Source: Candidatus Thalassarchaeaceae archaeon
GTDB taxonomy: Archaea; Thermoplasmatota; Poseidoniia; Poseidoniales; Thalassarchaeaceae
DNA length: 64,000 bases
Reading direction: 5' to 3'
Assembly: GCA_943841885.1 (NCBI GenBank)
Contig: CALSZZ010000001.1
Span: 62,001 to 126,000 of the forward strand
The notes below the pieces were generated by a model, which worked only from the letters and a program-made list of their open reading frames with translations, had not been told where the DNA came from and did no database searches. Every line of letters begins with the position of its first letter. Position 1 is the stretch's first letter. This document shows, piece after piece, positions 1-64,000 of the stretch. The position numbers and the translations under genes were made by a program.

Positions 1-528
1 GGGCAAACTCCATGTGCAATAGGAACCTATCAACCAGATGCTGGTCAAACTTCTTGCTTAGATGCAGATGCAGGATATTATGTAGATTCAACCGCTCAAA
101 CAACACAAACAGAATGTGCAGCAGGAACTTACCAAGCATCTACTGGACAATCCTCTTGCTTAGATGCAGATGCAGGATATTATGTTGATTCTACACTCGG
201 AGCAGCTCAAACATCACAAACAGCCTGTCTTGCAGGAACATACAATGCAGGTACTGGTTCTACAACTCCCAGTGATTGCTTAGATGCAGATGCAGGATAT
301 TATGTTGGATCTACCGGTCAATCTTCACAAACAGAATGTGCAGCAGGGACTTACCAAGCATCTACTGGACAATCTTCCTGTACTGATGCTTCTGCAGGAT
401 ATTATGTTCCAACAACCGGTCAAACATCACAAACAGAATGTGCAGAAGGAACATATCAACCAGATACTGGTCAAACTTCTTGTGGAAATGCAGATGCAGG
501 ATATTACATTGATGCTACTGGATCATCA
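1..528 (+). repeat. 528-bp tandem repeat, unit 1 of 3
   Basis: The unit starts with gggcaaactccatgtgc and encodes 176 residues, five cysteine-rich modules. The same sequence recurs in phase at 529 and 1057. By eye I find no substitution between the three units. The window starts exactly on a unit boundary, which suggests a contig end inside the repeat. Confidence 0.9.
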
Positions 529-1056
529 GGGCAAACTCCATGTGCAATAGGAACCTATCAACCAGATGCTGGTCAAACTTCTTGCTTAGATGCAGATGCA
601 GGATATTATGTAGATTCAACCGCTCAAACAACACAAACAGAATGTGCAGCAGGAACTTACCAAGCATCTACTGGACAATCCTCTTGCTTAGATGCAGATG
701 CAGGATATTATGTTGATTCTACACTCGGAGCAGCTCAAACATCACAAACAGCCTGTCTTGCAGGAACATACAATGCAGGTACTGGTTCTACAACTCCCAG
801 TGATTGCTTAGATGCAGATGCAGGATATTATGTTGGATCTACCGGTCAATCTTCACAAACAGAATGTGCAGCAGGGACTTACCAAGCATCTACTGGACAA
901 TCTTCCTGTACTGATGCTTCTGCAGGATATTATGTTCCAACAACCGGTCAAACATCACAAACAGAATGTGCAGAAGGAACATATCAACCAGATACTGGTC
1001 AAACTTCTTGTGGAAATGCAGATGCAGGATATTACATTGATGCTACTGGATCATCA
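529..1056 (+). repeat. 528-bp tandem repeat, unit 2 of 3
   Basis: Second copy of the 176-codon unit. It is in frame and appears identical to the unit before it, including silent positions. Confidence 0.9.
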
Positions 1057-1584
1057 GGGCAAACTCCATGTGCAATAGGAACCTATCAACCAGATGCTGG
1101 TCAAACTTCTTGCTTAGATGCAGATGCAGGATATTATGTAGATTCAACCGCTCAAACAACACAAACAGAATGTGCAGCAGGAACTTACCAAGCATCTACT
1201 GGACAATCCTCTTGCTTAGATGCAGATGCAGGATATTATGTTGATTCTACACTCGGAGCAGCTCAAACATCACAAACAGCCTGTCTTGCAGGAACATACA
1301 ATGCAGGTACTGGTTCTACAACTCCCAGTGATTGCTTAGATGCAGATGCAGGATATTATGTTGGATCTACCGGTCAATCTTCACAAACAGAATGTGCAGC
1401 AGGGACTTACCAAGCATCTACTGGACAATCTTCCTGTACTGATGCTTCTGCAGGATATTATGTTCCAACAACCGGTCAAACATCACAAACAGAATGTGCA
1501 GAAGGAACATATCAACCAGATACTGGTCAAACTTCTTGTGGAAATGCAGATGCAGGATATTACATTGATGCTACTGGATCATCA
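1057..1584 (+). repeat. 528-bp tandem repeat, unit 3 of 3 (partial fourth to about 1708)
   Basis: Third copy. A fourth begins at 1585 and follows the unit to about 1708. It then diverges (gcagcaggga instead of gcagcaggaa) into more degenerate modules that no longer keep the 528-bp period. Confidence 0.88.
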
Positions 1585-3832
1585 GGGCAAACTCCATGTG
1601 CAATAGGAACCTATCAACCAGATGCTGGTCAAACTTCTTGCTTAGATGCAGATGCAGGATATTATGTAGATTCAACCGCTCAAACAACACAAACAGAATG
1701 TGCAGCAGGGACTTACCAAGCATCTACTGGACAATCCTCTTGCTTGGATGCAGATGCAGGATATTATGTTGATTCTAATGCATCAATCACTCAAACTGAA
1801 TGCGCAATAGGAACCTATCAACCAGGCATTGGACAACTGTCTTGTATTGATGCAGATGCAGGTAATTACGTTCCAACAACTGGTCAATCCTCACAAACTG
1901 AATGTGCAGCAGGAACCTATCAACCAGATACAGGGCAGTCGTTATGTTTAGATGCAGATGCAGGATATTATGTCGATACTAATGCATCTACTAGTCAGAC
2001 AGAATGTCCAGAAGGAACATATCAATCTCTGATACTGGGCAAACTTCGTGTGGTTTTGCAGAGGCTGGATATTACATTGGATGCTACTGGATCTATCAGG
2101 GCAAACTACCATGTGCCCCAGGAACCTACCAACCAGATGCTGGTCAAACTTCTTGCTTAGATGCAGATGCAGGATATTATGTAGATTCTAACCGCATCAA
2201 TCAACTCAAACTGAATGTGCAGTAGGAACCTATCAACCAGGCATTGGACAATCGTCTTGTGATGAAGCAGATGCAGGACATTATGTTGATTCTAATGCAT
2301 CAATCACTCAAACTGAATGCGCAATAGGAACCTATCAACCAGAAACAGGACAAACATCTTGCTTAGATGCAGATGCAGGATATTATGTAGATTCAACCGC
2401 TCAAACATCACAAACTGAATGCGCAATAGGAACCTATCAACCAGAAACAGGACAAACATCTTGCTTAGATGCAGATGCAGGATATTATGCCGATACTAAT
2501 GCATCTACAAATCAGACTGCATGCCCATCAGGAACATATAATCCAAGCACAGGGGCATCAAGTGATGATGATTGTGATGATGCAGATGCAGGATATTACG
2601 TCCCTACAACCGGTCAAACATCACAAACAGAATGTGCAGCAGGGACTTACCAAGCAGATACAGGCCAGTTATCATGTGATGAAGCAGATGCAGGACATTA
2701 CGTTCCTTCAACTGCTCAAACAACACAAACTGAATGTGCAGTAGGAACCTATCAATCAGATCAGGGCAGTCGTTTGTTTAGATGCAGATGCAGGATATTA
2801 TGTGATCAATGCTACAATCAAACTGCATGTTCCCAGGAACTACCAATCCTAATGGACAATCATCCTGTTCCTGCAGATCAGGATATTATGTTGATACCAA
2901 TGCATCTACCAATCAAACTGCATGTTCTCCAGGAACATACCAATCCGTAATTGGTCAATCATCCTGTAATCCTGCAGATACAGGATATTATGTTGATACC
3001 AATGCATCTACCAATCAAACTGCATGTTCTCCAGGAACATACCAATCCGTAATTGGACAATCATCCTGTAATCCTGCAGATACAGGATATTATGTTCCAA
3101 CACTCCATCAAACGATGTCAGGAACATACAACCGTATGGCAACTCTGTAACTGCAGATCAGGATATTATGTGCTACTGATCTCAGCAAACCCATGTGCAA
3201 TAGGAACCTATCAACCAGATGCTGGTCAAACTTCTTGCTTAGATGCAGATGCAGGATATTATGTAGATTCAACCGCTCAAACAACACAAACAGAATGTGC
3301 AGCAGGAACTTACCAAGCATCTACAGGCCAGTCGTCATGTGTTAATGCAGACGCAGGATATTATGTTCCTGAGACTGGGCAATATACGCAAATAAAATGT
3401 TATGAAGGGACATACCAAATTAAGAATGGACAAACTTCGTGTGATAATGCAGATGCAGGTTATTATGTCAATACCAATGGTTCTGAAAATCAAATACCAT
3501 GTGAATTAGGAACATTCCAAAATCAGACTGGTCAAATATTCTGTATAGTTGCAGAGCCAGGATATTATGTTGATTCTAATGCATCAATCACTCAAACTGA
3601 ATGTGATGAAGGAACCTACAGTTCAAATTATGGAGCCTCGGATGCGTCTGATTGCACTAAAGATGAAGGCCTAAGACTCATTATTTTAGCACCAATTATT
3701 GCAATTATGGCATTAATTGCACTTTCAGTAACTAATTTCAGTGTAATCTCTAAAAAAGATGAAGAAGAGTAATGGCAACTACAAAAATAATACATGAGAT
3801 AATTTAGTTAAGAGTAATTATTCCACAGTCAA

Positions 3833-4471
3833 TCAATATGGATGAATTTTCCCATCCCATGTTTCAAAACAACCGGTTGTTTCAATTGATAAAGCCGAGA
3901 ATCGTTCTATTAATCCATTGGCAGACTCGGTAGGAGTAAGATTGCCTTTGTTACTAGTCATATCAGTTTGTACCCAACCTGGATGATATATTCCGACTGA
4001 GATTCCTTCTGACTTTAGATCTGTTGCCAGGTTTCTTCCAAGATTCAATGAGGCAGCTTTTGAAGATCGATAAATGTACGACCCTCCAGGTGCTGTGGTA
4101 TCGCTTGCCATCTGAGAAGAAATTATAGCGATTTTCGGATTATTAGAAGACCTTAAAGCCTCAAGTTGTGTTTCTATTGCTAGGTATGTTCCAGTTACAT
4201 TAGTGGCAAATGTATCTTCCCACAATTCAGCTTCAAAACCAGATCCAATTTTATCTCCCCTATCCAGAAAAACACCAGCATTACAAATCAATAAGTCTAA
4301 CTCCCCTGTTATTGGGATATGGTTATTTGGATCACGTACATCTAATTTGATCCAACTAACATTATCTTCTGCAACTTGTTCTTTGCGAGATGTTGCTATA
4401 CATTCCCAACCTCTTTCTAAGTAACCATCCAACAGAGCTCTACCTATTCCTCTATTGGCACCAATTATCAT
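3833..4471 (-). CDS. short-chain dehydrogenase/reductase (C-factor-like)
   Basis: Classical SDR fold, 212 residues, NAD(P)-dependent oxidoreductase of unknown substrate. The dinucleotide motif GANRGIG is at residues 4-10, LDVRD near 50, the NAG motif (CNAG) near 65, the catalytic Ser in ISSQMA near 118, and Tyr-x-x-x-Lys as YRSSK near 135. The ATG leaves a very short first strand (MIIGAN). The frame continues upstream as VVNIPRV with no ATG/GTG/TTG before a stop, so the start is somewhat uncertain. It converges on the repeat-protein gene and lies divergent from the RecA-like gene at 4582. Confidence 0.85.
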   Translation of the reverse strand: MIIGANRGIGRALLDGYLERGWECIATSRKEQVAEDNVSWIKLDVRDPNNHIPITGELDLLICNAGVFLDRGDKIGSGFEAELWEDTFATNVTGTYLAIETQLEALRSSNNPKIAIISSQMASDTTAPGGSYIYRSSKAASLNLGRNLATDLKSEGISVGIYHPGWVQTDMTSNKGNLTPTESANGLIERFSALSIETTGCFETWDGKIHPY

Positions 4472-4581
4472 TACTCGTGGTATGTTTACAACTCCTACAT
4501 ATGAGTCGAACAGATGTTATTCTTTAATATCGTCTACAAAGAAAACTACATTATACCGCCGAGATAATCTAACACATTACC

Positions 4582-5373
4582 ATGCCCGACAAGCCAAAGA
4601 ATGTATCATGGGGAATACGATTTCTCAAATCTAGCCTCCCAAGTCCAGAAGTTGGCGGAATGTTACTGATAGAAGGGTCAAAACGTTCTACTAGATATCT
4701 AACCAGGCACATGATTTGTGAAGAATTAGTAAAAGGAAGGCCCGTACATTGGATTGACGGAGGTATGGGACTAGATCCTTCTACCTTAATTCGTCCACTA
4801 GCTCATAAAAAAAAGGGAATAGAACTGTTAGATAATCTGTACGCTTGTAGAGGATTTACTGCTCATCAGATGGCCGAAATTATCAAACGTTTAGCTTCCC
4901 AAACTTCTGATGAGAATTTAAGAAAGGGAAGATTGATTGTCGTTTCTGATCTAGCATCTATGTTTGCAGATAGTCAAGTAAAGAGGGCAGAAGGCTCTGC
5001 TATGCTCAAAGAATCATTATCTGCTATCCAATATATAGCAAAAAAATGGAATTCTTTGGTTTTAGTGACTGTAAATTACAAGTCAAAACCCTTTCTTTCT
5101 AAATCAATGAAATCCGAATTAAAAAATACTGCTAATGATAGATTAACAATTTTATCACAATCAAAAAGTACAATCACAGCAAAACTACATTCAATAGATA
5201 TGACTGTACAACCATTAGAAAAAAGAAATCCTCAAGTCTCTCTTCAAGATTTTATTTTACCTGACCACATATCCAAAGTTGTTTGCACAGATCCTCCAGA
5301 AGCCAACTCTTCCTCTGATAATCCAAATGGAGATAATAGTGCAGAAGCAGCGCGTAAAGCAAGTGCTTCATAA
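4582..5373 (+). CDS. RecA/RadA-superfamily-like protein with degenerate P-loop
   Basis: 263 residues. The layout resembles the RadA/RecA ATPase core: strand then IEGSKRSTRYL at the Walker A position, GGMGLDPSTL, a Walker-B-like RLIVVSDLASMF near 130, and a strand LVLVTVNYKS where RadA has VVVTNQV. The Walker A lacks the GxxGxGKT/S pattern, so ATP hydrolysis is doubtful. The C-terminal 43 codons are antisense to the 3' end of the polymerase gene on the other strand. Next to a PolB2-like polymerase, a role as an inactive recombinase paralogue in damage tolerance is plausible but inferred. A remote KaiC/RadB-like identity is the alternative. Confidence 0.6.
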   Translation: MPDKPKNVSWGIRFLKSSLPSPEVGGMLLIEGSKRSTRYLTRHMICEELVKGRPVHWIDGGMGLDPSTLIRPLAHKKKGIELLDNLYACRGFTAHQMAEIIKRLASQTSDENLRKGRLIVVSDLASMFADSQVKRAEGSAMLKESLSAIQYIAKKWNSLVLVTVNYKSKPFLSKSMKSELKNTANDRLTILSQSKSTITAKLHSIDMTVQPLEKRNPQVSLQDFILPDHISKVVCTDPPEANSSSDNPNGDNSAEAARKASAS

Positions 5374-7647
5374 TAAATAATATCGCCCTTTTGACCTAAT
5401 ATTGAATGCTTACCCGTTTTGATCTCCGATGCCATCCTAATTCTATCTGAGGGATTTTTTCTACCTTGTCCTACAACAGCAAATCTAATTTTTCTACCCG
5501 GATATGTGTTTTGGCCCAAATCCAGTTCTCTAAGTAAAGCTGCAGCTGTTAAATTCAACACTTTATGTTCACCAGCCTTATTCCTAACTCTTCTTCCCAA
5601 AATAAGTTTAGATAGAGGGATTTTACCTTTCTTAAGCTTAGATATTTCTTCATGAAAGAACTTCATTGAGCGTTTAGTACCTTCTTTTGGTGGTCTCTTA
5701 CGTAATTCTTCTAGGATATCTTTTCTGCAGATCTCTTACCCATTGACAAGTTGAGTGCTGACGTAACTCAATTCCTCTTATTTTCCACCCCTTTTTCCCA
5801 TGTGCAAAATACTTGGTTAGAGCACCAACTCCTGTAGTTCTATTGGGTACAAATGCAATCCATTCATAGACGTCTTCAAGCTCTATTGGTACACCAGATT
5901 TAGCCTCTATTTTGGACATCAATCTGGATATTGATTCATCACGAGCCTTAGTATTTCTACTTTGTAAGTCTACAAGCCAAATAGAATCTACAATTGCATG
6001 TAAACAATCCCAACCCTCCTCTTCAGCATCATGCATTGCATCTATTATCATCTCACGTGACCAAGCACATATTGCTTCATGACACTCTATACGTCCAAAT
6101 CTAGCATTTTTGTATCCTGTATATCCAAAACAAGTAACTAGAAGCCATTTCAGAACATTTTGTCTTCTATCCCAAACATCTCCCTTAACCCTTCTTTTAG
6201 ATTTGAGATAACTACGTCTCTCAATAATAGGTGCAACAACCCTACCTAGGAATCCATATTTTTTAGTACAAGTATGCATTCCTAATTCTGGAACTAATAG
6301 TTGTAATTCTTGACTAGATTGTTTACGTCTTTCAATTTCTCTGAAAGCACTTTCAGGTTGTAGAGGCAGTTTACCAGTTCGTAAATTATCTTCTTCTGAA
6401 AATTTACAACATTTACAATTCATTGTTTCAGGACTAATATTTCTGGTTGCTATAATACTTGGGAAAAGGCTTGCAAAATCTAGTTCATACACTTGTTTGT
6501 GAACTCCTGGTTGTGGATCTAGATACAAACCTCCTCTGTCAGATATGAGCATCTGTGTCCCTGTTTTCATATCTTCAGGCCTATTTTTCTTCCAAGGAAC
6601 TAGTACATCATCTTCCATAGATTGTCTTATCTGCATAGCCGAAATTGCAGAACCGGGAGATAATCTTGAGAGATCTTGTGCAGGTATTCCAGATATTCTT
6701 GCAAGTTCACATAGTCCTTCTAGGCCACCTTCTTTACCAATGAAGGAAGCACCCATATCTACGTGTATTCTACCTTCTAATGCATGGTAAGCATCTGATC
6801 GTAGTATTCTTCCATAGCTCCAAGTTGTAATTGCCTTTCTTCTAATATTAGTACCACGTTTATTTCTGCTAAGCCTTAATTCTCTACCATGTCTAGATGC
6901 AATATTTATCAAAGCTGGAAAATCTATACTATCTCCTTTGTTGGTAATCAAAACATCAGGATTAATCCAATGTATTGCTCGTTCAATTTCATAGAGAAAT
7001 TCATCTTGATTTCTTTCAGGAGTAAGATGAATATGAATGGGAATTCCCTTTGAATTAGAACCTATAAGTCCCATATCGATTATCGTCACTCCTGTGACCA
7101 ATCCATTTGAGCTACGTTTTCCATGCCTATCTTTACAATTAACTTTCAACATTGCCTGCCTTAATGGCGGAGGCGTCCATTGTGCATCTGTTCTTTTATC
7201 CAGTGAAATTATTTGATTATTTGAAATTCTTATCCTACCGAATGGATGTGTATTCATATCATGAAGAAATCTTTGAGAGGGCTTAGGATCAACCGAATAA
7301 ACATCAAATTTACTCCATTTACCAATTGCCGAAACTACATCAGCTACTTGTTTAAGTTTAGAAGGTCTGGAAATAGAAATTGCTAGAACTTCTGAAACTC
7401 CATTTGCTTCATGACTTTTGAATCTCTTCTGTCTTGAGAATTTCATTACTCCAAATAGTGTTTGATATTCCATTTCCTTTAGTTTCACTTCAAGTGCATC
7501 AATATCATCTAAATTACCTGCAATATGTAATACGGGTGCCCAATGGAATATGTACTTACTAACCGATCCATCATCCAATTTAATCCATACAACCATTCCT
7601 TCAGAGTTTGAATCTTGATATGTATCGAGAATCCATCCCTCAACCAT
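5244..7647 (-). CDS. family-B DNA polymerase (PolB2-like), frameshifted near 5721
   Basis: Residues 1-649 (7647-5698) hold the N-terminal, exonuclease-like, palm and finger regions. The thumb continues in another frame (5666-5244, 140 codons; FFHEEISKLKKGKIPLSKL ... EALALRAASALLSPFGLS). Removing one A from the AAAA run at 5721-5724 joins them smoothly (LQKDILEELRKR). Motif A is DFASLFPSII near 387. Motif B/finger is GYTGYKNARFG near 509. Motif C reads HAIVDSIW near 550, so the first Asp of the usual DTD is replaced and the second is kept. Exo I is degenerate (IIDMG near 189, no DxE). This suggests a PolB2-type, proofreading-deficient or specialised enzyme rather than the replicative PolB. It starts inside the stop of the upstream small gene, so translational coupling is likely. 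Confidence 0.85.
5721..5724 (-). other. A4 run where the polymerase reading frame changes
   Basis: On the minus strand the sequence reads cag aaa aga tat cct. The upstream frame ends 21 bases later at TAA (5698-5700), while the conserved thumb is read in the frame reached by skipping one A. It is a single-base indel in a homopolymer or, less likely, a +1 recoding site. Confidence 0.7.
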
Positions 7648-7891
7648 CTCTAATTTTTTCCTCCTCTAATTTGGTGAGTCTGGAGTTAATATCTATTAGC
7701 ATGGCAAGTAAAGCGGGCTCAAGAACATCTGAAGCTGGAAGCATACCACAAGCAGAAGAACGACTTCTCACCGAATTCAACATTCGATCAAATTCATCTC
7801 TCTCAGAATGCCTCAAAACTCTCCTAAAAGGCTTCCAACTGTCTATTCTACGCTCTATCCTGTTTCTCCAAGTCGGTACTGTTCTGCCCAT
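7640..7891 (-). CDS. small conserved protein upstream of polB
   Basis: 83 residues from the ATG at 7891 (MGRTVPTWRN); in-frame TTG/ATG codons at 7900/7897 are alternatives. The protein is basic and helical: GRTVPTWRNRIE, WKPFRRVLRH, DEFDRML, then a leucine-rich C-terminal helix LAMLIDINSRLTKLEEE. Its stop overlaps the polymerase ATG by 8 bases (gatggttgag), indicating an operon. From memory, small proteins beginning GRT.PT(W/Y)R..(I/L) and containing W.PFRR.LR occur next to PolB genes in other archaea. Function is unknown, possibly DNA-binding or polymerase-partnering. Confidence 0.65.
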   Translation of the reverse strand: MGRTVPTWRNRIERRIDSWKPFRRVLRHSERDEFDRMLNSVRSRSSACGMLPASDVLEPALLAMLIDINSRLTKLEEEKIRDG

Positions 7892-7904
7892 GGGCATCAA
7901 CTAT

Positions 7905-7916
7905 TATATCGGCGGT
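7905..7916 (-). promoter_or_regulatory. candidate TATA box for the polB cassette
   Basis: The minus strand reads gccgatataatagttgatgcc immediately before the small gene. The ATATAA core lies about 15-22 bases upstream of the ATG at 7891, consistent with a leaderless archaeal transcript. The TATA-like core is seen; promoter function is inferred. Confidence 0.35.
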
Positions 7917-8395
7917 GTAATGAACTTTTCACTGAGATATCAGCAATTAGTGAAAGTTGTTCTATGTATTAATCAGCCAATATGTTTTGATGTATCGATA
8001 TCTTGTTTATTGATAATCTTCACAAAGGACATCCTCAATGGGTTGCTAAAGTATCTTCTTGCGAGTGCTCAAAGATATGTTCCGAGTAGCATTCAATCTA
8101 GTTTTCGTAATGTAGAGATATTGGGATTCGAAGATATCGAGTGGTGGAATACTTCACAGAAGATAATTAATCCAATTTAGAGTTGATTTGCTTGGCAGAT
8201 TACAATAATAATTCTATGCTACTAAAGGCATGAAACCCATTATTGTTATTGCTACTGATGCATATCCTCCAACAAGGAAAGTAAGTATTTGTGCTACGTT
8301 CATACCTTTACCATTGACGAGGTATTAATTAAAGAGTGTTTATTTCTGATATAATCTAATATATATCTTTGTATATCTGCAAATCATTTTCTATT
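7917..8395. other. about 480 bp without a convincing gene
   Basis: AT-rich spacer between the polB cassette and the RND exporter's 3' end. The longest plus reading frame across it begins antisense to the small gene and has no recognisable domain. One 32-codon frame at 8230-8328 is listed separately. No tRNA, clear hairpin or repeat was seen. Confidence 0.5.
8230..8328 (+). pseudogene. possible N-terminal fragment of a glycosyltransferase-like gene
   Basis: A 32-codon frame begins MKPIIVIATDAYPPTRK, which resembles the N-terminal strand and loop of GT4-type glycosyltransferases (IVIATDAYPPxxGG). It degenerates at once and stops. It could be a remnant left by a deletion, or chance. Confidence 0.25.
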
Positions 8396-11125
8396 TTATA
8401 CAGTACTTTCTTCTTTGGGAATTAGGCCAAAAATACTCATCAAACAAGGTAGTAAAATTATACTAGAAACTAGTGCTAAAAGTATTGCAATTACGAATAC
8501 CTGGCCGAATAATCTGAGAGGCAAGAGAGAGCTTAGATTGAGGACTGCAAATCCTCCTGCAGTCGTAAATGCTGCAGCCATCATGGCTCTTCCTGTGGTT
8601 GCATTAGTTATTGAAATCCAATTTACTATTCCTGCATTTGGGTCGTGCTCAATCTCTTCATCTAATCTAGTAACAAAATGAACTGCATAATCTACTCCAA
8701 GACCTAACGTTAATGCTCCTATGGTTACTGTTTGTGAGTTTAATTGATATCCAAACCATCCCATTAATCCATAGACCCAAATAACAACAATTGAAAGTGG
8801 TAACCACATTACAAATCCTTTCAAAATTCCTCTTTGAGATGTTTTTTCTCTAGAAATATTGATTCCCAATAACATTACCAAGATAATACCAGCTACAATT
8901 CCAGTTGACGCTACAGCAGATTTTGCCACATCTTCACTAACTTGTGCTAAAATTAACCCTCTACCAGAAACACTTGCTTCTCCTTCTTCATTAAGTGAAT
9001 TATCTAATTCAGTAACAAAATCAACTGTCTTTTGCCAATCTAAGGTTGGTGCTTGGAAACTAATCACAGTTTGTTTGAAATCTCCTCTTAAATATCTAAA
9101 TGTCAAATCTTGATTAGCATCTACCCAATCTTGTAATGATAACCATTCTGGATTTGTAGTATCTAATGAATCTAATATTTCTCTTAATTCAGAATCTCTT
9201 GCAGATTCTAATTCTAGAACTTCCCAGACACCCGTTTGATCTGTTATACTAGGGTCTGCATCTAAAACTGACATCGAATTTAGATACGCATCCTTTCCTT
9301 CTTCACTAAAGACTTCTACATTCAATACAACATATAGGGGAGGCTGATTTTGTCCAGAAAATTCATCACTTAAAATTAAGAAATTGGCAACTACTGGAAT
9401 ATCTTCATCCAGTTGATCTCTAAAATCAAAACCGATCTCAAGTTGGGTTATTCCTGCACCTACGGGCAAAGAAAGTAACAAAGCAGCAACTACCACAGTC
9501 ATTGGGTTGAGTGCCTGCTCACCTGACCATATTGAGAATTTACTTTTCTCTACTTTAACAGATTTAGCAACAGTAATTTTTTGAGGTTTGAGAACTGTGA
9601 GTAATGCTGGCAATGCAGTTATTGATAATAAATAGATGAAAAATAATCCAACTGCGATTACTGTCCCAAAGACAACTAAGAAATTCTGCGAAGATAATCT
9701 GAAACTTAAAAATCCAACCATATCTGTGAAAATTGCCACAACTAAAGCAGCAGAAGTAAGCATTGTTCCAGTTTTAAGTGCCTTTATTCTTGCTTCTTTA
9801 GAGAAATCAGCCATCGTTTCTTTTCCTTCAGAATCCATATTGACTAATTCTTCACGATAGCGTAACACTACGTGCAGGCCATAATCAACACCTATTGCTA
9901 GAAGTAATATCGGGATACTATTCATTGCAGCATTGAATTCTAATTTTAGAACTCCCGATACTCCATAAGTAGCTCCTATTGCTAATAAAGTTAAGAAAAT
10001 AACAATGCTAGTATCTCTAACACTTCTAAATTGCCTCCATAAAATTATTCCTAAAATTACAACAGATGCACTTGTTAGCATTCCAATCTCTGCTCCAACA
10101 TTTCCTGCTTGTTCTTCAGCAAATCTAGAAAAACTGAATACTGTTAATTCGTCATTTTCAGAATATTCAATATTAACAGAATTAATTAAACTAGTTTCTA
10201 AGTCAACAGTCATATCACTTACCAAAACAGAAACTTCTGTTTCTAATTCAACTTCATGTAGTGAAGGTTTCGTATCGATGGCTACAGTTATCAGAGCCAT
10301 ATTAGCTAATGTCCAAGGATCATCTCTAGATTCTGTAGGGAACATACTCATCATTGAACTTTTCATATCTAAATTCTGTAGTGCATTCAATGGTGATAAA
10401 GCACCCATCAGTTGACCCTGTAAAGGTGCAATAGTCATATTTTGCTCTATGGCTCTACCATCTGTCAATCCAGATACCATTCCAATCAAATTATTTATTG
10501 TATCAGCATTATTATCTCCAGAATCCATTCTTGCTTGCCATTCACTTGGAGTTCCTCTGACAGAACTAGTCTCACTCCATTGGTTTAGAACTGTAGAATC
10601 AGGATAATCTACAGATGGAATACTTGTTATTGCAGCCATTGCTATTCCAACTGCTGAACTTAAGTTTTCATCATCAGACGTTACAACATTCATCAGAGCA
10701 GTCTCAACTCCACTTGACCAAGTATCTGATCCAGGATCTTGTATTTGTTGCCAGAACATTACCGAACTAGCAGGACCTGAATTTGGAGATCCCCCAAATA
10801 AACCATAATGGAATGGTACTAATTCTTCATATCCAAGCATTTGTGATTCTACATTTGCAAGCATTATCCATGTTGACTCTTCTTCTAAATCTCCATCAAA
10901 TTTTACAATCGATCTAACTAAATCCAAATCAACATTGTAAGTATCTTCTACTTCATATAATAGTGAAGTAGTGTCATTTTCTGGCCAAAACGCATCTTCA
11001 GAATTATCAAAAACTATGTATTGAGCAAATGAAGATAATGCAAAAATACCAATAATGGCTATTGCAATAACAGTTTTTGGCTTATCTACAGAAATTTCAC
11101 TTAGTTTATCAAACGGATTATTCAT
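8396..11125 (-). CDS. RND-superfamily exporter (MMPL/HpnN-like)
   Basis: 909 residues with the duplicated RND architecture. There is an N-terminal membrane helix (residues ~18-38), a large extracytoplasmic loop (~40-340), and five helices around 345-520 that include the GVDYGLHVVLRYREE signature. A linker with a second N-half helix (~545-565), a second loop, and five helices (~735-900) carrying LGLGVDYAVHFVTRLDEE follow. GxDYxxH in both halves matches sterol-sensing/MMPL-type RND transporters, which move lipids or hydrophobic compounds by proton motive force. Its ATG overlaps the peroxiredoxin stop (ATGA, 11122-11125). The substrate cannot be told from sequence. Confidence 0.9.
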   Translation of the reverse strand: MNNPFDKLSEISVDKPKTVIAIAIIGIFALSSFAQYIVFDNSEDAFWPENDTTSLLYEVEDTYNVDLDLVRSIVKFDGDLEEESTWIMLANVESQMLGYEELVPFHYGLFGGSPNSGPASSVMFWQQIQDPGSDTWSSGVETALMNVVTSDDENLSSAVGIAMAAITSIPSVDYPDSTVLNQWSETSSVRGTPSEWQARMDSGDNNADTINNLIGMVSGLTDGRAIEQNMTIAPLQGQLMGALSPLNALQNLDMKSSMMSMFPTESRDDPWTLANMALITVAIDTKPSLHEVELETEVSVLVSDMTVDLETSLINSVNIEYSENDELTVFSFSRFAEEQAGNVGAEIGMLTSASVVILGIILWRQFRSVRDTSIVIFLTLLAIGATYGVSGVLKLEFNAAMNSIPILLLAIGVDYGLHVVLRYREELVNMDSEGKETMADFSKEARIKALKTGTMLTSAALVVAIFTDMVGFLSFRLSSQNFLVVFGTVIAVGLFFIYLLSITALPALLTVLKPQKITVAKSVKVEKSKFSIWSGEQALNPMTVVVAALLLSLPVGAGITQLEIGFDFRDQLDEDIPVVANFLILSDEFSGQNQPPLYVVLNVEVFSEEGKDAYLNSMSVLDADPSITDQTGVWEVLELESARDSELREILDSLDTTNPEWLSLQDWVDANQDLTFRYLRGDFKQTVISFQAPTLDWQKTVDFVTELDNSLNEEGEASVSGRGLILAQVSEDVAKSAVASTGIVAGIILVMLLGINISREKTSQRGILKGFVMWLPLSIVVIWVYGLMGWFGYQLNSQTVTIGALTLGLGVDYAVHFVTRLDEEIEHDPNAGIVNWISITNATTGRAMMAAAFTTAGGFAVLNLSSLLPLRLFGQVFVIAILLALVSSIILLPCLMSIFGLIPKEESTV

Positions 11126-11595
11126 GCTATTGCCCCTTGGGATTTTATTACCTTTAATGCTTTTTTGACATGTCCGGTAACTCCTAATTGACTGGTATGT
11201 GCAAAGGCAATAGTGCCCTCCGGGTCTATTACGAATGTAACTCTTGCGCGAAGAAATCCAAAATCTTTCTTCAATTTTAGTGCTTTAGCAAACACTCCAC
11301 CCTTATCACTCAGAAGAGAATATTGTAATCTATATCTTTCCTTAAATCTTTTGTGAGATTTTACCGAATCAGATGAAACACCGTAAAGTGATATTCCTTG
11401 TTCTAAAAATTGGTCATACCTATCTCTAAATGAACAAGATTGTAATGTACATCCTGGCGATTCATCTTTAGGATAAAAAAACATTACCGTCCATTTTCCC
11501 TCAATATCTGAAGTATTAACTGGTTTTCCTTCATCATCCAAACAATCAAAATTAGGGATTTTAGTTCCCACTAAATACTCATGTGAATCTACCAA
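11122..11595 (-). CDS. peroxiredoxin, Bcp/PrxQ type
   Basis: 157 residues, thioredoxin fold. MFFYPKDESPGCTLQSCSFRD near residue 38-58 carries the peroxidatic Cys (P-x-x-C) and a second Cys five residues on, as in atypical two-Cys Bcp/PrxQ enzymes. It reduces H2O2 and organic peroxides in the cytoplasm. It overlaps the RND gene by 4 bases and starts 4 bases after the SRPBCC-epimerase stop, so it sits in one minus-strand operon with the photolyase. A stress-defence role fits that neighbourhood. Confidence 0.92.
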   Translation of the reverse strand: MVDSHEYLVGTKIPNFDCLDDEGKPVNTSDIEGKWTVMFFYPKDESPGCTLQSCSFRDRYDQFLEQGISLYGVSSDSVKSHKRFKERYRLQYSLLSDKGGVFAKALKLKKDFGFLRARVTFVIDPEGTIAFAHTSQLGVTGHVKKALKVIKSQGAIA

Positions 11596-11599
11596 TTAT

Positions 11600-13012
11600 T
11601 CATCTCCATTTTCCTAATGAATCTTGTAAGGCCGGTTCTAAATTTTCATGCGTAAATTCATATCCGATTTCTTGGAGTCTTTTAGGAATAACTCTTTGAC
11701 TATCCAAAGTTAACTTTACTCCCATTTCTCCAAACATTATTTTCATCATAAATCCAGGTAATGGTGCAAATGCTGGCCGCCTCAAAACTTTTCCAAGAGT
11801 TTTCGCAAATGCTTTTTGTCTAACAGGATTAGGCGCTGTGAGATTGTACGCACCCTCAGTATCTTCATTCATCATGAGATGATACATAGAATATATTTGG
11901 TCATCCATTGAAATCCACGACATAAATTGTTTTCCTCCTCCAATGGGGCCTCCTCCTCCCATTTTTGCTGGTAAAAGCATTTTACCTAACGCTCCACCAA
12001 CTGCAGAGATTACAATTCCTGTTCTGGTATGAATAGTCCTAATCCCGGCATTTCTGGCAGAATCAGCACTTTTTTCCCATTTTCCACAAATATCCGTAAG
12101 ATAATCATCACCTATACTAGTATTCTCATCTACAATATCTTCTCCTCTATTTCCGTAGTATCCTATTGCACTTGCCACCATAAATAAATCTGGTTTACTA
12201 TCTAATTTAGCTAAAGTATCACTCAATAATGTAGTACTGTCTACTCTACTATCTCTAATTGCTGCCTTTCTTTTTTTACTCCATCGCTTATCACCTATTC
12301 CTACGCCACCTAGGTGAATTACTATATCGAAACCTTCTATCTCGCTGGAGTTAATTTTTCCTTCGGAAGGATACCATGAAATCTCCTTTTTACTAGGATC
12401 TGATTCTCTCCTGACCAATCTCCAAACATCATGATTACCAGTATCTAAGAAAGCGACTAATTGTGTGCCTATCAAACCAGAAGAACCAGCGATTAATATT
12501 TTCTTCCTATTTATGTGTTTAAACTTAATATGATTGTCCATATCTCTCTTTAATCTATATTCTCTTGCTTTGAACATTGAAGATATTCTTCCAGTTACTA
12601 AAGAACCACCTAGCAACTTGTCTACTAACATTCCTAATGGCCCAAAAGGAACGCTGTATGTTACATCATCAACTACTGTTGTAACTCCCTCGACTTCAGT
12701 CAAGAAATGATCATGATTCCATTTCCAAAACGGTCCTTTGACCATTGTATCTGCAAAATATGCTTTATTATCAGCCGGTTTCTCGTATCCAGTGTGTTCT
12801 GCAACCCATGTCATTTTGAAGAAAGGAGCACCAGGTGCTGGAAATCTAAATACTCTTTGTGAACCTACTTCCAGAGAATCATCTGCTCTAACTTCCTCTG
12901 CAACTTCCCATGGAGGCATTAATCTTCTGAATGATCCTTCGTGTTCAAACCAATCAAATGTTGACTCTACATCAGCATTAACTATCGTTTCATGTTTGTA
13001 ATTTGTTGGCAT
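11600..13012 (-). CDS. SRPBCC domain fused to TIGR01777-family NAD(P) epimerase
   Basis: 470 residues from ATG 13012 (MPTNYKHET), one base after the photolyase stop; a longer in-frame start at 13048 would overlap the photolyase. Residues ~1-150 form an SRPBCC/START-like ligand-binding domain (VNADVESTFDWFEHEGSF). From ~170 there is a YfcH/TIGR01777 extended SDR: GSSGLIGTQLV nucleotide motif, VIHLGGVGIG, SAIGYYGNRGED with the YYG signature. The C-terminal region is the usual family tail (P.F...MK..FGEMG). Proteins of this family often sit beside photolyases and carotenoid genes. The exact reaction is unknown. Confidence 0.88.
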   Translation of the reverse strand: MPTNYKHETIVNADVESTFDWFEHEGSFRRLMPPWEVAEEVRADDSLEVGSQRVFRFPAPGAPFFKMTWVAEHTGYEKPADNKAYFADTMVKGPFWKWNHDHFLTEVEGVTTVVDDVTYSVPFGPLGMLVDKLLGGSLVTGRISSMFKAREYRLKRDMDNHIKFKHINRKKILIAGSSGLIGTQLVAFLDTGNHDVWRLVRRESDPSKKEISWYPSEGKINSSEIEGFDIVIHLGGVGIGDKRWSKKRKAAIRDSRVDSTTLLSDTLAKLDSKPDLFMVASAIGYYGNRGEDIVDENTSIGDDYLTDICGKWEKSADSARNAGIRTIHTRTGIVISAVGGALGKMLLPAKMGGGGPIGGGKQFMSWISMDDQIYSMYHLMMNEDTEGAYNLTAPNPVRQKAFAKTLGKVLRRPAFAPLPGFMMKIMFGEMGVKLTLDSQRVIPKRLQEIGYEFTHENLEPALQDSLGKWR

Positions 13013-13013
13013 C

Positions 13014-14579
13014 CTATAGCCTCTGTATTTCTTTTGGTAGAGGGGCATTTTCTGACCATCTGTCGATATAGTTATTCAATTTTAATTTTCTTTTTGCACT
13101 CTCAGTAGTCATATAACGCACTTTACCGAATACTGGTCTTTCTGGACCCCATGCTCTATCATGACGGCCTAGAACCCAAAAAATTCCGGTATATGAATTT
13201 GGATCTCTACCATCTAAAGCCCATCTATCATTAATCTTAATCATCCAATCAGCCGCAGTATTAGGATCAGGTGCCCATTCTAAGATTTTCTTACCCCAAA
13301 CCATTCTCATATAATTGTGTATTAAACCTGTTCTTAGTAATTCTCTTTGTGCAGCATTCCAAACCTCATCATCTGTTCGAGCATTTTCTATGTCATCAAA
13401 GGTATATGGCTTACGTTCATCTTCAGCATGTTCTTGAAGTGATTTTTTTGCCCAATTTGGTATAGAATCTATTGATTTATGGTCTCTTCTGTAATGAGCA
13501 AAATTAAATCCTAACTCTCTCCATGTAATGATTTGATCCAAGAATGATTCTTCACTCTCAGATAATCCCCACCATCCAGCTCTGGTTCCTTTACCCATAT
13601 CTTCGAAACAAGTCATATCATATGTCCAATTACTTCTTTTGAAGAGCTCGACAACAACTTCTATTGTTGAAATATGGCCAAAGTGAAACCATGGCGAAAG
13701 AGTACTTACTGCTGGATTCTCGGTATTATTTCTATCTGTAGAATATCTTTTAAGATTGATTTCAAGGAATATTTCCATTCTTTTTAATGCTTCAAATCTT
13801 CCCCCTTTCATGTTAGTTACTGGTTTTACTTCATGATCTATATTTAACGGTAACATGGCTTCTTGTGATATTTTTCCTGTCTCCCCTACTCTCCATAGCC
13901 ATTCTAGAGGAGTAAATTTTACTTCAACCGCCGCAAATAATGACGCCATTTCTTTTCTATCAAATCTAAGATTTACGGAGATTCCGTCCATTGAGTTTTT
14001 TTGCGGTAAATTCAACAGTGCATCAGCCATACTCTTTTGAACGTGTTTTCTAAATGAATATGCAGTCATATGTTCTTTTCCAGCCCAAGCCATCGGAAGA
14101 ATTCCATTTGAGTCAGCAGCTTCTGTTCTCACTTCACAAATTTTAGCCGCTCTTTCCATTACGGTTCTAGGTAAATAAGTAGGGTAATCATCAGTGATTA
14201 CCGAACATGCATGGCTAGATAATTTTGCAAGGAGTTTATTGCCCGAATCCTTATGCGTTTCTACCCAGGGAAGATAGGTTATATTATTCTCTTCGAATAC
14301 CTTGATATTATCTAACATTCCTTGAACAGAGAATGCTAAAATTCTCTCATTCGCCCAATCATGTCTTATTGACATGCATTCTACAACTAAAACCGGTTTC
14401 TCTAGTTCTATTGCCAACTCTATTGCCCTGTCCATACCTGCGTTGTAATGGAATCTTCTGGCAGACGTCATCCAGTACAGGATGTAATCACCAGAGGATT
14501 TGATAGGCATCTCATTCAGAGGACGTATTCGTGATATTTTTGACGTTATTATGCTCACTCGGATGCCTCTACAAAACAC
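13014..14579 (-). CDS. phr: class II CPD photolyase
   Basis: 521 residues. Class II markers are SPWFHFGHIS near 295, GWWGLSESEESFLDQIITWRELG near 330, and the C-terminal stretch WNAAQRELLRTGLIHNYMRM ... LDGRDPNSYTGI ... HDRAWGPERPVFGKVRYM. These bind FAD and the flipped cyclobutane dimer. It repairs UV-induced pyrimidine dimers with light. The conserved N-terminal RIRPLNE lies 19 residues in, so the start is ATG 14579 or GTG 14558. It leads the minus-strand operon and is divergent from ribA, which feeds flavin synthesis. Confidence 0.95.
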   Translation of the reverse strand: MFCRGIRVSIITSKISRIRPLNEMPIKSSGDYILYWMTSARRFHYNAGMDRAIELAIELEKPVLVVECMSIRHDWANERILAFSVQGMLDNIKVFEENNITYLPWVETHKDSGNKLLAKLSSHACSVITDDYPTYLPRTVMERAAKICEVRTEAADSNGILPMAWAGKEHMTAYSFRKHVQKSMADALLNLPQKNSMDGISVNLRFDRKEMASLFAAVEVKFTPLEWLWRVGETGKISQEAMLPLNIDHEVKPVTNMKGGRFEALKRMEIFLEINLKRYSTDRNNTENPAVSTLSPWFHFGHISTIEVVVELFKRSNWTYDMTCFEDMGKGTRAGWWGLSESEESFLDQIITWRELGFNFAHYRRDHKSIDSIPNWAKKSLQEHAEDERKPYTFDDIENARTDDEVWNAAQRELLRTGLIHNYMRMVWGKKILEWAPDPNTAADWMIKINDRWALDGRDPNSYTGIFWVLGRHDRAWGPERPVFGKVRYMTTESAKRKLKLNNYIDRWSENAPLPKEIQRL

Positions 14580-14603
14580 TGCTTGTGTCTTATCAGATAT
14601 AAG

Positions 14604-14661
14604 TAGATGTTTTCAAATGTGTAATAAAATTAGCAAAAATACAGATAGTGATAAACATCTA
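14604..14661. promoter_or_regulatory. inverted repeat in the phr/ribA divergent control region
   Basis: tagatgttt at 14604-14612 is matched by its exact reverse complement aaacatcta at 14653-14661, 40 bases apart. The repeat lies between the photolyase start and the ribA ATG at 14691. It could be a paired operator for a shared regulator or a leader hairpin. Only the symmetry is seen. Confidence 0.45.
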
Positions 14662-14690
14662 TTCATAAGTGTAAGCACGATTCAGCAAGT

Positions 14691-15299
14691 ATGACTATAC
14701 AAGTAGACAAACAAGCTGAACCAGTAGATATTGAAGCCGATGCAATGCTCCCTACAGAGCATGGAAACTTCAGAATTAGAGTCACAGTCGATTCAACCGG
14801 AAAGGAACATTCGTTGCTTTACACAGGCGACCTCAATTCCGTAGAAGCACCATTAATCCGAATTCATTCTGAGTGTTTGACTGGAGACGCTTTTGGCTCT
14901 ATGAAATGTGACTGCGGCCCTCAATTACAACTCTCAATGAAGAAAATTCAAGAAGAAGGAGTAGGAGCAATATTGTACCTAAGGCAGGAAGGACGCGACA
15001 TAGGTTTACATTCCAAAATTCAAGCGTATGCTTTGCAAGATGAGGGATATGACACTTTAGATGCCAATCTAGCTCTTGGCTTGCCTGCAGATGCTAGAGA
15101 CTACAAGATTGCCGCCGAAATGCTTAAGGATATGAAAATAGAGAGAGTCAGAATGATGACTAATAATCCTCTTAAGATAAAAGGACTAGAAAACAATGGC
15201 ATTTCAGTAAGTAAGAGATTTTCCCACATTAGCGGAATTTCTGCGAACAATATAGATTACTTAACAACCAAGAAGAATAGAATGGGGCACCTGCTCTAA
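14691..15299 (+). CDS. ribA: GTP cyclohydrolase II
   Basis: 202 residues. The zinc site is HSECLTGDAFGSMKCDCG near 62-80 (three Cys ligands). The phosphate/substrate motif RQEGRDIGL is near 102 (usual RQEGRGIGL), and the C-terminal NNPLKIKGLENNGI matches the family's TNNP.K...L. It converts GTP to the diaminopyrimidine precursor of riboflavin. The bacterial-type RibA in an archaeon suggests old transfer, since many archaea use GTP cyclohydrolase III instead. Its product supports FAD supply to the photolyase encoded next door. Confidence 0.93.
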   Translation: MTIQVDKQAEPVDIEADAMLPTEHGNFRIRVTVDSTGKEHSLLYTGDLNSVEAPLIRIHSECLTGDAFGSMKCDCGPQLQLSMKKIQEEGVGAILYLRQEGRDIGLHSKIQAYALQDEGYDTLDANLALGLPADARDYKIAAEMLKDMKIERVRMMTNNPLKIKGLENNGISVSKRFSHISGISANNIDYLTTKKNRMGHLL

Positions 15300-15326
15300 A
15301 AAACGATTAGGTTTTAATCTATAAAC

Positions 15327-15818
15327 ATGGGAGAGTTAATTATGTCGTCTTTAATTGGTTCCACTGCTTCAGGATTTACTTTGAATACTAGTGAAGGAGA
15401 AGTCTTTTCATTGTCTGATTTAGACGGCCAGTGGAAGGTATTATTTTTCTATGCAAAAGACGGTTCTCCAACTTGTAAGAGGGGATGTTTATCATTCAAA
15501 GATCAGTATGATTTATTTCGCTCTCTAACTCCCCCTGTAGAAGTTGTCGGAATCAGTCAAGATACAGTAGAACAACATAAAGAATTCAAAGAAGAATTAA
15601 AACTGCCTTTTACCTTACTCTCGGATCCCGATAGAAAGGTTGCTTTAGATTTCGGTGTAGCAAATCATTTAGGTTTATTTCCTGCAAAATCATCCTTTTT
15701 GTTAGGTCCAGATAATACTATACATCATGTTTATGATTGGCTGTTCAGACCTAGGACTCATGTAGCAAAGATTCTCTCTGCAATGAGTAAAATTACAGAT
15801 GGAGAAAGATTTGCATGA
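15327..15818 (+). CDS. peroxiredoxin, Bcp-like
   Basis: 163 residues from ATG 15327; ATG 15342 (MSSLIGSTA) is an alternative. The thioredoxin-fold peroxidase signature FFYAKDGSPTCKRGC lies near 45-60, with the peroxidatic Cys in SPTC and a second Cys four residues on. DFGVANHLGLFPAKSSFLL resembles the Bcp C-terminal half. It is similar in plan to the peroxiredoxin at 11122 but clearly divergent. It shares an ATGA overlap with the regulator downstream. Confidence 0.88.
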   Translation: MGELIMSSLIGSTASGFTLNTSEGEVFSLSDLDGQWKVLFFYAKDGSPTCKRGCLSFKDQYDLFRSLTPPVEVVGISQDTVEQHKEFKEELKLPFTLLSDPDRKVALDFGVANHLGLFPAKSSFLLGPDNTIHHVYDWLFRPRTHVAKILSAMSKITDGERFA

Positions 15819-17191
15819 ATTGGAATACACTTTTGATTGATGCTGGCTTGTCCGAAAGAGAAACAGAAGCAGTTATTGCACTATCGGCCAAACCTAATCT
15901 AAAGGCTAGTGAGTTGGCTAAAGAGCTCGGTACTACTAGGTTAGATGCATACAACTCTCTTGAACGCCTCCAAAGTAGTGGATTAGTTACAGTAACAGTT
16001 GATAGGCCAATGAAATTTTCGAGCCCACCTCTGAAAAATGTTTTAGAACATTTAATTAACATTAGAAAAGAACAATTAAAGAAAATTGAACAAGGATACA
16101 AGGATATCAAAGAAGGAAAGACACAAGATATTGAAGAAGAAATAAATCTTGATTTAGAAATAGAACCAAAGTTTGCAGTGTTAAAAGAAAGAGTACATAT
16201 ATTTTCCAAAATGGAAAAAATGGCAATGGAATCTGAACACTCATTAATTCTTACTCTAGGCAAATTTGGAATACTACATTTGTGCAGAAGTACGGCATTA
16301 GCAGAAGTAAATAAAGCAGCTCAAAGAGGTGTTGAAGTAAAAGTAATGGCACAATTAGATCGCCGTACTATCAGATTTTTTTCAGAACTAGATCCAGCAG
16401 TAGAAGTTCGCCACAGTGACGATTTAGAATCACAAGGAACGGTAATGGACCAGTTAGAAGCTATTCAATACCTAAATACCGAAGAAAACCCCGTCGGTCG
16501 AGGTAAAACAGATGCGGCTCTTCTCATCCAATCAATGCCATTTGCTGAATCACAAAGAAATTTAATCGAAAGTATTTGGGAAGAAGCAATACCCTTTGAA
16601 TTAGCATCAAAAAGATTCACAGAAGAAAGAATAGTAGATCCATTAAGACTTACTTTAGATGGAGGATCTTTCTTAGATCGTATCAGAGATGTATTACAAA
16701 TATCTGAAGAGTTACCTGAATCTGATACGCCCTTCAATCTTGATGCTTTCATGGCATCCGGGTTAGAGATAAGCGACGCAAGGAAAAAATTAGGTTCTGG
16801 CGGAATTTCAAGTCTCAGTACTTTCGGCATCGATATCGGCTCGCTACTTCGTCAAGTAGGAAATCGAATTGGAGAAGAACTAGCATTCAGTCTGAAGAAA
16901 ATTGATGGTCATGTAGAATTTCTAAGTGAAATGATGGATTGGTATGAATACGCTGGCCTTGGTGAACTAAGTTATGACGCAGATCCCACTTTTCACATCA
17001 AAGTTCATCTTTTGCCAGATATAGAAAATTCAGATGAACTGCCATTGTGGGAACTTGATGATGGCATAATTGAAGGTACTTTATTGAGCAGATATTCTTC
17101 AATGAAAGAAGTCACAATAGAAAGAATTCAATCATCGGAAAATAAAGATGAATTCTGTAGATATAATTTAGTATTGTCCGATGAAGGTTAA
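15815..17191 (+). CDS. TrmB-family transcriptional regulator
   Basis: 458 residues. A winged HTH spans ~1-75 (LSERETEAVIALSAKPNLKA, then TTRLDAYNSLERLQSSGLVT with the recognition helix). A charged coiled coil (~78-110) follows, then a PLD/TrmB-like effector region with ILTLGKFGILHLCR and EVKVMAQLD. TrmB proteins bind sugars or other small ligands. The C-terminal ~200 residues are unassigned. The ATG overlaps the peroxiredoxin stop, so it may control this oxidative-stress operon or the shared upstream region. Confidence 0.75.
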   Translation: MNWNTLLIDAGLSERETEAVIALSAKPNLKASELAKELGTTRLDAYNSLERLQSSGLVTVTVDRPMKFSSPPLKNVLEHLINIRKEQLKKIEQGYKDIKEGKTQDIEEEINLDLEIEPKFAVLKERVHIFSKMEKMAMESEHSLILTLGKFGILHLCRSTALAEVNKAAQRGVEVKVMAQLDRRTIRFFSELDPAVEVRHSDDLESQGTVMDQLEAIQYLNTEENPVGRGKTDAALLIQSMPFAESQRNLIESIWEEAIPFELASKRFTEERIVDPLRLTLDGGSFLDRIRDVLQISEELPESDTPFNLDAFMASGLEISDARKKLGSGGISSLSTFGIDIGSLLRQVGNRIGEELAFSLKKIDGHVEFLSEMMDWYEYAGLGELSYDADPTFHIKVHLLPDIENSDELPLWELDDGIIEGTLLSRYSSMKEVTIERIQSSENKDEFCRYNLVLSDEG

Positions 17192-17237
17192 TTAAAAATG
17201 TCTTTTTATTAATGTAACAATACTATGGTGGACAATT

Positions 17238-18473
17238 ATGAGATTATTTACCTTCACTCGTTTCATGTACCAAATATTAAAAAAGAGACCGGCAAACTTG
17301 AATTGGATTCAGAATCAGGGACTTTTGGCGGTTAAACTTTCTCAAATCTTTGCACTTAGGCCAGACCTTCTGTCTATAGAGAAGTGTAAACAATTACAAA
17401 CATTGTATGGACAAGCTTCTACAATACCGTCTGAAGATGTTCATTCAATACTGAAACTAAAAGCTCCTATGGAATTTCATGAATCTATTGAATGGTTTGA
17501 TGAAGAACCATTGGCAGCCGCTTCAGTTGGTCAAGTTCATCGAGCACGTCTTAAAACTGGAGAAGAAGTTGTTGTAAAAATAATTAAAGCTAATCATAAG
17601 TCAAAATTCAAAAAAGATGTTCATAGGATGAAAAGATGGTTAAAAATCCTAATTCTATTTTCTCCTAAACTAAGGAAAGTGGGTAATCCTATCGCATTAT
17701 TAAATCACGTAGAAGATTATACATTGAGGGAATTAGATTTGAATAATGAAATTAAGGGTGGTAATAGACTAAAACAAATCCAATTAGATCTTTCAAAAGA
17801 TTTTCCAATGCCAAGATTAAAGTTTCCTAAATATTGGGATAATTTATCTAATGAAGATGTTCTAGTCTCTGAATTTATTGATGGCAAAACACTGGAAGAA
17901 GGAATAAGGTCGCAATCTTTAGAATGGGATTACTTGATTGAATTATTCAGAATTCATGGAGCCTATATGTTTGGTGTAGGAACTTTTCATGGAGACCTCC
18001 ATCCAGGAAATTGTATAATTAATAAAGAAGGTAATTTTGTTTTCATTGATAATGGTGCCATATGTGACGCACCAAGAAATATCAGTATCTCACTTTTTAA
18101 TTTCTTTGAAAATTTATCAAACAATGATAAAGATGATGCGTATGAGGCATTACTAAATCTTGCAGATAATCGTCCTTCAGATAAAAAGATAGAGAAATTT
18201 AAGAAAAATATGGAGTCCATTTATGATGGATTTGAAGATAGATCAGTAGGGGAACAGAGCTTAACTGAAGTAATGATGAAGACAGTCAGGGCTGCTGTAG
18301 AAGATGCAGGTGCTGATTTTGGAGAAGAAGCGTTCCCGATTATCCGATCTCTAATGTATATGGATGGACTAGTAATAAGGACACATCCAGATGTTAAATT
18401 AATCCTTGAAATGGGCCCATCTTTGGATGAATTTAGAGAAGGATTAGGTTTAGGTAAGGAAGCGATAGTATGA
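17238..18473 (+). CDS. AarF/UbiB (ABC1/ADCK) family atypical kinase
   Basis: 411 residues. The ABC1 features are LLAVKLSQIFALRPDLLS near 30 (degenerate KxGQ motif), the Ala-rich loop PLAAASVGQVHRARL near 93, VVVKII with the ATP-binding Lys, the catalytic loop FHGDLHPGNCII near 253, and FIDNGA replacing DFG near 270. In bacteria and eukaryotes these kinases or ATPases support quinone and isoprenoid-lipid metabolism. In archaea the target is unknown. It overlaps the following SDR by four bases. Confidence 0.9.
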   Translation: MRLFTFTRFMYQILKKRPANLNWIQNQGLLAVKLSQIFALRPDLLSIEKCKQLQTLYGQASTIPSEDVHSILKLKAPMEFHESIEWFDEEPLAAASVGQVHRARLKTGEEVVVKIIKANHKSKFKKDVHRMKRWLKILILFSPKLRKVGNPIALLNHVEDYTLRELDLNNEIKGGNRLKQIQLDLSKDFPMPRLKFPKYWDNLSNEDVLVSEFIDGKTLEEGIRSQSLEWDYLIELFRIHGAYMFGVGTFHGDLHPGNCIINKEGNFVFIDNGAICDAPRNISISLFNFFENLSNNDKDDAYEALLNLADNRPSDKKIEKFKKNMESIYDGFEDRSVGEQSLTEVMMKTVRAAVEDAGADFGEEAFPIIRSLMYMDGLVIRTHPDVKLILEMGPSLDEFREGLGLGKEAIV

Positions 18474-19204
18474 ATGAAAATAAAGTTGTGTGGATAATTG
18501 GGGCTACTGGTGGAATTGGCAGATGTATTGTCTCTAATTTAAAAAACGAAGATTGGACAGTTGTTGGAAGCGCAAGAGATGAATCAAATCTCGAAAACCT
18601 TTCTAATGAAATGGGAATCAAAATACATCCAGTAGATGCAAGAAATAATTCAGACATGCAAGAAATAGCCAATTCAATTAAGGAGGAATATGGCAGGATT
18701 GATGCCGTAGTTCTGGCAGTTGGAACAATATTTCTACGTCCTACACATGCCACTTCTTCAGAACAATTTATGGAGACTGTAGAGCAAAATCTACTTACTG
18801 CACATAATGTAATCAACTCCACTGCTAAAATAATGATGAAAGAAAAAAGTGGACGTATTATTTTGTTCTCATCAGCAGCTGCAAGTATAGGTATGCCAAA
18901 TCATGGAGCAATTAGTGCTTCTAAAGCTGGATTAGAAGGTTTAGCTAGGGCTACTGCTTCAGAATACGCAAAAAGAGGCATTAGAATCAATGTTGTATCT
19001 CCAGGACTAACCGATACTCCACTAGCCTCCAAGATTTTATCTTCTGATTCTGCAAGAGAAATTAGTAACAGTAAGAATCCGTCGGGAAGAATTGGATTAG
19101 CTTCAGAAGTTGGTGATGTTGCTTCATGGTTAGTAAGTCAAGCTCCTGATTGGATTACTGGAGAAGTAATACATGTTGATGGTGGACTTTCAAATATCAA
19201 ATAA
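18470..19204 (+). CDS. SDR-family protein lacking the catalytic Tyr
   Basis: 244 residues, FabG-like fold: GATGGIG at 8-14, DARN near 52, AVGT at the NAG position, LFSSAAASIG carrying the catalytic Ser, and VSPGLTDTPL. Where SDRs have Y-S-A-S-K this protein reads I-S-A-S-K (18913-18927). Lys is kept but the proton-relaying Tyr is Ile. It may be catalytically altered or a binding protein. Coupled by ATGA to the UbiB-like kinase, it may act in the same lipid or quinone pathway. Confidence 0.85.
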   Translation: MNENKVVWIIGATGGIGRCIVSNLKNEDWTVVGSARDESNLENLSNEMGIKIHPVDARNNSDMQEIANSIKEEYGRIDAVVLAVGTIFLRPTHATSSEQFMETVEQNLLTAHNVINSTAKIMMKEKSGRIILFSSAAASIGMPNHGAISASKAGLEGLARATASEYAKRGIRINVVSPGLTDTPLASKILSSDSAREISNSKNPSGRIGLASEVGDVASWLVSQAPDWITGEVIHVDGGLSNIK

Positions 19205-19266
19205 TACTCGATATTACATTATTAAATTTTACTATAAAACAGAATATTCGTCTAAATTCGACCTAC

Positions 19267-19443
19267 TAGAAGAACCCGAGATACCATCCAGCCACATAAA
19301 AAAAAGGAATTAAAGGAAGTAAATAGAATAACACTGGTTTCAACCAATCTCTCCACCACCACCTTTTATCTAAATGGCCTAACGTGCCTTCATAGACACC
19401 TTCAACAACAATTGCAGCTATATCACTCTCACCGGTAGCCATG
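19267..19443 (-). CDS. 58-residue single-pass membrane protein
   Basis: ATG at 19443, stop at 19267-19269. It begins MATGESDIAAIVVEGVYEGT, has a Lys-Arg-Trp-Trp-Trp stretch near 26-30, and ends in a hydrophobic helix VLFYLLPLIPFFYVAGWYLG (about residues 37-56). It fills an otherwise empty gap between the SDR and the pseudouridine synthase. The amphipathic-then-membrane plan and complete frame support a real small gene. I do not recognise it. Confidence 0.55.
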
Positions 19444-19490
19444 ACATTGGAGATATACTATTAGAATTTCAATGATTCCCAACTTAATTA

Positions 19491-20273
19491 CTATCGATCA
19501 CTTTCAATATTATTGAATATATTAACATTTATTTCTCTAATATCTATTTCACAATATTCTCCAAAATCTATATTGAAATCACTTAAAAGCATATTTTCAG
19601 TAGATAATCTATGTAATTTTTTTACTTCATTCCCGAGAGATGTCAACATTCGACGAATCTCTCTTTTTTTACCCTCATCAATTGTTATTTCCATACTAAA
19701 TTCTTTGATATTGGATAATATTGCCGGCCTAGTAATATATTCTTCAACAATTACACCATTATCTTTAACTGATATTTGTACGCCATTTTTTATTGAATTA
19801 ATTTGTTCTTTTGTTATCGATTCAGTGGTTTCAATATAGTATGTTTTTTTAATATTATTTTCTGGATTTGTAATCTTATGAACTAACTTACCATCAGTTG
19901 TCACCAATAAGAAACCTGTAGTATTTTCATCTAATCGACCTACGGTTATTAGTGACTTATATACAGTTGCAGACGTTTCATCACGGAACAATTCATAAAC
20001 TGATTTCTTGGCTAATTTTATTTCTTGTGAATTCAATCTTGAACAAATAAAGCCTAATGGCTTATTTAATAAAAAATAACTTTCTTTTTGCGGAAGTTTT
20101 ATTATTTTATTATCATAAATGACTTTTTTTTTATTCGGGTTAAATTCATAACTCATATTTTTAATAATAACTCCATTTATTGTGATTTTCCCTTCCCAAA
20201 TTGATTCTTTGACTTTAGCTTTAGATGTGAAGATACCACTCTTGGATAGAAATTGATGCAATCTAATTTTCAT
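19491..20273 (-). CDS. RsuA/RluB/RluF-family rRNA pseudouridine synthase
   Basis: 260 residues. An N-terminal S4 RNA-binding domain (RLHQFLSKSGIFTSKAKVKE, residues 4-50) is followed by the synthase domain. FLLNKPLGFICS is near 65, and the catalytic Asp is in GRLDENTTGFLLVTTDG near 110. GKKREIRRML near 200 is the conserved C-terminal element. It isomerises a uridine in rRNA. This family is bacterial in distribution, and archaea normally use TruB/Pus10/Cbf5-type enzymes, so transfer is likely. The gene is unusually AT-rich (many Asn/Ile/Lys) even for this contig. Confidence 0.9.
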   Translation of the reverse strand: MKIRLHQFLSKSGIFTSKAKVKESIWEGKITINGVIIKNMSYEFNPNKKKVIYDNKIIKLPQKESYFLLNKPLGFICSRLNSQEIKLAKKSVYELFRDETSATVYKSLITVGRLDENTTGFLLVTTDGKLVHKITNPENNIKKTYYIETTESITKEQINSIKNGVQISVKDNGVIVEEYITRPAILSNIKEFSMEITIDEGKKREIRRMLTSLGNEVKKLHRLSTENMLLSDFNIDFGEYCEIDIREINVNIFNNIESDR

Positions 20274-20299
20274 AACTCTTCAATATTCGAGTCTAACTA

Positions 20300-20743
20300 T
20301 TATTGGTTATTAGGTGTTCCTCTAACTAATATTAGATTTAATGCCAAACCTATTGGCATTAACATAACTCCAAAAAATACTGAAATTACAATAATCCATT
20401 TCTCAGCCTTAGCCTGCATGCATCTTTTCCAAATCCATCTTGTGACAAATATATCGCCAGCGACCATGTGAGCCCATGCAGCAGACGCACCCGCTTTTGT
20501 ACCTAGTAAATCAGCTAAACCCTGTAAAGCATTTGTTGGATCCATAGAGTCTTTGGCCAATCCAATAAGTCCCGAAACATCTGAAAATGAGATTAAAAAC
20601 CATATTGCAATAGGCCCAATAAAAAACCAAGGACCCTGCATTAGTTGTTGAGTTCTTTCATGTTCAGGATATATCATCATAGCAATCCAGAATGGTCCAA
20701 CCCACATAGTGGATAAAAAGAAAGATAAATCATACAAATCCAT
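20300..20743 (-). CDS. ABA4-like (DUF4281) membrane protein
   Basis: 147 residues, four predicted helices (about 8-28, 40-58, 88-108, 115-140). Family hallmarks are GPFWIAMMIYPEHERTQQLM near the N terminus, then LLGTKAGASAAWAHMVAGDIFVTRWIW near 80-105. Plant ABA4 is needed for neoxanthin formation, and bacterial homologues often accompany carotenoid genes. Its place two genes from crtI fits carotenoid modification, possibly isomerisation. The specific reaction is inferred. Confidence 0.75.
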   Translation of the reverse strand: MDLYDLSFFLSTMWVGPFWIAMMIYPEHERTQQLMQGPWFFIGPIAIWFLISFSDVSGLIGLAKDSMDPTNALQGLADLLGTKAGASAAWAHMVAGDIFVTRWIWKRCMQAKAEKWIIVISVFFGVMLMPIGLALNLILVRGTPNNQ

Positions 20744-20752
20744 ATTAAAACC

Positions 20753-21340
20753 TCAATTAAGTATACTTTTGATTTCTTCAACAATTTCTTCTGTAGCCCA
20801 GTAAGTCTTTGATGTCCATGTTAATTTTCCTGTTGAATCCATTATTTGTAAAGTTGGCGTAGACGGATTTCCGAATGCATCATAAATTGAGTATTCACTT
20901 TCTAATCTAGTGTCCAAGTCTATCAATGGTGTATTTTCAGACGGCATAACAAGTGGCCATGAGACTGGATTTGACGCATTGTCTCCATAAACTCTTTCTA
21001 GAGATGAGGGATTTTCGAATGAGGCATATCTGTGGATGCTTAGAACTGATGTGTTACTGATATTTCCATCATTTACTTCTTTTGCTATTACATCAGTCCA
21101 ATCATGACAACCTCTGCAATTTGCTGCTACCCAAATTAGTAAAACAGAATTATTAGAAACGTAGTCTTCTAAATCTAGATTAGAGTTATTTTCATCTCCC
21201 ATTATTAGGGAAGTAAATGACATTCTCTCCGGAGCGGATGACTGTATAATTTCTTCTTCATCTATTAACTGACCTTCTTCTATACAACCCCCAAGAGATG
21301 TTAAAATGAGTAAAAAAACTATGAACATTGTTTTTTTCAT
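20753..21340 (-). CDS. thioredoxin-like lipoprotein
   Basis: 195 residues. The signal peptide ends in a lipobox (LTSLGGC, Cys ~19), so it is probably lipid-anchored outside the membrane. A thioredoxin-like domain follows with VLLIWVAANCRGCHDW near 70-85, giving a C-R-G-C redox pair. The C-terminal part (FGNPSTPTLQIMDSTGKLTW) carries the cis-Pro loop (TP). It likely acts in extracytoplasmic thiol redox. The ATG overlaps the crtI stop (21337-21340), so it is co-expressed with carotenoid desaturation. Confidence 0.8.
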   Translation of the reverse strand: MKKTMFIVFLLILTSLGGCIEEGQLIDEEEIIQSSAPERMSFTSLIMGDENNSNLDLEDYVSNNSVLLIWVAANCRGCHDWTDVIAKEVNDGNISNTSVLSIHRYASFENPSSLERVYGDNASNPVSWPLVMPSENTPLIDLDTRLESEYSIYDAFGNPSTPTLQIMDSTGKLTWTSKTYWATEEIVEEIKSILN

Positions 21341-22905
21341 TGTTGAACCACCATTTTAGACTTTATTTTAGGCTTCTTGATATCTTCAAACCAAGTTTCT
21401 ACACCGTTCCAGTCTGGTTCAATACCTAAATCAGCACAGATTAGTTTCGCACTTATTCTGCCACTCTCAAATATAGTTGGTAGACCGCTTCCTGGATGCG
21501 TACCTCCACCAACTAAGAAAAGATCATTCAATTCTTCAAATCTATTTTGCGGCCTTCTCCAGAGCATTTGATCCAAGCCGTGCGCAAGATTGAAAACAGC
21601 ACCTTTGTAGATATCTCGAGAACCCCAATCATCTGGAGTAACAATAGTCTCTGATACAATGTGCTCTTTCAAATCATCATATCCTAACTTTTTCATTGTC
21701 TCGAGTACTACGTCCTTGTAATCATGTTTTATTTCTTCCCAATCAATTGATTCATGTACATTAGAAACTGGAACGAGTACATAGATAGTAGAATGACCTT
21801 CAGGGGCCATTGAGGGATCTGTTAAGCAAGCATTTTGAACATATAGCGATGGATCGTCCCATGTAATCTTGTTCTCCGTAACGTCTTTTAGGTTGGTATG
21901 ATAATCTTTAGATGCATATATTTGGTGATGATCCAAATCATATTTTTTATCTATTCCAAGATAAAGCATAAATGTAGAGCAAGAATAAGATTTTTCATCT
22001 AATTTCTTGTTGGACCATCTTTTTCTTAATTTATCGGGAATCAATTCTTTCATTCCTGTTGCAAAATCTACATTCATCACATATTTTTTGGCAGTGTAAG
22101 TATCTTTTGCAGTTTTAACTCCTATTATTTCTTTACCTTCAAAAAGACACTCTTCAACAGGCTCATTCAAACAAATATCTACTCCTAATTCTTCTGCTAG
22201 TATTCCCATTCTCTCAGTTACTGTCCCTAATCCACCTTTGGCGTGATAAATGCCGTATTCTAATTCTAAAAATGATAATATTGTGAATAGGCTAGGAGCT
22301 TGAAACGGAGACATCCCTAAGTATTTAGTTTGAAAACTCATAGCAAGTTGCATCCTATCATCATCAAAGAACTTAGATAAATCTGATGCAACACTTCTCC
22401 ACGGCCTCAATACTTTGGCCACTCTCAATGCTCTCTTGTTAGCGAGATTAGTCCAACCGGTCCAAGGAGAATTTAAACAATTTTTAGATAATTTGAGTTT
22501 CTCTCGATTATCTAATACATATTTTCTAAAACCTTCTGCATCTTTTTCTCCGCACAATTCTTGTATTTGAGTTACCATGTATTCAATATCGGTGCTTGCG
22601 TTCAATGAGCCACCTTCTCCGAATACTAGTCTATAATTTGGATCTATTTTTATTAGATTTAATTCCTCATGAGCATCTTTTCCTATTGCTTGAAATATTT
22701 CTTCTATGATTTCAGTGTAGTGAAAGAAAGTAGGCCCGTTATCGTACCGAAAACCATCTTTTTCTATTACCTTTGTTCGGCCTCCGACAGAACCTGTTTT
22801 CTCGATTATTTTAACATTAAGTCCCGCCTTGGCAAGCAACAACGAACATGCAAGTCCTCCAGGGCCTGCTCCCACTATTATTACGTCTGATTCATTGTTA
22901 GCCAT
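21337..22905 (-). CDS. crtI: phytoene desaturase / CrtI-type carotenoid oxidoreductase
   Basis: 522 residues from ATG 22905 (MANNESDVII); an upstream in-frame start at 22944 is less likely. The FAD-binding motif is VIIVGAGPGGLACSLLLAKAG, followed by EKTGSVGGRT and GPTFFHY. The C-terminal signature VGGGTHPGSGLPTIFESGRISA is the bacterial-type carotenoid desaturase motif. It introduces double bases into phytoene, a step toward coloured carotenoids and possibly retinal for rhodopsins. It forms an operon with the lipoprotein and the ABA4-like gene. Confidence 0.92.
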   Translation of the reverse strand: MANNESDVIIVGAGPGGLACSLLLAKAGLNVKIIEKTGSVGGRTKVIEKDGFRYDNGPTFFHYTEIIEEIFQAIGKDAHEELNLIKIDPNYRLVFGEGGSLNASTDIEYMVTQIQELCGEKDAEGFRKYVLDNREKLKLSKNCLNSPWTGWTNLANKRALRVAKVLRPWRSVASDLSKFFDDDRMQLAMSFQTKYLGMSPFQAPSLFTILSFLELEYGIYHAKGGLGTVTERMGILAEELGVDICLNEPVEECLFEGKEIIGVKTAKDTYTAKKYVMNVDFATGMKELIPDKLRKRWSNKKLDEKSYSCSTFMLYLGIDKKYDLDHHQIYASKDYHTNLKDVTENKITWDDPSLYVQNACLTDPSMAPEGHSTIYVLVPVSNVHESIDWEEIKHDYKDVVLETMKKLGYDDLKEHIVSETIVTPDDWGSRDIYKGAVFNLAHGLDQMLWRRPQNRFEELNDLFLVGGGTHPGSGLPTIFESGRISAKLICADLGIEPDWNGVETWFEDIKKPKIKSKMVVQQ

Positions 22906-23032
22906 AGTATCAAACCAGTTGAATTGCTTAGCACTTATAATCAATCGTTTTCATTTTTTGAAATAGATAGATTCGTTATTTAGTAGGATATTACCAATTT
23001 TTATCAATTAATTAGCTGTGGTTTTAAACATT

Positions 23033-23042
23033 CATATAAAAG
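23033..23042 (+). promoter_or_regulatory. TATA box for the fasciclin gene
   Basis: catataaaagg lies about 25-33 bases upstream of the ATG at 23066, the spacing expected for archaeal TBP plus a leaderless start. It argues against the in-frame start at 23018, which would lie upstream of the box. Confidence 0.55.
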
Positions 23043-23065
23043 GGGTAAGTAGTGCACGGGGATTC

Positions 23066-25429
23066 ATGTTTAACTCAAAAGTTATGATAGCCTTGCTAAT
23101 GACCGCCAGTCTCGTAATGTCGCCGATTGTGGCCGCAGATGATGCTGAAGATATACCTACTAATGCAGCCGGAACAGGGGTCCATGACTCTCTAGTAGCG
23201 GCTTTATCCCAAGCAGGGCTTGTTTCAACCCTCGCAGGTGACGGACCATTCACAGTGTTCGCACCTACAGATGCAGCTTTCACAGCAGCTGGAATTGATC
23301 TAGATTCTTTCGATACCGAAGAAAAGAACGCTACATTGGTAGATATTTTGACTTACCACGTAGTAGTAGGGCAAGTATTGTCCACAGATTTAACAGACGG
23401 AATGACAGCAACTGCACTAAATGGTGATGAGCTAACTTTCACTGTTTCAGCAGATGCAGTAACTGTTTCCGGAGCTACGGTAACAAGCGCGGATGTCATG
23501 GCATCAAATGGAGTAATCCATGTAATCGATACAGTATTGATGCCACCAGCAGATTTAGTTGACATTCCATCCACGGCAATATCAACAGGAATCCACACTT
23601 CTTTAGTGGCCGCATTAACAGCAACTGATTTAGTATCAGCTCTACAAGCAGACGGACCATTCACAGTGTTTGCACCTACAGATGCAGCTTTCACAGCAGC
23701 TGGAATTGATCTAGATTCTTTCGATACAGCTGAAGAAATAGCAACTCTGGCTGACATACTAACCTACCACGTAGTAGCAGGACAAGTTTTGTCTACAGAC
23801 CTAGTAGATGGAATGACAGCAACTGCACTAAATGGCGATGAGCTAACTTTCACTGTTTCAGCAGATGCAGTAACTGTTTCCGGAGCTACTGTAACAAGCG
23901 CAGATGTAATGACCACTAATGGAGTAATACATGTAATTGATGCAGTATTGATGCCACCGGCACCATATACAGGAATAGGAATTTGCTACAACACAGCCAC
24001 ACACATGATTGCAGCTGGTTCAACATATGAAGAATGCATTGCATACATGTACGTAGAAGATTTCGACATGGGAGGTCAAACATACACAGGTTGCTACAAC
24101 ACAGTATCACACGCTCTAACCGATGTTACACAAGCAGTTTGTGAATCATACATATGGACACCACCAGTAGACATACCAACTTCAGCAACTGCAACAGGGA
24201 TTCACACTTCTCTAGTGGCCGCATTAACAGCAGCTGATTTAGTATCAGCTCTACAAGCAGACGGACCATTCACAGTGTTTGCACCTACAGATGCAGCTTT
24301 CACAGCAGCTGGAATTGATCTAGATTCTTTCGATACAGCTGAAGAAATAGCAACTCTGGCTGACATACTAACCTACCACGTAGTAGTAGGGCAAGTATTG
24401 TCCACAGATTTAACAGACGGAATGACAGCAACTGCACTAAATGGTGATGAGCTAACTTTCACTGTTTCAGCAGATGCAGTAACTGTTTCCGGAGCTAATG
24501 TAGTACTAGCAGACGTACCTGCATCAAATGGAGTAATCCATGTAATCGATACAGTATTGATGCCACCAGCAGATTTAGTTGACATTCCATCCACGGCAAT
24601 ATCAACAGGAATCCACACTTCTTTAGTGGCCGCATTAACAGCAGCTGATTTAGTATCAGCTCTACAAGCAGACGGACCATTCACAGTGTTTGCACCTACA
24701 GATGCAGCTTTCACAGCAGCTGGAATTGATCTAGATTCTTTCGATACAGCTGAAGAAATAGCAACTCTGGCTGACATACTAACCTACCACGTAGTAGCAG
24801 GACAAGTTTTGTCTACAGACCTAGTAGATGGAATGACAGCAACTGCACTAAATGGCGATGAGCTAACTTTCACTGTTTCAGCAGATGCAGTAACTGTTTC
24901 CGGAGCTACTGTAACAAGCGCAGATGTAATGACCACTAATGGAGTAATACATGTAATTGATGCAGTATTGATGCCACCGGCAGATGCACCAACTATCCCG
25001 GAAGAATGCGATTATCTTGTAGGAATTGATGATACTGGATATGCATTCGATCACACCTCTCTTGAAATAGCAGTAGGAGAAACTGTATGCTGGATATGGA
25101 CAGATTCAGGAATGGCCCACAACGTCGCAGAAACTGCGAATGCAGAGGATACTATGAGACTAGTTGGCGGACTCTACAGCGGTGCTGCAGAAACAACTGT
25201 TGACTACAGAGTCACATTTGATGCTGATGAGACTTTTACTTACATCTGTGAACCACACGCTTCAATGAATATGAATGGGGTTGTAGTTGTAGGAACAGGA
25301 GTGGAAGCCGTCCAGACTCCAGAACCTAAAGATGATTCTGATGCAACACCTGGATTCGGAGCTCCATTACTAGTTTTAGCAGTAATGGGTGCAGTTTTAG
25401 TAGCAACACAAAGAAGTAAGTTAGATTAA
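23066..25429 (+). CDS. surface protein with four fasciclin domains, a cupredoxin domain and a PGF-CTERM-like anchor
   Basis: 787 residues from ATG 23066, with signal peptide MFNSKVMIALLMTASLVMSP. FAS1 domains lie at about 28-162, 163-300, 368-505 and 506-640 (each with FTVFAPTDAAFTA and NGVIHVIDTVLMPP). A Cys-bearing insert at ~300-368 separates domains 2 and 3. A plastocyanin-like domain at ~641-745 has copper ligands in MAHNVAE and YICEPHASM (C-x2-H-x2-M). The C-terminal ATPGFGAPLLVLAVMGAVLV plus a basic end matches PGF-CTERM sorting. An adhesive, extracellular copper protein anchored through an archaeosortase is inferred. FAS1 copies are almost identical at DNA level. Confidence 0.9.
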   Translation: MFNSKVMIALLMTASLVMSPIVAADDAEDIPTNAAGTGVHDSLVAALSQAGLVSTLAGDGPFTVFAPTDAAFTAAGIDLDSFDTEEKNATLVDILTYHVVVGQVLSTDLTDGMTATALNGDELTFTVSADAVTVSGATVTSADVMASNGVIHVIDTVLMPPADLVDIPSTAISTGIHTSLVAALTATDLVSALQADGPFTVFAPTDAAFTAAGIDLDSFDTAEEIATLADILTYHVVAGQVLSTDLVDGMTATALNGDELTFTVSADAVTVSGATVTSADVMTTNGVIHVIDAVLMPPAPYTGIGICYNTATHMIAAGSTYEECIAYMYVEDFDMGGQTYTGCYNTVSHALTDVTQAVCESYIWTPPVDIPTSATATGIHTSLVAALTAADLVSALQADGPFTVFAPTDAAFTAAGIDLDSFDTAEEIATLADILTYHVVVGQVLSTDLTDGMTATALNGDELTFTVSADAVTVSGANVVLADVPASNGVIHVIDTVLMPPADLVDIPSTAISTGIHTSLVAALTAADLVSALQADGPFTVFAPTDAAFTAAGIDLDSFDTAEEIATLADILTYHVVAGQVLSTDLVDGMTATALNGDELTFTVSADAVTVSGATVTSADVMTTNGVIHVIDAVLMPPADAPTIPEECDYLVGIDDTGYAFDHTSLEIAVGETVCWIWTDSGMAHNVAETANAEDTMRLVGGLYSGAAETTVDYRVTFDADETFTYICEPHASMNMNGVVVVGTGVEAVQTPEPKDDSDATPGFGAPLLVLAVMGAVLVATQRSKLD
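23549..23962 (+). repeat. fasciclin-domain DNA repeat, copy A
   Basis: This 414-bp block (start gcagatttagttgacattcc) recurs 1020 bp downstream with essentially one visible difference (gcaactgat versus gcagctgat). It is a recent intragenic duplication or gene conversion. Confidence 0.85.
24569..24982 (+). repeat. fasciclin-domain DNA repeat, copy B
   Basis: Second copy of the 414-bp block. Identity includes silent sites and ends near where the cupredoxin domain begins. Confidence 0.85.
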
Positions 25430-25809
25430 TTACTTAGCTTAACTTCTATCCAACCATCAAGTTCTCTCGCCACGTGAATGGCGAGGGGGCTTGGTCTACG
25501 GAGTTTTCCTAAAATTTTACCGTACATGGGAATTAATGGAAAAGGAGACCATTCTTTCACTTCTCCAGTTTCTAAGTCATATCTAGTTTGATGAAGGGGG
25601 CAGGTTACACATCCGTCTTTTACTTTTCCTCCGTAAGGTAACGGCCATGCCATATGCCTACATAGAGCATCAGTAACCCGAACTTCTAACTCGTCCCTCA
25701 TTATCATTATACTACGAAGGCCAATATTTTTCATTTTCTTTTTACCAACTTTCAGCTTATTTCCTTTCATCACACGATGCCATATTTCATCTTCTAATGG
25801 TAGATTCAT
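25426..25809 (-). CDS. Rieske-type [2Fe-2S] protein
   Basis: 127 residues, soluble. The cluster ligands are C-R-H near 71 and C-P-L-H near 90 (CRHMAW ... CVTCPLHQTRYDL), followed by a Gly-x-x-x-x-W loop. The spacing between the boxes is about 17 residues, as in Rieske ferredoxins. No membrane helix is present, so it is a soluble electron carrier or oxygenase partner rather than a bc1 subunit. It converges with the fasciclin gene with a four-base overlap of stops. Confidence 0.87.
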   Translation of the reverse strand: MNLPLEDEIWHRVMKGNKLKVGKKKMKNIGLRSIMIMRDELEVRVTDALCRHMAWPLPYGGKVKDGCVTCPLHQTRYDLETGEVKEWSPFPLIPMYGKILGKLRRPSPLAIHVARELDGWIEVKLSN

Positions 25810-25910
25810 GTACTAAGCAATATATACCATTATTAATATCTTTCAGTTTTTTATTGTTAAATTCTCCAAGATGATACACACATTGAAGATGTAGAAGTGT
25901 AGCGTATATC

Positions 25911-26234
25911 ATGGACAAAACCCCCACTCTTACTGATATCGAAAGAGGAGATGAATCTTGTATTCTAAGATTCAGTGATGATAAGTCATTTCAAGTTGAA
26001 TATTTAGCAATTCGTATCCGCTGCCAATGTGCTAAATGTAAGCCAAGACAAGAAAATGAGCAAAGGAAAATAGAATTTCATGAGGAAGTATCAAGATTAG
26101 TAATGGAAAAACCTATGATCGAACCCGTAGGTCATTATGGAATAACTATGATATGGCCTAGTGGCTGTAGTAGTGGAATACATTCATTTTCTCATCTTAG
26201 AAGTATTGCTGAGGACTCCGGAACTGTAATTTAA
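25911..26234 (+). CDS. DUF971-domain protein
   Basis: 107 residues. It matches the DUF971 / gamma-butyrobetaine hydroxylase N-terminal-like fold: ILRFSDDKSFQVEYLAIRIRCQCAKC near 18-45, then VGHYGITMIWPSGCSSGIHSFSHLR. The Cys/His pattern (C-x-C-x-x-C) suggests a metal or Fe-S site. In bacteria the stand-alone domain is linked to Fe-S cluster proteins; the role here is unknown. It lies just upstream of pus10. Confidence 0.8.
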   Translation: MDKTPTLTDIERGDESCILRFSDDKSFQVEYLAIRIRCQCAKCKPRQENEQRKIEFHEEVSRLVMEKPMIEPVGHYGITMIWPSGCSSGIHSFSHLRSIAEDSGTVI

Positions 26235-26315
26235 TCTAACGAAGCAGTCAAATGTAAAGGACTCTGCCAATAACCATCGAAGAATAGGCTAGCACCGTTC
26301 TCGATAGGTGATTCA

Positions 26316-27743
26316 ATGTCCAAAACTAGCCCAAAGGATATCGATGATGACGATACATGGCATCAATTCTCGGATGCTGGCTATTCTTCTGCTTCCGTTA
26401 ATTTTGATAATGAACAAGAAAAAGATATCCAAGTTAATTCAGAAGAAGAATGGTTTGATGGTGATGATTTTGAATTTGAAGGTAAAACACTAGATTGGAA
26501 TTCACCGCCCTGTCCAACTCCATTGGGCATAGCTCATATGGTTAAAATAGGTACATGTAATCATTGTCTTAAACGTGTTTCAGGTAAAAATAATATGTCA
26601 GGTGAAGAAATAAGAATTGAAGCATACACCAGGGATAATTCTTTAGAATCATCGTTTAGTAATGATTTATGCCCACTTTGTGAGAATTTATTTGATGATG
26701 TCGATAATATTGTTGAAAGAATAATAGAGAAAATAAATAATTTAGAATATACTACAATCCAGATAGGCATTCATTTACCTAAAGATCTCATTCAAGAAGC
26801 TCATGAGATTACATCTAGGCATGGAGCATCACAATCCATGCCTCTGAAAACTTCTATGGTGTTAGATATACAAAATACAATTAATAATAATTTAAATGCA
26901 GATATCAATTTTGTAAAAGATAAGCCTGATATTATGATTCTTGTTGATGGGCTAACACTAAGGGTTGATGTTGATGTTAGGCCAATTTATTATTATGGGA
27001 GGTATAGGAAATTAAGTCGAGAAATACCCCAAACTCGTTGGCCGTGTAGGGCATGCAAAGGCAGAAATAAAGGATGCGACTCTTGTGAAGGATCAGGACT
27101 TCAATACATCGACTCAGTACAAGATCTCGTAGGGGAGCCATTACGCATTGCTTTGGATGCTAAGGATACTAGTTTCCATGGAATGGGGAGGGAAGATATT
27201 GATGTAAGAATGTTAGGACTAGGTCGTCCCTTCATAATAGAAATAAAGAAACCTATGGGTAGAATATCGGAAATGTCAAATTTAGTTAAGGAAATTAATA
27301 CAAATTCAGATGGTAAAGTGGAAATAGATAATTTGATTAAAACAGAACGCTCATTAATTGCTAAGATTAAGAATTCCCGTTCTGATAAGTCATATAATAT
27401 AAGATTCAGAATATCTGAAGAATTAGAAGCTGAATTCATCACAAATTCTATTTTAGAGTTATCTGGCGTCATAATAAACCAGGAAACTCCTCGAAGAGTT
27501 TCTCACAGACGAGCAGATAAAATAAGAAAGAGGAAAATAGTCGATATTTATAATATCATAATCGAAAATAATGAAGTTGAATTTAGTATCCGTGCGGAAG
27601 CTGGAACTTACATCAAAGAACTAGTACATTCTGATGAAGGACGAACTAATCCCTCTGTCTCGGATAAACTTGGTGTTGATTGTGAAATTTTATGGCTTGA
27701 CGTTAATGAAATACATGATGATGAGGAAAATAAGGATAATTGA
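26316..27743 (+). CDS. pus10: tRNA pseudouridine synthase Pus10
   Basis: 475 residues. The N-terminal zinc-binding region has C-x-x-C pairs (CNHCLK near 86, CPLCENL near 118), a THUMP-like middle, and CRACKGRNKGCDSCEG near 247-262. The catalytic part contains LGLGRPFIIEIKKP, THRRAD replaced by SHRRADKIRKRK near 395, and AEAGTYIKELVHSDEGRTNPSV near 428-448, diagnostic of Pus10. It makes pseudouridine 54/55 in archaeal tRNA. Its 3' end is 77 bases from the L21e gene, as in many euryarchaea. Confidence 0.95.
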   Translation: MSKTSPKDIDDDDTWHQFSDAGYSSASVNFDNEQEKDIQVNSEEEWFDGDDFEFEGKTLDWNSPPCPTPLGIAHMVKIGTCNHCLKRVSGKNNMSGEEIRIEAYTRDNSLESSFSNDLCPLCENLFDDVDNIVERIIEKINNLEYTTIQIGIHLPKDLIQEAHEITSRHGASQSMPLKTSMVLDIQNTINNNLNADINFVKDKPDIMILVDGLTLRVDVDVRPIYYYGRYRKLSREIPQTRWPCRACKGRNKGCDSCEGSGLQYIDSVQDLVGEPLRIALDAKDTSFHGMGREDIDVRMLGLGRPFIIEIKKPMGRISEMSNLVKEINTNSDGKVEIDNLIKTERSLIAKIKNSRSDKSYNIRFRISEELEAEFITNSILELSGVIINQETPRRVSHRRADKIRKRKIVDIYNIIIENNEVEFSIRAEAGTYIKELVHSDEGRTNPSVSDKLGVDCEILWLDVNEIHDDEENKDN

Positions 27744-27819
27744 AGCATTCTCAAATCCGAGTCCTTAATAATACGCGGCAAGTCGCCCGCTTCCACGACC
27801 TTAGTCGTTTGGTGATATT

Positions 27820-28116
27820 ATGGTTACTCGCACACATGGTTTACGACAAGGCACTCGTAGTATTCTAAGAAAGAATAAAAGAGACAAAGGTCGAATTTTT
27901 ATTAATCGTATTATGCATCCTTATCAGGAAGGAGATAAGGTTGCCATCGTTTTAGATGGTGCCCAGCAAGGCGGCATGCCTCATCGTAGATTTCAAGGTA
28001 AAACAGGAATGATTACTGGTGTTCAAGGTAGGGCATACATTGTTAGCGTGAAAGACGGTAATATGCAAAAAACCGTCGTCGCCAGACCAGAACACCTAAG
28101 GCCAATTGAGGGATAA
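27820..28116 (+). CDS. rpl21e: 50S ribosomal protein L21e
   Basis: 98 residues, full length. It has the signatures MVTRTHGLRQGTRSILRK, HPYQEGDKVAIVLDGAQQ and GMPHRRFQGKTG. It is part of the archaeal large subunit near the central protuberance. It lies two bases upstream of rpoF, the conserved archaeal order rpl21e-rpoF-DUF655-ksgA. Confidence 0.97.
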   Translation: MVTRTHGLRQGTRSILRKNKRDKGRIFINRIMHPYQEGDKVAIVLDGAQQGGMPHRRFQGKTGMITGVQGRAYIVSVKDGNMQKTVVARPEHLRPIEG

Positions 28117-28118
28117 TT

Positions 28119-28481
28119 ATGTCAGAAGAAGAATTTGTAGATGTTGCTACTGTAAGAGACCTACTTTTAGATGCACAAAAGAGACGTGGTGAATTGTCTT
28201 ATGAACAAACTATGGCGTTACAACATGCAGAATGGGCTGCTAGTGCACAAGGACACCCTACAGGAAATTTGAAAACAGAACAAACAGTTTTCAAATCATT
28301 ATTTGATGAACTTATGAAAAATGAGAAACTAATGCAATATCCAGAAATAGCTGCTAAGATATCAGAATTATGCCCTATGTCAGTTGCAGATATTAGAGTA
28401 GTAATTGCAAGTAAAAGAATAGCTATGGATACATCTGAAATCGAGTCTTTAATCGATATAATCAAACAACACGTACTATAA
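28119..28481 (+). CDS. rpoF: DNA-directed RNA polymerase subunit F (Rpb4-like)
   Basis: 120 residues. It is homologous to Rpb4, forming the polymerase stalk with RpoE. Characteristic elements are TVRDLLLDAQKRRGELSYEQTMALQHAEWAA at the N-terminal part and an HRDC-like C-terminal half (ELCPMSVADIRVVIASKRI). The gene context between rpl21e and the DUF655 gene confirms the call. Confidence 0.93.
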   Translation: MSEEEFVDVATVRDLLLDAQKRRGELSYEQTMALQHAEWAASAQGHPTGNLKTEQTVFKSLFDELMKNEKLMQYPEIAAKISELCPMSVADIRVVIASKRIAMDTSEIESLIDIIKQHVL

Positions 28482-28549
28482 ATCACATATTTTACTAATT
28501 ATTATGCTCATATTCATCAGGTAGAACCTTTCAGGTAGGGACGATAGAT

Positions 28550-29110
28550 ATGCTACCTAGGAAACAACCCGGCCTCGAGGAAGATATTTTTAATTCCGAG
28601 AATAGTATAAAAATACTTGATACATTAGAAAAAAGGCCCTTTGGAAATGAAATAGAAGCACTCACGTCTCCTTCTTTGTACTTGATTAAGGCGAGACTTA
28701 ATGATGATACTGTCCAATCTGGAGATAATATTGAATTACCTTCTGAAAAAATCGGGCCTATCTCAGAGATTCGGTACAAGGATATATCTTCAAATACTCA
28801 ATCAGAATTGGTAGAAGCAATCATGGAAGAGATAAATAATACTCCTGATAATCATCTAAGTTTCTTTAATAGGGCGAATAATATTTCACTAAAAGTACAT
28901 TCTTTTCAATTATTACCCTCTATTGGAAAATCTAAAGCACAGCAAATGGTGCAATCAAGGGGAATGATAGGATGGGAAAATTTTACTGATATAGATGAAA
29001 AATGTTCCATTGACTCTGTTAGATTACTTGCAGAAAGATATGTTATCGAAATGGAAGATTCCATCCAAGTACCTCGATTACTTGATCTCTTAATCCGAAC
29101 CGGCGTATGA
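28550..29110 (+). CDS. DUF655 nucleic-acid-binding protein
   Basis: 186 residues. The N-terminal OB-like portion is followed by a helix-hairpin-helix near 125-140 (LLPSIGKSKAQQMV) and ends DLLIRTGV. The family is archaeal, almost always sits next to rpoF and ksgA, and probably binds RNA or DNA. It ends 3 bases before the ksgA start. Confidence 0.9.
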   Translation: MLPRKQPGLEEDIFNSENSIKILDTLEKRPFGNEIEALTSPSLYLIKARLNDDTVQSGDNIELPSEKIGPISEIRYKDISSNTQSELVEAIMEEINNTPDNHLSFFNRANNISLKVHSFQLLPSIGKSKAQQMVQSRGMIGWENFTDIDEKCSIDSVRLLAERYVIEMEDSIQVPRLLDLLIRTGV

Positions 29111-29113
29111 TAT

Positions 29114-30022
29114 ATGTCACTCTTCCATGATCTTAATACTCGGCTTCTTGTTGACCTTTTACGTGATAGGATAAGACCGCAAAAATCCTTGGGTCAGCAT
29201 TTTTTAGTTGATGAGAAAGTTATTTCACGAACTATAGAATTAGCATCAGAATATCACAATCCTTTGAATAAACAATCTAATGTATTAGAAATAGGCCCTG
29301 GCCCTGGAACTTTAACTCTTGAGATACTTCGTTCTGGGGCGAAATTAACTGCTTTAGAGATAGATAATGAATCAGTTTCTCATCTCAAAAGAATATTTCC
29401 AGATTTAGGAGATAGGTTCACATTAAATGAGCAAGATGCACTAATTGGAAATTGGCCGAATAATATAACCCATATAATTTCAAATTTGCCCTATCAGATA
29501 TCTAGTCCTGTTTTAGAAAAAATTCAAAACTATCATATGATTAATCCATTATCTATTATCGTACTACTTGTACAAGATGAATTCGCAGAGAGAATGGCTA
29601 TGACGAGAGGTTATGATACTCGTGGACCGTTAGGAATGTCTTTATGGCTTGATTTCGATGTCTATCTAGACAGAAAAGTACCTTCTAATTGCTTTAGTCC
29701 AGCACCTAAGATCAACTCAAGATTAGTGATTTTAACTCCATCAAATAGAAATATCTTGTCGCCTATTAATAGAAAATTTTTCAGATTAATTACAAAGCAT
29801 TGTTTCTTAAACAGAAGAAAGAAAATTCGTACCTCTCTTTCTAAGTCTCCAAAGAGATTGAATAGAATCAAAGGATGGCATAAGAAAAAATGGATTAAAA
29901 CTATGTCAAATATTTTTAATGATTCAATAGACGGTATGCCAGAAGATTGGTTAGACCTCCGCCCCGAAGACCTTCAACCAAAGCATTGGGCTATCTTAAC
30001 TGATACAATATCTTCAAATTAA
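29114..30022 (+). CDS. ksgA: 16S rRNA dimethyladenosine transferase (Dim1/KsgA)
   Basis: 302 residues. N-terminal KSLGQHFLVDEKV near 25, SAM-binding VLEIGPGPGTLTLEIL near 60, and catalytic motif IV ISNLPYQISSPVLEKI near 118 are all intact. The C-terminal domain is basic with RRKKIRTSLSKSP. It dimethylates two adjacent adenosines in the small-subunit 3' end hairpin. It is in the conserved rpl21e-rpoF-DUF655-ksgA run. Confidence 0.96.
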   Translation: MSLFHDLNTRLLVDLLRDRIRPQKSLGQHFLVDEKVISRTIELASEYHNPLNKQSNVLEIGPGPGTLTLEILRSGAKLTALEIDNESVSHLKRIFPDLGDRFTLNEQDALIGNWPNNITHIISNLPYQISSPVLEKIQNYHMINPLSIIVLLVQDEFAERMAMTRGYDTRGPLGMSLWLDFDVYLDRKVPSNCFSPAPKINSRLVILTPSNRNILSPINRKFFRLITKHCFLNRRKKIRTSLSKSPKRLNRIKGWHKKKWIKTMSNIFNDSIDGMPEDWLDLRPEDLQPKHWAILTDTISSN

Positions 30023-30045
30023 TCAATTTTTCGACTCATTCTTAC

Positions 30046-30121
30046 CACCACTTGATAGAGGAACCCATGGTGCGGAGGGTGCGGCGAGCCACTAACAGGG
30101 CGTCCAAACTGAGGGGTTGGC
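30046..30121 (+). other. GC-rich leader before the zinc-ribbon gene
   Basis: The segment ending at the ATG of 30122 (ggtgcggagggtgcggcgag ... gaggggttggc) is strongly GC-rich, unlike its AT-rich flanks. Such local GC peaks in AT-rich archaeal genomes often mark structured RNA. I could not assign it to a known RNA family. Confidence 0.35.
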
Positions 30122-31210
30122 ATGGCAAAAAAAGATACATATCTAGCATTACTACGTCGAGGAATCGATGAAAGTACTGCTCAAATACTTTCAGATGGTG
30201 GAATTAAAGTTGGAGACTTAAAAGATTTAGATACTGAGACTTTAATTAATAATTATGGCCTTAAAAAAGAAATTGCTAAATCTGTTCTCGATGCTGTTAT
30301 TTCTGGTCCTCGTTCTCAAAGTAAACAAAGATACTTGGCTGATGTTTTATCAGATGGGACAAAGAAAATTGATAAAATTGATGAAAAGCGTTTCAAACGC
30401 CAACTTCATGATATACACGGTGAATTATTAGAAAAGAAAGAACAATTAAGACTTGCACGTGTAGAATCATTTAGGAACAAAAAACTAGTAATGAATAGAC
30501 TAGGTAAAACAATAGAACTTATTGTTAAATTAGAAAATACATTAGATGATGAATCAAAGGTTGAACAACAATCCAAACTCAGAGATCAATTAGAAACTAG
30601 GGGATTAGAAGCAGCAAGAGATCATGAAATGTTAGAATTATCTGGCACGCCTCAAGATATTGTCGATTTTAGAAGAAAAATTGCTCCAATTCTTTGCCTC
30701 CATGCATGCCCCCATTGTGGAGATGAAATGGATCCAAGAGGTAGTAGTATTCTTGACGATATGACTGATTTTAGATTTATTTGCTGGGATTGTGAGGAAG
30801 AATTCCTTTCGCCAATGGCACAATCCGTTGAAGATAGATTAAGTAATGGTTCTAGAATAAAATTAGATCCTAATATTAAACCTAGGTTAACTGTAATCAA
30901 ACCTCCTGCTAAAAAACATGCGTCAAACATTGAAGATTTAATAGCTAGAGATGTTAAGAAAACCGGAGCATCTGCTGAGCAGTTAGAAAAAGCAATTGAG
31001 GAAAGTACACTATCTGGTACTCTTATTAGTATAGATGAGTGGATAGATCAAACTATCTCTGCAAAGGGATATATCCAAGCGCAAGAGCATAGAGAAGAAT
31101 TCATCATCGCTACCGGAGCTGGAGCAACTAAATTCAATAAGTGGATGAAAAAGGCTGGTTTATACTTTAACAAACAAACTGGGAGATGGACACGATGGGA
31201 AGATCGTTGA
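30122..31210 (+). CDS. HhH plus coiled-coil plus zinc-ribbon protein, function unknown
   Basis: 362 residues. The N terminus resembles a helix-hairpin-helix (LLRRGIDESTAQILSDGGIK ... LIN.YGLKKEIA). Residues ~75-175 form a charged coiled coil. A zinc ribbon lies near 196-225 (CPHCGDEMD ... CWDCEEE). The C-terminal end is basic and aromatic (FNKWMKKAGLYFNKQTGRW). This suggests a nucleic-acid-binding protein linked to translation or DNA processing by its neighbours. I do not recognise the family. Confidence 0.7.
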   Translation: MAKKDTYLALLRRGIDESTAQILSDGGIKVGDLKDLDTETLINNYGLKKEIAKSVLDAVISGPRSQSKQRYLADVLSDGTKKIDKIDEKRFKRQLHDIHGELLEKKEQLRLARVESFRNKKLVMNRLGKTIELIVKLENTLDDESKVEQQSKLRDQLETRGLEAARDHEMLELSGTPQDIVDFRRKIAPILCLHACPHCGDEMDPRGSSILDDMTDFRFICWDCEEEFLSPMAQSVEDRLSNGSRIKLDPNIKPRLTVIKPPAKKHASNIEDLIARDVKKTGASAEQLEKAIEESTLSGTLISIDEWIDQTISAKGYIQAQEHREEFIIATGAGATKFNKWMKKAGLYFNKQTGRWTRWEDR

Positions 31211-31222
31211 GGCTCACTGATT

Positions 31223-31519
31223 ATGGAAGAAAAAGAAATTATTCGCTTTTTTAGAGGTAATTTACCATTAGGAATAACCAAAATTAATCTTAATCTTACT
31301 ATTGCCGAAATGGCTGTTGATATTGGAGTAGATATCCCGACAAACTGCACTTCTGGAACGTGTGGAACTTGTCTAGTAAGATTAAAGAAAGGGCAAATTC
31401 AATATCCTGATGAGTTACCTCCTGGTCTTGACGATTATCTAGTAAAAGAAGGAGGATTCTTGTCCTGTTGTATGACTCCTGAGGGTGCGTGTGAAATAGA
31501 TGTAATACCTCCACTCTAA
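31223..31519 (+). CDS. plant-type [2Fe-2S] ferredoxin
   Basis: 98 residues. The cluster loop is C-T-S-G-T-C-G-T-C near 41-49 with the fourth Cys in FLSCC near 84, matching the C-x4-C-x2-C-x(n)-C fold of adrenodoxin/plant ferredoxins. It is a cytoplasmic one-electron carrier. The gene starts 12 bases after its neighbour and is followed closely by a tiny membrane-protein gene. Confidence 0.9.
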   Translation: MEEKEIIRFFRGNLPLGITKINLNLTIAEMAVDIGVDIPTNCTSGTCGTCLVRLKKGQIQYPDELPPGLDDYLVKEGGFLSCCMTPEGACEIDVIPPL

Positions 31520-31532
31520 TTGAGGCGAGTAA

Positions 31533-31679
31533 ATGTCAAGTTGGTTTGAACCATTTTTCTTACAAAGTTTACTCATTTGTTTAATCGGCCTTTCAATATC
31601 TTCATGGTGGCTTTACAGTAAAATTAAATCAAAATTAAAAGAAGTTGAGGACAGACAAATTAATGCCAGGAAAGATTGA
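31533..31679 (+). CDS. 48-residue membrane peptide
   Basis: ATG 31533 (after gaggcgag, a possible ribosome binding site) to TGA 31679. It begins MSSWFEPFFLQSLLICLIGL, has one hydrophobic span of about 20 residues, then a basic-acidic tail rich in Lys and Glu. It directly follows the ferredoxin and converges with the next minus-strand gene with a 4-base gap, so it uses the whole space. No family recognised. Confidence 0.5.
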   Translation: MSSWFEPFFLQSLLICLIGLSISSWWLYSKIKSKLKEVEDRQINARKD

Positions 31680-31683
31680 TGAT

Positions 31684-31977
31684 TTATTCATTCACTGCAG
31701 CTGTCCATCTTTCTGGTTCAGGAACTCCTACTATTTCTATATGACAGGCCAAGATATCTTTGTGTTCTTTTACTTCATTTCTGAGACTAATTAAACCATC
31801 CAAACAGCAAGGACAATGCGGGTGTGGCGGACAAATCCACAAATCTATATTTCCCGCTTCGCTAACTTCTACTCCTTTCAAAATTGATTTGTCAGTAATC
31901 AATTTACCATGTGATTCCTTTCTATTTCTAAGAATCTTAGCTAGACCTTTTTGTGCAATTTTCTCCGCTTTAGTCAT
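31684..31977 (-). CDS. small Cys/His-rich protein, function unknown
   Basis: 97 residues from ATG 31977; a GTG at 31986 would overlap the M24 peptidase gene. The central C-P-P-H-P-H-C-P-C-C stretch near 50-60 is likely metal- or Fe-S-binding. It begins MTKAEKIAQKGLAKILRNRK. It lies two bases after the M24 stop and is probably co-transcribed with it. No family can be named with confidence. Confidence 0.65.
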   Translation of the reverse strand: MTKAEKIAQKGLAKILRNRKESHGKLITDKSILKGVEVSEAGNIDLWICPPHPHCPCCLDGLISLRNEVKEHKDILACHIEIVGVPEPERWTAAVNE

Positions 31978-31979
31978 TT

Positions 31980-33251
31980 TCACCACTCAGTAATTGCTGG
32001 AAATTTATCACCCATAGTTAGACAAATCATACCATTTTCAGTCCTATGCCAAGTATCTTCTATCCCTATTGCCCCATCTTTATAAATTACTTTTGGTTCA
32101 ATCGCCATAGTTCCTCCAATCTCTAAGGGCCTATCGAAACCTTCAGCTACCACTGGAGTTTCGTCTAACTCTAGTCCTACTGAATGACCTAGAAATTTTG
32201 CCTGATCGGGCTGCATCCCCATTAAATTATTTGAATGTCCCATTTCTATTGCCATTGAATTACCAATATTCCATGACTTAGAACAATTCTCTCCGTTACC
32301 AAGACTTTTAGTTACTGCTTTACTAATTTCTTCCATATCAGATAATCTTTGTATCCATTCACTAGATAATTTCCCACTAGTAAAAATTCTTGTACAGTCC
32401 GATACATAACCTCTATGAAGATGTACAATATCAACCAATACAGGCTCATTTTTCTTAACTTTAGCAAAACCTGCTCCCAAAGCAGATATTGGACTTGCTC
32501 CGAGTCCTCCAATGGCCGAGTCAAAATATGAAGGAACTGCACCAGACCCTCCTGCCGCAATAACAACTCTATCACAATCCATTGGCCATTTCCTCATTCT
32601 AATTCTTCCTCCAAAACCTGCTGTTCTACTAATCTCATCAGCCATTGCAGCTATTTTTATTTCAGTATCTCCTTCTCCACCTCTATCTCTAATTACTTCA
32701 AACATCCTTTGATTTATCTCTCCACTTTCTTTATGCATAGATATTTCCCAGTCTGATTTAATCTCTCTAAGATTGTAGATCAAATTTGTACAATCTTTAA
32801 CATCTCCTGATAAATTACCAAATTTAGAATTAATAAAACTCCATCTTTGATATGGTATTTTTGATAATAATAAACTAGGACGTTGAGTACATCCTAAAGA
32901 TTCTAATGATTTTTCTAATTCATTCATTCGTGGATGTTTTTCAATTATATGTGGTGAATTTTCTCCTCCACCTTCAAAAAATGCTCTTTCCAAAGATTGC
33001 CTTACCCAATGTCTATTTTCAATCCCCGAATCTTTAGCTCCTATCAACATGACAGAATTTTGCCTACCACCTGTTAACCAATATAGTTCAACTGGATCAT
33101 CAATCCATGCAGACTCTATCCCTTCTGCTAATAGTCTTGAAGAGAATAGATTTTGCCTAATTTCAAGTTCAGAAACTGGTACTCGCCAATCTTCATTTTC
33201 GGGACCTGTCAAACGTGCCACGTCCCAATTCATAATACTCAATGATGCCAT
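31980..33251 (-). CDS. M24-family metallopeptidase (Xaa-Pro dipeptidase-like)
   Basis: About 423 residues from ATG 33251; other in-frame starts at 33257 and 33233. The creatinase/prolidase fold's five metal ligands are visible: Asp in VLVDIVH, Asp in YVSDCTRIF, His in LGHSVGLELDE, Glu in AIEPK, Glu in IGIEDTW. An N-terminal creatinase domain precedes them. It likely cleaves Xaa-Pro dipeptides or a related amide bond in the cytoplasm. Divergent from pgk. Confidence 0.88.
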   Translation of the reverse strand: MASLSIMNWDVARLTGPENEDWRVPVSELEIRQNLFSSRLLAEGIESAWIDDPVELYWLTGGRQNSVMLIGAKDSGIENRHWVRQSLERAFFEGGGENSPHIIEKHPRMNELEKSLESLGCTQRPSLLLSKIPYQRWSFINSKFGNLSGDVKDCTNLIYNLREIKSDWEISMHKESGEINQRMFEVIRDRGGEGDTEIKIAAMADEISRTAGFGGRIRMRKWPMDCDRVVIAAGGSGAVPSYFDSAIGGLGASPISALGAGFAKVKKNEPVLVDIVHLHRGYVSDCTRIFTSGKLSSEWIQRLSDMEEISKAVTKSLGNGENCSKSWNIGNSMAIEMGHSNNLMGMQPDQAKFLGHSVGLELDETPVVAEGFDRPLEIGGTMAIEPKVIYKDGAIGIEDTWHRTENGMICLTMGDKFPAITEW

Positions 33252-33317
33252 AAGCAAAAAGCATTTTTGTTTATTTGATTATACATCTCTTCCACAACGG
33301 CCAAATGTAAGACATTA

Positions 33318-34574
33318 GTGGCGTCACATGTGCAAGGCGTTCTTTCGCTGAATGCCTATGACTTAGATGGTCGAACTATACTGTATAGGGTAGATGTTAA
33401 CTCTCCTCTCAATCCAGTTGATAAAACACTCTTAGATGACTCAAGATTAAAGACAATAAAACCAACTTTAGATAAACTTTCAAAATCTAAGGTGGTCATA
33501 TTAGCACATCAATCAAGGCCGGGTAAAGACGATTTCTCAGATTTGTCTCAGCATAGTGATAGATTATCTAAGATAATTAATCGTGAAATTACTTTTATTC
33601 CAGATGTTTGTAGCGATTCAACAATTGAAAGAATAGAAAATATGAAAAATGGAGATATCTTATTTCTAGACAATGTACGTGGTCATAACGAAGAATATGG
33701 TAAAAAATATGATTCTTGGAAAGATACATCAGATTCTGAAATTGTAACCAAACTTTCATCGGTTGCAGATTTATATGTTACAGATGCTTTTGCTGCAGCT
33801 CATCGTAGCTCCCCAACTCTTACGGGTTTTGCTAATAAATTACCCTGCATTCCAGGCGAGCTGATGATGTCAGAACTTTCTAATCTCCAGATAGCCGTGG
33901 ATAATCCTCCTCGCCCGTATCTCGCTATTCTAGGTGGCGCAAAAGCGGATGATTCACTTAGGGTGGCTTTGAATTTAATACAGAAAAATATTATCGATAA
34001 AATAGCCTTTGTAGGAGTAGTGGGAAATCTGATGTTATGGGCCAATGATTATGATATTGGTAATAAAAATAAGGAATTCATTATCAATTCAATTGGAGAT
34101 GCTTTCGATGAAACATGGATCATGGCAAATAAATTAATCCAAAATCATTCTAAATTATTGATAATACCATCTGATGTAGCAGTTGAAATAAATGAAGAAA
34201 GAATTCCTATGGATATTGATGATTTACCTACTGAATATCCCATTTATGATGTAGGTATCAAATCTTTGATGAATCTCAGGCCAATTATTCTAAACTCAGA
34301 ATGTATATTATGGAATGGCCCCGCCTCATTTTTTGAGAAACCAGGATTTGCTTTTGGGACTATTGAAATACTCAATATGTGCATTGAAACAGATGCACTT
34401 ACAATAATTGGAGGAGGCCATACAAGTGCTTTAGTAAGTAGTAGGGGAGTTGCTAGTAAAGTAAATCATAACAGTACAGGCGGAGGATCTACAATGTGTT
34501 TATTATCAGGACAAGAAATGCCTGTAATAGAGTGTTTAATTGATTCTGCATCTAAATTCTCAAAAATGAATTAA
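33318..34574 (+). CDS. pgk: phosphoglycerate kinase
   Basis: 418 residues, GTG start. YRVDVNSPL near 25 is the family signature (RxDxNxP). AHQSRPGK near 65, LFLDNVRGHNEE near 115, DAFAAAHR near 155 and AILGGAKADD near 205 line the substrate site. GGGHTSALV near 375 matches the nucleotide site. It interconverts 1,3-bisphosphoglycerate and 3-phosphoglycerate with ADP/ATP. Only a 66-bp gap separates it from the divergent M24 gene. Confidence 0.95.
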   Translation: MASHVQGVLSLNAYDLDGRTILYRVDVNSPLNPVDKTLLDDSRLKTIKPTLDKLSKSKVVILAHQSRPGKDDFSDLSQHSDRLSKIINREITFIPDVCSDSTIERIENMKNGDILFLDNVRGHNEEYGKKYDSWKDTSDSEIVTKLSSVADLYVTDAFAAAHRSSPTLTGFANKLPCIPGELMMSELSNLQIAVDNPPRPYLAILGGAKADDSLRVALNLIQKNIIDKIAFVGVVGNLMLWANDYDIGNKNKEFIINSIGDAFDETWIMANKLIQNHSKLLIIPSDVAVEINEERIPMDIDDLPTEYPIYDVGIKSLMNLRPIILNSECILWNGPASFFEKPGFAFGTIEILNMCIETDALTIIGGGHTSALVSSRGVASKVNHNSTGGGSTMCLLSGQEMPVIECLIDSASKFSKMN

Positions 34575-34632
34575 CTTTTCTAAACTAAAAGCATTATTTT
34601 AATACATATTTCTCTTCTCACTCATTCCGGAA

Positions 34633-35234
34633 GGGCCACCCGAAGGATCATCCCCAATTTGGGAATCTAATGAAGACTTAAAGGTCGACAAACCTCCTAC
34701 TACAGATTTAACTAATACAATTGAATTATCCGGAACTCCTAGTTCTGTTTCAGGCTTTATTGCCCCAGAAGTTGTTGGAAGAGCCAAAAGTGGAACGCCA
34801 CAAGCATTCGGTATTTTGGCTATAATATTGGCTGTATTTGGTCTTATAATTAGTTTATTAGCACTTCTAGCAATTCCTACTGAACTAGATATGGCCAATA
34901 GTGTAGGTGAAAATAGTACTCTTTTTGTTATTTGGACATATCTTGAACCAATAATTGCAATCATTGCTTTGTCATCTTTGGTTATGCGGGTGTCGAACTT
35001 TACAATTATAAGAAGAGAGCTATATTTATTGGTTTGGGCGCATTATCAATCAATGTTGTTTCAGGTCTTATAGGTTCCTATGTTACAAGTGTAGTTACTA
35101 CATCTACCACTGATTCCGAAGAGTTGGGTCAATTTTTTGGTGGTCTAGGTGTAGTTTTTGTATTATTTTGTAATGCATGTTGTGGAATGATAATGGTACT
35201 TCCATTATTGATTAGTCCACAAGATCTGGAATAA
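34633..35234 (+). pseudogene. four-helix membrane protein gene, frameshifted and without an evident start
   Basis: Frame 1 reads a Pro-rich head (IPEGPPEGSSPIWESNEDLK) and two membrane helices (about 34807-34875 and 34917-34985). Sense then moves to frame 3 near 34984-34990 (atgcggg; adding one G restores GVELYNYKKRA), giving two more helices (about 35025-35085 and 35135-35220). No ATG/GTG/TTG precedes the Pro-rich head in frame; a stop lies at about 34604. It is either a decaying gene or sequence error at two places. Family unknown. Confidence 0.55.
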
Positions 35235-36620
35235 TTATTTTAATTTTTCAAGATCAACAAAATGCCCTATACGCCTACCTACATCTGAAAGAATATCATC
35301 CAACGCTTGTTGACTCTTTCCTTCAGCGCGCATAACTAATATTGGTTCCGTATTACTCGGTCTGCATAGATACCAACCATCTTTATATCTAACTCGAATG
35401 CCATCAACAGTTGATTTATCCATATCTTCAAATGCGCTCAAAACTGCTGACATTGTTTCTTCACGTCCTCCTGTTAATGGTACCTTTCCTTCATCTGTTG
35501 TTGGATATTCGGCCATAAAATCAAATCTTTGTGAAAATCTTTTACCACCTTCATCAGGAGACTTATCATTACAGACTATTTTCAATAAACGAGCAGCACT
35601 GTATATCGAATCATCAAATCCGTACCAGTCATCATTCATGAAAAAATGTCCTGACATTTCTCCAGCAAATGGAATATCTGGATGTTCTCTTAATTCAGTT
35701 TTCATGAAAGTATGGCCAGTTCTTACCATACGTGGAATACCTCCCAAATTTTGAATCGCTTCTTCAATAGCCATACTACATTTTACATCAAATAATATTG
35801 TTCTACCATCTTCAGATGTATCCTCAGTAATTCTTGATAATACGTCCTTTGCAAATATTCCTATTAATCTATCTGGATGTATAAAATCTCCATTTTCATC
35901 TACTACTCCCAATCTATCTCCATCGCCGTCCATTCCAATTCCAAATTCAGCTCCATGCTCTACTACGGATTTTCCTAAATCTACCATATTGTTCTGTCTA
36001 GTTGGATCAGGTGGATGATTTGGAAAAGAATTATCCCATTCACAATATAATGGGACTACTTCTGCACCCAGTCTTTCTAATGTTTTTACTGATAACGGCC
36101 CAGGAACAGCGTTTCCACAGTCAAGTACAATTTTTATTTTTCTTCCAAGATTACCAATATTTTCAAGAATTTTATCCATATACTCTTCTTCATATTCTTC
36201 TTCAAGTTTGTATGTTCCATTTCCTACTCTGAAATCTCCCTTTTCAAAAGTACCTCTGATATCTTGTAAATCTTGTCCTCCAAGGGGCATAGTACCTTCA
36301 CAAATTTTGAATCCATTATATTCTGGAGGATTATGACTTGCAGTAATTGCAACTGCCACATCAACGGGCAAATCTACAGTTGAGCGATATAATACTCCCG
36401 TAGTTGTCACTCCTAAATCAATTACATCCGCACCAGAAGACATCAAACCTTTGACAAAAGCTGCATGATATTCGGGACCTGATTCTCTAATATCTCTAAC
36501 AACCGAAACGACTTTTGCATCAAGATGGGTTGCAATCGCTTTGCCTAACCTTTCAGAGAATTCAGCATTTAATTCTGTACCAGCAATACCTCTGATGTCA
36601 TAGGCCTTAAACACTGTCAT
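35235..36620 (-). CDS. manB: phosphomannomutase/phosphoglucomutase
   Basis: 461 residues, alpha-D-phosphohexomutase fold. The active-site phosphoserine loop is TASHNPPEYNGFKI near 93. The metal-binding loop is GMDGDGDRLG near 230. The sugar-binding loop GEMSGHFF is near 315. The C-terminal phosphate loop is RPSNTEPILVMRAEG near 425. It interconverts hexose 1- and 6-phosphates for sugar-nucleotide and glycan synthesis. Substrate preference cannot be settled from sequence, so the symbol is tentative. Confidence 0.93.
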   Translation of the reverse strand: MTVFKAYDIRGIAGTELNAEFSERLGKAIATHLDAKVVSVVRDIRESGPEYHAAFVKGLMSSGADVIDLGVTTTGVLYRSTVDLPVDVAVAITASHNPPEYNGFKICEGTMPLGGQDLQDIRGTFEKGDFRVGNGTYKLEEEYEEEYMDKILENIGNLGRKIKIVLDCGNAVPGPLSVKTLERLGAEVVPLYCEWDNSFPNHPPDPTRQNNMVDLGKSVVEHGAEFGIGMDGDGDRLGVVDENGDFIHPDRLIGIFAKDVLSRITEDTSEDGRTILFDVKCSMAIEEAIQNLGGIPRMVRTGHTFMKTELREHPDIPFAGEMSGHFFMNDDWYGFDDSIYSAARLLKIVCNDKSPDEGGKRFSQRFDFMAEYPTTDEGKVPLTGGREETMSAVLSAFEDMDKSTVDGIRVRYKDGWYLCRPSNTEPILVMRAEGKSQQALDDILSDVGRRIGHFVDLEKLK

Positions 36621-36697
36621 GATACACCGTAAAGAGTTTCATACATGACTTCTTTGCATACAATACCGATAATATCTAATTATCCTCAACCTATTTT

Positions 36698-37069
36698 TTA
36701 TTCTAAACCTCTAAATGCCTCACAAACAATTTCTACTTTTGCATCCATGGGTAAATTTGGGACTTCATAAGCAGCACGTGATGGTGGAATTATATCTTCT
36801 AACCATTCTCCATAAATTCGATTAATTACACTGTAATTATTAATATCGGTCATTAGAATTGTTACTTTTACTAGATCTCTCCTGGAACTGTTGCCCTCTT
36901 CTAATAGTCTATCAATTTTAGATAAAACTTCTTCCATTTGTAATTCAATACTATCTCCTGCATCCACTCCAATTTGTCCAGATAACCATATGTGATCTTT
37001 TACTGAAATTCCAGGACTATACGGCGCCCATGTTTTTCCGCCGGTGTCTATCTTAATCTTCCTAGTCAT
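36698..37069 (-). CDS. RidA-family (YjgF/UK114) protein
   Basis: 123 residues. The fold elements WLSGQIGVDAGDS near 28, DLVKVTILMTDI near 68 and R-A-A-Y-E-V-P-N-L-P near 97-106 match RidA, with the catalytic Arg. RidA hydrolyses reactive enamine/imine intermediates of amino acid metabolism. Monocistronic here, with promoters on both sides not obvious. Confidence 0.92.
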   Translation of the reverse strand: MTRKIKIDTGGKTWAPYSPGISVKDHIWLSGQIGVDAGDSIELQMEEVLSKIDRLLEEGNSSRRDLVKVTILMTDINNYSVINRIYGEWLEDIIPPSRAAYEVPNLPMDAKVEIVCEAFRGLE

Positions 37070-37099
37070 AGTCTAACGAACAAGACCTTATTGTTAGAA

Positions 37100-37564
37100 T
37101 TATTCATTTAACATGTCATTCAATAAGCCAATTATTTCTATATGATCTCCTGCAATATTATCTGAATTAATACTATCTAAATTGATCCATGCAGCATCTA
37201 CTGCATCATCTCCTGCAATTGGCTCATGTTCAGGATCAACATCTACAATATAGAATAACCCAATACAATGTTTTCTTGGGTCTCTATCGGGTTCTCCGAG
37301 TATTGCTAACGAGATCGGATTTTTACCATTAAGCCCCGTTTCTTCTTTTAACTCTCTAATTACCGCAACTTCGGGACTTTCTCCATAATCAACAAAACCC
37401 CCTGGGAATGCCCACTTACCTTCCCATTCAATAGGAAAAGGTCCTCGTTTAATCAATAAAACCTCTCCGCCGTTGGGGCCTTGGCGAAGTACAATGGCAT
37501 CTACTGTAACTGCAGGATTTCTATATCCATCTCTGCCACAAACATTACACAATTCATTTTCCAT
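37100..37564 (-). CDS. Nudix hydrolase
   Basis: 154 residues. The Nudix box is GFVDYGESPEVAVIRELKEETGL near 55-77, complete (G-x5-E-x7-REUxEExGU). An N-terminal C-x-x-C (LCNVCGRDG) may bind zinc, as in NADH pyrophosphatase-like Nudix proteins. ADP-ribose or NDP-sugar hydrolysis is likely. It overlaps the uppS 3' end by 11 bases. Confidence 0.9.
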   Translation of the reverse strand: MENELCNVCGRDGYRNPAVTVDAIVLRQGPNGGEVLLIKRGPFPIEWEGKWAFPGGFVDYGESPEVAVIRELKEETGLNGKNPISLAILGEPDRDPRKHCIGLFYIVDVDPEHEPIAGDDAVDAAWINLDSINSDNIAGDHIEIIGLLNDMLNE

Positions 37565-38429
37565 ATTTTCTTCTCCTATATTGGTAAGATTCTATTGCTT
37601 CATACAAATCATTCCTTGAAAAAGATGGCCAATGAACATCAGTAAAATATAGTTCTGAATATGCAATCTGCCACAATAAAAAGTTAGAAATTCTTTCTTC
37701 TCCGCTAGTCCTTATGACTAAATCTGGGTCAGGTATTTCTGCTGAGTAGAGTCGATTAGAAATTTCTTCTGAGTTTATCATTTCCAATCTCAGATTCCCA
37801 TTTGCATAGTCTTCAGCGACTCCTTTAACGGCATCTACAATTTCTTCTCTACCGCCATATGCAAGACATACTGTAAAGATATAATCAGAGTAAGAAGAAG
37901 TTTTTTCCTCTGCATTTTCTATTGCTTTTTTAACCCTTTCAGGTAGTTCATCTACTCTTCCGACAGCTTGAACTTTAACATTATTCGAATGAATCAAAGG
38001 GTCTTCTGCAATTTCATTTAAACCAATTTCATATAGTTCGTAAAGTGATTCTAATTCTCCAGGTTCTCTTGCACTAATATTCTCAGTCGAAAGAGCATAA
38101 ACAGTCAAATATTTTATTTTTAAATCCAAAATCCATTCCATAACCTCTTTTAATTTTTCTTTTCCTCTAAAATGACCAATTTCTTGTCCGAGACTTTTAC
38201 TCCAAGCAAACCTCCTATTCCCATCCATTATTATAGAAATATGTTCAGGTAATTCTTCATTCCTTATTCTTGTCCCTAATCTCTTAGTTCGTATTCTATC
38301 AGTTCTGGAAATAAATCCCCAAACTAGTCTAGAATTAGAAATATACCTTGCTGGTACTGAGATTATCCTAAATTTTAATAGCCATTTAGCAATATTATCA
38401 ATCATACCACCAATTTTACTACGACCCAT
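37554..38429 (-). CDS. uppS: cis-prenyltransferase (UPP/dehydrodolichyl diphosphate synthase-like)
   Basis: 291 residues. IIMDGNRRFAW near 67 is the conserved DGNxR motif with catalytic Asp. GHFRGKEKLKEV, TVYALSTEN and the C-terminal DLVIRTSGEERISNFLLWQIAYSELYF are diagnostic. It builds long cis-polyprenyl diphosphates for archaeal dolichol-type carriers used in protein N-glycosylation. The operon with HAD and Nudix genes suggests lipid-carrier metabolism. Confidence 0.95.
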   Translation of the reverse strand: MGRSKIGGMIDNIAKWLLKFRIISVPARYISNSRLVWGFISRTDRIRTKRLGTRIRNEELPEHISIIMDGNRRFAWSKSLGQEIGHFRGKEKLKEVMEWILDLKIKYLTVYALSTENISAREPGELESLYELYEIGLNEIAEDPLIHSNNVKVQAVGRVDELPERVKKAIENAEEKTSSYSDYIFTVCLAYGGREEIVDAVKGVAEDYANGNLRLEMINSEEISNRLYSAEIPDPDLVIRTSGEERISNFLLWQIAYSELYFTDVHWPSFSRNDLYEAIESYQYRRRKYGK

Positions 38430-38457
38430 TATATCACCATCAATTTAAATTATCATT

Positions 38458-39003
38458 CTATTCAAAGACAATATCAGCAGAATCTCCAATTTTATTCAAT
38501 AATCCATTTTCAGGATTTACAACAATAACTTGACCTGAATGTTTCCATACATCAATATCATGATGACTATTTCCGGCATAACCAAATTTTTTATCACCAA
38601 ATCTAGCCATTAGTGACTCCGCTTTCTGTAAACCTCTTAGATTGTAATCTCCCTCTGAGGCCATAACATCTGAGAAAAGTCCAACATGTGCAGCCACTTG
38701 TTCTGCAACGATTCTATCTGATGCTGTAGCAAGAATCAAGGTTCTACCTCTTGCATATTCGCCTGTTATCCATTCTAGAAAATTTTCATGATAATCTAAC
38801 TTGGCTGGATCAAAAATTAATTTTTCAGCCAAATCACGCTTCCATTTGGCCCTTTTACCTGTTAGTTCATTAAATAATACTCCGGGTATTAGCCAAGGCT
38901 TTCTAAATATTACTTTGTAAATACTAATCCAACTCATATCAGATAAAATGAGGGTCCCATCCATATCAACAGCAAGTGGAATGTCAGACACAGCATCAAC
39001 CAT
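38458..39003 (-). CDS. HAD-superfamily phosphatase
   Basis: 181 residues from ATG 39003 (MVDAVSDIPLAVDMDGTL); an in-frame ATG at 39027 is an alternative. The motif I nucleophile is DMDGTL near 12, motif II is LATAS near 95, and motif III/IV is FGYAGNSHHDIDVW near 150. It resembles the HAD domain that is fused to UbiA-type prenyltransferases in bacteria. Next to uppS a role in prenyl-phosphate or sugar-phosphate dephosphorylation is possible. The ATG overlaps the TGA of the small upstream frame (atggttga). Confidence 0.85.
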   Translation of the reverse strand: MVDAVSDIPLAVDMDGTLILSDMSWISIYKVIFRKPWLIPGVLFNELTGKRAKWKRDLAEKLIFDPAKLDYHENFLEWITGEYARGRTLILATASDRIVAEQVAAHVGLFSDVMASEGDYNLRGLQKAESLMARFGDKKFGYAGNSHHDIDVWKHSGQVIVVNPENGLLNKIGDSADIVFE

Positions 39004-39202
39004 ATGTTCCGGTTGAGGTCTCTCCATTCAAGTCTTCTTCGACCGATTGCATCAATAATGATACCTTATCGTGAATATGAGTGTTAGACATGCCGGCAGT
39101 AGAGAATCCTTGGCGACCCTCTGCAATGAAAGTATCAGAGACCAAAGGAGAATCGCCATCTGGCTTCAATTCAATTCGTTTAGTCGGTTCCAGAATGAGC
39201 AT
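38996..39202 (-). CDS. possible 68-residue protein coupled to the HAD gene
   Basis: The frame begins MLILEPTKRIELKPDGDSPL and ends in a TGA that overlaps the HAD gene's ATG (atggttga). This start-stop coupling is the same arrangement as at the polB cassette. No domain recognised. It is antisense to the 5' region of the plus-strand gene here, so only one of the two overlapping frames may be real. Confidence 0.4.
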   Translation of the reverse strand: MLILEPTKRIELKPDGDSPLVSDTFIAEGRQGFSTAGMSNTHIHDKVSLLMQSVEEDLNGETSTGTYG

Positions 39203-40352
39203 GGATATTTTGGAACCTATCTCAATTAAATCCTTAGACGATTGGAAACGTGTAATATCAGAATTAGATACATGGGGAGAAGTTCCTGATTCTCAAATTT
39301 TGGAAATAATTTCTCAATCTGGTAACGTAAGAGGACTATCAGTAGAAATCAAATCCTCTGATATTAGATGGCTTGCAGAATTTCTTCCATGGGGGTCTGA
39401 TAATAAACTAGAATCCATAATAATGAATTCTCATCCAACCTTGGATAAACCTTCTGGAGGATATTCATGGAAAGGACAAAATCTTATAATTCTAAGAAAA
39501 ATAAGTAATTTCTATACCAATTCAAATATCAAATTATTAAATGTATTACAAGAGGGAAATGAAGAAATAGCAACTCGAATACTATATAATTCAGGTAAAT
39601 CATTAGGAATCTATCATTCTTCAGTAAAATCAGTTAGAGAGACTCCAATGGATCAAAAGAGATGGAACAATAGATTAATTAATTTAGAAGAAAAACTCAG
39701 AGCAAATACGATTTGGAGAGCACCATTTAGTCGTAAGGCTACTTGTATGTTGAGCCTTGGAGATATTCGTTTCAAAGATATATTAATTTCAGAAAATGAT
39801 GATTATTTTATTCGCTTAGGTCCACCAAGACTGGCAGATGGACTATACAAACCAGACTGTGAATTTCCTGCTATTCGAGATTTATCCTGCCTTATTCAAG
39901 ATTTAGGACGGTTATACTACAGCATTCAATCCTCATTAGAAATTATTCCTTTAAGAAAATCTTTGATTGACGGTTGGTCTGATTATGCACCGTCTTCTTG
40001 GAGTTCTTCTGATGTTTTTTACACACATAGAGGAGGATTAGCAATTTGGGAATATGAACAATCACTTCTTGATGTGTTGGAATCAACTGCCAATCAATCT
40101 GGACCACCCACGCCAGCAGTTCAGATAATTTCGAAAGTAATACCTTTCCAAAAGAGTATGTACAACAGTAGAACAATAGCCGCACTTTCGTTTTTGCTAA
40201 TATTTTTAGGAGTAAGTACAGTAATCAATAGTCCTCCAAAATCTCTTTTAGATGTCGTAATTCCTACTATCTGTATTATTTCTAGCTATTTTACTCATTC
40301 TTTTTATCGTAGATTATCTCCTCCGCCGGAGAAACCAATTACTGATATTTAG
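39195..40352 (+). CDS. kinase-fold-like protein with C-terminal membrane helices, function unknown
   Basis: About 385 residues from ATG 39195 (MSMDILEPIS); an in-frame start at 39081 would make it fully antisense to the small minus-strand frame. The middle has LSLGDIRFKDILIS near 190-205, placed like the HGDxxxxNIL catalytic loop of aminoglycoside-phosphotransferase-type kinases but without His/Asn. It continues with LGRLYYSI. The C terminus has two hydrophobic helices (RTIAALSFLLIFLGVSTVI and a second ending SSYF). A degenerate, membrane-attached kinase-like protein is inferred. Confidence 0.6.
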   Translation: MSMDILEPISIKSLDDWKRVISELDTWGEVPDSQILEIISQSGNVRGLSVEIKSSDIRWLAEFLPWGSDNKLESIIMNSHPTLDKPSGGYSWKGQNLIILRKISNFYTNSNIKLLNVLQEGNEEIATRILYNSGKSLGIYHSSVKSVRETPMDQKRWNNRLINLEEKLRANTIWRAPFSRKATCMLSLGDIRFKDILISENDDYFIRLGPPRLADGLYKPDCEFPAIRDLSCLIQDLGRLYYSIQSSLEIIPLRKSLIDGWSDYAPSSWSSSDVFYTHRGGLAIWEYEQSLLDVLESTANQSGPPTPAVQIISKVIPFQKSMYNSRTIAALSFLLIFLGVSTVINSPPKSLLDVVIPTICIISSYFTHSFYRRLSPPPEKPITDI

Positions 40353-40938
40353 TTATCTTTCCATCACTGTAAAGATAAAAACGTGGTTCTCCAGTTGGTA
40401 TTTCAACATTTATTATTTCCTCAGGTGATAATTTTTCAATATGCATTACAATAGATCTTAATGAATTACCATGTGCAGAAACAAGTATATTTTTACCCAT
40501 CTCTAATTCTGGCAAAATCTTTTCAGTAAAATAAGGAATCGTTCTTTCAGCAGTCATCTTGAGACTTTCTCCTCCTGGAGGAGCTATATCATATGACCTT
40601 CTCCAAATATGTACTTGATCTGCCCCATGTTTTTCAGCAGTTTCCTCTTTGTTAAGACCTTGCAGCTCACCATAATTTCTTTCATTCAGCCTGTAGTCTT
40701 TGAATGTGATAAAACCCTTTGAAGATACATTATTTTGCATAATTATTTCTGCTGTTTTTTGAGCTCTGATCAAATCACTAGTATGTATCGAATCAATTTT
40801 TATTTTTGAAAGTAAATTACCAGCATTTTTTGCTTCTTGTTCTCCTTGTGCAGATAATTCCACATTAGTCCAACCAGTGAATCTATTTTCTGCATTCCAA
40901 ATAGATTGACCATGGCGTATAAGAATCAATCTAGCCAT
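40339..40938 (-). CDS. gpmA: 2,3-bisphosphoglycerate-dependent phosphoglycerate mutase
   Basis: 199 residues. The phosphohistidine loop is LIRHGQSIWNAENRFTGWTNV near 4-24. The GpmA-specific element YRLNERNYGELQGLNKEETAEKHG is near 82. The second catalytic His is in VSAHGNSLRSIV near 153. It interconverts 3- and 2-phosphoglycerate. It converges with the neighbouring gene, overlapping by 14 bases. Confidence 0.95.
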   Translation of the reverse strand: MARLILIRHGQSIWNAENRFTGWTNVELSAQGEQEAKNAGNLLSKIKIDSIHTSDLIRAQKTAEIIMQNNVSSKGFITFKDYRLNERNYGELQGLNKEETAEKHGADQVHIWRRSYDIAPPGGESLKMTAERTIPYFTEKILPELEMGKNILVSAHGNSLRSIVMHIEKLSPEEIINVEIPTGEPRFYLYSDGKITKYQ

Positions 40939-40947
40939 ATTTATGCC

Positions 40948-42030
40948 TCACATCTGTTGATGATGCTGTCTTTTTCGTGGCTCATGGAATACTAGATTAT
41001 TTTCCTTCGCTCTACTTCGGGCCATGAGTAGTATATCTTCTGTAAACTCTCTCTGCGTTTTTGCAGAAGATATACAATAGAAATTAGTTGCAACTATTAC
41101 CATAGACGGAGCAAAAGACTTTACTCTGACCCAAGAATCTTCTGACTTTGTAGATCTTGGATCATTAATTACTTGCTCACATAATGAGTCACAGAATTTC
41201 TTTAATGCATCTTGATCACTATCAGATTCAAAGTCAAAAGTAGGAAGAATTCTACGAAATCTCCTTTGACTAAAGTTTTCCACAGAAGAATTAGTTATAT
41301 TAGAATTGGGTACTGTAATCATTGTATCTGCAGATGATCTAACTTGAGTTGTTCTAAGTCCTATGGAAATTACTTCTCCTTCTACTCCATCAACAATAAT
41401 CCAATCTCCAACATTAAATGGTTGATCAATCAATATCGAAATAGCACCAAACATATTGGCTACAGAATCTTTAGCCGCTAGAGCGATAACAAGTCCAGTT
41501 ACACCCAATCCTGCTACAAATGAATTAGCATCAACACCTGCCAGCCCTGCGATAATAAAGAATCCCATAACAACAACAACAACTCTCCCGATAGATTCTG
41601 CTACACTGGCCAATGATCTTCTGGCAGCCATATTATCTCCTTCCACAACAATTAGAACATCTATATAATCCACTAATCTAAATGCTGCAAGTAACATCAA
41701 AATCACAAATCCTGCATAGAAAAGATTTGATATGTTCTCCATCCATTCATCATTCCAAACCGGCTCACCATTTGCAGAAATCCAGTTTAGAGTCATACTC
41801 ATTATTATACAACCTATCATCCATCCTAATGACCTAGGGGCGAATAAATCTCTTCCATCTATTCTCTCAGTTTTTGCAATAATATCCATTAATCTTGGAA
41901 ATATTACTCTTCTAGACAAAAAACCTGAGATTGTAGCAACAATGCCACAAAGTAAAACTAAAATTAGAGTATTCTGTGAAAAATCTAAAAATTGAGGTTC
42001 TCCTGCCAAGAAATCAACTAATTCATCCAT
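40948..42030 (-). CDS. MscS-family mechanosensitive channel
   Basis: 360 residues from ATG 42030 (MDELVDFLAGEPQ). Four to five N-terminal helices are followed by the pore-lining helix rich in Gly/Ala (GVTGLVIALAAKDSVANMFGAI near 175-197), then the beta domain FNVGDWIIVDGVEGEVISIGLRTT and MITVPNSNITNSSVENFS, diagnostic of MscS. It releases osmolytes on hypo-osmotic shock. Confidence 0.93.
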   Translation of the reverse strand: MDELVDFLAGEPQFLDFSQNTLILVLLCGIVATISGFLSRRVIFPRLMDIIAKTERIDGRDLFAPRSLGWMIGCIIMSMTLNWISANGEPVWNDEWMENISNLFYAGFVILMLLAAFRLVDYIDVLIVVEGDNMAARRSLASVAESIGRVVVVVMGFFIIAGLAGVDANSFVAGLGVTGLVIALAAKDSVANMFGAISILIDQPFNVGDWIIVDGVEGEVISIGLRTTQVRSSADTMITVPNSNITNSSVENFSQRRFRRILPTFDFESDSDQDALKKFCDSLCEQVINDPRSTKSEDSWVRVKSFAPSMVIVATNFYCISSAKTQREFTEDILLMARSRAKENNLVFHEPRKRQHHQQM

Positions 42031-42126
42031 ATTTGCCCGACGACACATCACTCATAAAGGACACTCCATAAATAGCACTGGAATACGTGGGTTTCAAGAC
42101 CATATGGCGTTTCGCAACAATAACAT

Positions 42127-44337
42127 ATGACCTCGATTAGACTAAATGGAAGTAAGAAATATGACCAAAGAATGCCTGCTGTTGCATTATTATTGCCTCT
42201 CCTACTTTCATTAGGTGCTCCAATTGCATTAGCTCCACCTGCCGAAGCTCAAGAATTTAATGAAGTAATGCCAAGTGATATTTGGTCAGAAGATTATGTA
42301 AATCAGTACTTTCCGTGGGGGGGAGACGATAGAGTACAATTTAGAGAATATCATGATTATTTCACTATGAAAGATAGAATGCAATATCTCGCCGATCGTA
42401 ATTCCGATATCATGAGTTTCCACGAAGGTTTACCAGGGGGGGTGAATCAACGAGGCGATACAATGTCTCTAGATGATTACAAAGGTTGGTATTACAATAA
42501 TCCTAGTCCTTGGGTTAAAATTACTGGTGGGGGAGAAGGAAGGGAAGGAGTTACTGGAGGAGATTGTAACACTTTTGTCGGAGATTGTGGAAATTATGCT
42601 GAATTACCAGATATAATGCTAGCTGGAAATTTTCATGCAAGAGAATGGATGTCATATGAAGTTCCTATGTTATTTTTAGAAACTATAGCACATTATTATG
42701 GAATGGCTGGAGTAGATAATGACGGTGATGGATTAATCGATGAAGACGGTTGGGATGGAATAGACAATGATGGTGACTGCTCCAGATTGAATGAATCTGC
42801 ACAAGATAGTAACGGTGACGGAACACTCTGCGGGCCAGGTGATTTGGGAGTTGATGAAGACTTCTCAGAACAATTTATCACAGACATGGTCGATACTAGA
42901 GAAATATATTTGATTCCTATGGTGAATGTAGATGGAAACAGATATGATAGAGAAGTATATTGTGGAGAGACTGCATGGGAAAACTGCTATCAGTCAGGTT
43001 GGAGAAAGAATCTGCGAGATAATACTGTAACTGGAGTTACACCAATTCCAGATATCGATGAGGAAGTTGATCCAGCATGTGACGGAGTAGATTTGAATCG
43101 TAATTTTCAATATGAATGGGGCGCACCGCTGGGAGCAACAGGTCCTCTTTTTCCAGGCGCATGTTATGCAGGTGAACCCGGCCCAAACAATGATGTTTAT
43201 AATGGGCCAGTAAATTATGAAGATAACGATGGTGACGGATTAATTAATGAAGATCATGTTGATGGAAAAGATGATGATGCAGACGGACAAGTGGACGAAG
43301 ACTGGTTAGGAGGAAATAGCGAACCTGAGACTAAATTCATCCAAGATATGACTGAAATGAATGATGATAATGGAGACGGTTCTTCCGAATTTAAGACAAC
43401 GTTATCATGGCATTCATTTTCTGAATTAGTTTTATGGCCATGGGGCCATTGTACGAATTGTTATTCTCCTGATGATGAATATCTTGTATATCATGGGACA
43501 GTAATGGGTCAAATGACAGAATATGCTGCAATGCAATCATCAGACCTATATCCTACAACAGGTGATTTTTGTGATTGGCACTATGGAGTTCATGATTCAT
43601 ACTGTTACACAATGGAAATAGGCAATGCATTCCATGAATATCCAGAAGATATTGCCCACATAGCAGTAAGAAACTTAGGTGTACCATTTTACATGACTGA
43701 AATTGCAGATGATCCTCGATATAGGGCAATTGTAGGAATAGAAAATACCACTTCGAATCAAGTTCTACAAAATCCTGAAGATGTCTTAATCCCAAATTCA
43801 GGCGATATTCCTGTCAACATGTGTCTAGATCCTACATTCCCATTCACATCTAATATGACCAGAACTCATTTGATGTGGAGATTTGTAGAACCTACTAGGA
43901 TTCAAGATGACTATGGTCCAACAGAATGGAACTTTATGCCTTGGGAAATGTCTCCATTTACAGAACTTAATGAACAATGTCAACTTAAAGATGGGATGAA
44001 TGGTACTTTAATATCTGCAGATATACCACTTCCAGATACCGTGGTTGGAGAAATCCATTACAAAGCAATGCTAGGTACTACAAATGGCGCTTTCCCATTC
44101 AGATACCCCACTCTTGAAGAGGGTCAAGGTGATTATTACACACTATCACTCTCATATAGGGCTGACTTTGGTTCAAAGGTTCTTGCAACTTTGATGTTTC
44201 TTGTTATCGCTACCTTTGTTTGGGGCGGATTAGCGTATACATTGAGGGCTATGTTTTCTGATAACGAAGAAATCCTTGGATTGCCTCGTGAGCCTAAGTC
44301 TCAGATTATATCTAATTCACCAAGCAAAAGTTCCTGA
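42127..44337 (+). CDS. secreted M14-family zinc carboxypeptidase with Asp-rich calcium-binding inserts
   Basis: 736 residues. The signal peptide spans 1-40, ending AEA. The M14 zinc site is NFHAREWMSYE (His ~171, Glu ~174) with the third ligand in LSWHSFSE (~428). NVDGNRYDRE, SGWRKNLRDN and GVDLNRNF line the substrate pocket, and the catalytic Glu is in YTMEIGNAFHEYP (~497). Two Asp-rich DxDxDG-type inserts (NDGDGLIDEDGWDGIDNDGD near 199-219, and near 365-390) probably bind calcium. A C-terminal membrane helix (VLATLMFLVIATFVWGGLAY) anchors it. It degrades peptides outside the cell and may feed the symporter downstream. Confidence 0.93.
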   Translation: MTSIRLNGSKKYDQRMPAVALLLPLLLSLGAPIALAPPAEAQEFNEVMPSDIWSEDYVNQYFPWGGDDRVQFREYHDYFTMKDRMQYLADRNSDIMSFHEGLPGGVNQRGDTMSLDDYKGWYYNNPSPWVKITGGGEGREGVTGGDCNTFVGDCGNYAELPDIMLAGNFHAREWMSYEVPMLFLETIAHYYGMAGVDNDGDGLIDEDGWDGIDNDGDCSRLNESAQDSNGDGTLCGPGDLGVDEDFSEQFITDMVDTREIYLIPMVNVDGNRYDREVYCGETAWENCYQSGWRKNLRDNTVTGVTPIPDIDEEVDPACDGVDLNRNFQYEWGAPLGATGPLFPGACYAGEPGPNNDVYNGPVNYEDNDGDGLINEDHVDGKDDDADGQVDEDWLGGNSEPETKFIQDMTEMNDDNGDGSSEFKTTLSWHSFSELVLWPWGHCTNCYSPDDEYLVYHGTVMGQMTEYAAMQSSDLYPTTGDFCDWHYGVHDSYCYTMEIGNAFHEYPEDIAHIAVRNLGVPFYMTEIADDPRYRAIVGIENTTSNQVLQNPEDVLIPNSGDIPVNMCLDPTFPFTSNMTRTHLMWRFVEPTRIQDDYGPTEWNFMPWEMSPFTELNEQCQLKDGMNGTLISADIPLPDTVVGEIHYKAMLGTTNGAFPFRYPTLEEGQGDYYTLSLSYRADFGSKVLATLMFLVIATFVWGGLAYTLRAMFSDNEEILGLPREPKSQIISNSPSKSS

Positions 44338-44360
44338 TATAAATTTTGGAGAATGATGAA

Positions 44361-46229
44361 ATGAGTTCTGATACCGGCGCCAAATCCGATCAATTCAGCG
44401 GTAGATTGGGTTTAATTTTTGCAACTATAGGGGCTGCAATAGGAACAGGAAATATTTGGAGATTTCCTAGGATGGTTGGAGCTAATGGCGGAGGATCATT
44501 CCTAATACCCTGGTTAATATTCCTATTTTTATGGTCAGTTCCATTAATTATTGCTGAATTTGCTCTTGGTAAAAGAAGTAGAACAGGAACTGTTGGAACT
44601 TTCAGAATATTTGCTGGAAATAATTTTGCATGGATGGGTCTTTGGACTGCATGGATATCTACTGCAATAGGATTTTACTATGCGGTTGTTACAGGATGGT
44701 GTATCAATTACTTCCAAACAGCCATAAGAGGTGGATTAGGTTCTGAAGTAGATACTGCGGAAGTTTGGAATTCTTTTCTACAAGATCGAACAGAAGTTAT
44801 CGCGTTCCAATTTTTGGCTGTAGTCATAACAATGGCAGCGATATGGAAGGGTGCAAAAGCAATTGAGAAAGTAAATGTAACTTTGATGGTCTCACTGTTT
44901 ATTCTACTCTTTTCAGCATTATTTTTATCATTTGTAATGGATTTGAAAGACGGTACATTGGATGGTTTTGTCTATATGTTTAGCATACAACCCGGATATC
45001 TTAGTCAACCTGAAACATGGATCAATGGCCTTTCACAATCGGCATGGTCATGTTCTGCAGGAATGGGGATGGCAATAACATACTCAGTATACATGCGCAA
45101 GGATGAAGATACGACATTAAATGCTGCAACTATGTGCCTAGCAAATAATAGCATTTCAATAATAGCTGGTTTGACTGTAATGATGGCAGTTTTCTCTGTT
45201 TCTGAAGATCCTCTGGGAGCAGTAAGTGGTGGAAGTAGTGCAATCACTTTCTTAGTTCTTCCAGAAGTATTTGCACAAGCACCAGGGGGCCCTGCAATTC
45301 AATTAGCAATGGTAACAATGTTTTTCCTAGCTCTTTCATTTGCAGCTCTAACATCTATGATATCAACTGTTGAGCTATGTGTTAGAAATTTTGTTGATCA
45401 TGGTATTGAACGTCAGAAAGCTGTCGGCTTTACAACAATTGCTATTTTCCTTTTTGGATTACCTAGTGCTGCATTATGGATAAAAATGGATGAAGATACA
45501 GGAGTAGCCTTTCCCCAGTTTTTAGAGGTTCAAGATCATATTTGGGGATACGGTCTAATGTTTAGCGGACTTTTTATAGCATATTCAATATGGAAATATG
45601 GTTGGAACCAGTATCGAGAATGGCAATATGAGAATGATATTTCAGGATTCAATTTCCGTGAATATCTTGATCATGGAGTTTCTCCATTTAGGGATGATTT
45701 TATTAATACTGGAGATAATGATTGGTGGATTGGCAGGTGGTGGGATTACATCATGTACCTCGGATTCCCTATTATGTTCTCAGTTCTAATATTGTCATAC
45801 TTTAGTGATTTATTGCTAAATGTGGATGACCCATGGGACCCTTCTAATCCAAATGGAATTTCTATTATTCTACTATTTTGGGGCGTAACTGCAGGACTTT
45901 TTATTAGCATGAATAAATATGTGCTTGTAAACAGACTTGTACCGACAAACCCTCCTAATTGGCAACCATCAGGCTATATGTCTATATTTTATATCCCATA
46001 TGCATTATTTCATTGGTTTATTACATTTGTAACTGGAAATTATGAATTAGAGCCAAGGCCACTATACAGAAATGTGCCAGAAGGTGCAGAAGCTCCAATT
46101 GATAAATTACCAGGAGGAACAGATCCCTATATCGTTCAAATCGGCTCTTCTTTACCTCCAACATTTGTAAATGAATACGGTGAAACAGTTGCTCATACGC
46201 TTTCCAATGTGGAAGCTGAATTAGCGTGA
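44361..46229 (+). CDS. neurotransmitter:sodium symporter family (SLC6/LeuT-like) transporter
   Basis: About 622 residues. ATG 44361 is preferred over a TTG at 44346 because GGAG sits 9 bases upstream. About twelve helices. TM1 holds the unwound LeuT motif FATIGAAIGTGNIWRFPRMVGANGGGSFLIPW near 22-53. TM6 and TM8 regions (SAWSCSAGMGMAITYSVYM and LSFAALTSMISTVEL) carry further sodium-site residues. It takes up amino acids or related solutes with sodium. It starts 23 bases after the carboxypeptidase, suggesting paired peptide breakdown and amino acid import. Confidence 0.92.
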   Translation: MSSDTGAKSDQFSGRLGLIFATIGAAIGTGNIWRFPRMVGANGGGSFLIPWLIFLFLWSVPLIIAEFALGKRSRTGTVGTFRIFAGNNFAWMGLWTAWISTAIGFYYAVVTGWCINYFQTAIRGGLGSEVDTAEVWNSFLQDRTEVIAFQFLAVVITMAAIWKGAKAIEKVNVTLMVSLFILLFSALFLSFVMDLKDGTLDGFVYMFSIQPGYLSQPETWINGLSQSAWSCSAGMGMAITYSVYMRKDEDTTLNAATMCLANNSISIIAGLTVMMAVFSVSEDPLGAVSGGSSAITFLVLPEVFAQAPGGPAIQLAMVTMFFLALSFAALTSMISTVELCVRNFVDHGIERQKAVGFTTIAIFLFGLPSAALWIKMDEDTGVAFPQFLEVQDHIWGYGLMFSGLFIAYSIWKYGWNQYREWQYENDISGFNFREYLDHGVSPFRDDFINTGDNDWWIGRWWDYIMYLGFPIMFSVLILSYFSDLLLNVDDPWDPSNPNGISIILLFWGVTAGLFISMNKYVLVNRLVPTNPPNWQPSGYMSIFYIPYALFHWFITFVTGNYELEPRPLYRNVPEGAEAPIDKLPGGTDPYIVQIGSSLPPTFVNEYGETVAHTLSNVEAELA

Positions 46230-46714
46230 ATAGTATGGTAAATATTGTTTCAGACGAATATCCTTGGTCAAAATTATTCAGAGAGTATTTGATGTATTGT
46301 GCTGTTGGTTGTATCAACGTTACGATATTTTTTATTCTTTATTGGATATTTGTAAATTATAATACGTGGACAAATTATGTCGAAACAATCGCTTGGGCGA
46401 TTTCTTTTTTGATTAGCTCTGCTCAAGCATTTGTACTTCATAGATGGCTCACATTCGAATCTGATTCCAATATTCGCTCAAGTTTCACCAGAATGATGCT
46501 GGTTTACGGTATTTTATGGTTAGTTTCAACTGTGACTTTTGGAATAATGGTTGAAGTATTAATAATGAATCAATGGATATCATGGGCAATAAACACAACT
46601 GCCTTTGGTTTCCTTACTTTTTTAGGCTTAAGAATGTACGCTTTTCCTATTGTGGATGGTCGTATTACACGTAAAGAAAGGCTAGATGCGTTCATCGAAC
46701 AACGTAGGGCTTGA
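46226..46714 (+). CDS. GtrA-like family membrane protein
   Basis: 162 residues with four helices (~22-42, 52-75, 88-110, 118-140). The layout (YCAVGCINVTIFFILYWIF ... LISSAQAFVLHRWLTF) matches GtrA/DPMS-TM proteins. These help flip or present lipid-linked sugars during surface-glycan assembly. The GTG at 46226 overlaps the symporter's TGA (GTGA); ATG at 46235 is an alternative start. Confidence 0.82.
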   Translation: MNSMVNIVSDEYPWSKLFREYLMYCAVGCINVTIFFILYWIFVNYNTWTNYVETIAWAISFLISSAQAFVLHRWLTFESDSNIRSSFTRMMLVYGILWLVSTVTFGIMVEVLIMNQWISWAINTTAFGFLTFLGLRMYAFPIVDGRITRKERLDAFIEQRRA

Positions 46715-46739
46715 AGTTAACCTATTTCTTGGCAAGTCT

Positions 46740-47996
46740 GTGACACAGGGCGTTCGAGGCACTCGTGACTTCTATCCTGAGGATATGAGATTACGAAATT
46801 GGCTATTTGATAACTTCACAGATGCGGCACTTTTACATGGTTTTGATGAGTATGATGCACCTGTTCTTGAACATGAAGAATTGTACACACGAAAACAAGG
46901 GGAAGAAATAACTCAACAATTATACAATTTTGAAGATAAAGGAAATCGCAAGGTCGCACTTCGTCCAGAGATGACCCCTTCACTTGCAAGGATGGTAATG
47001 GCTCGTGCAGGAGCTTTATCGATGCCAATCAAATGGTTTTCAATTCCTCAGTGTTGGAGATATGAAAGAACACAACGAGGAAGAGGCAGAGAACATTTTC
47101 AATGGAATGTCGATATTTGGGGTACAAATGAGATTTCTGCTGATGCGGAATTAATATCAATATTAGTAACATTTTTCGAAGGCGTTGGACTAACTGCTAA
47201 GGATCTAGTCATCAAAATTAGCAGCCGTAAAGTTCTCGAAGAGGTCTTAGGTTCGTTGGAAATCAGTGGAGATATTTTTTCAAAGACATGTATTATTGTA
47301 GATAAAATGGATAAATTACCTGCGAATGTAATAGAAGAACAACTAATTGAATTGGGCCATAATTCTGATGCAGTATCCAAGATTCAATCAATACTGGGAA
47401 TCAAGAATATGGACGAATTATCCAACTCATTAGGGAAAGAAAGTGTGGCTTTATCTGAATTAAATTCACTATTCAATTCTATAGACTCTTATGGAATTCT
47501 AGAATGGGTGGAATTTGATGCATCTATTGTAAGGGGTCTTGCATACTATACTGGTGCAGTTTTCGAAGCACATGATAGAGAGGGTAAATTTAGAGCAATT
47601 TGTGGAGGAGGAAGATATGACAAATTACTTTCAACATTAGGAAGTAAAGATTTACCAGCCACTGGATTTGGTTTTGGAGACATGGTTATTATGGAATTAT
47701 TAGCAGAAAAGAATCTTATCCCTGAACTTATTAGTGGAATAGAAGATATCGTAATACCTTTGAATCCTGAATTAAGGAGTGCATCTGTAATGGTTGCCGC
47801 TGCATTAAGAGATACAGGAAGAACTGTTGATTTGGTATTGGAAAATAAAAAATTGAAATGGGCATTCAAACACGCAGAAAGAATTGGAGCAGATAGGCTT
47901 GTGATGCTAATGCCTGAAGAATGGAAGTCAAACAAAGTCCGAATAAAAGATTTAGAATCTGGTGAAGAGATAGATGTTCCATTTGAAGAATTATGA
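46740..47996 (+). CDS. hisS: histidyl-tRNA synthetase
   Basis: About 418 residues from GTG 46740 (M-T-Q-G-V-R-G-T-R-D-F), where family homology begins; an upstream in-frame ATG at 46686 would overlap the GtrA-like gene. Class II motifs: motif 2 WRYERTQRGRGREHFQWNVDIWG near 105-127, histidine-specific LAYYTGAVFEA near 262, and motif 3 GGGRYDKLLSTLG near 285. The C-terminal anticodon-binding domain ends the protein. It charges tRNA-His. Confidence 0.95.
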   Translation: MTQGVRGTRDFYPEDMRLRNWLFDNFTDAALLHGFDEYDAPVLEHEELYTRKQGEEITQQLYNFEDKGNRKVALRPEMTPSLARMVMARAGALSMPIKWFSIPQCWRYERTQRGRGREHFQWNVDIWGTNEISADAELISILVTFFEGVGLTAKDLVIKISSRKVLEEVLGSLEISGDIFSKTCIIVDKMDKLPANVIEEQLIELGHNSDAVSKIQSILGIKNMDELSNSLGKESVALSELNSLFNSIDSYGILEWVEFDASIVRGLAYYTGAVFEAHDREGKFRAICGGGRYDKLLSTLGSKDLPATGFGFGDMVIMELLAEKNLIPELISGIEDIVIPLNPELRSASVMVAAALRDTGRTVDLVLENKKLKWAFKHAERIGADRLVMLMPEEWKSNKVRIKDLESGEEIDVPFEEL

Positions 47997-48001
47997 TTAA
48001 A

Positions 48002-48817
48002 TCATTCTTCTGTTTTACGAGAAACAGCCACTGCTGCCATAGCTAGAGCACTTACTCCAGCCATTAATCCAAAACCAGGAAGTCCACTACTATCAGTAGC
48101 TCCTCCATTCATGCCACCTCCATTTCCTGGGTTGTTTGGATCTGTCGTGTTGGCAATGGGGAATTCCATTGTTCCAGTATTATTCCCTACAGTGTAATAA
48201 TACAATCTAAAATACCCAGGACAATCTATTCCTGGGATAGCACAACCTATAGTACTCCACCCAGGAGCCGAATATTCAAACTCAATCAGTGGCTCTTGAC
48301 TACTTTTATTCCATGTATTTGTCATTTCATCAACAGTAATTTCCATTTCTAGATTGACATTATTTCCAGAGTTTACTTGTTCCACTGGCCATTCTTGAGT
48401 CTTTACTATCTGCTGACCTTTGGAAATAGTTACAGTCAAGTTGGTACAATCACTGTTGTCATCACAGTCCATGGAATCTATATTAACAGTAAAATCAAAA
48501 ATTATTGAACCGTTTTTTAGATACAAATTTTCTATGAATGATTTTTCTAATTGACAATTAAACATCACATTAACTTGTGAACCTTCTGAAAAGTCTTTTT
48601 GCCCGTATCCTTCATCTGCAGAACCGCTGGTATCATTGGCATCAAAATGCATAAAACAATTTGCTAAATCTTGTGATCCTAATATTACCATGGTGTTATT
48701 TGTTTCTGAGGGCTGCTTAGGATCCTCTGCTATTTGGGCAGTAGATGGGGCTACTAAAGTAGACAATGCTAGTAAAGTTGCGAGAACAATTGAGAGTGCG
48801 ACACGCCCTGCTTCCAT
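48002..48817 (-). CDS. secreted protein with PGF-CTERM-like C terminus
   Basis: 271 residues from ATG 48817 (MEAGRVALSIVLATLLALST). Signal peptide at the N terminus. The body has several Cys pairs (CDDNSDC, CAIPGIDC). The C terminus has a Gly/Asn-rich linker, LPGFGLMAGVSALAMAAVAV and a basic tail, matching PGF-CTERM sorting as in the fasciclin protein at 23066. An archaeosortase-anchored cell-surface protein is inferred. No further domain is recognised. Confidence 0.75.
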   Translation of the reverse strand: MEAGRVALSIVLATLLALSTLVAPSTAQIAEDPKQPSETNNTMVILGSQDLANCFMHFDANDTSGSADEGYGQKDFSEGSQVNVMFNCQLEKSFIENLYLKNGSIIFDFTVNIDSMDCDDNSDCTNLTVTISKGQQIVKTQEWPVEQVNSGNNVNLEMEITVDEMTNTWNKSSQEPLIEFEYSAPGWSTIGCAIPGIDCPGYFRLYYYTVGNNTGTMEFPIANTTDPNNPGNGGGMNGGATDSSGLPGFGLMAGVSALAMAAVAVSRKTEE

Positions 48818-48869
48818 ATTACGCACTCCCAACTGCTCTCGTTTGATACTTACCCTCTATTGTTCATAC

Positions 48870-50009
48870 TCAATCAAATCTTTGAAAGTCACTTTCTGAC
48901 CTGTTTCTAGCCTTTTTTGCGATATTTAAGGCTTCACCTAGCATATCCGCATCTAACATCTCATTATTCAATCTTTCACTGATTACTCCAGTAATAATCG
49001 ACATTACTTTTATTGTATCTCCAAATGCTGGATCTTGTCTAGCCCCGAAAATTACCGTTGCATTTGGAGAAAGCCTGGCAGTCATTAATTCAACTACTTG
49101 ATTGGCTTGCTCTAGTGTCATATATGGCCCTCCAGTTACGTGAATCAACGCGCCTGTCGCTCCATCAATTTCTATGTCCAATAGGGGATGATTAAGTGAC
49201 TCATGAACTACTTCTTCTGGACCTCTATCACTTTCGCCGTATAGCATCATAGTGACTCCTCCACCTTTCATTATTGTTCTAACATCAGCAAAATCTAGAT
49301 TAATTAAGCTGGGAAGAGTAATTGTCTCTACAACTCCTTTTACTATTTCTGCAATTAATTGATCCATTATGCTGAAAGCTTCTTCCATTGGAAGATTAGG
49401 AACATAATGTAATAGTCTATTATTATCTAAAACGAGCACAGCATCAGCAGTTTCTCGTACCATATTTAGCCCTTCCAAAGCACGTTTCATTCTCATTTTA
49501 CGTTCCACAGAAAACGGAGTAGTAACTACAGCCACTACTAATGCACCGGCTTTCTTTGCTTCTTCAGCAACTATAGGTGCAATGCCAGTTCCTGTACCTC
49601 CGCCAAGACCTGCTGTGACAAATACCAAATCTGCTCCTGCTACAATATTGCCGATCACATCTCTTCCAGCTTCAGCACATCTTCTTCCCATTGCAGGATC
49701 TCCTCCTGCTCCAAGGCCTCTTGTTATGTGTCTTCCAACTAGTAATTTCTGCATGGCACGTGTATTATCGAGATGTTGCTTATCCGTATTTATGGCTACA
49801 GTAATGGCCCCTTCAACTCCAATATGAGTTATCCGATTCATCGTATTATTGCCTGAACCTCCACAGCCACAAACTAATATTCTAGGATCAGCAGGTCCAT
49901 AATCTTCTAATTCTCTATCTGTTAGTGCTGTAGGTATCCTTTTAGGGGGTATTTGATGACTTTCTCGGTCAATAGACCTCATAGGCGCCTCTACCATATT
50001 TCTCCCCAT
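48870..50009 (-). CDS. ftsZ: cell-division GTPase FtsZ
   Basis: 379 residues. The tubulin/FtsZ signature GLGGGTGTG is near 136-145. Upstream VCGCGGSGNNTMNR is the nucleotide loop T1, and LVLDNNRL and NLDFADVRTIM are further conserved elements, the latter carrying the T7-loop region. It polymerises at mid-cell with GTP. N-terminal ~40 residues are an extension before the GTPase domain. It is followed by the PGF-CTERM-like protein gene on the same strand. Confidence 0.95.
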   Translation of the reverse strand: MGRNMVEAPMRSIDRESHQIPPKRIPTALTDRELEDYGPADPRILVCGCGGSGNNTMNRITHIGVEGAITVAINTDKQHLDNTRAMQKLLVGRHITRGLGAGGDPAMGRRCAEAGRDVIGNIVAGADLVFVTAGLGGGTGTGIAPIVAEEAKKAGALVVAVVTTPFSVERKMRMKRALEGLNMVRETADAVLVLDNNRLLHYVPNLPMEEAFSIMDQLIAEIVKGVVETITLPSLINLDFADVRTIMKGGGVTMMLYGESDRGPEEVVHESLNHPLLDIEIDGATGALIHVTGGPYMTLEQANQVVELMTARLSPNATVIFGARQDPAFGDTIKVMSIITGVISERLNNEMLDADMLGEALNIAKKARNRSESDFQRFD

Positions 50010-50219
50010 GCATCCCCGGCATTACTGCCTTACAATTCAACAGAGTTATCTTTCCCTTCTTAATAGTTGAGGGAGATTCGACATAGTAGAGGCAGTTTTG
50101 TTGACTCATTTTTTCCAACCGAATAAATGAATTTACATATATTAAAAAAATATTTCATCTATAATTAATTACATAACACTGGAAAGCAAGATAAGGCAAG
50201 GTACGCTCGTCTATGATAT

Positions 50220-50330
50220 CCGAGCTTAGCTCAGTTGGCTAGAGCACCTGACTGTAGACTGGAAATAACAACTTCGGTTGTTGGCCAAATGGCCATCAGG
50301 GGGTCCCCGGTTCAAGTCCGGGAGCTCGGA
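50220..50330 (+). tRNA. tRNA-Tyr (GTA) with a 37-nt intron; boundary of the genomic island
   Basis: Acceptor stem CCGAGCT/AGCTCGG (C1-G72, as in archaeal tRNA-Tyr), D-stem GCTC/GAGC, anticodon stem CCTGA/TCAGG with loop C-T-G-T-A-G-A giving anticodon GTA (50254-50256), T-arm CCCGG/CCGGG, discriminator A, and encoded CCA at 50331-50333. An intron lies after position 37 (50258-50294, 37 nt), consistent with archaeal bulge-helix-bulge splicing. The 3' half overlaps the end of a tyrosine-recombinase gene on the other strand, so this is an integration target. Confidence 0.93.
50258..50294 (+). other. tRNA-Tyr intron
   Basis: 37 nucleotides, beginning actggaaata and ending ggcc, inserted one base 3' of the anticodon. 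Removing it restores a normal seven-base anticodon loop and a five-pair stem. Its centre forms a hairpin with a TTCG loop (acaac-ttcg-gttgt). Confidence 0.85.
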
Positions 50331-51579
50331 CCACCATGTCATCATCTTCATCCCAACAGGAGGGATAGATGCCTCCTCCTTTACCGTCAGAGAAGTATCC
50401 AATGTCGTATAATTGACTGTATAAATCATCGATTTTTCTATCTGTATTTCCACGTATCTGTAAGAGAGCCTCAAGTTCTTTCATACCTGCCCCCCATGCT
50501 TCCTGCCTCATTCTTTCCTTATGTTTTGAAGCGAAGTAGTACTTTGTAGTCACTTTGGGAGAGGAGTGGCCTAAGAATACAGACATCTGCTCCACCGAGG
50601 CGCCCCCCTTGCCCATCCAATCGCACCAAACTGTTCTCAGGTCGTGGAGCCTGTAGTATCCACCAGCGCTCGTCGGCTCCATCCCGATATTCTTCATCGC
50701 ACCCTTTTTTATTTCTTGAAGAGTCTTCGGGTTGATCGTCCCCCTCCCTCTCTTGTTCTCGTCCTCGCTGAATAAGAATACGGCATCCGGGTGGTTCTCT
50801 CTGCAGTATTCTAGGTAGGGCTCGACCCTCTCGAACGCCCACTCGGGCATGTTGTTGCGAACCTCCTCCGAGTACGTCCTCATCTTGCTTATTTCTCTAA
50901 TAAAGTGGTCCTCACTCACGTCTGATATCTTGATTCGCCTAATCGAGTCGGCCCTTCCAGCGCTCACGAGTGTCAGCCATATGTACGCTCTGAGAGCCAG
51001 TAGAAGGTGATGACTCGTGCGTTCGGGCCCCGCGTTCGAGGAGTTCTCGTTCGCGATTCTCGAAAGGTTCGGGGCTTCCTCCGGGTTCTCGCACATCTCG
51101 TCCAGGGACCCAATCAGGTCGACAATCTCTTTATCCTCGATACCTCTATGTTCCGCTTTCCTCTTCTTCATCCCCTTCTTGATGATGGTAACTTGAGTTT
51201 TGACTTCCTCAACTATTCGGGTATTTACTTCTCCGTATATCATCACCTTGCCAGTCAGGTAACCAAGATACCCGTCCAGCGTCGATTGCGCTAGATCGGA
51301 ACTCTCAATCTCAGTCTGTAATGACTCGATGAACTCGCTGTACTGTAGGTCGTCCCTCAAGTCGTCGGGAGTGAAGCTACCTAGGGTATACCTGAACTTC
51401 CTAGCGGATATCCTAATGTTCTTGTAGCGCTTCAGATTTCTGTCCTTCCATCTTCTAGGGCTTCTGAGCCAGATCATCACATTATCGTAAATCGAAGGTT
51501 CTCCTTGGTCCATCCCGTCGGAGACCCAGTATGGGTATTCATCTTGGCTGGCTGTATTACATGGCTGTATCTCTGGCAT
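50296..51579 (-). CDS. tyrosine recombinase (integrase) at tRNA-Tyr
   Basis: 427 residues from ATG 51579 (MPEIQPCNTA); ATG 51711 is an upstream alternative. An N-terminal SAM-like DNA-binding domain (TPDDLRDDLQYSEFIESL ... TLDGYLGYLTG) precedes the catalytic domain. Active-site residues visible are Arg in SAGRADSIRRIK, His-x-x-Arg in LHDLRTVWCDW, and Tyr in HSSPKVTTKYYF. The last codons (RAPGLEPGTP) are antisense to the tRNA-Tyr T-arm, so the gene end was fixed by insertion there. GC is clearly higher than in core genes. It belongs to an integrated element lying to the right of the tRNA. Confidence 0.88.
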   Translation of the reverse strand: MPEIQPCNTASQDEYPYWVSDGMDQGEPSIYDNVMIWLRSPRRWKDRNLKRYKNIRISARKFRYTLGSFTPDDLRDDLQYSEFIESLQTEIESSDLAQSTLDGYLGYLTGKVMIYGEVNTRIVEEVKTQVTIIKKGMKKRKAEHRGIEDKEIVDLIGSLDEMCENPEEAPNLSRIANENSSNAGPERTSHHLLLALRAYIWLTLVSAGRADSIRRIKISDVSEDHFIREISKMRTYSEEVRNNMPEWAFERVEPYLEYCRENHPDAVFLFSEDENKRGRGTINPKTLQEIKKGAMKNIGMEPTSAGGYYRLHDLRTVWCDWMGKGGASVEQMSVFLGHSSPKVTTKYYFASKHKERMRQEAWGAGMKELEALLQIRGNTDRKIDDLYSQLYDIGYFSDGKGGGIYPSCWDEDDDMVVRAPGLEPGTP

Positions 51580-51738
51580 GGAATATAGGAAGCGAAGACG
51601 AAGGTATGAAAGGTTATGGCTAGTACTATGATGCAGAGTTTGAACATGAATACCTATTGCTTCAAACGACAATGTCGTTGGGGATCTCATATCTCCAAGG
51701 AATGACTTCAATAGCCTCCGATTTCAGAGTATAACTCC

Positions 51739-51930
51739 ATGACTGAAAATACATGTGAGCATGAGTGGGACGATAGCCAAGAGATAGACACTTTCCTAGA
51801 CATAGTGGATTTCAAAACCGAGTTTGTCCAGATCAGAGTAAGGTGTTGCAAATGTGGAATTATAGGATTAACCTCAGCTGAACTTGAATGGAGTTCAGTA
51901 TTTTGGGATGCAATATTGCTGCAGGAGTAA
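51739..51930 (+). CDS. 63-residue zinc-ribbon-like peptide in the island
   Basis: ATG 51739. C-x-H-x-W (CEHEW) near residue 5 and C-C-x-C-G near 36-40 are the likely metal ligands. The rest is acidic and hydrophobic. It is divergent from the first integrase and precedes the GIY-YIG gene. It could be an element-encoded regulator. No family assigned. Confidence 0.5.
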   Translation: MTENTCEHEWDDSQEIDTFLDIVDFKTEFVQIRVRCCKCGIIGLTSAELEWSSVFWDAILLQE

Positions 51931-52028
51931 TCGGAAGGAAAAGGACCTTCATGTATACATAAATCATGGGTCTATTTACAAAATATTTCATTAATATATT
52001 AAATAGCCAACCCCATTCTTACATTCAT

Positions 52029-53174
52029 ATGGTCACCATCTATGTGTTGAGATTGGTTGATAATAAATTCTATGTTGGTATGACAACAAGAAATTTGGCT
52101 AGGATTTGGGAGCATGTAGAAGGAGAGGGTGCTAAATGGACAAAGAAGTATCCTCCGATAAAAGGAAATGAAGTCAAGTGGTTGGATGACAGATTATTTC
52201 CATTGGATGAAAATAGAATTACTTTAGAAATGATGAGAGATTATGGTATCGAAAATGTCAGAGGAGGTAGTTGGTGTCAAATGAAACTCACCTCAAGACA
52301 AATATATGGTGTAAAGAAAAGAATAAGGGAATTACCACCTAAAAAATCAAAATCGAGACCTGAGGTTGGAGAATATTACAAAAAAAGAGCACTGAAGAAA
52401 AAATATTCCAGAAAGAAGAGGGCTAAAAATAAGTTAAGAGGAGTTTTGTTACCATTTGGCACAGAACCAATCAATCAATGCAGGGCAATGAAGATGAATG
52501 GAGCAGGAAGATGTCGAAAACCAACCAAATCTAATTTTGCAGGAAATTCTTCAAATGATCAATTATGTAATATGCACAGGATTTCGGTGCTAAGTGGAAG
52601 AAGGCCTTGGCCTACTGTAGATTCAGAAGGAAGAAGAGTTACGAAGCAGATGGCAAAGGAAAATAACCTAAGTAAGATTAGAGGTGATGATTCGACAGAG
52701 AAAAAGATGTCAAAAAAGGAGTTTGACAATCTGAATAAAAAGGTTGGATTTACAAGCGATAAAATAGATCCTAAGGGAAATAAATTAGAGGCCATTGAAA
52801 TTGAAAAATTGAAGATAGAAATAATAAGAATGAAAACTGAAAATAGAGAAAAAATAAGGAATATCAGAAAACTAGCAAAAAAAGAAATAGAGGATATTTC
52901 CGAATTGAAAGACATAGATATAACACTATTAGAATTAGAAAACGAAGTTTTAGAGGAAGAAAAATTTGAATTGAAGAATGAGGTTGATTTGCTAAAATCT
53001 CTGTCTCTAGAATATCATATCTCAAAAGAGGTATCAAAGGCCGTTAAAAGGGTAAAAAGGAATGTTAAAAAAACCAAAAAAGGAGTTGCAAAAGAAGTAA
53101 AAAAAGAGGTAAAAAAATCAATTAAAGTTGCTAAGAAGGCAGGTAAAAAGTTGAGGAAGAAAACCGGTCTGTGA
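52029..53174 (+). CDS. GIY-YIG endonuclease-domain protein with zinc-finger and histone-H1-like basic tail
   Basis: 381 residues from ATG 52029 (MVTIYVLRLVDNKFYVG). Residues 3-45 form a GIY-YIG module: YVL ... FYVGMTTRNLARIWEHVEG with the catalytic Arg and Glu region, then GAKWTKKYPP. MMRDYGIENVRGGSW near 71-85 resembles GIY-YIG proteins of large DNA viruses and protists (from memory). A basic linker, a C-x10-C-x17-C-x2-H cluster (~145-180), a Lys/Glu coiled coil (~235-335) and a Lys/Ala/Val-rich tail of repeated KK motifs (VKKTKKGVAKEVKKEVKKS) follow. It likely cuts or binds DNA. A selfish or defence role is inferred. Confidence 0.7.
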   Translation: MVTIYVLRLVDNKFYVGMTTRNLARIWEHVEGEGAKWTKKYPPIKGNEVKWLDDRLFPLDENRITLEMMRDYGIENVRGGSWCQMKLTSRQIYGVKKRIRELPPKKSKSRPEVGEYYKKRALKKKYSRKKRAKNKLRGVLLPFGTEPINQCRAMKMNGAGRCRKPTKSNFAGNSSNDQLCNMHRISVLSGRRPWPTVDSEGRRVTKQMAKENNLSKIRGDDSTEKKMSKKEFDNLNKKVGFTSDKIDPKGNKLEAIEIEKLKIEIIRMKTENREKIRNIRKLAKKEIEDISELKDIDITLLELENEVLEEEKFELKNEVDLLKSLSLEYHISKEVSKAVKRVKRNVKKTKKGVAKEVKKEVKKSIKVAKKAGKKLRKKTGL

Positions 53175-53222
53175 TATTTTTTTAGACCTTATCATTATCA
53201 AATATAGTAATACGGATCAAAG

Positions 53223-53232
53223 GGGTATACCC
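53223..53232. repeat. perfect 10-bp palindrome upstream of the 53304 gene
   Basis: gggtataccc reads the same on both strands. It lies in the leader region before a membrane-protein gene and could be an operator. Too short to exclude chance. Confidence 0.35.
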
Positions 53233-53303
53233 GTCTGTACAGTGGGGCCGTTTGTATTACTTTCACCACATCAGTTAAATTGTTCAAATGATAGGGGTGA
53301 AAT

Positions 53304-53978
53304 ATGCTTCAAATGGCCATTCTTATCTTTCACATTTTTGCAGGTTCTATCGCATTATGTACTGCGGCTGGTGCTTTCATGACCAAGAAAGGAAGGGCTT
53401 GGCACGCTCGCATCGGGAAAATATATTCTTTCGCAATGATGATGGTGGCATTATCATCATTTATGTTAGTGGTTTTAGGTGCGCCATTTTTTTTATTGAT
53501 GATTGGAATATTTTCCGGATATATTGTCGCAGTAGGCTGGAGAAGAGCAGTAAATAGAAAGGGTGAAGTTGTCAAAATCGACCGCATTTTAATAGCGATT
53601 GGGATTATTGGAGCGCTAGGGTTATTTGTAACGAGCGCAGTAATCTTTTCAGGTAGCAATTTGATAAAATCAAATGGCGAAGGCCGTATATTTGGAATTG
53701 TGCCGCTGGTCTTTGCGGGAATCTGTGGGGGACTTGTTTGGGTTCAGACTCGTGTTGATGAAAAAGGATTAGCGCCCCGAGAAAAACTTCGGATCACACA
53801 GCATGTCATATTCATGGGCTCTGGAACAATTGCAACTGTTACCGCATTCCTTCTTACTGCAGTATCAAACAGTGTGTTTCTTTGGATAATTCCTACGATT
53901 GTTGGTACCGCTGGAATAATATTCTGGACCATGAAAGTTAACGCTGGAAAAATCACCCCTCTAAAAAGCGAGCAATAA
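53304..53978 (+). CDS. island membrane protein, DUF2306-like
   Basis: 224 residues with six to seven hydrophobic helices. N-terminal LIFHIFAGSIALCTAAGAF, KKGRAWHARIGKIYSFAMMM and the later RITQHVIFMGSGTIATVTAF hold His residues in helices, as in DUF2306/heme-binding-type membrane proteins. Preceded by ggggtg, a plausible ribosome binding site. The family call is from the pattern HxxxG...HxxxGxxY and is tentative. Cargo of the island. Confidence 0.6.
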   Translation: MLQMAILIFHIFAGSIALCTAAGAFMTKKGRAWHARIGKIYSFAMMMVALSSFMLVVLGAPFFLLMIGIFSGYIVAVGWRRAVNRKGEVVKIDRILIAIGIIGALGLFVTSAVIFSGSNLIKSNGEGRIFGIVPLVFAGICGGLVWVQTRVDEKGLAPREKLRITQHVIFMGSGTIATVTAFLLTAVSNSVFLWIIPTIVGTAGIIFWTMKVNAGKITPLKSEQ

Positions 53979-54000
53979 AAACATAGCACCGTCTACTCGT

Positions 54001-54056
54001 TTTCGGATAGATACAAAGGGTTCAGCTGAAACCCCTTTGAATTTTATTTTCCGAAA
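54001..54056. repeat. nested inverted repeat after the membrane-protein gene
   Basis: Outer arms tttcgg (54001-54006) / ccgaaa (54051-54056), inner arms caaaggg (54014-54020) / ccctttg (54033-54039), and the perfect palindrome ttcagctgaa (54021-54030) at the centre. Possibly a terminator, protein-binding site or recombination site. Confidence 0.5.
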
Positions 54057-54070
54057 CAAAGAGGATTCAA

Positions 54071-54089
54071 TGGGTCGAATCACTCGCTA
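54071..54089 (+). repeat. 19-bp direct repeat, left flank of the giant island gene
   Basis: tgggtcgaatcactcgcta; the near-identical tgggtcgaatcattcgcta lies at 58505-58523, one mismatch. The pair brackets the high-GC gene and may mark the ends of a mobile cassette or a past duplication. Confidence 0.55.
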
Positions 54090-54091
54090 CC

Positions 54092-54154
54092 CTCTGACGC
54101 GCATACGCTTCAGAGCCCCACTACAGAACCCTCTGATCTCTATGCCGGTCAGAG
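54092..54154 (+). repeat. two tandem 24-nt hairpins with the same stem
   Basis: ctctga ... tcagag occurs at 54092-54115 and again at 54131-54154, each with a 12-nt loop. They sit just upstream of the GTG start of the giant gene, so may act in its leader or as recombination sites. Confidence 0.5.
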
Positions 54155-54201
54155 CGGCTGAGTAGGTCAAGTCAATAAACCAATAATCCGTGGGCTAGCA
54201 C

Positions 54202-57200
54202 GTGAAGATTAACCGGGGTAGTAAGGGAATAAGGACGGAGTCGAACGTCGTGGGGGCCATTGCCTTGGCCTTCCTGATGGTAGCCATGGCCCAGGTCGGG
54301 TACGCAGGGGGGGATCAGCGGGACTCCCTCGATGCCGAGCGAGCCGGCCACACCGGGACGATCACCTCGAATGTCGAGGGCGCGGAGCTGCAACTCGGCG
54401 AGGCGATGACGCCGATCACGCTCAACACGCCACAACCTGCCTCGTGGAGTACCGAACCCGCTCTGCCTGCCGGCCTGAGCATCTCGAGAGGCACCATCAG
54501 CGGCACGCCCTCGGTCTACGCCAGCAACCAGACCTACACGATACATGCGGAGCAGGGAGGAGAGGCAACCACCTTCGAGATCTACCTCAGCGTGGGCTCG
54601 GACAACCCGCACACCGTGGTGGAGAATCAGCCGATCGATGCGATCGGCTTCCACGACCCCTTCCAGGATGGGACCACGACCTGGGCCGTATCACCGTCCC
54701 TGCCGTCCGACCTCACGATGGACCCGGCCACGGGGGAGATCACGGGGTCCGTCGAGGGAGAGCTACCCAACACCACCTACACAATGACCGCGACGGAGGT
54801 CATCCCGACCTCGTCATCCGCCTATGCGAACAACAAGGTGTCTGCCGGATGGTACCACAACTGCGCCATCCTCGACGACGGCGACCTGAAGTGCTGGGGG
54901 CGGGACAACCACGGACAGTTGGGCGATGGTGGAAGCAACACCAACACCAACGCTCCCTCATCCACAGCGATCGACCTCGGTTCGGGCCGAACGGCCATTG
55001 CTGTGTCAGCTGGAGATTATCACACCTGTGCCATCCTCGACAACGGCGATGCGAAGTGCTGGGGGAAGGACAGCCATGGACAGTTGGGCGATGGCGGAAG
55101 CAACACTGACACCACCGCACCCTCATCCACAGCGATCGACCTCGGCACGGGCCGAACGGCCGTTGCGGTGTCTGCTGGAAGTCGCCACACCTGCGCCATC
55201 CTCGACAACGGCGATGCGAAGTGCTGGGGGCAGGACAGCTATGGACAGTTGGGCGATGGCGGAAGCAACACGGACACCAACGCACCCTCATCCACAGCGA
55301 TCGACCTCGGCACGGGCCGAACGGCCGTTGCGGTGTCTGCCGGATGGTCCGACACCTGCGCCATCCTCGACAACGGCGACCTGAAGTGCTGGGGGCGGGA
55401 CAACTTCGGACAGTTGGGCGACGGTGGAAGCAACACGGACACCGACGCACCCTCATCCACAGCGATCGACCTCGGTTCGGGCCGAACGGCCATTGCTGTG
55501 TCAGCTGGAGATTATCACACCTGTGCCATCCTCGACAACGGCGATGCGAAGTGCTGGGGGAAGGACAGCCATGGACAGTTGGGCGATGGTGGAAGCAACA
55601 CGGACACCAACGCACCCTCATCCACAGCGATCGACCTCGGCACGGGCCGAACGGCCGTTGCGGTGTCGGCTGGATGGTACCACAACTGCGCCATCCTCGA
55701 CAACGGCGATGCGAAGTGCTGGGGGCAGGACAGCTATGGACAGTTGGGCGATGGCGGAAGCAACACTGACACCACCGCACCCTCATCCACAGCGATCGAC
55801 CTCGGCACGGGCCGAACGACCGTTGCGATGTCAGCCAGAGGTGACCACGCCTGCGCCATCCTCGACGACGGCGACCTGAAGTGCTGGGGGCAGGACAGCT
55901 ATGGACAGTTGGGCGATGGTGGGACCAACACCGACCAAGGTTCACCCGTTTCGGTTTCCGGCAGCAACACCTGGGATTCCTCGACCGGGCCGAGCAGCGG
56001 TTCAGGCAGCGGAGCTTCGAGTTCCCCGTCCTCCGAGGACATCCACTTCAGACTGGTCAGCCTCGCTGACTCGGACGGGGACGGCCTTCCGGACGAGCTG
56101 CCAGGCGACTACGACCCGATGGAGGGCCCGACCCCCGGACTCGTCGCAGACGATGACGACGACAACGACGGCCTCCCGGACCTGGAGGAGAGTGCCACGG
56201 GCACAGACTCCACCAACCCGGACACGGACGGCGACGGATACTGTGACGGGCCGACAGCGGTCGCAGGCGTCTGCCAGACTGGCCCGGACGCCTTCCCCCT
56301 CGACCCTGCGGAGTGGCTGGACACCGACGGCGACGGGATCGGCAACGAGGCCGACACGGACGACGACAACGACGGCCTCCCGGACCTGGAGGAGAGTGCC
56401 ACGGGCACAGACTCCACCAACACGGACACGGACGGCGACGGGTACTGCGACGGCGCGGAGGCCGTGACCGGCGTCTGCGAGGCAGGCCCCGACGCCTTCC
56501 CGACCGACCCGTCCGCCCACGCGGACACCGACGGCGACGGCATGCCGGACACGATCACCGGGACCTCCACATCCGTCCCGGCCCTCGTCGAGGACACGGA
56601 CGACGACGGCGACGGGCTCGAGGACGCGAGCGAGACCGATACCGGGACATACGTCGATGGCTCGGACACGGGAACGGACCCACTGAACCCCGACACCGAC
56701 TCGGACGGGATCTGCGACGGTCCCAACGCCGTCCCGCCGATATGCCTGGCAGGACCGGACGACGACCCTCACGGGTCGAACTTCGGCGGAAGCTTCTACG
56801 GATTGAGGAACTCACAGACAGACGAATTCCAACCGGCCGGTATAGCAGCACCCGGAACGACCTACGAGGTGTATCCCGGACTCCCAACGGAGATGACTCT
56901 GGATACAGCAACCGGTACGATCAGCGGAACGCCGACAGAGCAGATGGGGAACACGACGTTCAACCTCTGGGCGAACCAGACAGACGGGACTTCAGTCAGG
57001 ACGACCTTCCTGTTCGAGGTCTTGGAAGACACCGACGGCGACGGGATGCCCGACGTGCTGCCTGACTACTATGATTCCACGACAGGGGCATTCGTCGAGG
57101 ACGATGACGACGACGACGACGGCATCACGGACGCCGACGAGAGGGAAGCGGGCACCGATCCGCTGGACCCAGACACTGACGGCGACGGGGTATGCGACGG

Positions 57201-58473
57201 GCCGGTGTCACCGGCGAACAGCGATTGCACTGTAATAACTGATGATGAGAATGATGGCGGTGATGGAGGATCTAGTAACATGTGGTGCTTCTGCTGCCTG
57301 ATTTTCCTTCTACTGCTACTATTGGCACTGTTGATCGGACGTGACAAAGTAATGGGCATAGTACTAGTTGGCCCTGAGCCAGAGAACACGTCATCAGAAC
57401 CTCAGTTTATCGATGGTACGGGCACCAAGGAAGATCCGTTCGTCCTTGCTACTGCTGAAGGAGTGAAACCTGGTGAATCGGTAATTAGCAAAGAAACAAT
57501 CACGATCAACAACATGTCGAAGATTAATGTGGATATGATCGACTTTAACCAGGAAACAAACAGCAATCGCTTCGGAATGCGTGAGAAGAATAACAATAAA
57601 TCCGCTACAAGAGTTATCGCCGTTAACGATAATGGAGAGATTATGATCAATATGGTTTTTGATGATAACACTGATGGTCCGACTTACGAAGGAGGAGAAT
57701 TCATTGGGTTACTAAAGCTCGGACGAGCAAGTGTATATATTTCTTGGACGGTCAATGTAAAACCCGATAAGAAAAAACTTAAGGAGATACAGAAGCAAAG
57801 AGAAGCTGACGAAAAGGCCGCTAAGTTGGCCAATGAGGAAGCCACTGCCATTGCTCTGCTTGCTAAGGAAGAACAAGAGAAAGCTGCCAAGAAGGCCGAA
57901 GACGAGGCTGCAGCCGCGACCTTGCTCGCCAAGGAAGAGGAAGAGAAGGCCGCCGAGAAGGCAGCCGCATCCAAATCCTCCAGCAACGAGGAGAAGAAGC
58001 TAGAGGAGTTACAAAGAGTGAGGGAGCGAGCGAGCTCCATCAATTTCGAGACCCTAGGCAAGGCATCTTCTACGGAGCTGAAGAGCGCCGTCGAAGAGGG
58101 CGCTGATACCTTAGAGGTCGCGAGTACATCCGACTTCGCCGACAGCGGCTCCGCGAGAATCAGCGACTCCGCTGGCACATCGGTCATCACCTGGACTGGG
58201 AAGAACAGAAACGTACTGACCGGCGTCTCGGGAGTGACCAGAACATTCGCCGCCGCCTCGATAGTCCTAGTCAAGGACGACCTGCAGGTGATAAAGGGCA
58301 TCGGACCGTTCCTGGAGGAGAAGCTTAACGCCCTCGGAATCTACACGTTCTTGCAGATTAGCAAGATGACGCCTGAGATAGAGGAGGAAGTCAACGTAGC
58401 CATCGAATTCTTCCCCGGTCGCGTCAAGAGGGACGAGTGGGCCAAGCAGGCTGGCGAGCTTCTTCGGGATTGA
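54202..58473 (+). CDS. giant surface protein: Ig-like, seven RCC1 repeats, thrombospondin-3 repeats, membrane helix, cytoplasmic coiled coil and HhH
   Basis: 1423 residues, GTG start. A signal-peptide-like N terminus (residues ~14-35) precedes two He_PIG/Ig-like domains (~40-205; LPAGLSISRGTISGTP). Seven 55-residue RCC1 units (~214-590; C-A-I-L-D-x-G-D-x-K-C-W-G, GQLGDGG) predict one seven-bladed propeller. Asp-rich TSP3 calcium repeats (DTDGDGxxD) and another Ig-like unit fill ~610-1010. A membrane helix is near 1028-1048 (CFCCLIFLLLLLLALLI). The inside half has a beta domain, an Ala/Glu/Lys coiled coil (~1190-1275) and a C-terminal helix-hairpin-helix (VIKGIGPFLEEKLNALGIYT, ~1363). Most of it is far higher in GC than the chromosome. 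Confidence 0.88.
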   Translation: MKINRGSKGIRTESNVVGAIALAFLMVAMAQVGYAGGDQRDSLDAERAGHTGTITSNVEGAELQLGEAMTPITLNTPQPASWSTEPALPAGLSISRGTISGTPSVYASNQTYTIHAEQGGEATTFEIYLSVGSDNPHTVVENQPIDAIGFHDPFQDGTTTWAVSPSLPSDLTMDPATGEITGSVEGELPNTTYTMTATEVIPTSSSAYANNKVSAGWYHNCAILDDGDLKCWGRDNHGQLGDGGSNTNTNAPSSTAIDLGSGRTAIAVSAGDYHTCAILDNGDAKCWGKDSHGQLGDGGSNTDTTAPSSTAIDLGTGRTAVAVSAGSRHTCAILDNGDAKCWGQDSYGQLGDGGSNTDTNAPSSTAIDLGTGRTAVAVSAGWSDTCAILDNGDLKCWGRDNFGQLGDGGSNTDTDAPSSTAIDLGSGRTAIAVSAGDYHTCAILDNGDAKCWGKDSHGQLGDGGSNTDTNAPSSTAIDLGTGRTAVAVSAGWYHNCAILDNGDAKCWGQDSYGQLGDGGSNTDTTAPSSTAIDLGTGRTTVAMSARGDHACAILDDGDLKCWGQDSYGQLGDGGTNTDQGSPVSVSGSNTWDSSTGPSSGSGSGASSSPSSEDIHFRLVSLADSDGDGLPDELPGDYDPMEGPTPGLVADDDDDNDGLPDLEESATGTDSTNPDTDGDGYCDGPTAVAGVCQTGPDAFPLDPAEWLDTDGDGIGNEADTDDDNDGLPDLEESATGTDSTNTDTDGDGYCDGAEAVTGVCEAGPDAFPTDPSAHADTDGDGMPDTITGTSTSVPALVEDTDDDGDGLEDASETDTGTYVDGSDTGTDPLNPDTDSDGICDGPNAVPPICLAGPDDDPHGSNFGGSFYGLRNSQTDEFQPAGIAAPGTTYEVYPGLPTEMTLDTATGTISGTPTEQMGNTTFNLWANQTDGTSVRTTFLFEVLEDTDGDGMPDVLPDYYDSTTGAFVEDDDDDDDGITDADEREAGTDPLDPDTDGDGVCDGPVSPANSDCTVITDDENDGGDGGSSNMWCFCCLIFLLLLLLALLIGRDKVMGIVLVGPEPENTSSEPQFIDGTGTKEDPFVLATAEGVKPGESVISKETITINNMSKINVDMIDFNQETNSNRFGMREKNNNKSATRVIAVNDNGEIMINMVFDDNTDGPTYEGGEFIGLLKLGRASVYISWTVNVKPDKKKLKEIQKQREADEKAAKLANEEATAIALLAKEEQEKAAKKAEDEAAAATLLAKEEEEKAAEKAAASKSSSNEEKKLEELQRVRERASSINFETLGKASSTELKSAVEEGADTLEVASTSDFADSGSARISDSAGTSVITWTGKNRNVLTGVSGVTRTFAAASIVLVKDDLQVIKGIGPFLEEKLNALGIYTFLQISKMTPEIEEEVNVAIEFFPGRVKRDEWAKQAGELLRD
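54841..55960 (+). repeat. seven 165-bp RCC1 DNA repeats
   Basis: The 55-codon unit recurs seven times. Units 2 and 5, and 1 and 6, share their variable residues (DYHT and WYHN). Blocks 495 bp (three units) apart, for example around 54975 and 55470, are nearly identical, indicating internal duplication or gene conversion. Confidence 0.88.
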
Positions 58474-58504
58474 GAGATCTAGAGATTCCTCGGACGGCTA
58501 GCAG

Positions 58505-58523
58505 TGGGTCGAATCATTCGCTA
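58505..58523 (+). repeat. 19-bp direct repeat, right flank of the giant island gene
   Basis: tgggtcgaatcattcgcta, partner of 54071-54089. Here it runs into the 14-bp palindrome at 58516-58529. Confidence 0.55.
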
Positions 58524-58638
58524 GCGAATTCTAAAACTATAGCGCCCCCCTTTGCTTATTTGGAATAATTAATGGGCTACAGTATCAACCCCAATGGTTC
58601 GGAGTTTACCATAGTAACCGATGTACTGCAATACAGCG

Positions 58639-58668
58639 GATTCGCTACCCTATGCTTCAGGGTGAATC
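58639..58668. repeat. inverted repeat resembling the left-flank sequence
   Basis: gattc-gct-accct / agggt-gaatc arms around atgcttc. The stretch tcgctaccct plus a gcttcag element also occurs at 54083-54113, so left and right flanks share a second sequence element. Confidence 0.45.
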
Positions 58669-58793
58669 ATAGGATTATCAATCAGCTAAGTGTGACAAAT
58701 ATTTTTTATAAAAATCAATAATTGTGGCCGTTTTTATAAAGTCTGCTGGCGGGCTACGAAAATGTTCAAATGACAATCTAAATATTACATATC

Positions 58794-59972
58794 ATGGCAG
58801 GTAAACAACTTTACTTCGATATCGAATTAAACGATGACTGGAAACGAGGTTGCGATGCAGCAATCAAAGTAGGAAGACTTCGAAACCATAGGAAAGGGAC
58901 AACTGAACGAAATGACAAGAAACTCCCTCTTTATTTTTCGTGTGATCTTATGGAACAAGGTGTTATGCGTCCTGAAGACATAACTGAGGATGATTGGTTG
59001 AATCTAATTGAAAGATATAGGCACGGACAAACTAGATCTGGAAAAATCCTGAAAGAGAGTTCAATAAAGAAGCGCAGAGAAGGATTAATACAAATTTTGA
59101 AGGGCTTACATTTGAATGACATTTTACATTTTGTGAATCTCTGGCAACCAAAAAAGGAAGAAGATATCATTCGTTGGTGGTCTAACGAAGAGATGGAAGC
59201 AATGACCCAAACGGCACTAAAATATATCTCTGAAGGAAAATATGACGAGCGGGCAATTGCTCACCTTCTACATTTTTCAATCGCGCCAAGGAGATCTGAT
59301 TCGGCGTTATTCCTCTGGAAAAACATCGATTTAGTAGAAGGGATGATTACATTCCCTGCTTCTAAAAACAGAAAAAGATGTCAAAATCGTATCGAGCCTC
59401 GATTTATTGAGTTCCTTTCCAATTATAAAAAATTGATTTCAACTTCAAAGGGAGGAGATATATACGTTTTCCCATCTTCACGAGCACAAAAATCTGGAAC
59501 TACAAAAGATCCAAAAGATTACATTTCAGCCAAAACTATTGCGGAATGGCTCGCTTTCATACGAGATTCAACTACATTGCGTAATGGGGACAAAATTAGA
59601 CCATATCCACCTCACTCGTATAGGCATTCTTTAGCGATGAGATATCTCAATACTGGCTCAAGATATGAAGATGTTAGTGGAATTTTAGGCGATACTGTGG
59701 CGACAATTGAAAGATACTATTCAACTCTAATTTATACCCAAGCCAGTGAGGAAGCATTTCGTAGAGCACATCCTAATTCACACAAGGAGCCTGCGATTGC
59801 TACATCTCAACCGGAATGGATGATGCGAGAAGTTAGCCTTCAGACGTATAATATCAATTCTTCCGCAGTACTTCGAAACAGGGGTTCGGACTCTACGAGG
59901 GTGGTGGACGCTGGGGGATTTGAACCCCCGGCCACCTGGTTGCAAACCAGGTGCTCTTCCAAGCTGAGCTAA
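58794..59972 (+). CDS. tyrosine recombinase (integrase) at tRNA-Ala
   Basis: 392 residues. Catalytic residues: Arg in APRRSDSALF near 166, His-x-x-Arg in PHSYRHSLAMRYL near 276, and the nucleophile Tyr in TIERYYSTL near 303. An N-terminal core-binding domain covers ~1-120. It is unrelated in detail to the integrase at 50296. The last ~22 codons (AGGFEPPATWLQTRCSSKLS) are antisense tRNA-Ala, showing insertion at the tRNA 3' half. The upstream region shares motifs with that of the 53304 gene. Confidence 0.87.
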   Translation: MAGKQLYFDIELNDDWKRGCDAAIKVGRLRNHRKGTTERNDKKLPLYFSCDLMEQGVMRPEDITEDDWLNLIERYRHGQTRSGKILKESSIKKRREGLIQILKGLHLNDILHFVNLWQPKKEEDIIRWWSNEEMEAMTQTALKYISEGKYDERAIAHLLHFSIAPRRSDSALFLWKNIDLVEGMITFPASKNRKRCQNRIEPRFIEFLSNYKKLISTSKGGDIYVFPSSRAQKSGTTKDPKDYISAKTIAEWLAFIRDSTTLRNGDKIRPYPPHSYRHSLAMRYLNTGSRYEDVSGILGDTVATIERYYSTLIYTQASEEAFRRAHPNSHKEPAIATSQPEWMMREVSLQTYNINSSAVLRNRGSDSTRVVDAGGFEPPATWLQTRCSSKLS

Positions 59973-59978
59973 GCGCCC
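59905..59978 (-). tRNA. tRNA-Ala (TGC); right boundary of the island
   Basis: On the minus strand: acceptor GGGCGCT/AGCGTCC with the G3-U70 pair that identifies alanine, D-stem GCTC/GAGC, anticodon stem CCTGG/CCAGG with loop TTTGCAA (anticodon TGC), T-arm GGGGG/CCCCC, discriminator A, and CCA encoded at 59902-59904. No intron. The second integrase gene overlaps it antisense. Confidence 0.95.
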
Positions 59979-60033
59979 TACGGCTTTCCGAAACGGAAGT
60001 AGTTCTTGAGTTCAACCGTTGAAATACTCAAAC

Positions 60034-60633
60034 TTATTCATTTGATTTAATTAATTGGGGAACAATCAATAAGATTCCAATAATCGAGAAGATTAACAAT
60101 ACAAAAATCAAAGTTCGGTTTGAATCATCATTTTCTTCTATTGGTTCATTTCCAGTCGGGAGATTTTCATCCATATCATGAATATCGGGGCCAAAATTTA
60201 CAAAGAAATCAAATTCAGTTATATTTTCCCCAATTTTTATTTGGTGTTTAATTGAAATGTTGCCTTGGAGGAACCCATTACTTGCTGATAAATTGATTAT
60301 CATGTGCGCATTACAATTTTCATCTATTTTTTCACCTGTTTCATTCAGTTCACAAGAAGAATTTAACCATCCTGTAGCATAATCATCGACTCCTGTGAAA
60401 ATATCATTTCCATCTAAATCTATAACAAATCTATGACTAACATTTTCACGAGTATCGTGATTTCTAACGAATAAGGAGTCGTTCTCAACTAGTATTCCAG
60501 GAACTACTCCTTCAGGAGTTGGCCCATCTTCAAAGAGAAGAATAGTGTAATTCTGAGGATCATGAGCCTGTACATTTGCAGGTATTGAGATCATAATTAT
60601 GACCAGTAAAAAAGACAGTAACGGCCCCTTCAT
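60034..60633 (-). CDS. secreted/membrane-anchored protein, function unknown
   Basis: 199 residues. The signal peptide is MKGPLLSFLLVIIMISIPAN-VQA, the exposed part is Asn/Asp-rich with many N-x-S/T sites, Cys at two positions, and FVIDLDGNDIF. A C-terminal helix TLIFVLLIFSIIGILLIVPQ anchors it. It begins MKGP just 24 bases from the divergent LVIVD gene. No domain recognised; a small metal-binding surface protein is possible (HDMDEN). Confidence 0.6.
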   Translation of the reverse strand: MKGPLLSFLLVIIMISIPANVQAHDPQNYTILLFEDGPTPEGVVPGILVENDSLFVRNHDTRENVSHRFVIDLDGNDIFTGVDDYATGWLNSSCELNETGEKIDENCNAHMIINLSASNGFLQGNISIKHQIKIGENITEFDFFVNFGPDIHDMDENLPTGNEPIEENDDSNRTLIFVLLIFSIIGILLIVPQLIKSNE

Positions 60634-60663
60634 ATTAGTTCGTAGAGGAGCGATGGTTTGAAC

Positions 60664-62421
60664 ATGTCTCGCTTACTCGCAAGTATAATGGAGATAAGGC
60701 GTATACTTCTTGCAACTGGACTAGTTGCATGTTTAATTGTTGCAAGTACAAGTATGTTCTTATTAGCACGTGAAGATCAAGAATCTGAAAGTTCCAAAGT
60801 TATGTTGTTAGACCCTTTATTACAAGATGATGGTCATGACCATAGGAATGCTAGCCAACATGTAATGTATACTGAAAATATTCAACCAATTTCATTCAAT
60901 TCTCTAACAGCTCCTGGAAATGCAGAAGTACAAGTTGCAGAATCTCCAGATGGAAACACCTATGCATATATCGCTGGTTGGAGTGAGATGCATATTGTAG
61001 ATGTAACAAATCCATACAATACTACAGTGATGGGAGTTTATATTGATCCTAATACTCAAGTTTTAGATGTCAAATATTTACAATATGATGGTAGAGAATA
61101 CGTCATAGTACAGAACCAATTAGTAGATCCCGGTAATGCCGATCCAAATGTAGGAGAATGGGGCGATCCGGCTCAAGTTACGGTAACATTAGTGGATGTC
61201 ACAGATAAAGAAAATCCTACATTTGTAGATGCTTGGTATGATGCAGATCATCCAAGTGGCCCTCACAATCTTTACACGCAAATGATAGATGATGAATGGT
61301 ATATTTTTGTAGCAAACCCAGAATATGAACAATGCGATGTAGGGCAGGGAGATGCGTGTGGAGGAATAACAATTGCACATCTTAATTTTGATGGCCCTAG
61401 TGATAATCCTGTCATACTAAAAGTTGGTGAAGCAGAAGTATCATGGGAAAGCACCCGTGGAGGGTGGATATATATTCATGATATGACAGTCCAAAAATGG
61501 CCAGGAGAAGATACTAATGATCCAAGATTTGGGAAAACATATGTCTATGGGGCCTATTGGGAAGCCGGTTTAAGAATATTCGATGTCAGCGATGTGCCTC
61601 ACCCTCAGAATTCGCCTGTGGAATATGCATTCATAGCAGGAGGTTGTGTTGGGTCATTTGGTACTCAATTAGGTTGTAACTGGAGAGCTCCTGAGGTTGG
61701 TCTTTGGATGGATTTTGAAGACTTTGATGGAGATGGACAACCAGACAGTGGTACGACCGGTAATGAAAATGGAGGAAGATCATCATACATTCATTATGCA
61801 GAACCTGTTGATGAAATGGTTGATGCTAGCCATTTAGGTTATCCGGCAGGAAAAATGCATCTGACCCTTCTATCCACAGAAGTCTTGGATACTACTGTTG
61901 GAACTGGTATGTCTTACTTACTGGACACTACAGAGTACGAATTATACAATGGAAATGTGAGATTTCTTCCAAAATTAGTACATGGATGGGAAATACCATT
62001 TGCTGAAGATCACCACATCCCTGGTGGTGAAGAATGGTTGCTATTTAGCCCACATAATGCAGATATTGAGATATTCCCAACGGGTCAACAAGGATATCCC
62101 GACAATAGTCATGGAGGATCTTGGGATGGTAGAATATATCTCTCAAGTTATCATGCTGGTTTATGGGTCATAGATATTGAAAGTATGATGCTTGCTGGTT
62201 TGGGTGATGCAAATAAAACTGAGGTTCATGCAGAATCAACTATTGGATATCATATATCTCATGCTGAAGATGGAGAACCTTTAGACAGCTCTTATTATGA
62301 CTTTGGATGGACTCCTTTTATTTGGGCTGCAGAATATCATGAAGGTTATACATATCTTTCATGTATTACAACTGGATTATACATTGTTCAGTTAGATATT
62401 GACAGACCATATATCAATTAG
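60664..62421 (+). CDS. secreted LVIVD-repeat beta-propeller protein
   Basis: 585 residues from ATG 60664; TTG 60658 and ATG 60688 are alternatives. A signal/anchor helix is near 12-40. The body has LVIVD-type blades: MHIVDVTNPYNTTVMGVY near 115, VDVTDKENPTFVDAW near 180, RIFDVSDVPHPQNSP near 300, and LWVIDIESMMLAG near 500. His/Asp-rich stretches (HDHRNASQH; HHIPGGEEW) may bind metal. An extracytoplasmic propeller of unknown ligand is inferred. It is followed 46 bases on by a paralogue. Confidence 0.75.
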   Translation: MSRLLASIMEIRRILLATGLVACLIVASTSMFLLAREDQESESSKVMLLDPLLQDDGHDHRNASQHVMYTENIQPISFNSLTAPGNAEVQVAESPDGNTYAYIAGWSEMHIVDVTNPYNTTVMGVYIDPNTQVLDVKYLQYDGREYVIVQNQLVDPGNADPNVGEWGDPAQVTVTLVDVTDKENPTFVDAWYDADHPSGPHNLYTQMIDDEWYIFVANPEYEQCDVGQGDACGGITIAHLNFDGPSDNPVILKVGEAEVSWESTRGGWIYIHDMTVQKWPGEDTNDPRFGKTYVYGAYWEAGLRIFDVSDVPHPQNSPVEYAFIAGGCVGSFGTQLGCNWRAPEVGLWMDFEDFDGDGQPDSGTTGNENGGRSSYIHYAEPVDEMVDASHLGYPAGKMHLTLLSTEVLDTTVGTGMSYLLDTTEYELYNGNVRFLPKLVHGWEIPFAEDHHIPGGEEWLLFSPHNADIEIFPTGQQGYPDNSHGGSWDGRIYLSSYHAGLWVIDIESMMLAGLGDANKTEVHAESTIGYHISHAEDGEPLDSSYYDFGWTPFIWAAEYHEGYTYLSCITTGLYIVQLDIDRPYIN

Positions 62422-62467
62422 ATTTAACATTGGTTGGCTTTCGTATTGTACTCACTGAGGGTCCATC

Positions 62468-64000
62468 ATGAGAGTCATAAACAAATTACCACTAGCAATT
62501 ATGGTTTTATTAATGTTCATTGCACCGTTTTCAGGGTGTTTGTCATTTTCAAATAATGAAGATGAGAAAACAATGGACGATACATGGATAGATCCAGTTA
62601 TTGAAATTGAAAATGAGGAACATTCACATAACGATTTGCTGGCCCACAGGCTTTCTACGCCGAATGTTAAGTTGATTGATTACCACAATCTAAATTGTGA
62701 CGGGAATGTTAGTCCACCACCAGAATTAGATAATGTTGCTGGTAGGCCTTGTGATGATGATTTCAAAAATACCGGCCCGACTCCTGGAGATAATTCAGAA
62801 ATAGCTATTGAAGGAAATTTTGAAGAAGATTGTGTAAAATATGCAGATAACACTGGAGGATGCTATGCATATGTTTCTAGTTATAATCAATTGGAAATAT
62901 TAGATATTAGTAAGCCTAATGATATCGTATTAATGTCAACATACTATGCAGAAGTTGCAAGAATGATTGATATTAAAGTGACTAAAGATAATAATTGGGT
63001 ATTAGTAAATCATGAATTAACAAATAGTGATTTAGATCCAATACCAAATGACGATGATGCCAATAGCGGGGCTAATAGATTAGATGTAATATATGTTGGA
63101 GATAAAACTAGTCCAATAAAAGTTGCAGAATGGAATAATCCTCCTGCAGGATTCCATAATCAAGATTTAGCAGTTTATTGTAATTGGGAAGGTGCTTTGG
63201 ATCCAACAGAAGAATGTAGTCTATTCTTATTTGGTGCAGATCCATATCCCGAAATGATAGAGGGAGGATCAGGTACATATTACAAAGGAACACAAGTTTT
63301 CTATGTACCGAGAGGCATAGAATCGTGGCTTCCCACTCAGAATGAAGAGCAATCAAATTCCAGTAGAGAAATCATACGATGGGGAGGATACACTCCAGAA
63401 CCCTACACAACTTGTGGAGGATCTATCTTTAATCATGACCATGTATATTTTGTCCATCCAATAACTCAACAAAGATTGCTTGCAGCATCTTATTGGGGTG
63501 CTGGACTTAGATTGGTAGACGTTTCAGAACCACCAGTGATAGCAGATCCTGAAGGAATAACATGGCCCCCAGAGGTCGGTAGATGGATGGGTTGTTCTTC
63601 TGCTGATGAAGGATGGTATGGACCAGAAGGAGGAGGGCATGCCAATATGTCACCAGAAGAGTGGCTTGATTCCAATCAAGGGAATGACAATATACATTAT
63701 GCGGTGCCAAATGATTATCTTATATGTTCAGGAATTAGTACTTTTGACCCTGTAGAAGAATGGCCTTCACACTGTGGGACAGGATTTGAAGATCCTACAT
63801 ATGGAGTAAATTGGAGACATTACACATATATTGCACCAGAATATGGCTCTAATGAAAATCATACTGGATATATATGGACCATCGATACCACTGACCCAAC
63901 ACAACCTTTCTTAGTTTCAAAATGGAAACTACCAGGAGAGGGTATGAAAGAAAATGGTAGCCACCCTCAGCATTGGATTCCAGGAGGATATATTTTTAGC
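62468..64000 (+). CDS. LVIVD-type secreted lipoprotein, 3' end outside window
   Basis: 511 codons are open to the window edge from ATG 62468. The signal peptide ends in a lipobox (IAPFSGC, Cys ~24). LEILDISKPNDIVLMS near 140, LRLVDVSEPP near 345 and IWTIDTTDPTQPFLVSKW near 475 are LVIVD-like blades. GVNWRHYTYIAPEYGS matches the GCNWRAPEVG region of the preceding protein in position, and several Cys pairs suggest disulfides. It is a tandem paralogue of the 60664 gene. Confidence 0.8.
   Translation, partial: MRVINKLPLAIMVLLMFIAPFSGCLSFSNNEDEKTMDDTWIDPVIEIENEEHSHNDLLAHRLSTPNVKLIDYHNLNCDGNVSPPPELDNVAGRPCDDDFKNTGPTPGDNSEIAIEGNFEEDCVKYADNTGGCYAYVSSYNQLEILDISKPNDIVLMSTYYAEVARMIDIKVTKDNNWVLVNHELTNSDLDPIPNDDDANSGANRLDVIYVGDKTSPIKVAEWNNPPAGFHNQDLAVYCNWEGALDPTEECSLFLFGADPYPEMIEGGSGTYYKGTQVFYVPRGIESWLPTQNEEQSNSSREIIRWGGYTPEPYTTCGGSIFNHDHVYFVHPITQQRLLAASYWGAGLRLVDVSEPPVIADPEGITWPPEVGRWMGCSSADEGWYGPEGGGHANMSPEEWLDSNQGNDNIHYAVPNDYLICSGISTFDPVEEWPSHCGTGFEDPTYGVNWRHYTYIAPEYGSNENHTGYIWTIDTTDPTQPFLVSKWKLPGEGMKENGSHPQHWIPGGYIFS

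Follow-up and report, generated by a model that had tools for sequence, protein, structure and literature searches.

The locus considered here raises a simple question: how have two different tRNA genes, each with an integrase of its own, come to border one island? The window, that is the whole stretch of 64,000 nucleotides that we analysed, comes from an archaeon of the Poseidoniales (Marine Group II), whose genome is labelled G000 in the comparisons. A tRNA-Tyr gene (50220-50330) and a tRNA-Ala gene (59902-59978) lie in it tail to tail with 9.6 kb between them, and they enclose two unrelated tyrosine recombinases, each directed into its own tRNA. The elements themselves are of an ordinary kind, and it is their junction that is the interesting part.

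Layout of the island and its two integrases

The core flank left of the Tyr site is ftsZ (48870-50009, minus strand; identified with Pfam and present in 59 of 59 relatives), which adjoins tRNA-Tyr in an arrangement conserved within the genus. The tRNA-Tyr gene (plus strand) contains an intron and is mis-framed by ARAGORN in bacterial mode; its call rests on the Rfam tRNA model (RF00005, 55.6 bits). The left element, here the Tyr element, uses the 3' end of this gene for its attachment, with an attL core of 27 bp, CGGTTCAAGTCCGGGAGCTCGGACCAC, at 50308-50334 on the plus strand. The integrase of this element, int1 (50296-51711, minus strand; PF00589 Phage_integrase, 5.6e-12), probably has its true start at about 51580 (MPEIQPC...), and beside it a small zinc-ribbon-like ORF (51740-51931, plus strand) was recognised with blastn and tblastx against the elements of two relatives, G084 and G100.

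Three cargo genes follow on the plus strand. A GIY-YIG-like protein (51966-53174; weak Pfam match to PF01541) is of uncertain assignment to the Tyr or the Ala element, and a homologue with 30% identity adjoins tRNA-Ala in G086. A DUF2306-like membrane protein (53304-53978) also has a weak Pfam match, and an RCC1-repeat/TSP3 surface-type protein of 1,423 aa (54202-58473; Pfam) is encoded by a gene whose first 3 kb are GC-rich, with a GC3 of 0.79 versus 0.24 for the ftsZ of the host. Among the island proteins scanned with Pfam, none was recognised as serving conjugation or transfer. A dispersed 137-bp repeat with inverted ends comes next (58522-58658, plus strand), with copies at ends of the contigs C1, C4 and C6; a reading of this repeat as a structured RNA was unsupported (z = -0.04). 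On the right, the integrase of the Ala element, int2 (58794-59972, plus strand; PF00589 Phage_integrase, 1.8e-7), traverses with its ORF the gene of tRNA-Ala(TGC) (minus strand; ARAGORN and Rfam), whose 3' end is the attL of that element. The core flank here consists of a 199-aa gene and an LVIVD gene (60034-62421), kept beside tRNA-Ala across the family.

The preliminary description of this DNA proposed that each tRNA has its 3' half overlapped antisense by a full-length tyrosine recombinase. Concerning the enzymes, this is borne out by the PF00589 matches: both reading frames are complete and both proteins retain the R, H-x-x-R and Y positions of tyrosine recombinases, while they are only 22% identical to each other. 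The overlaps are real too, but the halves are not, since int1 covers only 35 nt of tRNA-Tyr and the int2 frame covers 71 of the 77 nt of tRNA-Ala, well beyond its 3' half. In relatives of int1 and of int2 the C-termini pass through the same tRNA in another frame, and the overlap itself is thus incidental. Relatives of int1 were found at tRNA-Tyr in G084 and G100 (83-87% identity) and at the Tyr site in G019 (82%); relatives of int2 were found at tRNA-Ala in G002 (identical), G029 (93%) and G084 (50%). Neither the two integrases nor the GIY-YIG protein had a relative in the viral contigs searched; a phage collection, searched for int1 and int2, likewise gave none.

The Tyr and Ala elements beyond the window

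As already proposed, neither tRNA 3' end recurs within the window. It was also suggested that the elements may have lost their distal att sites, and for the Tyr element this does not hold. The tRNA-Tyr 3' end is copied exactly over 27 bp on another contig of the same genome, at C6:5217-5243, beside the gene of ribosomal protein L15e; an exact match of this length in a 1.5-Mb genome is no chance event. Beyond this copy, which is the attR, the sequence is exactly that which borders the empty site in relatives, and L15e, the ancestral neighbour, adjoins tRNA-Tyr in six congeners. Moreover, the empty Tyr site of a near-identical genome, G009, is reproduced by joining the left arm on C1 with the right arm on C6, with 119 of 120 bp matching across the junction and gap-free alignments of 95.7% and 94.7% identity over 1.5 kb each (3 kb in total). 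The Tyr element therefore combines a tyrosine recombinase at a tRNA 3' end, a distal direct repeat (on the other contig) and an empty site in a close relative.

Complete Tyr elements elsewhere are ordered attL, int1, cargo, 252-aa gene, attR. Those of G084 and G100 (the single-cell genome AG-319-P11, which carries a tandem insertion at one site) have int1 at one end and a gene of 252 or 265 aa at the other. In G000, int1 lies on C1 while the 252-aa gene and attR lie on C6, and the Tyr element is therefore split. The sequence recognisably common to other Tyr elements ends on C1 at the zinc-ribbon-like ORF, where the matches reach 51835-51914.

The Ala element likewise has a tyrosine recombinase, int2, at the 3' end of its tRNA. 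Its integrase module shows 0 differences over 1,285 bp between G000 and G002, two species with about 81% identical core and flanks, and in G002 element DNA is joined to tRNA-Ala at the same point; on this sequence comparison, the module is mobile, and recently so. A search of G000, whose assembly is 80% complete, gave no second tRNA-Ala 3' end when 3 mismatches or fewer were allowed over 24 bp. Neither the specific TFB nor an attR for the Ala element is present in this assembly, where the TFB side is unassembled. A decayed element in G135 has an attL and a 14-bp attR copy.

The two targets are not neighbours in related genomes. Relatives keep two separate loci, ftsZ/tRNA-Tyr/L15e and LVIVD/tRNA-Ala/TFB, the latter an ancestral order kept across the family, and nowhere did we see the case that all relatives have the gene order of the window without integrases. 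The loci are distant; in G003, for example, the separation on the L15e side exceeds 88 kb, and in G027 it exceeds 66 kb. The earlier notion that the insertion is not a simple single one is thus confirmed, with two different elements, one per tRNA, but these have not come to abut by insertion into neighbouring tRNAs. With G008 as a guide, C6 and C2 are placed towards L15e and C5 towards TFB, so that C1 links two different stretches. The continuation of the right end of C2 in relatives (at least 50 kb) matches no G000 contig end compared, and contig order decides neither for inversion nor for fission. The local order differs in the closed genome G036, a member of another family.

Two candidates were set aside. 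G009 was rejected as an empty Ala site, its neighbour there being a CDP-alcohol phosphatidyltransferase gene and not the family-wide TFB. The same gene was rejected as the ancestral Ala neighbour, because its homologue in G002 and G008 follows a NUDIX-like gene and has neither tRNA-Ala nor an att copy.

Possible origins of the junction

We consider, with a probability of about 0.5, that two ordinary tRNA-targeting elements have been cut within and joined by a chromosome rearrangement. One element would have been inserted by int1 at the 3' end of tRNA-Tyr and the other by int2 at the 3' end of tRNA-Ala, at distant loci. A later recombination inside both, possibly near the 137-bp repeat, would have fused the Tyr element at its int1 end with the Ala element at its int2 end, and so brought both tRNA genes, with their core flanks, side by side. 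The expected reciprocal product would run C5, TFB, attR(Ala), the rest of both elements, attR(Tyr), L15e and C6, and its right part would be C6:1-5246. Against the rearrangement, this reciprocal junction, from the right end of C5 to the left end of C6, is absent from the assembly: only the C1 junction is assembled, both other ends run into gaps, and the event is therefore visible from one side only. A further point against it is that no long identical stretch common to both elements was found for homologous recombination; the candidate is the 137-bp repeat, whose copies are 87-90% identical with a longest exact stretch of 36 bp. We infer that the join is real and not an assembly error, and that recombination between the elements produced it. 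If so, it represents a recent rearrangement in one Poseidoniales lineage with its breakpoint inside two tRNA-borne mobile elements; such elements would be one way in which gene order changes in these uncultured archaea, and the specific reciprocal junction is predicted.

The main rival, which we regard as possible though doubtful, is that the assembler fused the Tyr and the Ala element through sequence present in both, cargo or repeat. The true genome, or different strains of the population, would then have the Tyr element leading to L15e and the Ala element to TFB, with C6-left and C5-right left dangling. G000 is indeed an incomplete draft of 6 contigs, and C6-left, C1-right and C4-right end in island DNA carrying copies of the 137-bp repeat. 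The contigs of relatives break at the same two sites, within the repeat in G002 and right after tRNA-Ala in G009, G006 and G003, and the provenance of the sequence relative to G002 switches inside the repeat, with 2 mismatches in 25 bp there versus 0 in 1,285 bp rightward. On the other hand, the assembled copies have at most those 36 bp exactly in common, short at usual k-mer sizes; C1 is long (533 kb) and the contigs are few; and no identical second copy of the island cargo was seen elsewhere in the genome parts read. An artefact would be a warning for metagenome-assembled genomes, whose contigs break and may be misjoined at tRNA-element sites. In both cases the analysis defines a Tyr and an Ala family of elements that target tRNA genes in this archaeal family, together with att sites, empty sites, complete examples and transfer between species.

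We regard as unlikely the reading that the island is one piece of a bipartite archaeal element which has two integrases and two att sites and rearranges the chromosome at each integration and exit; a composite element able to use both tRNAs was already envisaged in the preliminary description. Such a composite, with two attP sites, would have entered tRNA-Tyr via int1, after which recombination by int2 would have taken place between the internal attP(Ala) and the distant tRNA-Ala; the chromosome would be rearranged and the element left in two pieces, each with a Tyr att site at one border and an Ala att site at the other, as in rhizobial bipartite and tripartite ICEs. The piece on C1 is bordered by attL(Tyr) and attL(Ala) and the piece on C6, seen at its Tyr end only, ends in attR(Tyr), as this reading predicts, and precedents exist in Mesorhizobium ICE3 (PMC5882170) and the bipartite symICEs of Bradyrhizobium (PMC9174649). 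However, wherever else they were seen, int1 and int2 belong to separate elements: in G084 the two kinds lie on different contigs, among them a Tyr element at tRNA-Tyr that extends from int1 to the 252-aa gene, and G002 has int2 alone. The attR(Ala) was not found in G000, and no transfer genes were recognised. A single island between ancestrally neighbouring tRNAs, with two degenerate integrases from successive insertions, would agree with the short tail-to-tail spacing in the window, but it is contradicted by the different loci and conserved neighbours in relatives, by the Tyr attR adjoining L15e on C6 and by the intact integrase frames; since the empty-site match spans C1 and C6, we regard it as refuted.

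Relation to known integrated elements

Archaeal integrated elements targeting tRNA genes (iMGEs) have been surveyed (Krupovic et al. 2019, PMC6563490) and their tyrosine recombinases reviewed (PMC8371274). The elements described here resemble them in the tyrosine recombinase beside a tRNA 3' end, the short tRNA-end direct repeat (27 bp here), intron-containing tRNA targets, tandem insertion at one site (G100) and variable cargo, including restriction-modification genes. They differ in that the two ends of an element are on different assembled stretches, and in that the int end of one faces the int end of an element of another tRNA.

Archaeal precedents exist for inversion between integrated elements, as with TKV2 and TKV3 of Thermococcus kodakarensis (Gehring et al. 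2017, as described in PMC8371274). As far as that description goes, the likeness would lie in a rearrangement between two integrated elements, giving hybrids with ends from different att sites. TKV2 and TKV3 are, according to the same description, related copies with homology, whereas here the integrases are unrelated, the tRNAs differ, no long homology was found and one of two junctions is seen.

In the Bradyrhizobium symICEs, integration at a second att site inverts the chromosome (PMC9174649). With these and the tripartite ICEs of Mesorhizobium (PMC5882170) the island would have in common pieces bordered by att sites of different integrases, and second-site integration that rearranges the chromosome. 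Rhizobial ICEs are large and conjugative, and the reassembly and excision of ICE3 were shown by experiment, whereas here the pieces are small, archaeal and known from assembled sequence, without recognised transfer genes. A bipartite element, if true, would resemble the symICEs but measure a few kilobases, and its host would be a marine archaeon of high abundance.

Charybdis elements, which have a conserved structural module and are found integrated in Poseidoniales, are described in a preprint (PMC12324425). Compared by host, size, cargo and site, and with no kinship claimed, they are like the present elements in having the same host order, a small size, methyltransferases and, in some cases, a position beside tRNA genes with an integrase.

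Two integrases and what lies between them

The preliminary description reported two tyrosine recombinases, each running into its own tRNA gene, and this observation was confirmed. In the G000 assembly (1.49 Mb, 6 contigs, 80% complete; window = C1:62001-126000), int1 (50296-51711, - strand) enters the intron-bearing tRNA-Tyr gene (50220-50330, + strand) and int2 (58794-59972, + strand) the tRNA-Ala(TGC) gene (59902-59978, - strand). The two proteins are only 22% identical, and the R, H-x-x-R and Y positions are kept in both. The overlap with the tRNA differs in extent between the two: int1 covers 35 nt of tRNA-Tyr and int2 71 of the 77 nt of tRNA-Ala. Since relatives of both integrases read the tRNA in other frames, we consider this overlap incidental. 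More distant relatives of int1 (~42%) lie at tRNA-Gln(CTG), in G019:C10 (L129 12466-13665) and G009:C12 (L135 6-194), so this family of integrases has changed from one target tRNA to another.

The cargo between int1 and int2 encodes a GIY-YIG-like protein, a DUF2306-like membrane protein and a 1,423-aa RCC1-repeat protein. The RCC1/TSP3 gene (54202-58473) has a GC3 of 0.79 in its first 3.0 kb, against 0.24 in neighbouring ftsZ, with a shift near 57234, and is likely of foreign or mosaic origin.

A Tyr element on two contigs and a mobile Ala element

The suggestion that distal att sites had been lost does not hold for Tyr: a search of G000 itself for tRNA-end copies outside the window recovered a second tRNA-Tyr 3' end, 27 bp exact, at C6:5217-5243, where no tRNA gene is present and the gene for ribosomal protein L15e follows 475 bp beyond. 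In six congeners L15e directly adjoins tRNA-Tyr and ftsZ. An empty tRNA-Tyr site, whose search had been proposed, was found in the relative G009, to which the left arm on C1 (95.7%) and the right arm on C6 (94.7%) each align gap-free over 1,500 bp; joined, they match it in 119 of the 120 bp that span the junction. One insertion thus has its two ends on separate contigs.

Complete elements in relatives bear this out. The single-cell genome G100 has tRNA-Tyr, int1 (83%), cargo, a 265-aa gene, an att copy, a further 3.8 kb, a second att copy and L15e, that is, an 8-kb element followed by a tandem one; G084 has int1 (87%), a small zinc-ribbon-like ORF, an endonuclease-like gene, a C5-methyltransferase and, at the contig end, this same 252/265-aa gene. 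The island matches them in int1 and the small ORF, up to ~51914, and C6 does so in the 252-aa gene and at the attR end; int1 (C1) and the 252-aa gene (C6) thus mark the two termini of a single element type. The G100 tandem insertion (C2, L127 8017-19847) carries three att copies at tRNA-Tyr, and its second distal end matches the C6 end at 96% over 156 bp, the hosts belonging to different genera. C6 (L004 943-976) also carries 34 bp of the region upstream of int1 (51686-51718), with neither the remainder of int1 nor the zinc ORF; this piece may be left over from a second Tyr element in tandem.

The Ala element is mobile. The core flank of the congener G002 is ~81% identical to G000 here, and int2 with its upstream DNA stands at G002's own tRNA-Ala with 0 differences over 1,285 bp (58653-59937). 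Identity stops inside the tRNA, where a G002-specific anticodon stem starts; on the left, beyond 58653, 2 of 25 bp differ, and this change, which is significant (p = 3.5e-4), falls inside a dispersed 137-bp repeat. Elsewhere int2 is found at tRNA-Ala in G029 (93%) and in G084 (50%), the latter copy adjoining a type I restriction specificity gene. Next to tRNA-Ala in G033:C35 (L131 2741-15162) lies a virus-like island that encodes two integrases, an NTPase and several small membrane proteins.

Two loci joined on one contig

Throughout the family, tRNA-Ala separates a 199-aa gene and an LVIVD gene from a TFB gene. The search for an empty site, also proposed earlier, found it uninterrupted in G027, and G135 keeps a decayed element (attL, a 14-bp attR, then TFB). 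In G009:C21 (L075 1354-1835) the place of TFB after tRNA-Ala is taken by a CDP-alcohol phosphatidyltransferase gene, possibly another rearrangement or cargo at that site.

In the relatives examined, tRNA-Tyr and tRNA-Ala are on separate contigs; past tRNA-Tyr, in the direction of L15e, 88 kb of G003 and 66 kb of G027 do not contain the Ala locus. When the contigs are ordered by G008, C6 and then C2 follow on the L15e side of the Tyr site, and C5 follows on the TFB side of the Ala site. On C1, therefore, the ftsZ flank of the Tyr locus is connected with the LVIVD flank of the Ala locus, by way of one element's int1 end and a second element's int2 end. Because C6 still has L15e, the arrangement cannot be a simple deletion between the two sites. 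In relatives, the sequence continues for at least 50 kb past the right end of C2, meeting no other G000 contig end examined.

Origin of the join

The Tyr and Ala elements are ordinary tRNA-targeting elements of known kind, in families new for this archaeal group; the unusual point is the junction of two half elements. Three readings yield the map seen. We give about an even chance (roughly 0.5) to a real rearrangement, in which recombination between the integrated Tyr and Ala elements would have joined the int1 end to the int2 end. Recombination between integrated elements has a documented precedent in TKV2/TKV3 of Thermococcus kodakarensis (PMC8371274), and inversions between elements are believed to have given rise to the prototype tripartite ICE (PMC5882170). 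The reciprocal junction, C5-right/C6-left, is absent from the G000 assembly, which is 80% complete in 6 contigs.

A bipartite element, carrying a pair of integrases and a pair of att sites, has a precedent in the Bradyrhizobium symICEs (PMC9174649); however, int1 and int2 travel separately elsewhere, and we regard it as improbable. An assembly misjoin through DNA common to both elements deserves more weight than this, though less than a real rearrangement, as contig ends of G000 and its relatives cluster at the Tyr and Ala sites, but the copies seen of the 137-bp repeat (58522-58658; C1:526414-526550; C4:257965-258101; C6:595-716) share exact stretches of at most 36 bp. These copies are 87-90% identical, and those outside the window are close to the ends of C1, C4 and C6. 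With its inverted ends, GGGTAGCGAAT...ATTCGCTACCC, the sequence looks like a small mobile repeat.

Follow-up and report, generated by a model that had tools for sequence, protein, structure and literature searches.

Structured repeats beside a giant gene in a Poseidoniales archaeon as probable ends of mobile gene cassettes

The attC core, at which integron cassettes cross over, is GTTRRRY, and the usual enzyme of mobile insertion cassettes and passenger-carrying insertion sequences is a transposase, not a serine recombinase. The Poseidoniales, an archaeal group abundant in the surface ocean, have been studied chiefly through metagenome assemblies and single cells. Nothing that describes the cassette system set out below was found in the open-access full texts searched. 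The DNA analysed here (the window) is a 64-kb stretch from a Poseidoniales genome of 1.49 Mb in six contigs, which is 80% complete. A preliminary description had noted repeats and palindromes on both sides of a giant gene and proposed that the gene is a discrete cassette moved by site-specific recombination. We consider it probable that the Poseidoniales possess mobile gene cassettes, that the repeats serve as their recombination ends and that the giant gene sits in such a unit. The features of the locus, in which E3 and E5 denote the two kinds of unit end, are as follows.

54006..54089, + strand, E3 end of the left-hand unit, about 84 nt (E3 profile, 52.5 bits at 54010-54089; match to sequence model R1 at 53998-54096; alignment)
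54071..54089, + strand, first copy of the 19-mer, forming the last 19 bases of the E3 of the left unit (alignment)
54088..54089, no strand, TA centre of the left junction of the giant-gene unit, placed from junctions in relatives at CGC-TA-CCC
54088..54137, + strand, weak, degenerate E5 (TACCCTCTGAC..), left end of the giant-gene unit, holding the hairpin near 54092
54202..58473, + strand, giant open reading frame of 1423 aa, G+C 0.61
58491..58523, + strand, truncated E3 closing the giant-gene unit (21.6 bits with the E3 profile, covering its positions 50-82 of 82)
58505..58523, + strand, second copy of the 19-mer, within the truncated E3, with TA at 58522-58523
58524..58645, + strand, repeat B, a short MITE-like element without coding sequence, bounded by TA, with TA following at 58646

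The 19-mer, TGGGTCGAATCA[C/T]TCGCTA, occurs as previously described at 54071 and 58505, on the same strand and with one mismatch, and there is no third copy in the 64-kb window at up to 4 mismatches. Lengthened, it becomes a 22-nt pair with 91% identity. For the 19-mer pair the chance expectation is 0.43 in 64 kb and 0.004 in a 6.2-kb stretch; taken alone within 64 kb the pair is not decisive, a chance origin not being rare. The repeat is considered real because its own genome holds three forward and no reverse copies at up to 3 mismatches, against none for a backward-read control, and because relatives carry a homologous element family. The second common element, CGCTACCCT, was also recovered, at 54085 and 58643. 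Folding as single-stranded DNA, compared with shuffled sequence, bore out three of the hairpins in the preliminary description, those at 54092 (z-score -4.4) and 58639 (-3.1) being strong and that at 54001 (-2.2) moderate, but 54131 (-1.0) and 58516 (-0.6) are at the shuffled level.

The 19-mer is the terminus of E3, a structured element of about 80 bp that is intergenic and dispersed in Poseidoniales (Marine Group II). R1, a sequence model built from 13 E3 copies including two from the window, has 228 matches in 44 of 59 genomes, with 0 to 18 per genome. The 19-mer itself, at up to 2 mismatches, is found at 17 places in 12 of the 59; five of these places (L018, L023, L026, L027 and L030) have the 19-mer without the arms and look like chance. 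Aligned copies have in common the left arm and the core CAGTGGGYC-N8-CGCTA and diverge thereafter, and the copies are palindromic and mosaic. The exact motif GGGN4CAGTGGGYCN8CGCTACCC is present in at least 119 genome stretches and, among the matches listed, 118 of 119 are titled Poseidoniales, Marine Group II, 'Euryarchaeota archaeon' or 'uncultured euryarchaeote', the other being a Bifidobacteriaceae contig that lacks the arms and was taken as chance. Judged by these titles, the window too would belong to Poseidoniales. Exact sites are concentrated near contig ends, with 59 of 125 among the matches listed lying less than 600 bp from one (11.6 expected). The arms appear to covary as inverted repeats in two alternative helices, each with a covariation score above all 500 shuffles; the helices were named by hand, use one arm in common and are thus mutually exclusive, and their score still includes kinship. 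Unguided RNAalifold gave only 4 nearly invariant pairs. The repeat is common in the order, yet its copies are sited at unit borders, and the refuting condition named in the preliminary description, a frequent repeat with no relation to gene borders, thus came out in favour of the cassette proposal.

Discrete DNA units have E3 at one end and E5 at the other, and E5 starts with TACC[CG], followed by a G-rich and then a C-rich stretch. E5 was spotted at the start of several common blocks, outward from the junctions. Identity of 95-98% between genomes breaks off at the core end CTACCC, on the left side in the pairs L040/L118 and L037/L043 and on the other side in L109/L110. In a survey of homology breaks covering 200 sites (156 non-redundant loci), 12 of the 14 pairs homologous on the left only stop 3-7 nt past CTA and the other two at -52 and -13, these pairs being partly dependent (two groups of three). 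Homology confined to the right side was seen in three pairs, where it sets in 21-28 nt to the left of the centre and so is less sharply bounded than in the left-only pairs; one pair is homologous on both sides. In relatives, homology ends and unit junctions fall at the centre CGC-TA-CCC.

Across 168 loci, profiles of both ends identified 203 copies of E3 and 111 of E5. Of the 79 intervals between ends, 73 are bounded by one of each kind, a figure that is partly circular because the E5 training sequences were drawn from upstream of E3. For this reason the pairing was retested on the 59 E5 ends outside the training set. No further end was reached before the locus stopped in 30, whereas the remaining 29 were followed by E3 (23 cases), an opening end (4) or another E5 (2). 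Units are 349-4535 bp long (median 883) and, with two overlapping intervals at L186 both counted, 71 of 73 contain an open reading frame of at least 60 aa and 59 exactly one, although a single gene in 0.9 kb carries no weight of its own where genes are densely packed. The 71 largest frames fall into 54 families. When 70 proteins were scanned, the families matched, each in 1-3 proteins, included resolvase, RDD, HNH, treble-clef, TSP3, acyltransferase, collagenase-type peptidase and DUF families, and matches to a defence library were few and weak. A unit of standard size (0.9 kb) is present in the genome of the window itself (L061:8080-8964, G000:C1), with E5, a two-sided E3 and one 241-aa frame.

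The same unit can occupy different places. One of 1042 bp was found in three genomes at different positions (L163, L167 and L219; 97.9-99.7% identical), and an identical 458-bp unit lies at two places of one assembly (L158 and L196). Of 259 centres, 55 could be assigned an end on either side, comprising 35 E3-TA-E5 tandem, 13 E5-E5 and 7 E3-E3 junctions, and the palindromic TA is common to all three kinds. This constancy is partly built in because each unit end was placed on the closest TA, a shift of at most 3 nt; TA at the centre is also visible in printed alignments made without the shifting step. Its presence at all three kinds of junction would suit a serine recombinase that exchanges an overlap of two bases. 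Units are flanked on the right by CCC in 53 of 69 cases and on the left by GGG or CGC in 44 of 69, the flank nearly always being another half-site. Paired flanks do not clearly make up the two halves of a single palindromic target (z 2.4 for positions 6-16 and -0.4 for positions 1-5). A search for empty sites in the collected loci returned 23 matches, all of them the unit's own contig present twice. With these self matches only, the loci yielded neither excision products nor circles, nor any site proven to be empty. We are highly confident that the cassette family is real.

A serine recombinase of about 262 residues is carried within complete units at L166 (two in a row, isolate AH-273-O19), L266 and L267, and adjoins E3 at L108, L268, L269 and, weakly, L265. 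PF00239 and part of PF07508 were found in 4 of 4, and RVSS and DRxFR, which we take to be marks of the serine recombinase catalytic domain, are invariant. The 59 genomes gave 13 matches, from 9 genomes, of which the 6 strongest have E3 ends nearby and the 7 weakest have none (Fisher 0.0006). Genomes with a match have a mean of 9.9 sites and those without have 2.8, and identical E5 and E3 profiles bound recombinase-carrying and other units. A search of the window's own genome found no recombinase of this kind. As sites are present in 44 of the 59 genomes and the recombinase in 9, the enzyme may come and go, may have been missed in incomplete genomes or may have company. Its best curated matches are CcrB and XisF, but it reaches only 87.5 bits against the CcrB model (cut-off 900), is below the cut-off for each of CcrA, CcrB and CcrC, and scores 29.1 bits with the IS607 transposase model (cut-off 110). 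The predicted fold (mean pLDDT 64.5) was too weak for a structure search. Judged from sequence, this recombinase is quite likely to be the cassette enzyme.

Other carriers and enzymes were considered. Carriage by viruses was rejected, the core pattern being found in no viral contig and the viral relatives of the recombinase (4 loci) being 27-38% identical; plasmid relatives (4 records) are 34-37% identical. Loci L270-L276 hold related serine recombinases at a greater distance, several of which are broken or fragmentary, with no E3 or E5 nearby. The tyrosine integrase to the right of the giant gene, P0001 (58794-59978), was ruled out as the cassette recombinase, as it occurs in only 5 of the 59 genomes; its protein is 100% identical in G002, a genome of the same genus.

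P0001 and a second tyrosine integrase gene (50220-51711) face each other across 9.6 kb, and each overlaps a tRNA gene at its 3' end. One of these tRNAs is intron-bearing (tyrosine, read from the anticodon GTA) and the other is tRNA-Ala. The only 12-nt tRNA-end match elsewhere in the window is at an unrelated place, 19682, and tRNA attachment was set aside as a candidate. Repeat B, next to the giant-gene unit, has 5 matches in its own genome, is found in 6 of the 59 genomes, all of one genus, and is often at contig ends.

The predicted giant protein has putative Ig domains, RCC1 repeats, TSP3 repeats and, as read from the sequence, a hydrophobic (membrane-like) stretch, and its C-terminal segment is common to other giant proteins. 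The part encoded at 58279-58470 (residues 339-402 of the C-terminal query) is found again, with identities of about 56-87%, at the ends of many giant proteins from across the order, in some of them as consecutive copies. At the start of the window, positions 1-3600 contain a long tandem-repeat stretch with stepwise, many-fold matches to the neighbouring part of the contig, and RCC1-type frames interrupted by TGA stops lie nearby.

The G+C of the giant gene is 0.61, compared with 0.37 for its surroundings and the window and 0.36-0.43 for homologues in the genome, and the step in composition sits at both TA centres (54088 and 58522), away from the tRNA genes. A near full-length relative with a G+C of 0.60 was found in another genus of the family. 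The E5 of this unit was missed by the E5 profile HMM and scores 3.3, against a training minimum of 12.7. It is the top score among the 105 TACC[CG] positions of the window, so that the best E5-like site falls exactly on the predicted TA. In G002 the tail of the left neighbour and a degenerate core run into an inverted repeat B and the giant gene is absent, an arrangement that is suggestive, although the neighbouring gene is a fragment there. None of 14 regions around giant-gene homologues in relatives had E3 or E5, hence the giant-gene family as such is not cassette-borne; in a set of 20 homologue loci, most of which stopped short of the gene ends, the sole match was the window's own locus. 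On balance, the giant gene is probably an unusually large, foreign member of the cassette family, captured from a lineage of higher G+C and partly decayed since. One of its ends is weak, the other is truncated and no empty site was found, and its own movement as a cassette is inferred.

The main alternative for the giant gene is that it arrived with a tRNA-linked tyrosine-integrase island, or stands beside cassette ends by chance, rather than as a cassette. The two integrases over tRNA 3' ends (50.2-51.7 kb and 58.8-60.0 kb), the restricted occurrence of P0001 together with its identity in G002, and the homologues that have neither E3 nor E5 would all agree with this. However, no copy of a tRNA end of at least 12 nt lies at element borders elsewhere in the window, and the composition step is at the TA centres and not at the tRNA genes. 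We regard this alternative as the less likely one for the gene, though a serious one.

A second possibility concerns the whole family, which might be an insertion-sequence family that duplicates TA on insertion and has non-autonomous forms carrying passenger genes, as in mobile insertion cassettes, with the serine recombinase or an unseen transposase as its enzyme. TA is indeed found at both ends of units, and non-coding and gene-carrying forms occur next to recombinase-carrying ones. Against this, units are stacked end to end and are nearly always flanked by another half-site, a pattern more like recombination between ends already present than insertion at a free TA. This version is unlikely, although the difference from the cassette explanation is partly one of name.

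Somewhat less probable again is a passive role for the elements, as mosaic palindromes between genes comparable to the REP/BIME or MITE sequences of bacteria, with the genes as bystanders and the mosaics formed by ordinary homologous recombination. The intergenic, palindromic and mosaic nature of the elements and the short, non-coding repeat B would be in keeping with this, and where genes are densely packed, intergenic points separated by 0.9 kb will enclose about one gene in any case. However, common blocks take in whole genes and end at one fixed point of the element, units have two different ends, and the REP-type Y1 transposase (PF01797) was found in none of the 59 genomes, the search being positive in 5 of 14 control genomes. 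A canonical integron with IntI and attC sites, despite the arrays of mostly single-gene units with structured sites, can be dismissed almost entirely, as no IntI (TIGR02249) exceeds the cut-off in the 59 genomes (weak matches are ordinary tyrosine recombinases, likewise found in 14 of 14 control genomes), the centre is CGC-TA-CCC and not the attC core, and cargo genes lie in either orientation (40 same, 31 opposite).

For the preferred reading, in which the repeats are cassette ends, the layout of a cassette would be [TA]CCC..E5..gene..E3..CGC[TA]. The recombinase, which some cassettes encode and which would serve the others in trans, would pair two ends and swap strands at the central TA, possibly by way of a circular intermediate. 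Cassettes could thereby be excised, inserted, inverted or stacked, the targets being existing ends or sites resembling GGG-TA-CCC. The giant gene, within a 4.4-kb unit (54088-58523), would have been taken from a lineage of higher G+C and have moved likewise before partial decay. The earlier proposal of a cassette with structured recombination sites is thus upheld for the repeat family, with its two-ended, mostly single-gene units, different contexts and sharp junctions, whereas for the giant gene itself movement is presumed.

If this reading is correct, the system would provide a mechanism for the flexible gene content of Poseidoniales and would help to explain breaks in their assemblies, exact sites being enriched near contig ends. 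It would also mean that capture of genes in the manner of cassettes can rely on a serine recombinase where integrons use a tyrosine integrase. The small enzyme and its defined ends should offer a directly testable system.

Several known systems share parts of this design. REP/BIME and MITE sequences are likewise mosaic intergenic palindromes, and repeat B is MITE-like, but the 59 genomes contain no Y1 transposase, and the ends described here enclose genes and recur along with them. IS607-type transposons and the staphylococcal Ccr system also use a serine recombinase; the Poseidoniales enzyme is far under the cut-offs for both, is only about 262 residues long and has a partial Recombinase domain. 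Mobile insertion cassettes and passenger-carrying insertion sequences are alike in having a passenger gene between ends that can be used by an enzyme coded elsewhere, and in having non-autonomous units with the same ends as autonomous ones. They differ from the Poseidoniales units, which have a serine recombinase, end-to-end stacking and dozens of cargo families.

The likening to integrons in the preliminary description stands for the cassette design but not for the machinery. Integron cassettes, including archaeal ones (PMC9668308), are similar in forming arrays of mostly single-gene units with structured sites and varied cargo. They differ in that the Poseidoniales units are without IntI, have another crossover motif and two unlike ends, are linked to a serine and not a tyrosine recombinase, have no fixed cargo orientation and show no platform. 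There is about an even chance that the Poseidoniales have their own serine-recombinase counterpart of the integron, in which a trans-acting enzyme that is itself a cassette, with structured ends at TA and no fixed platform, captures and shuffles single genes and, occasionally, giant surface-protein genes of other lineages.
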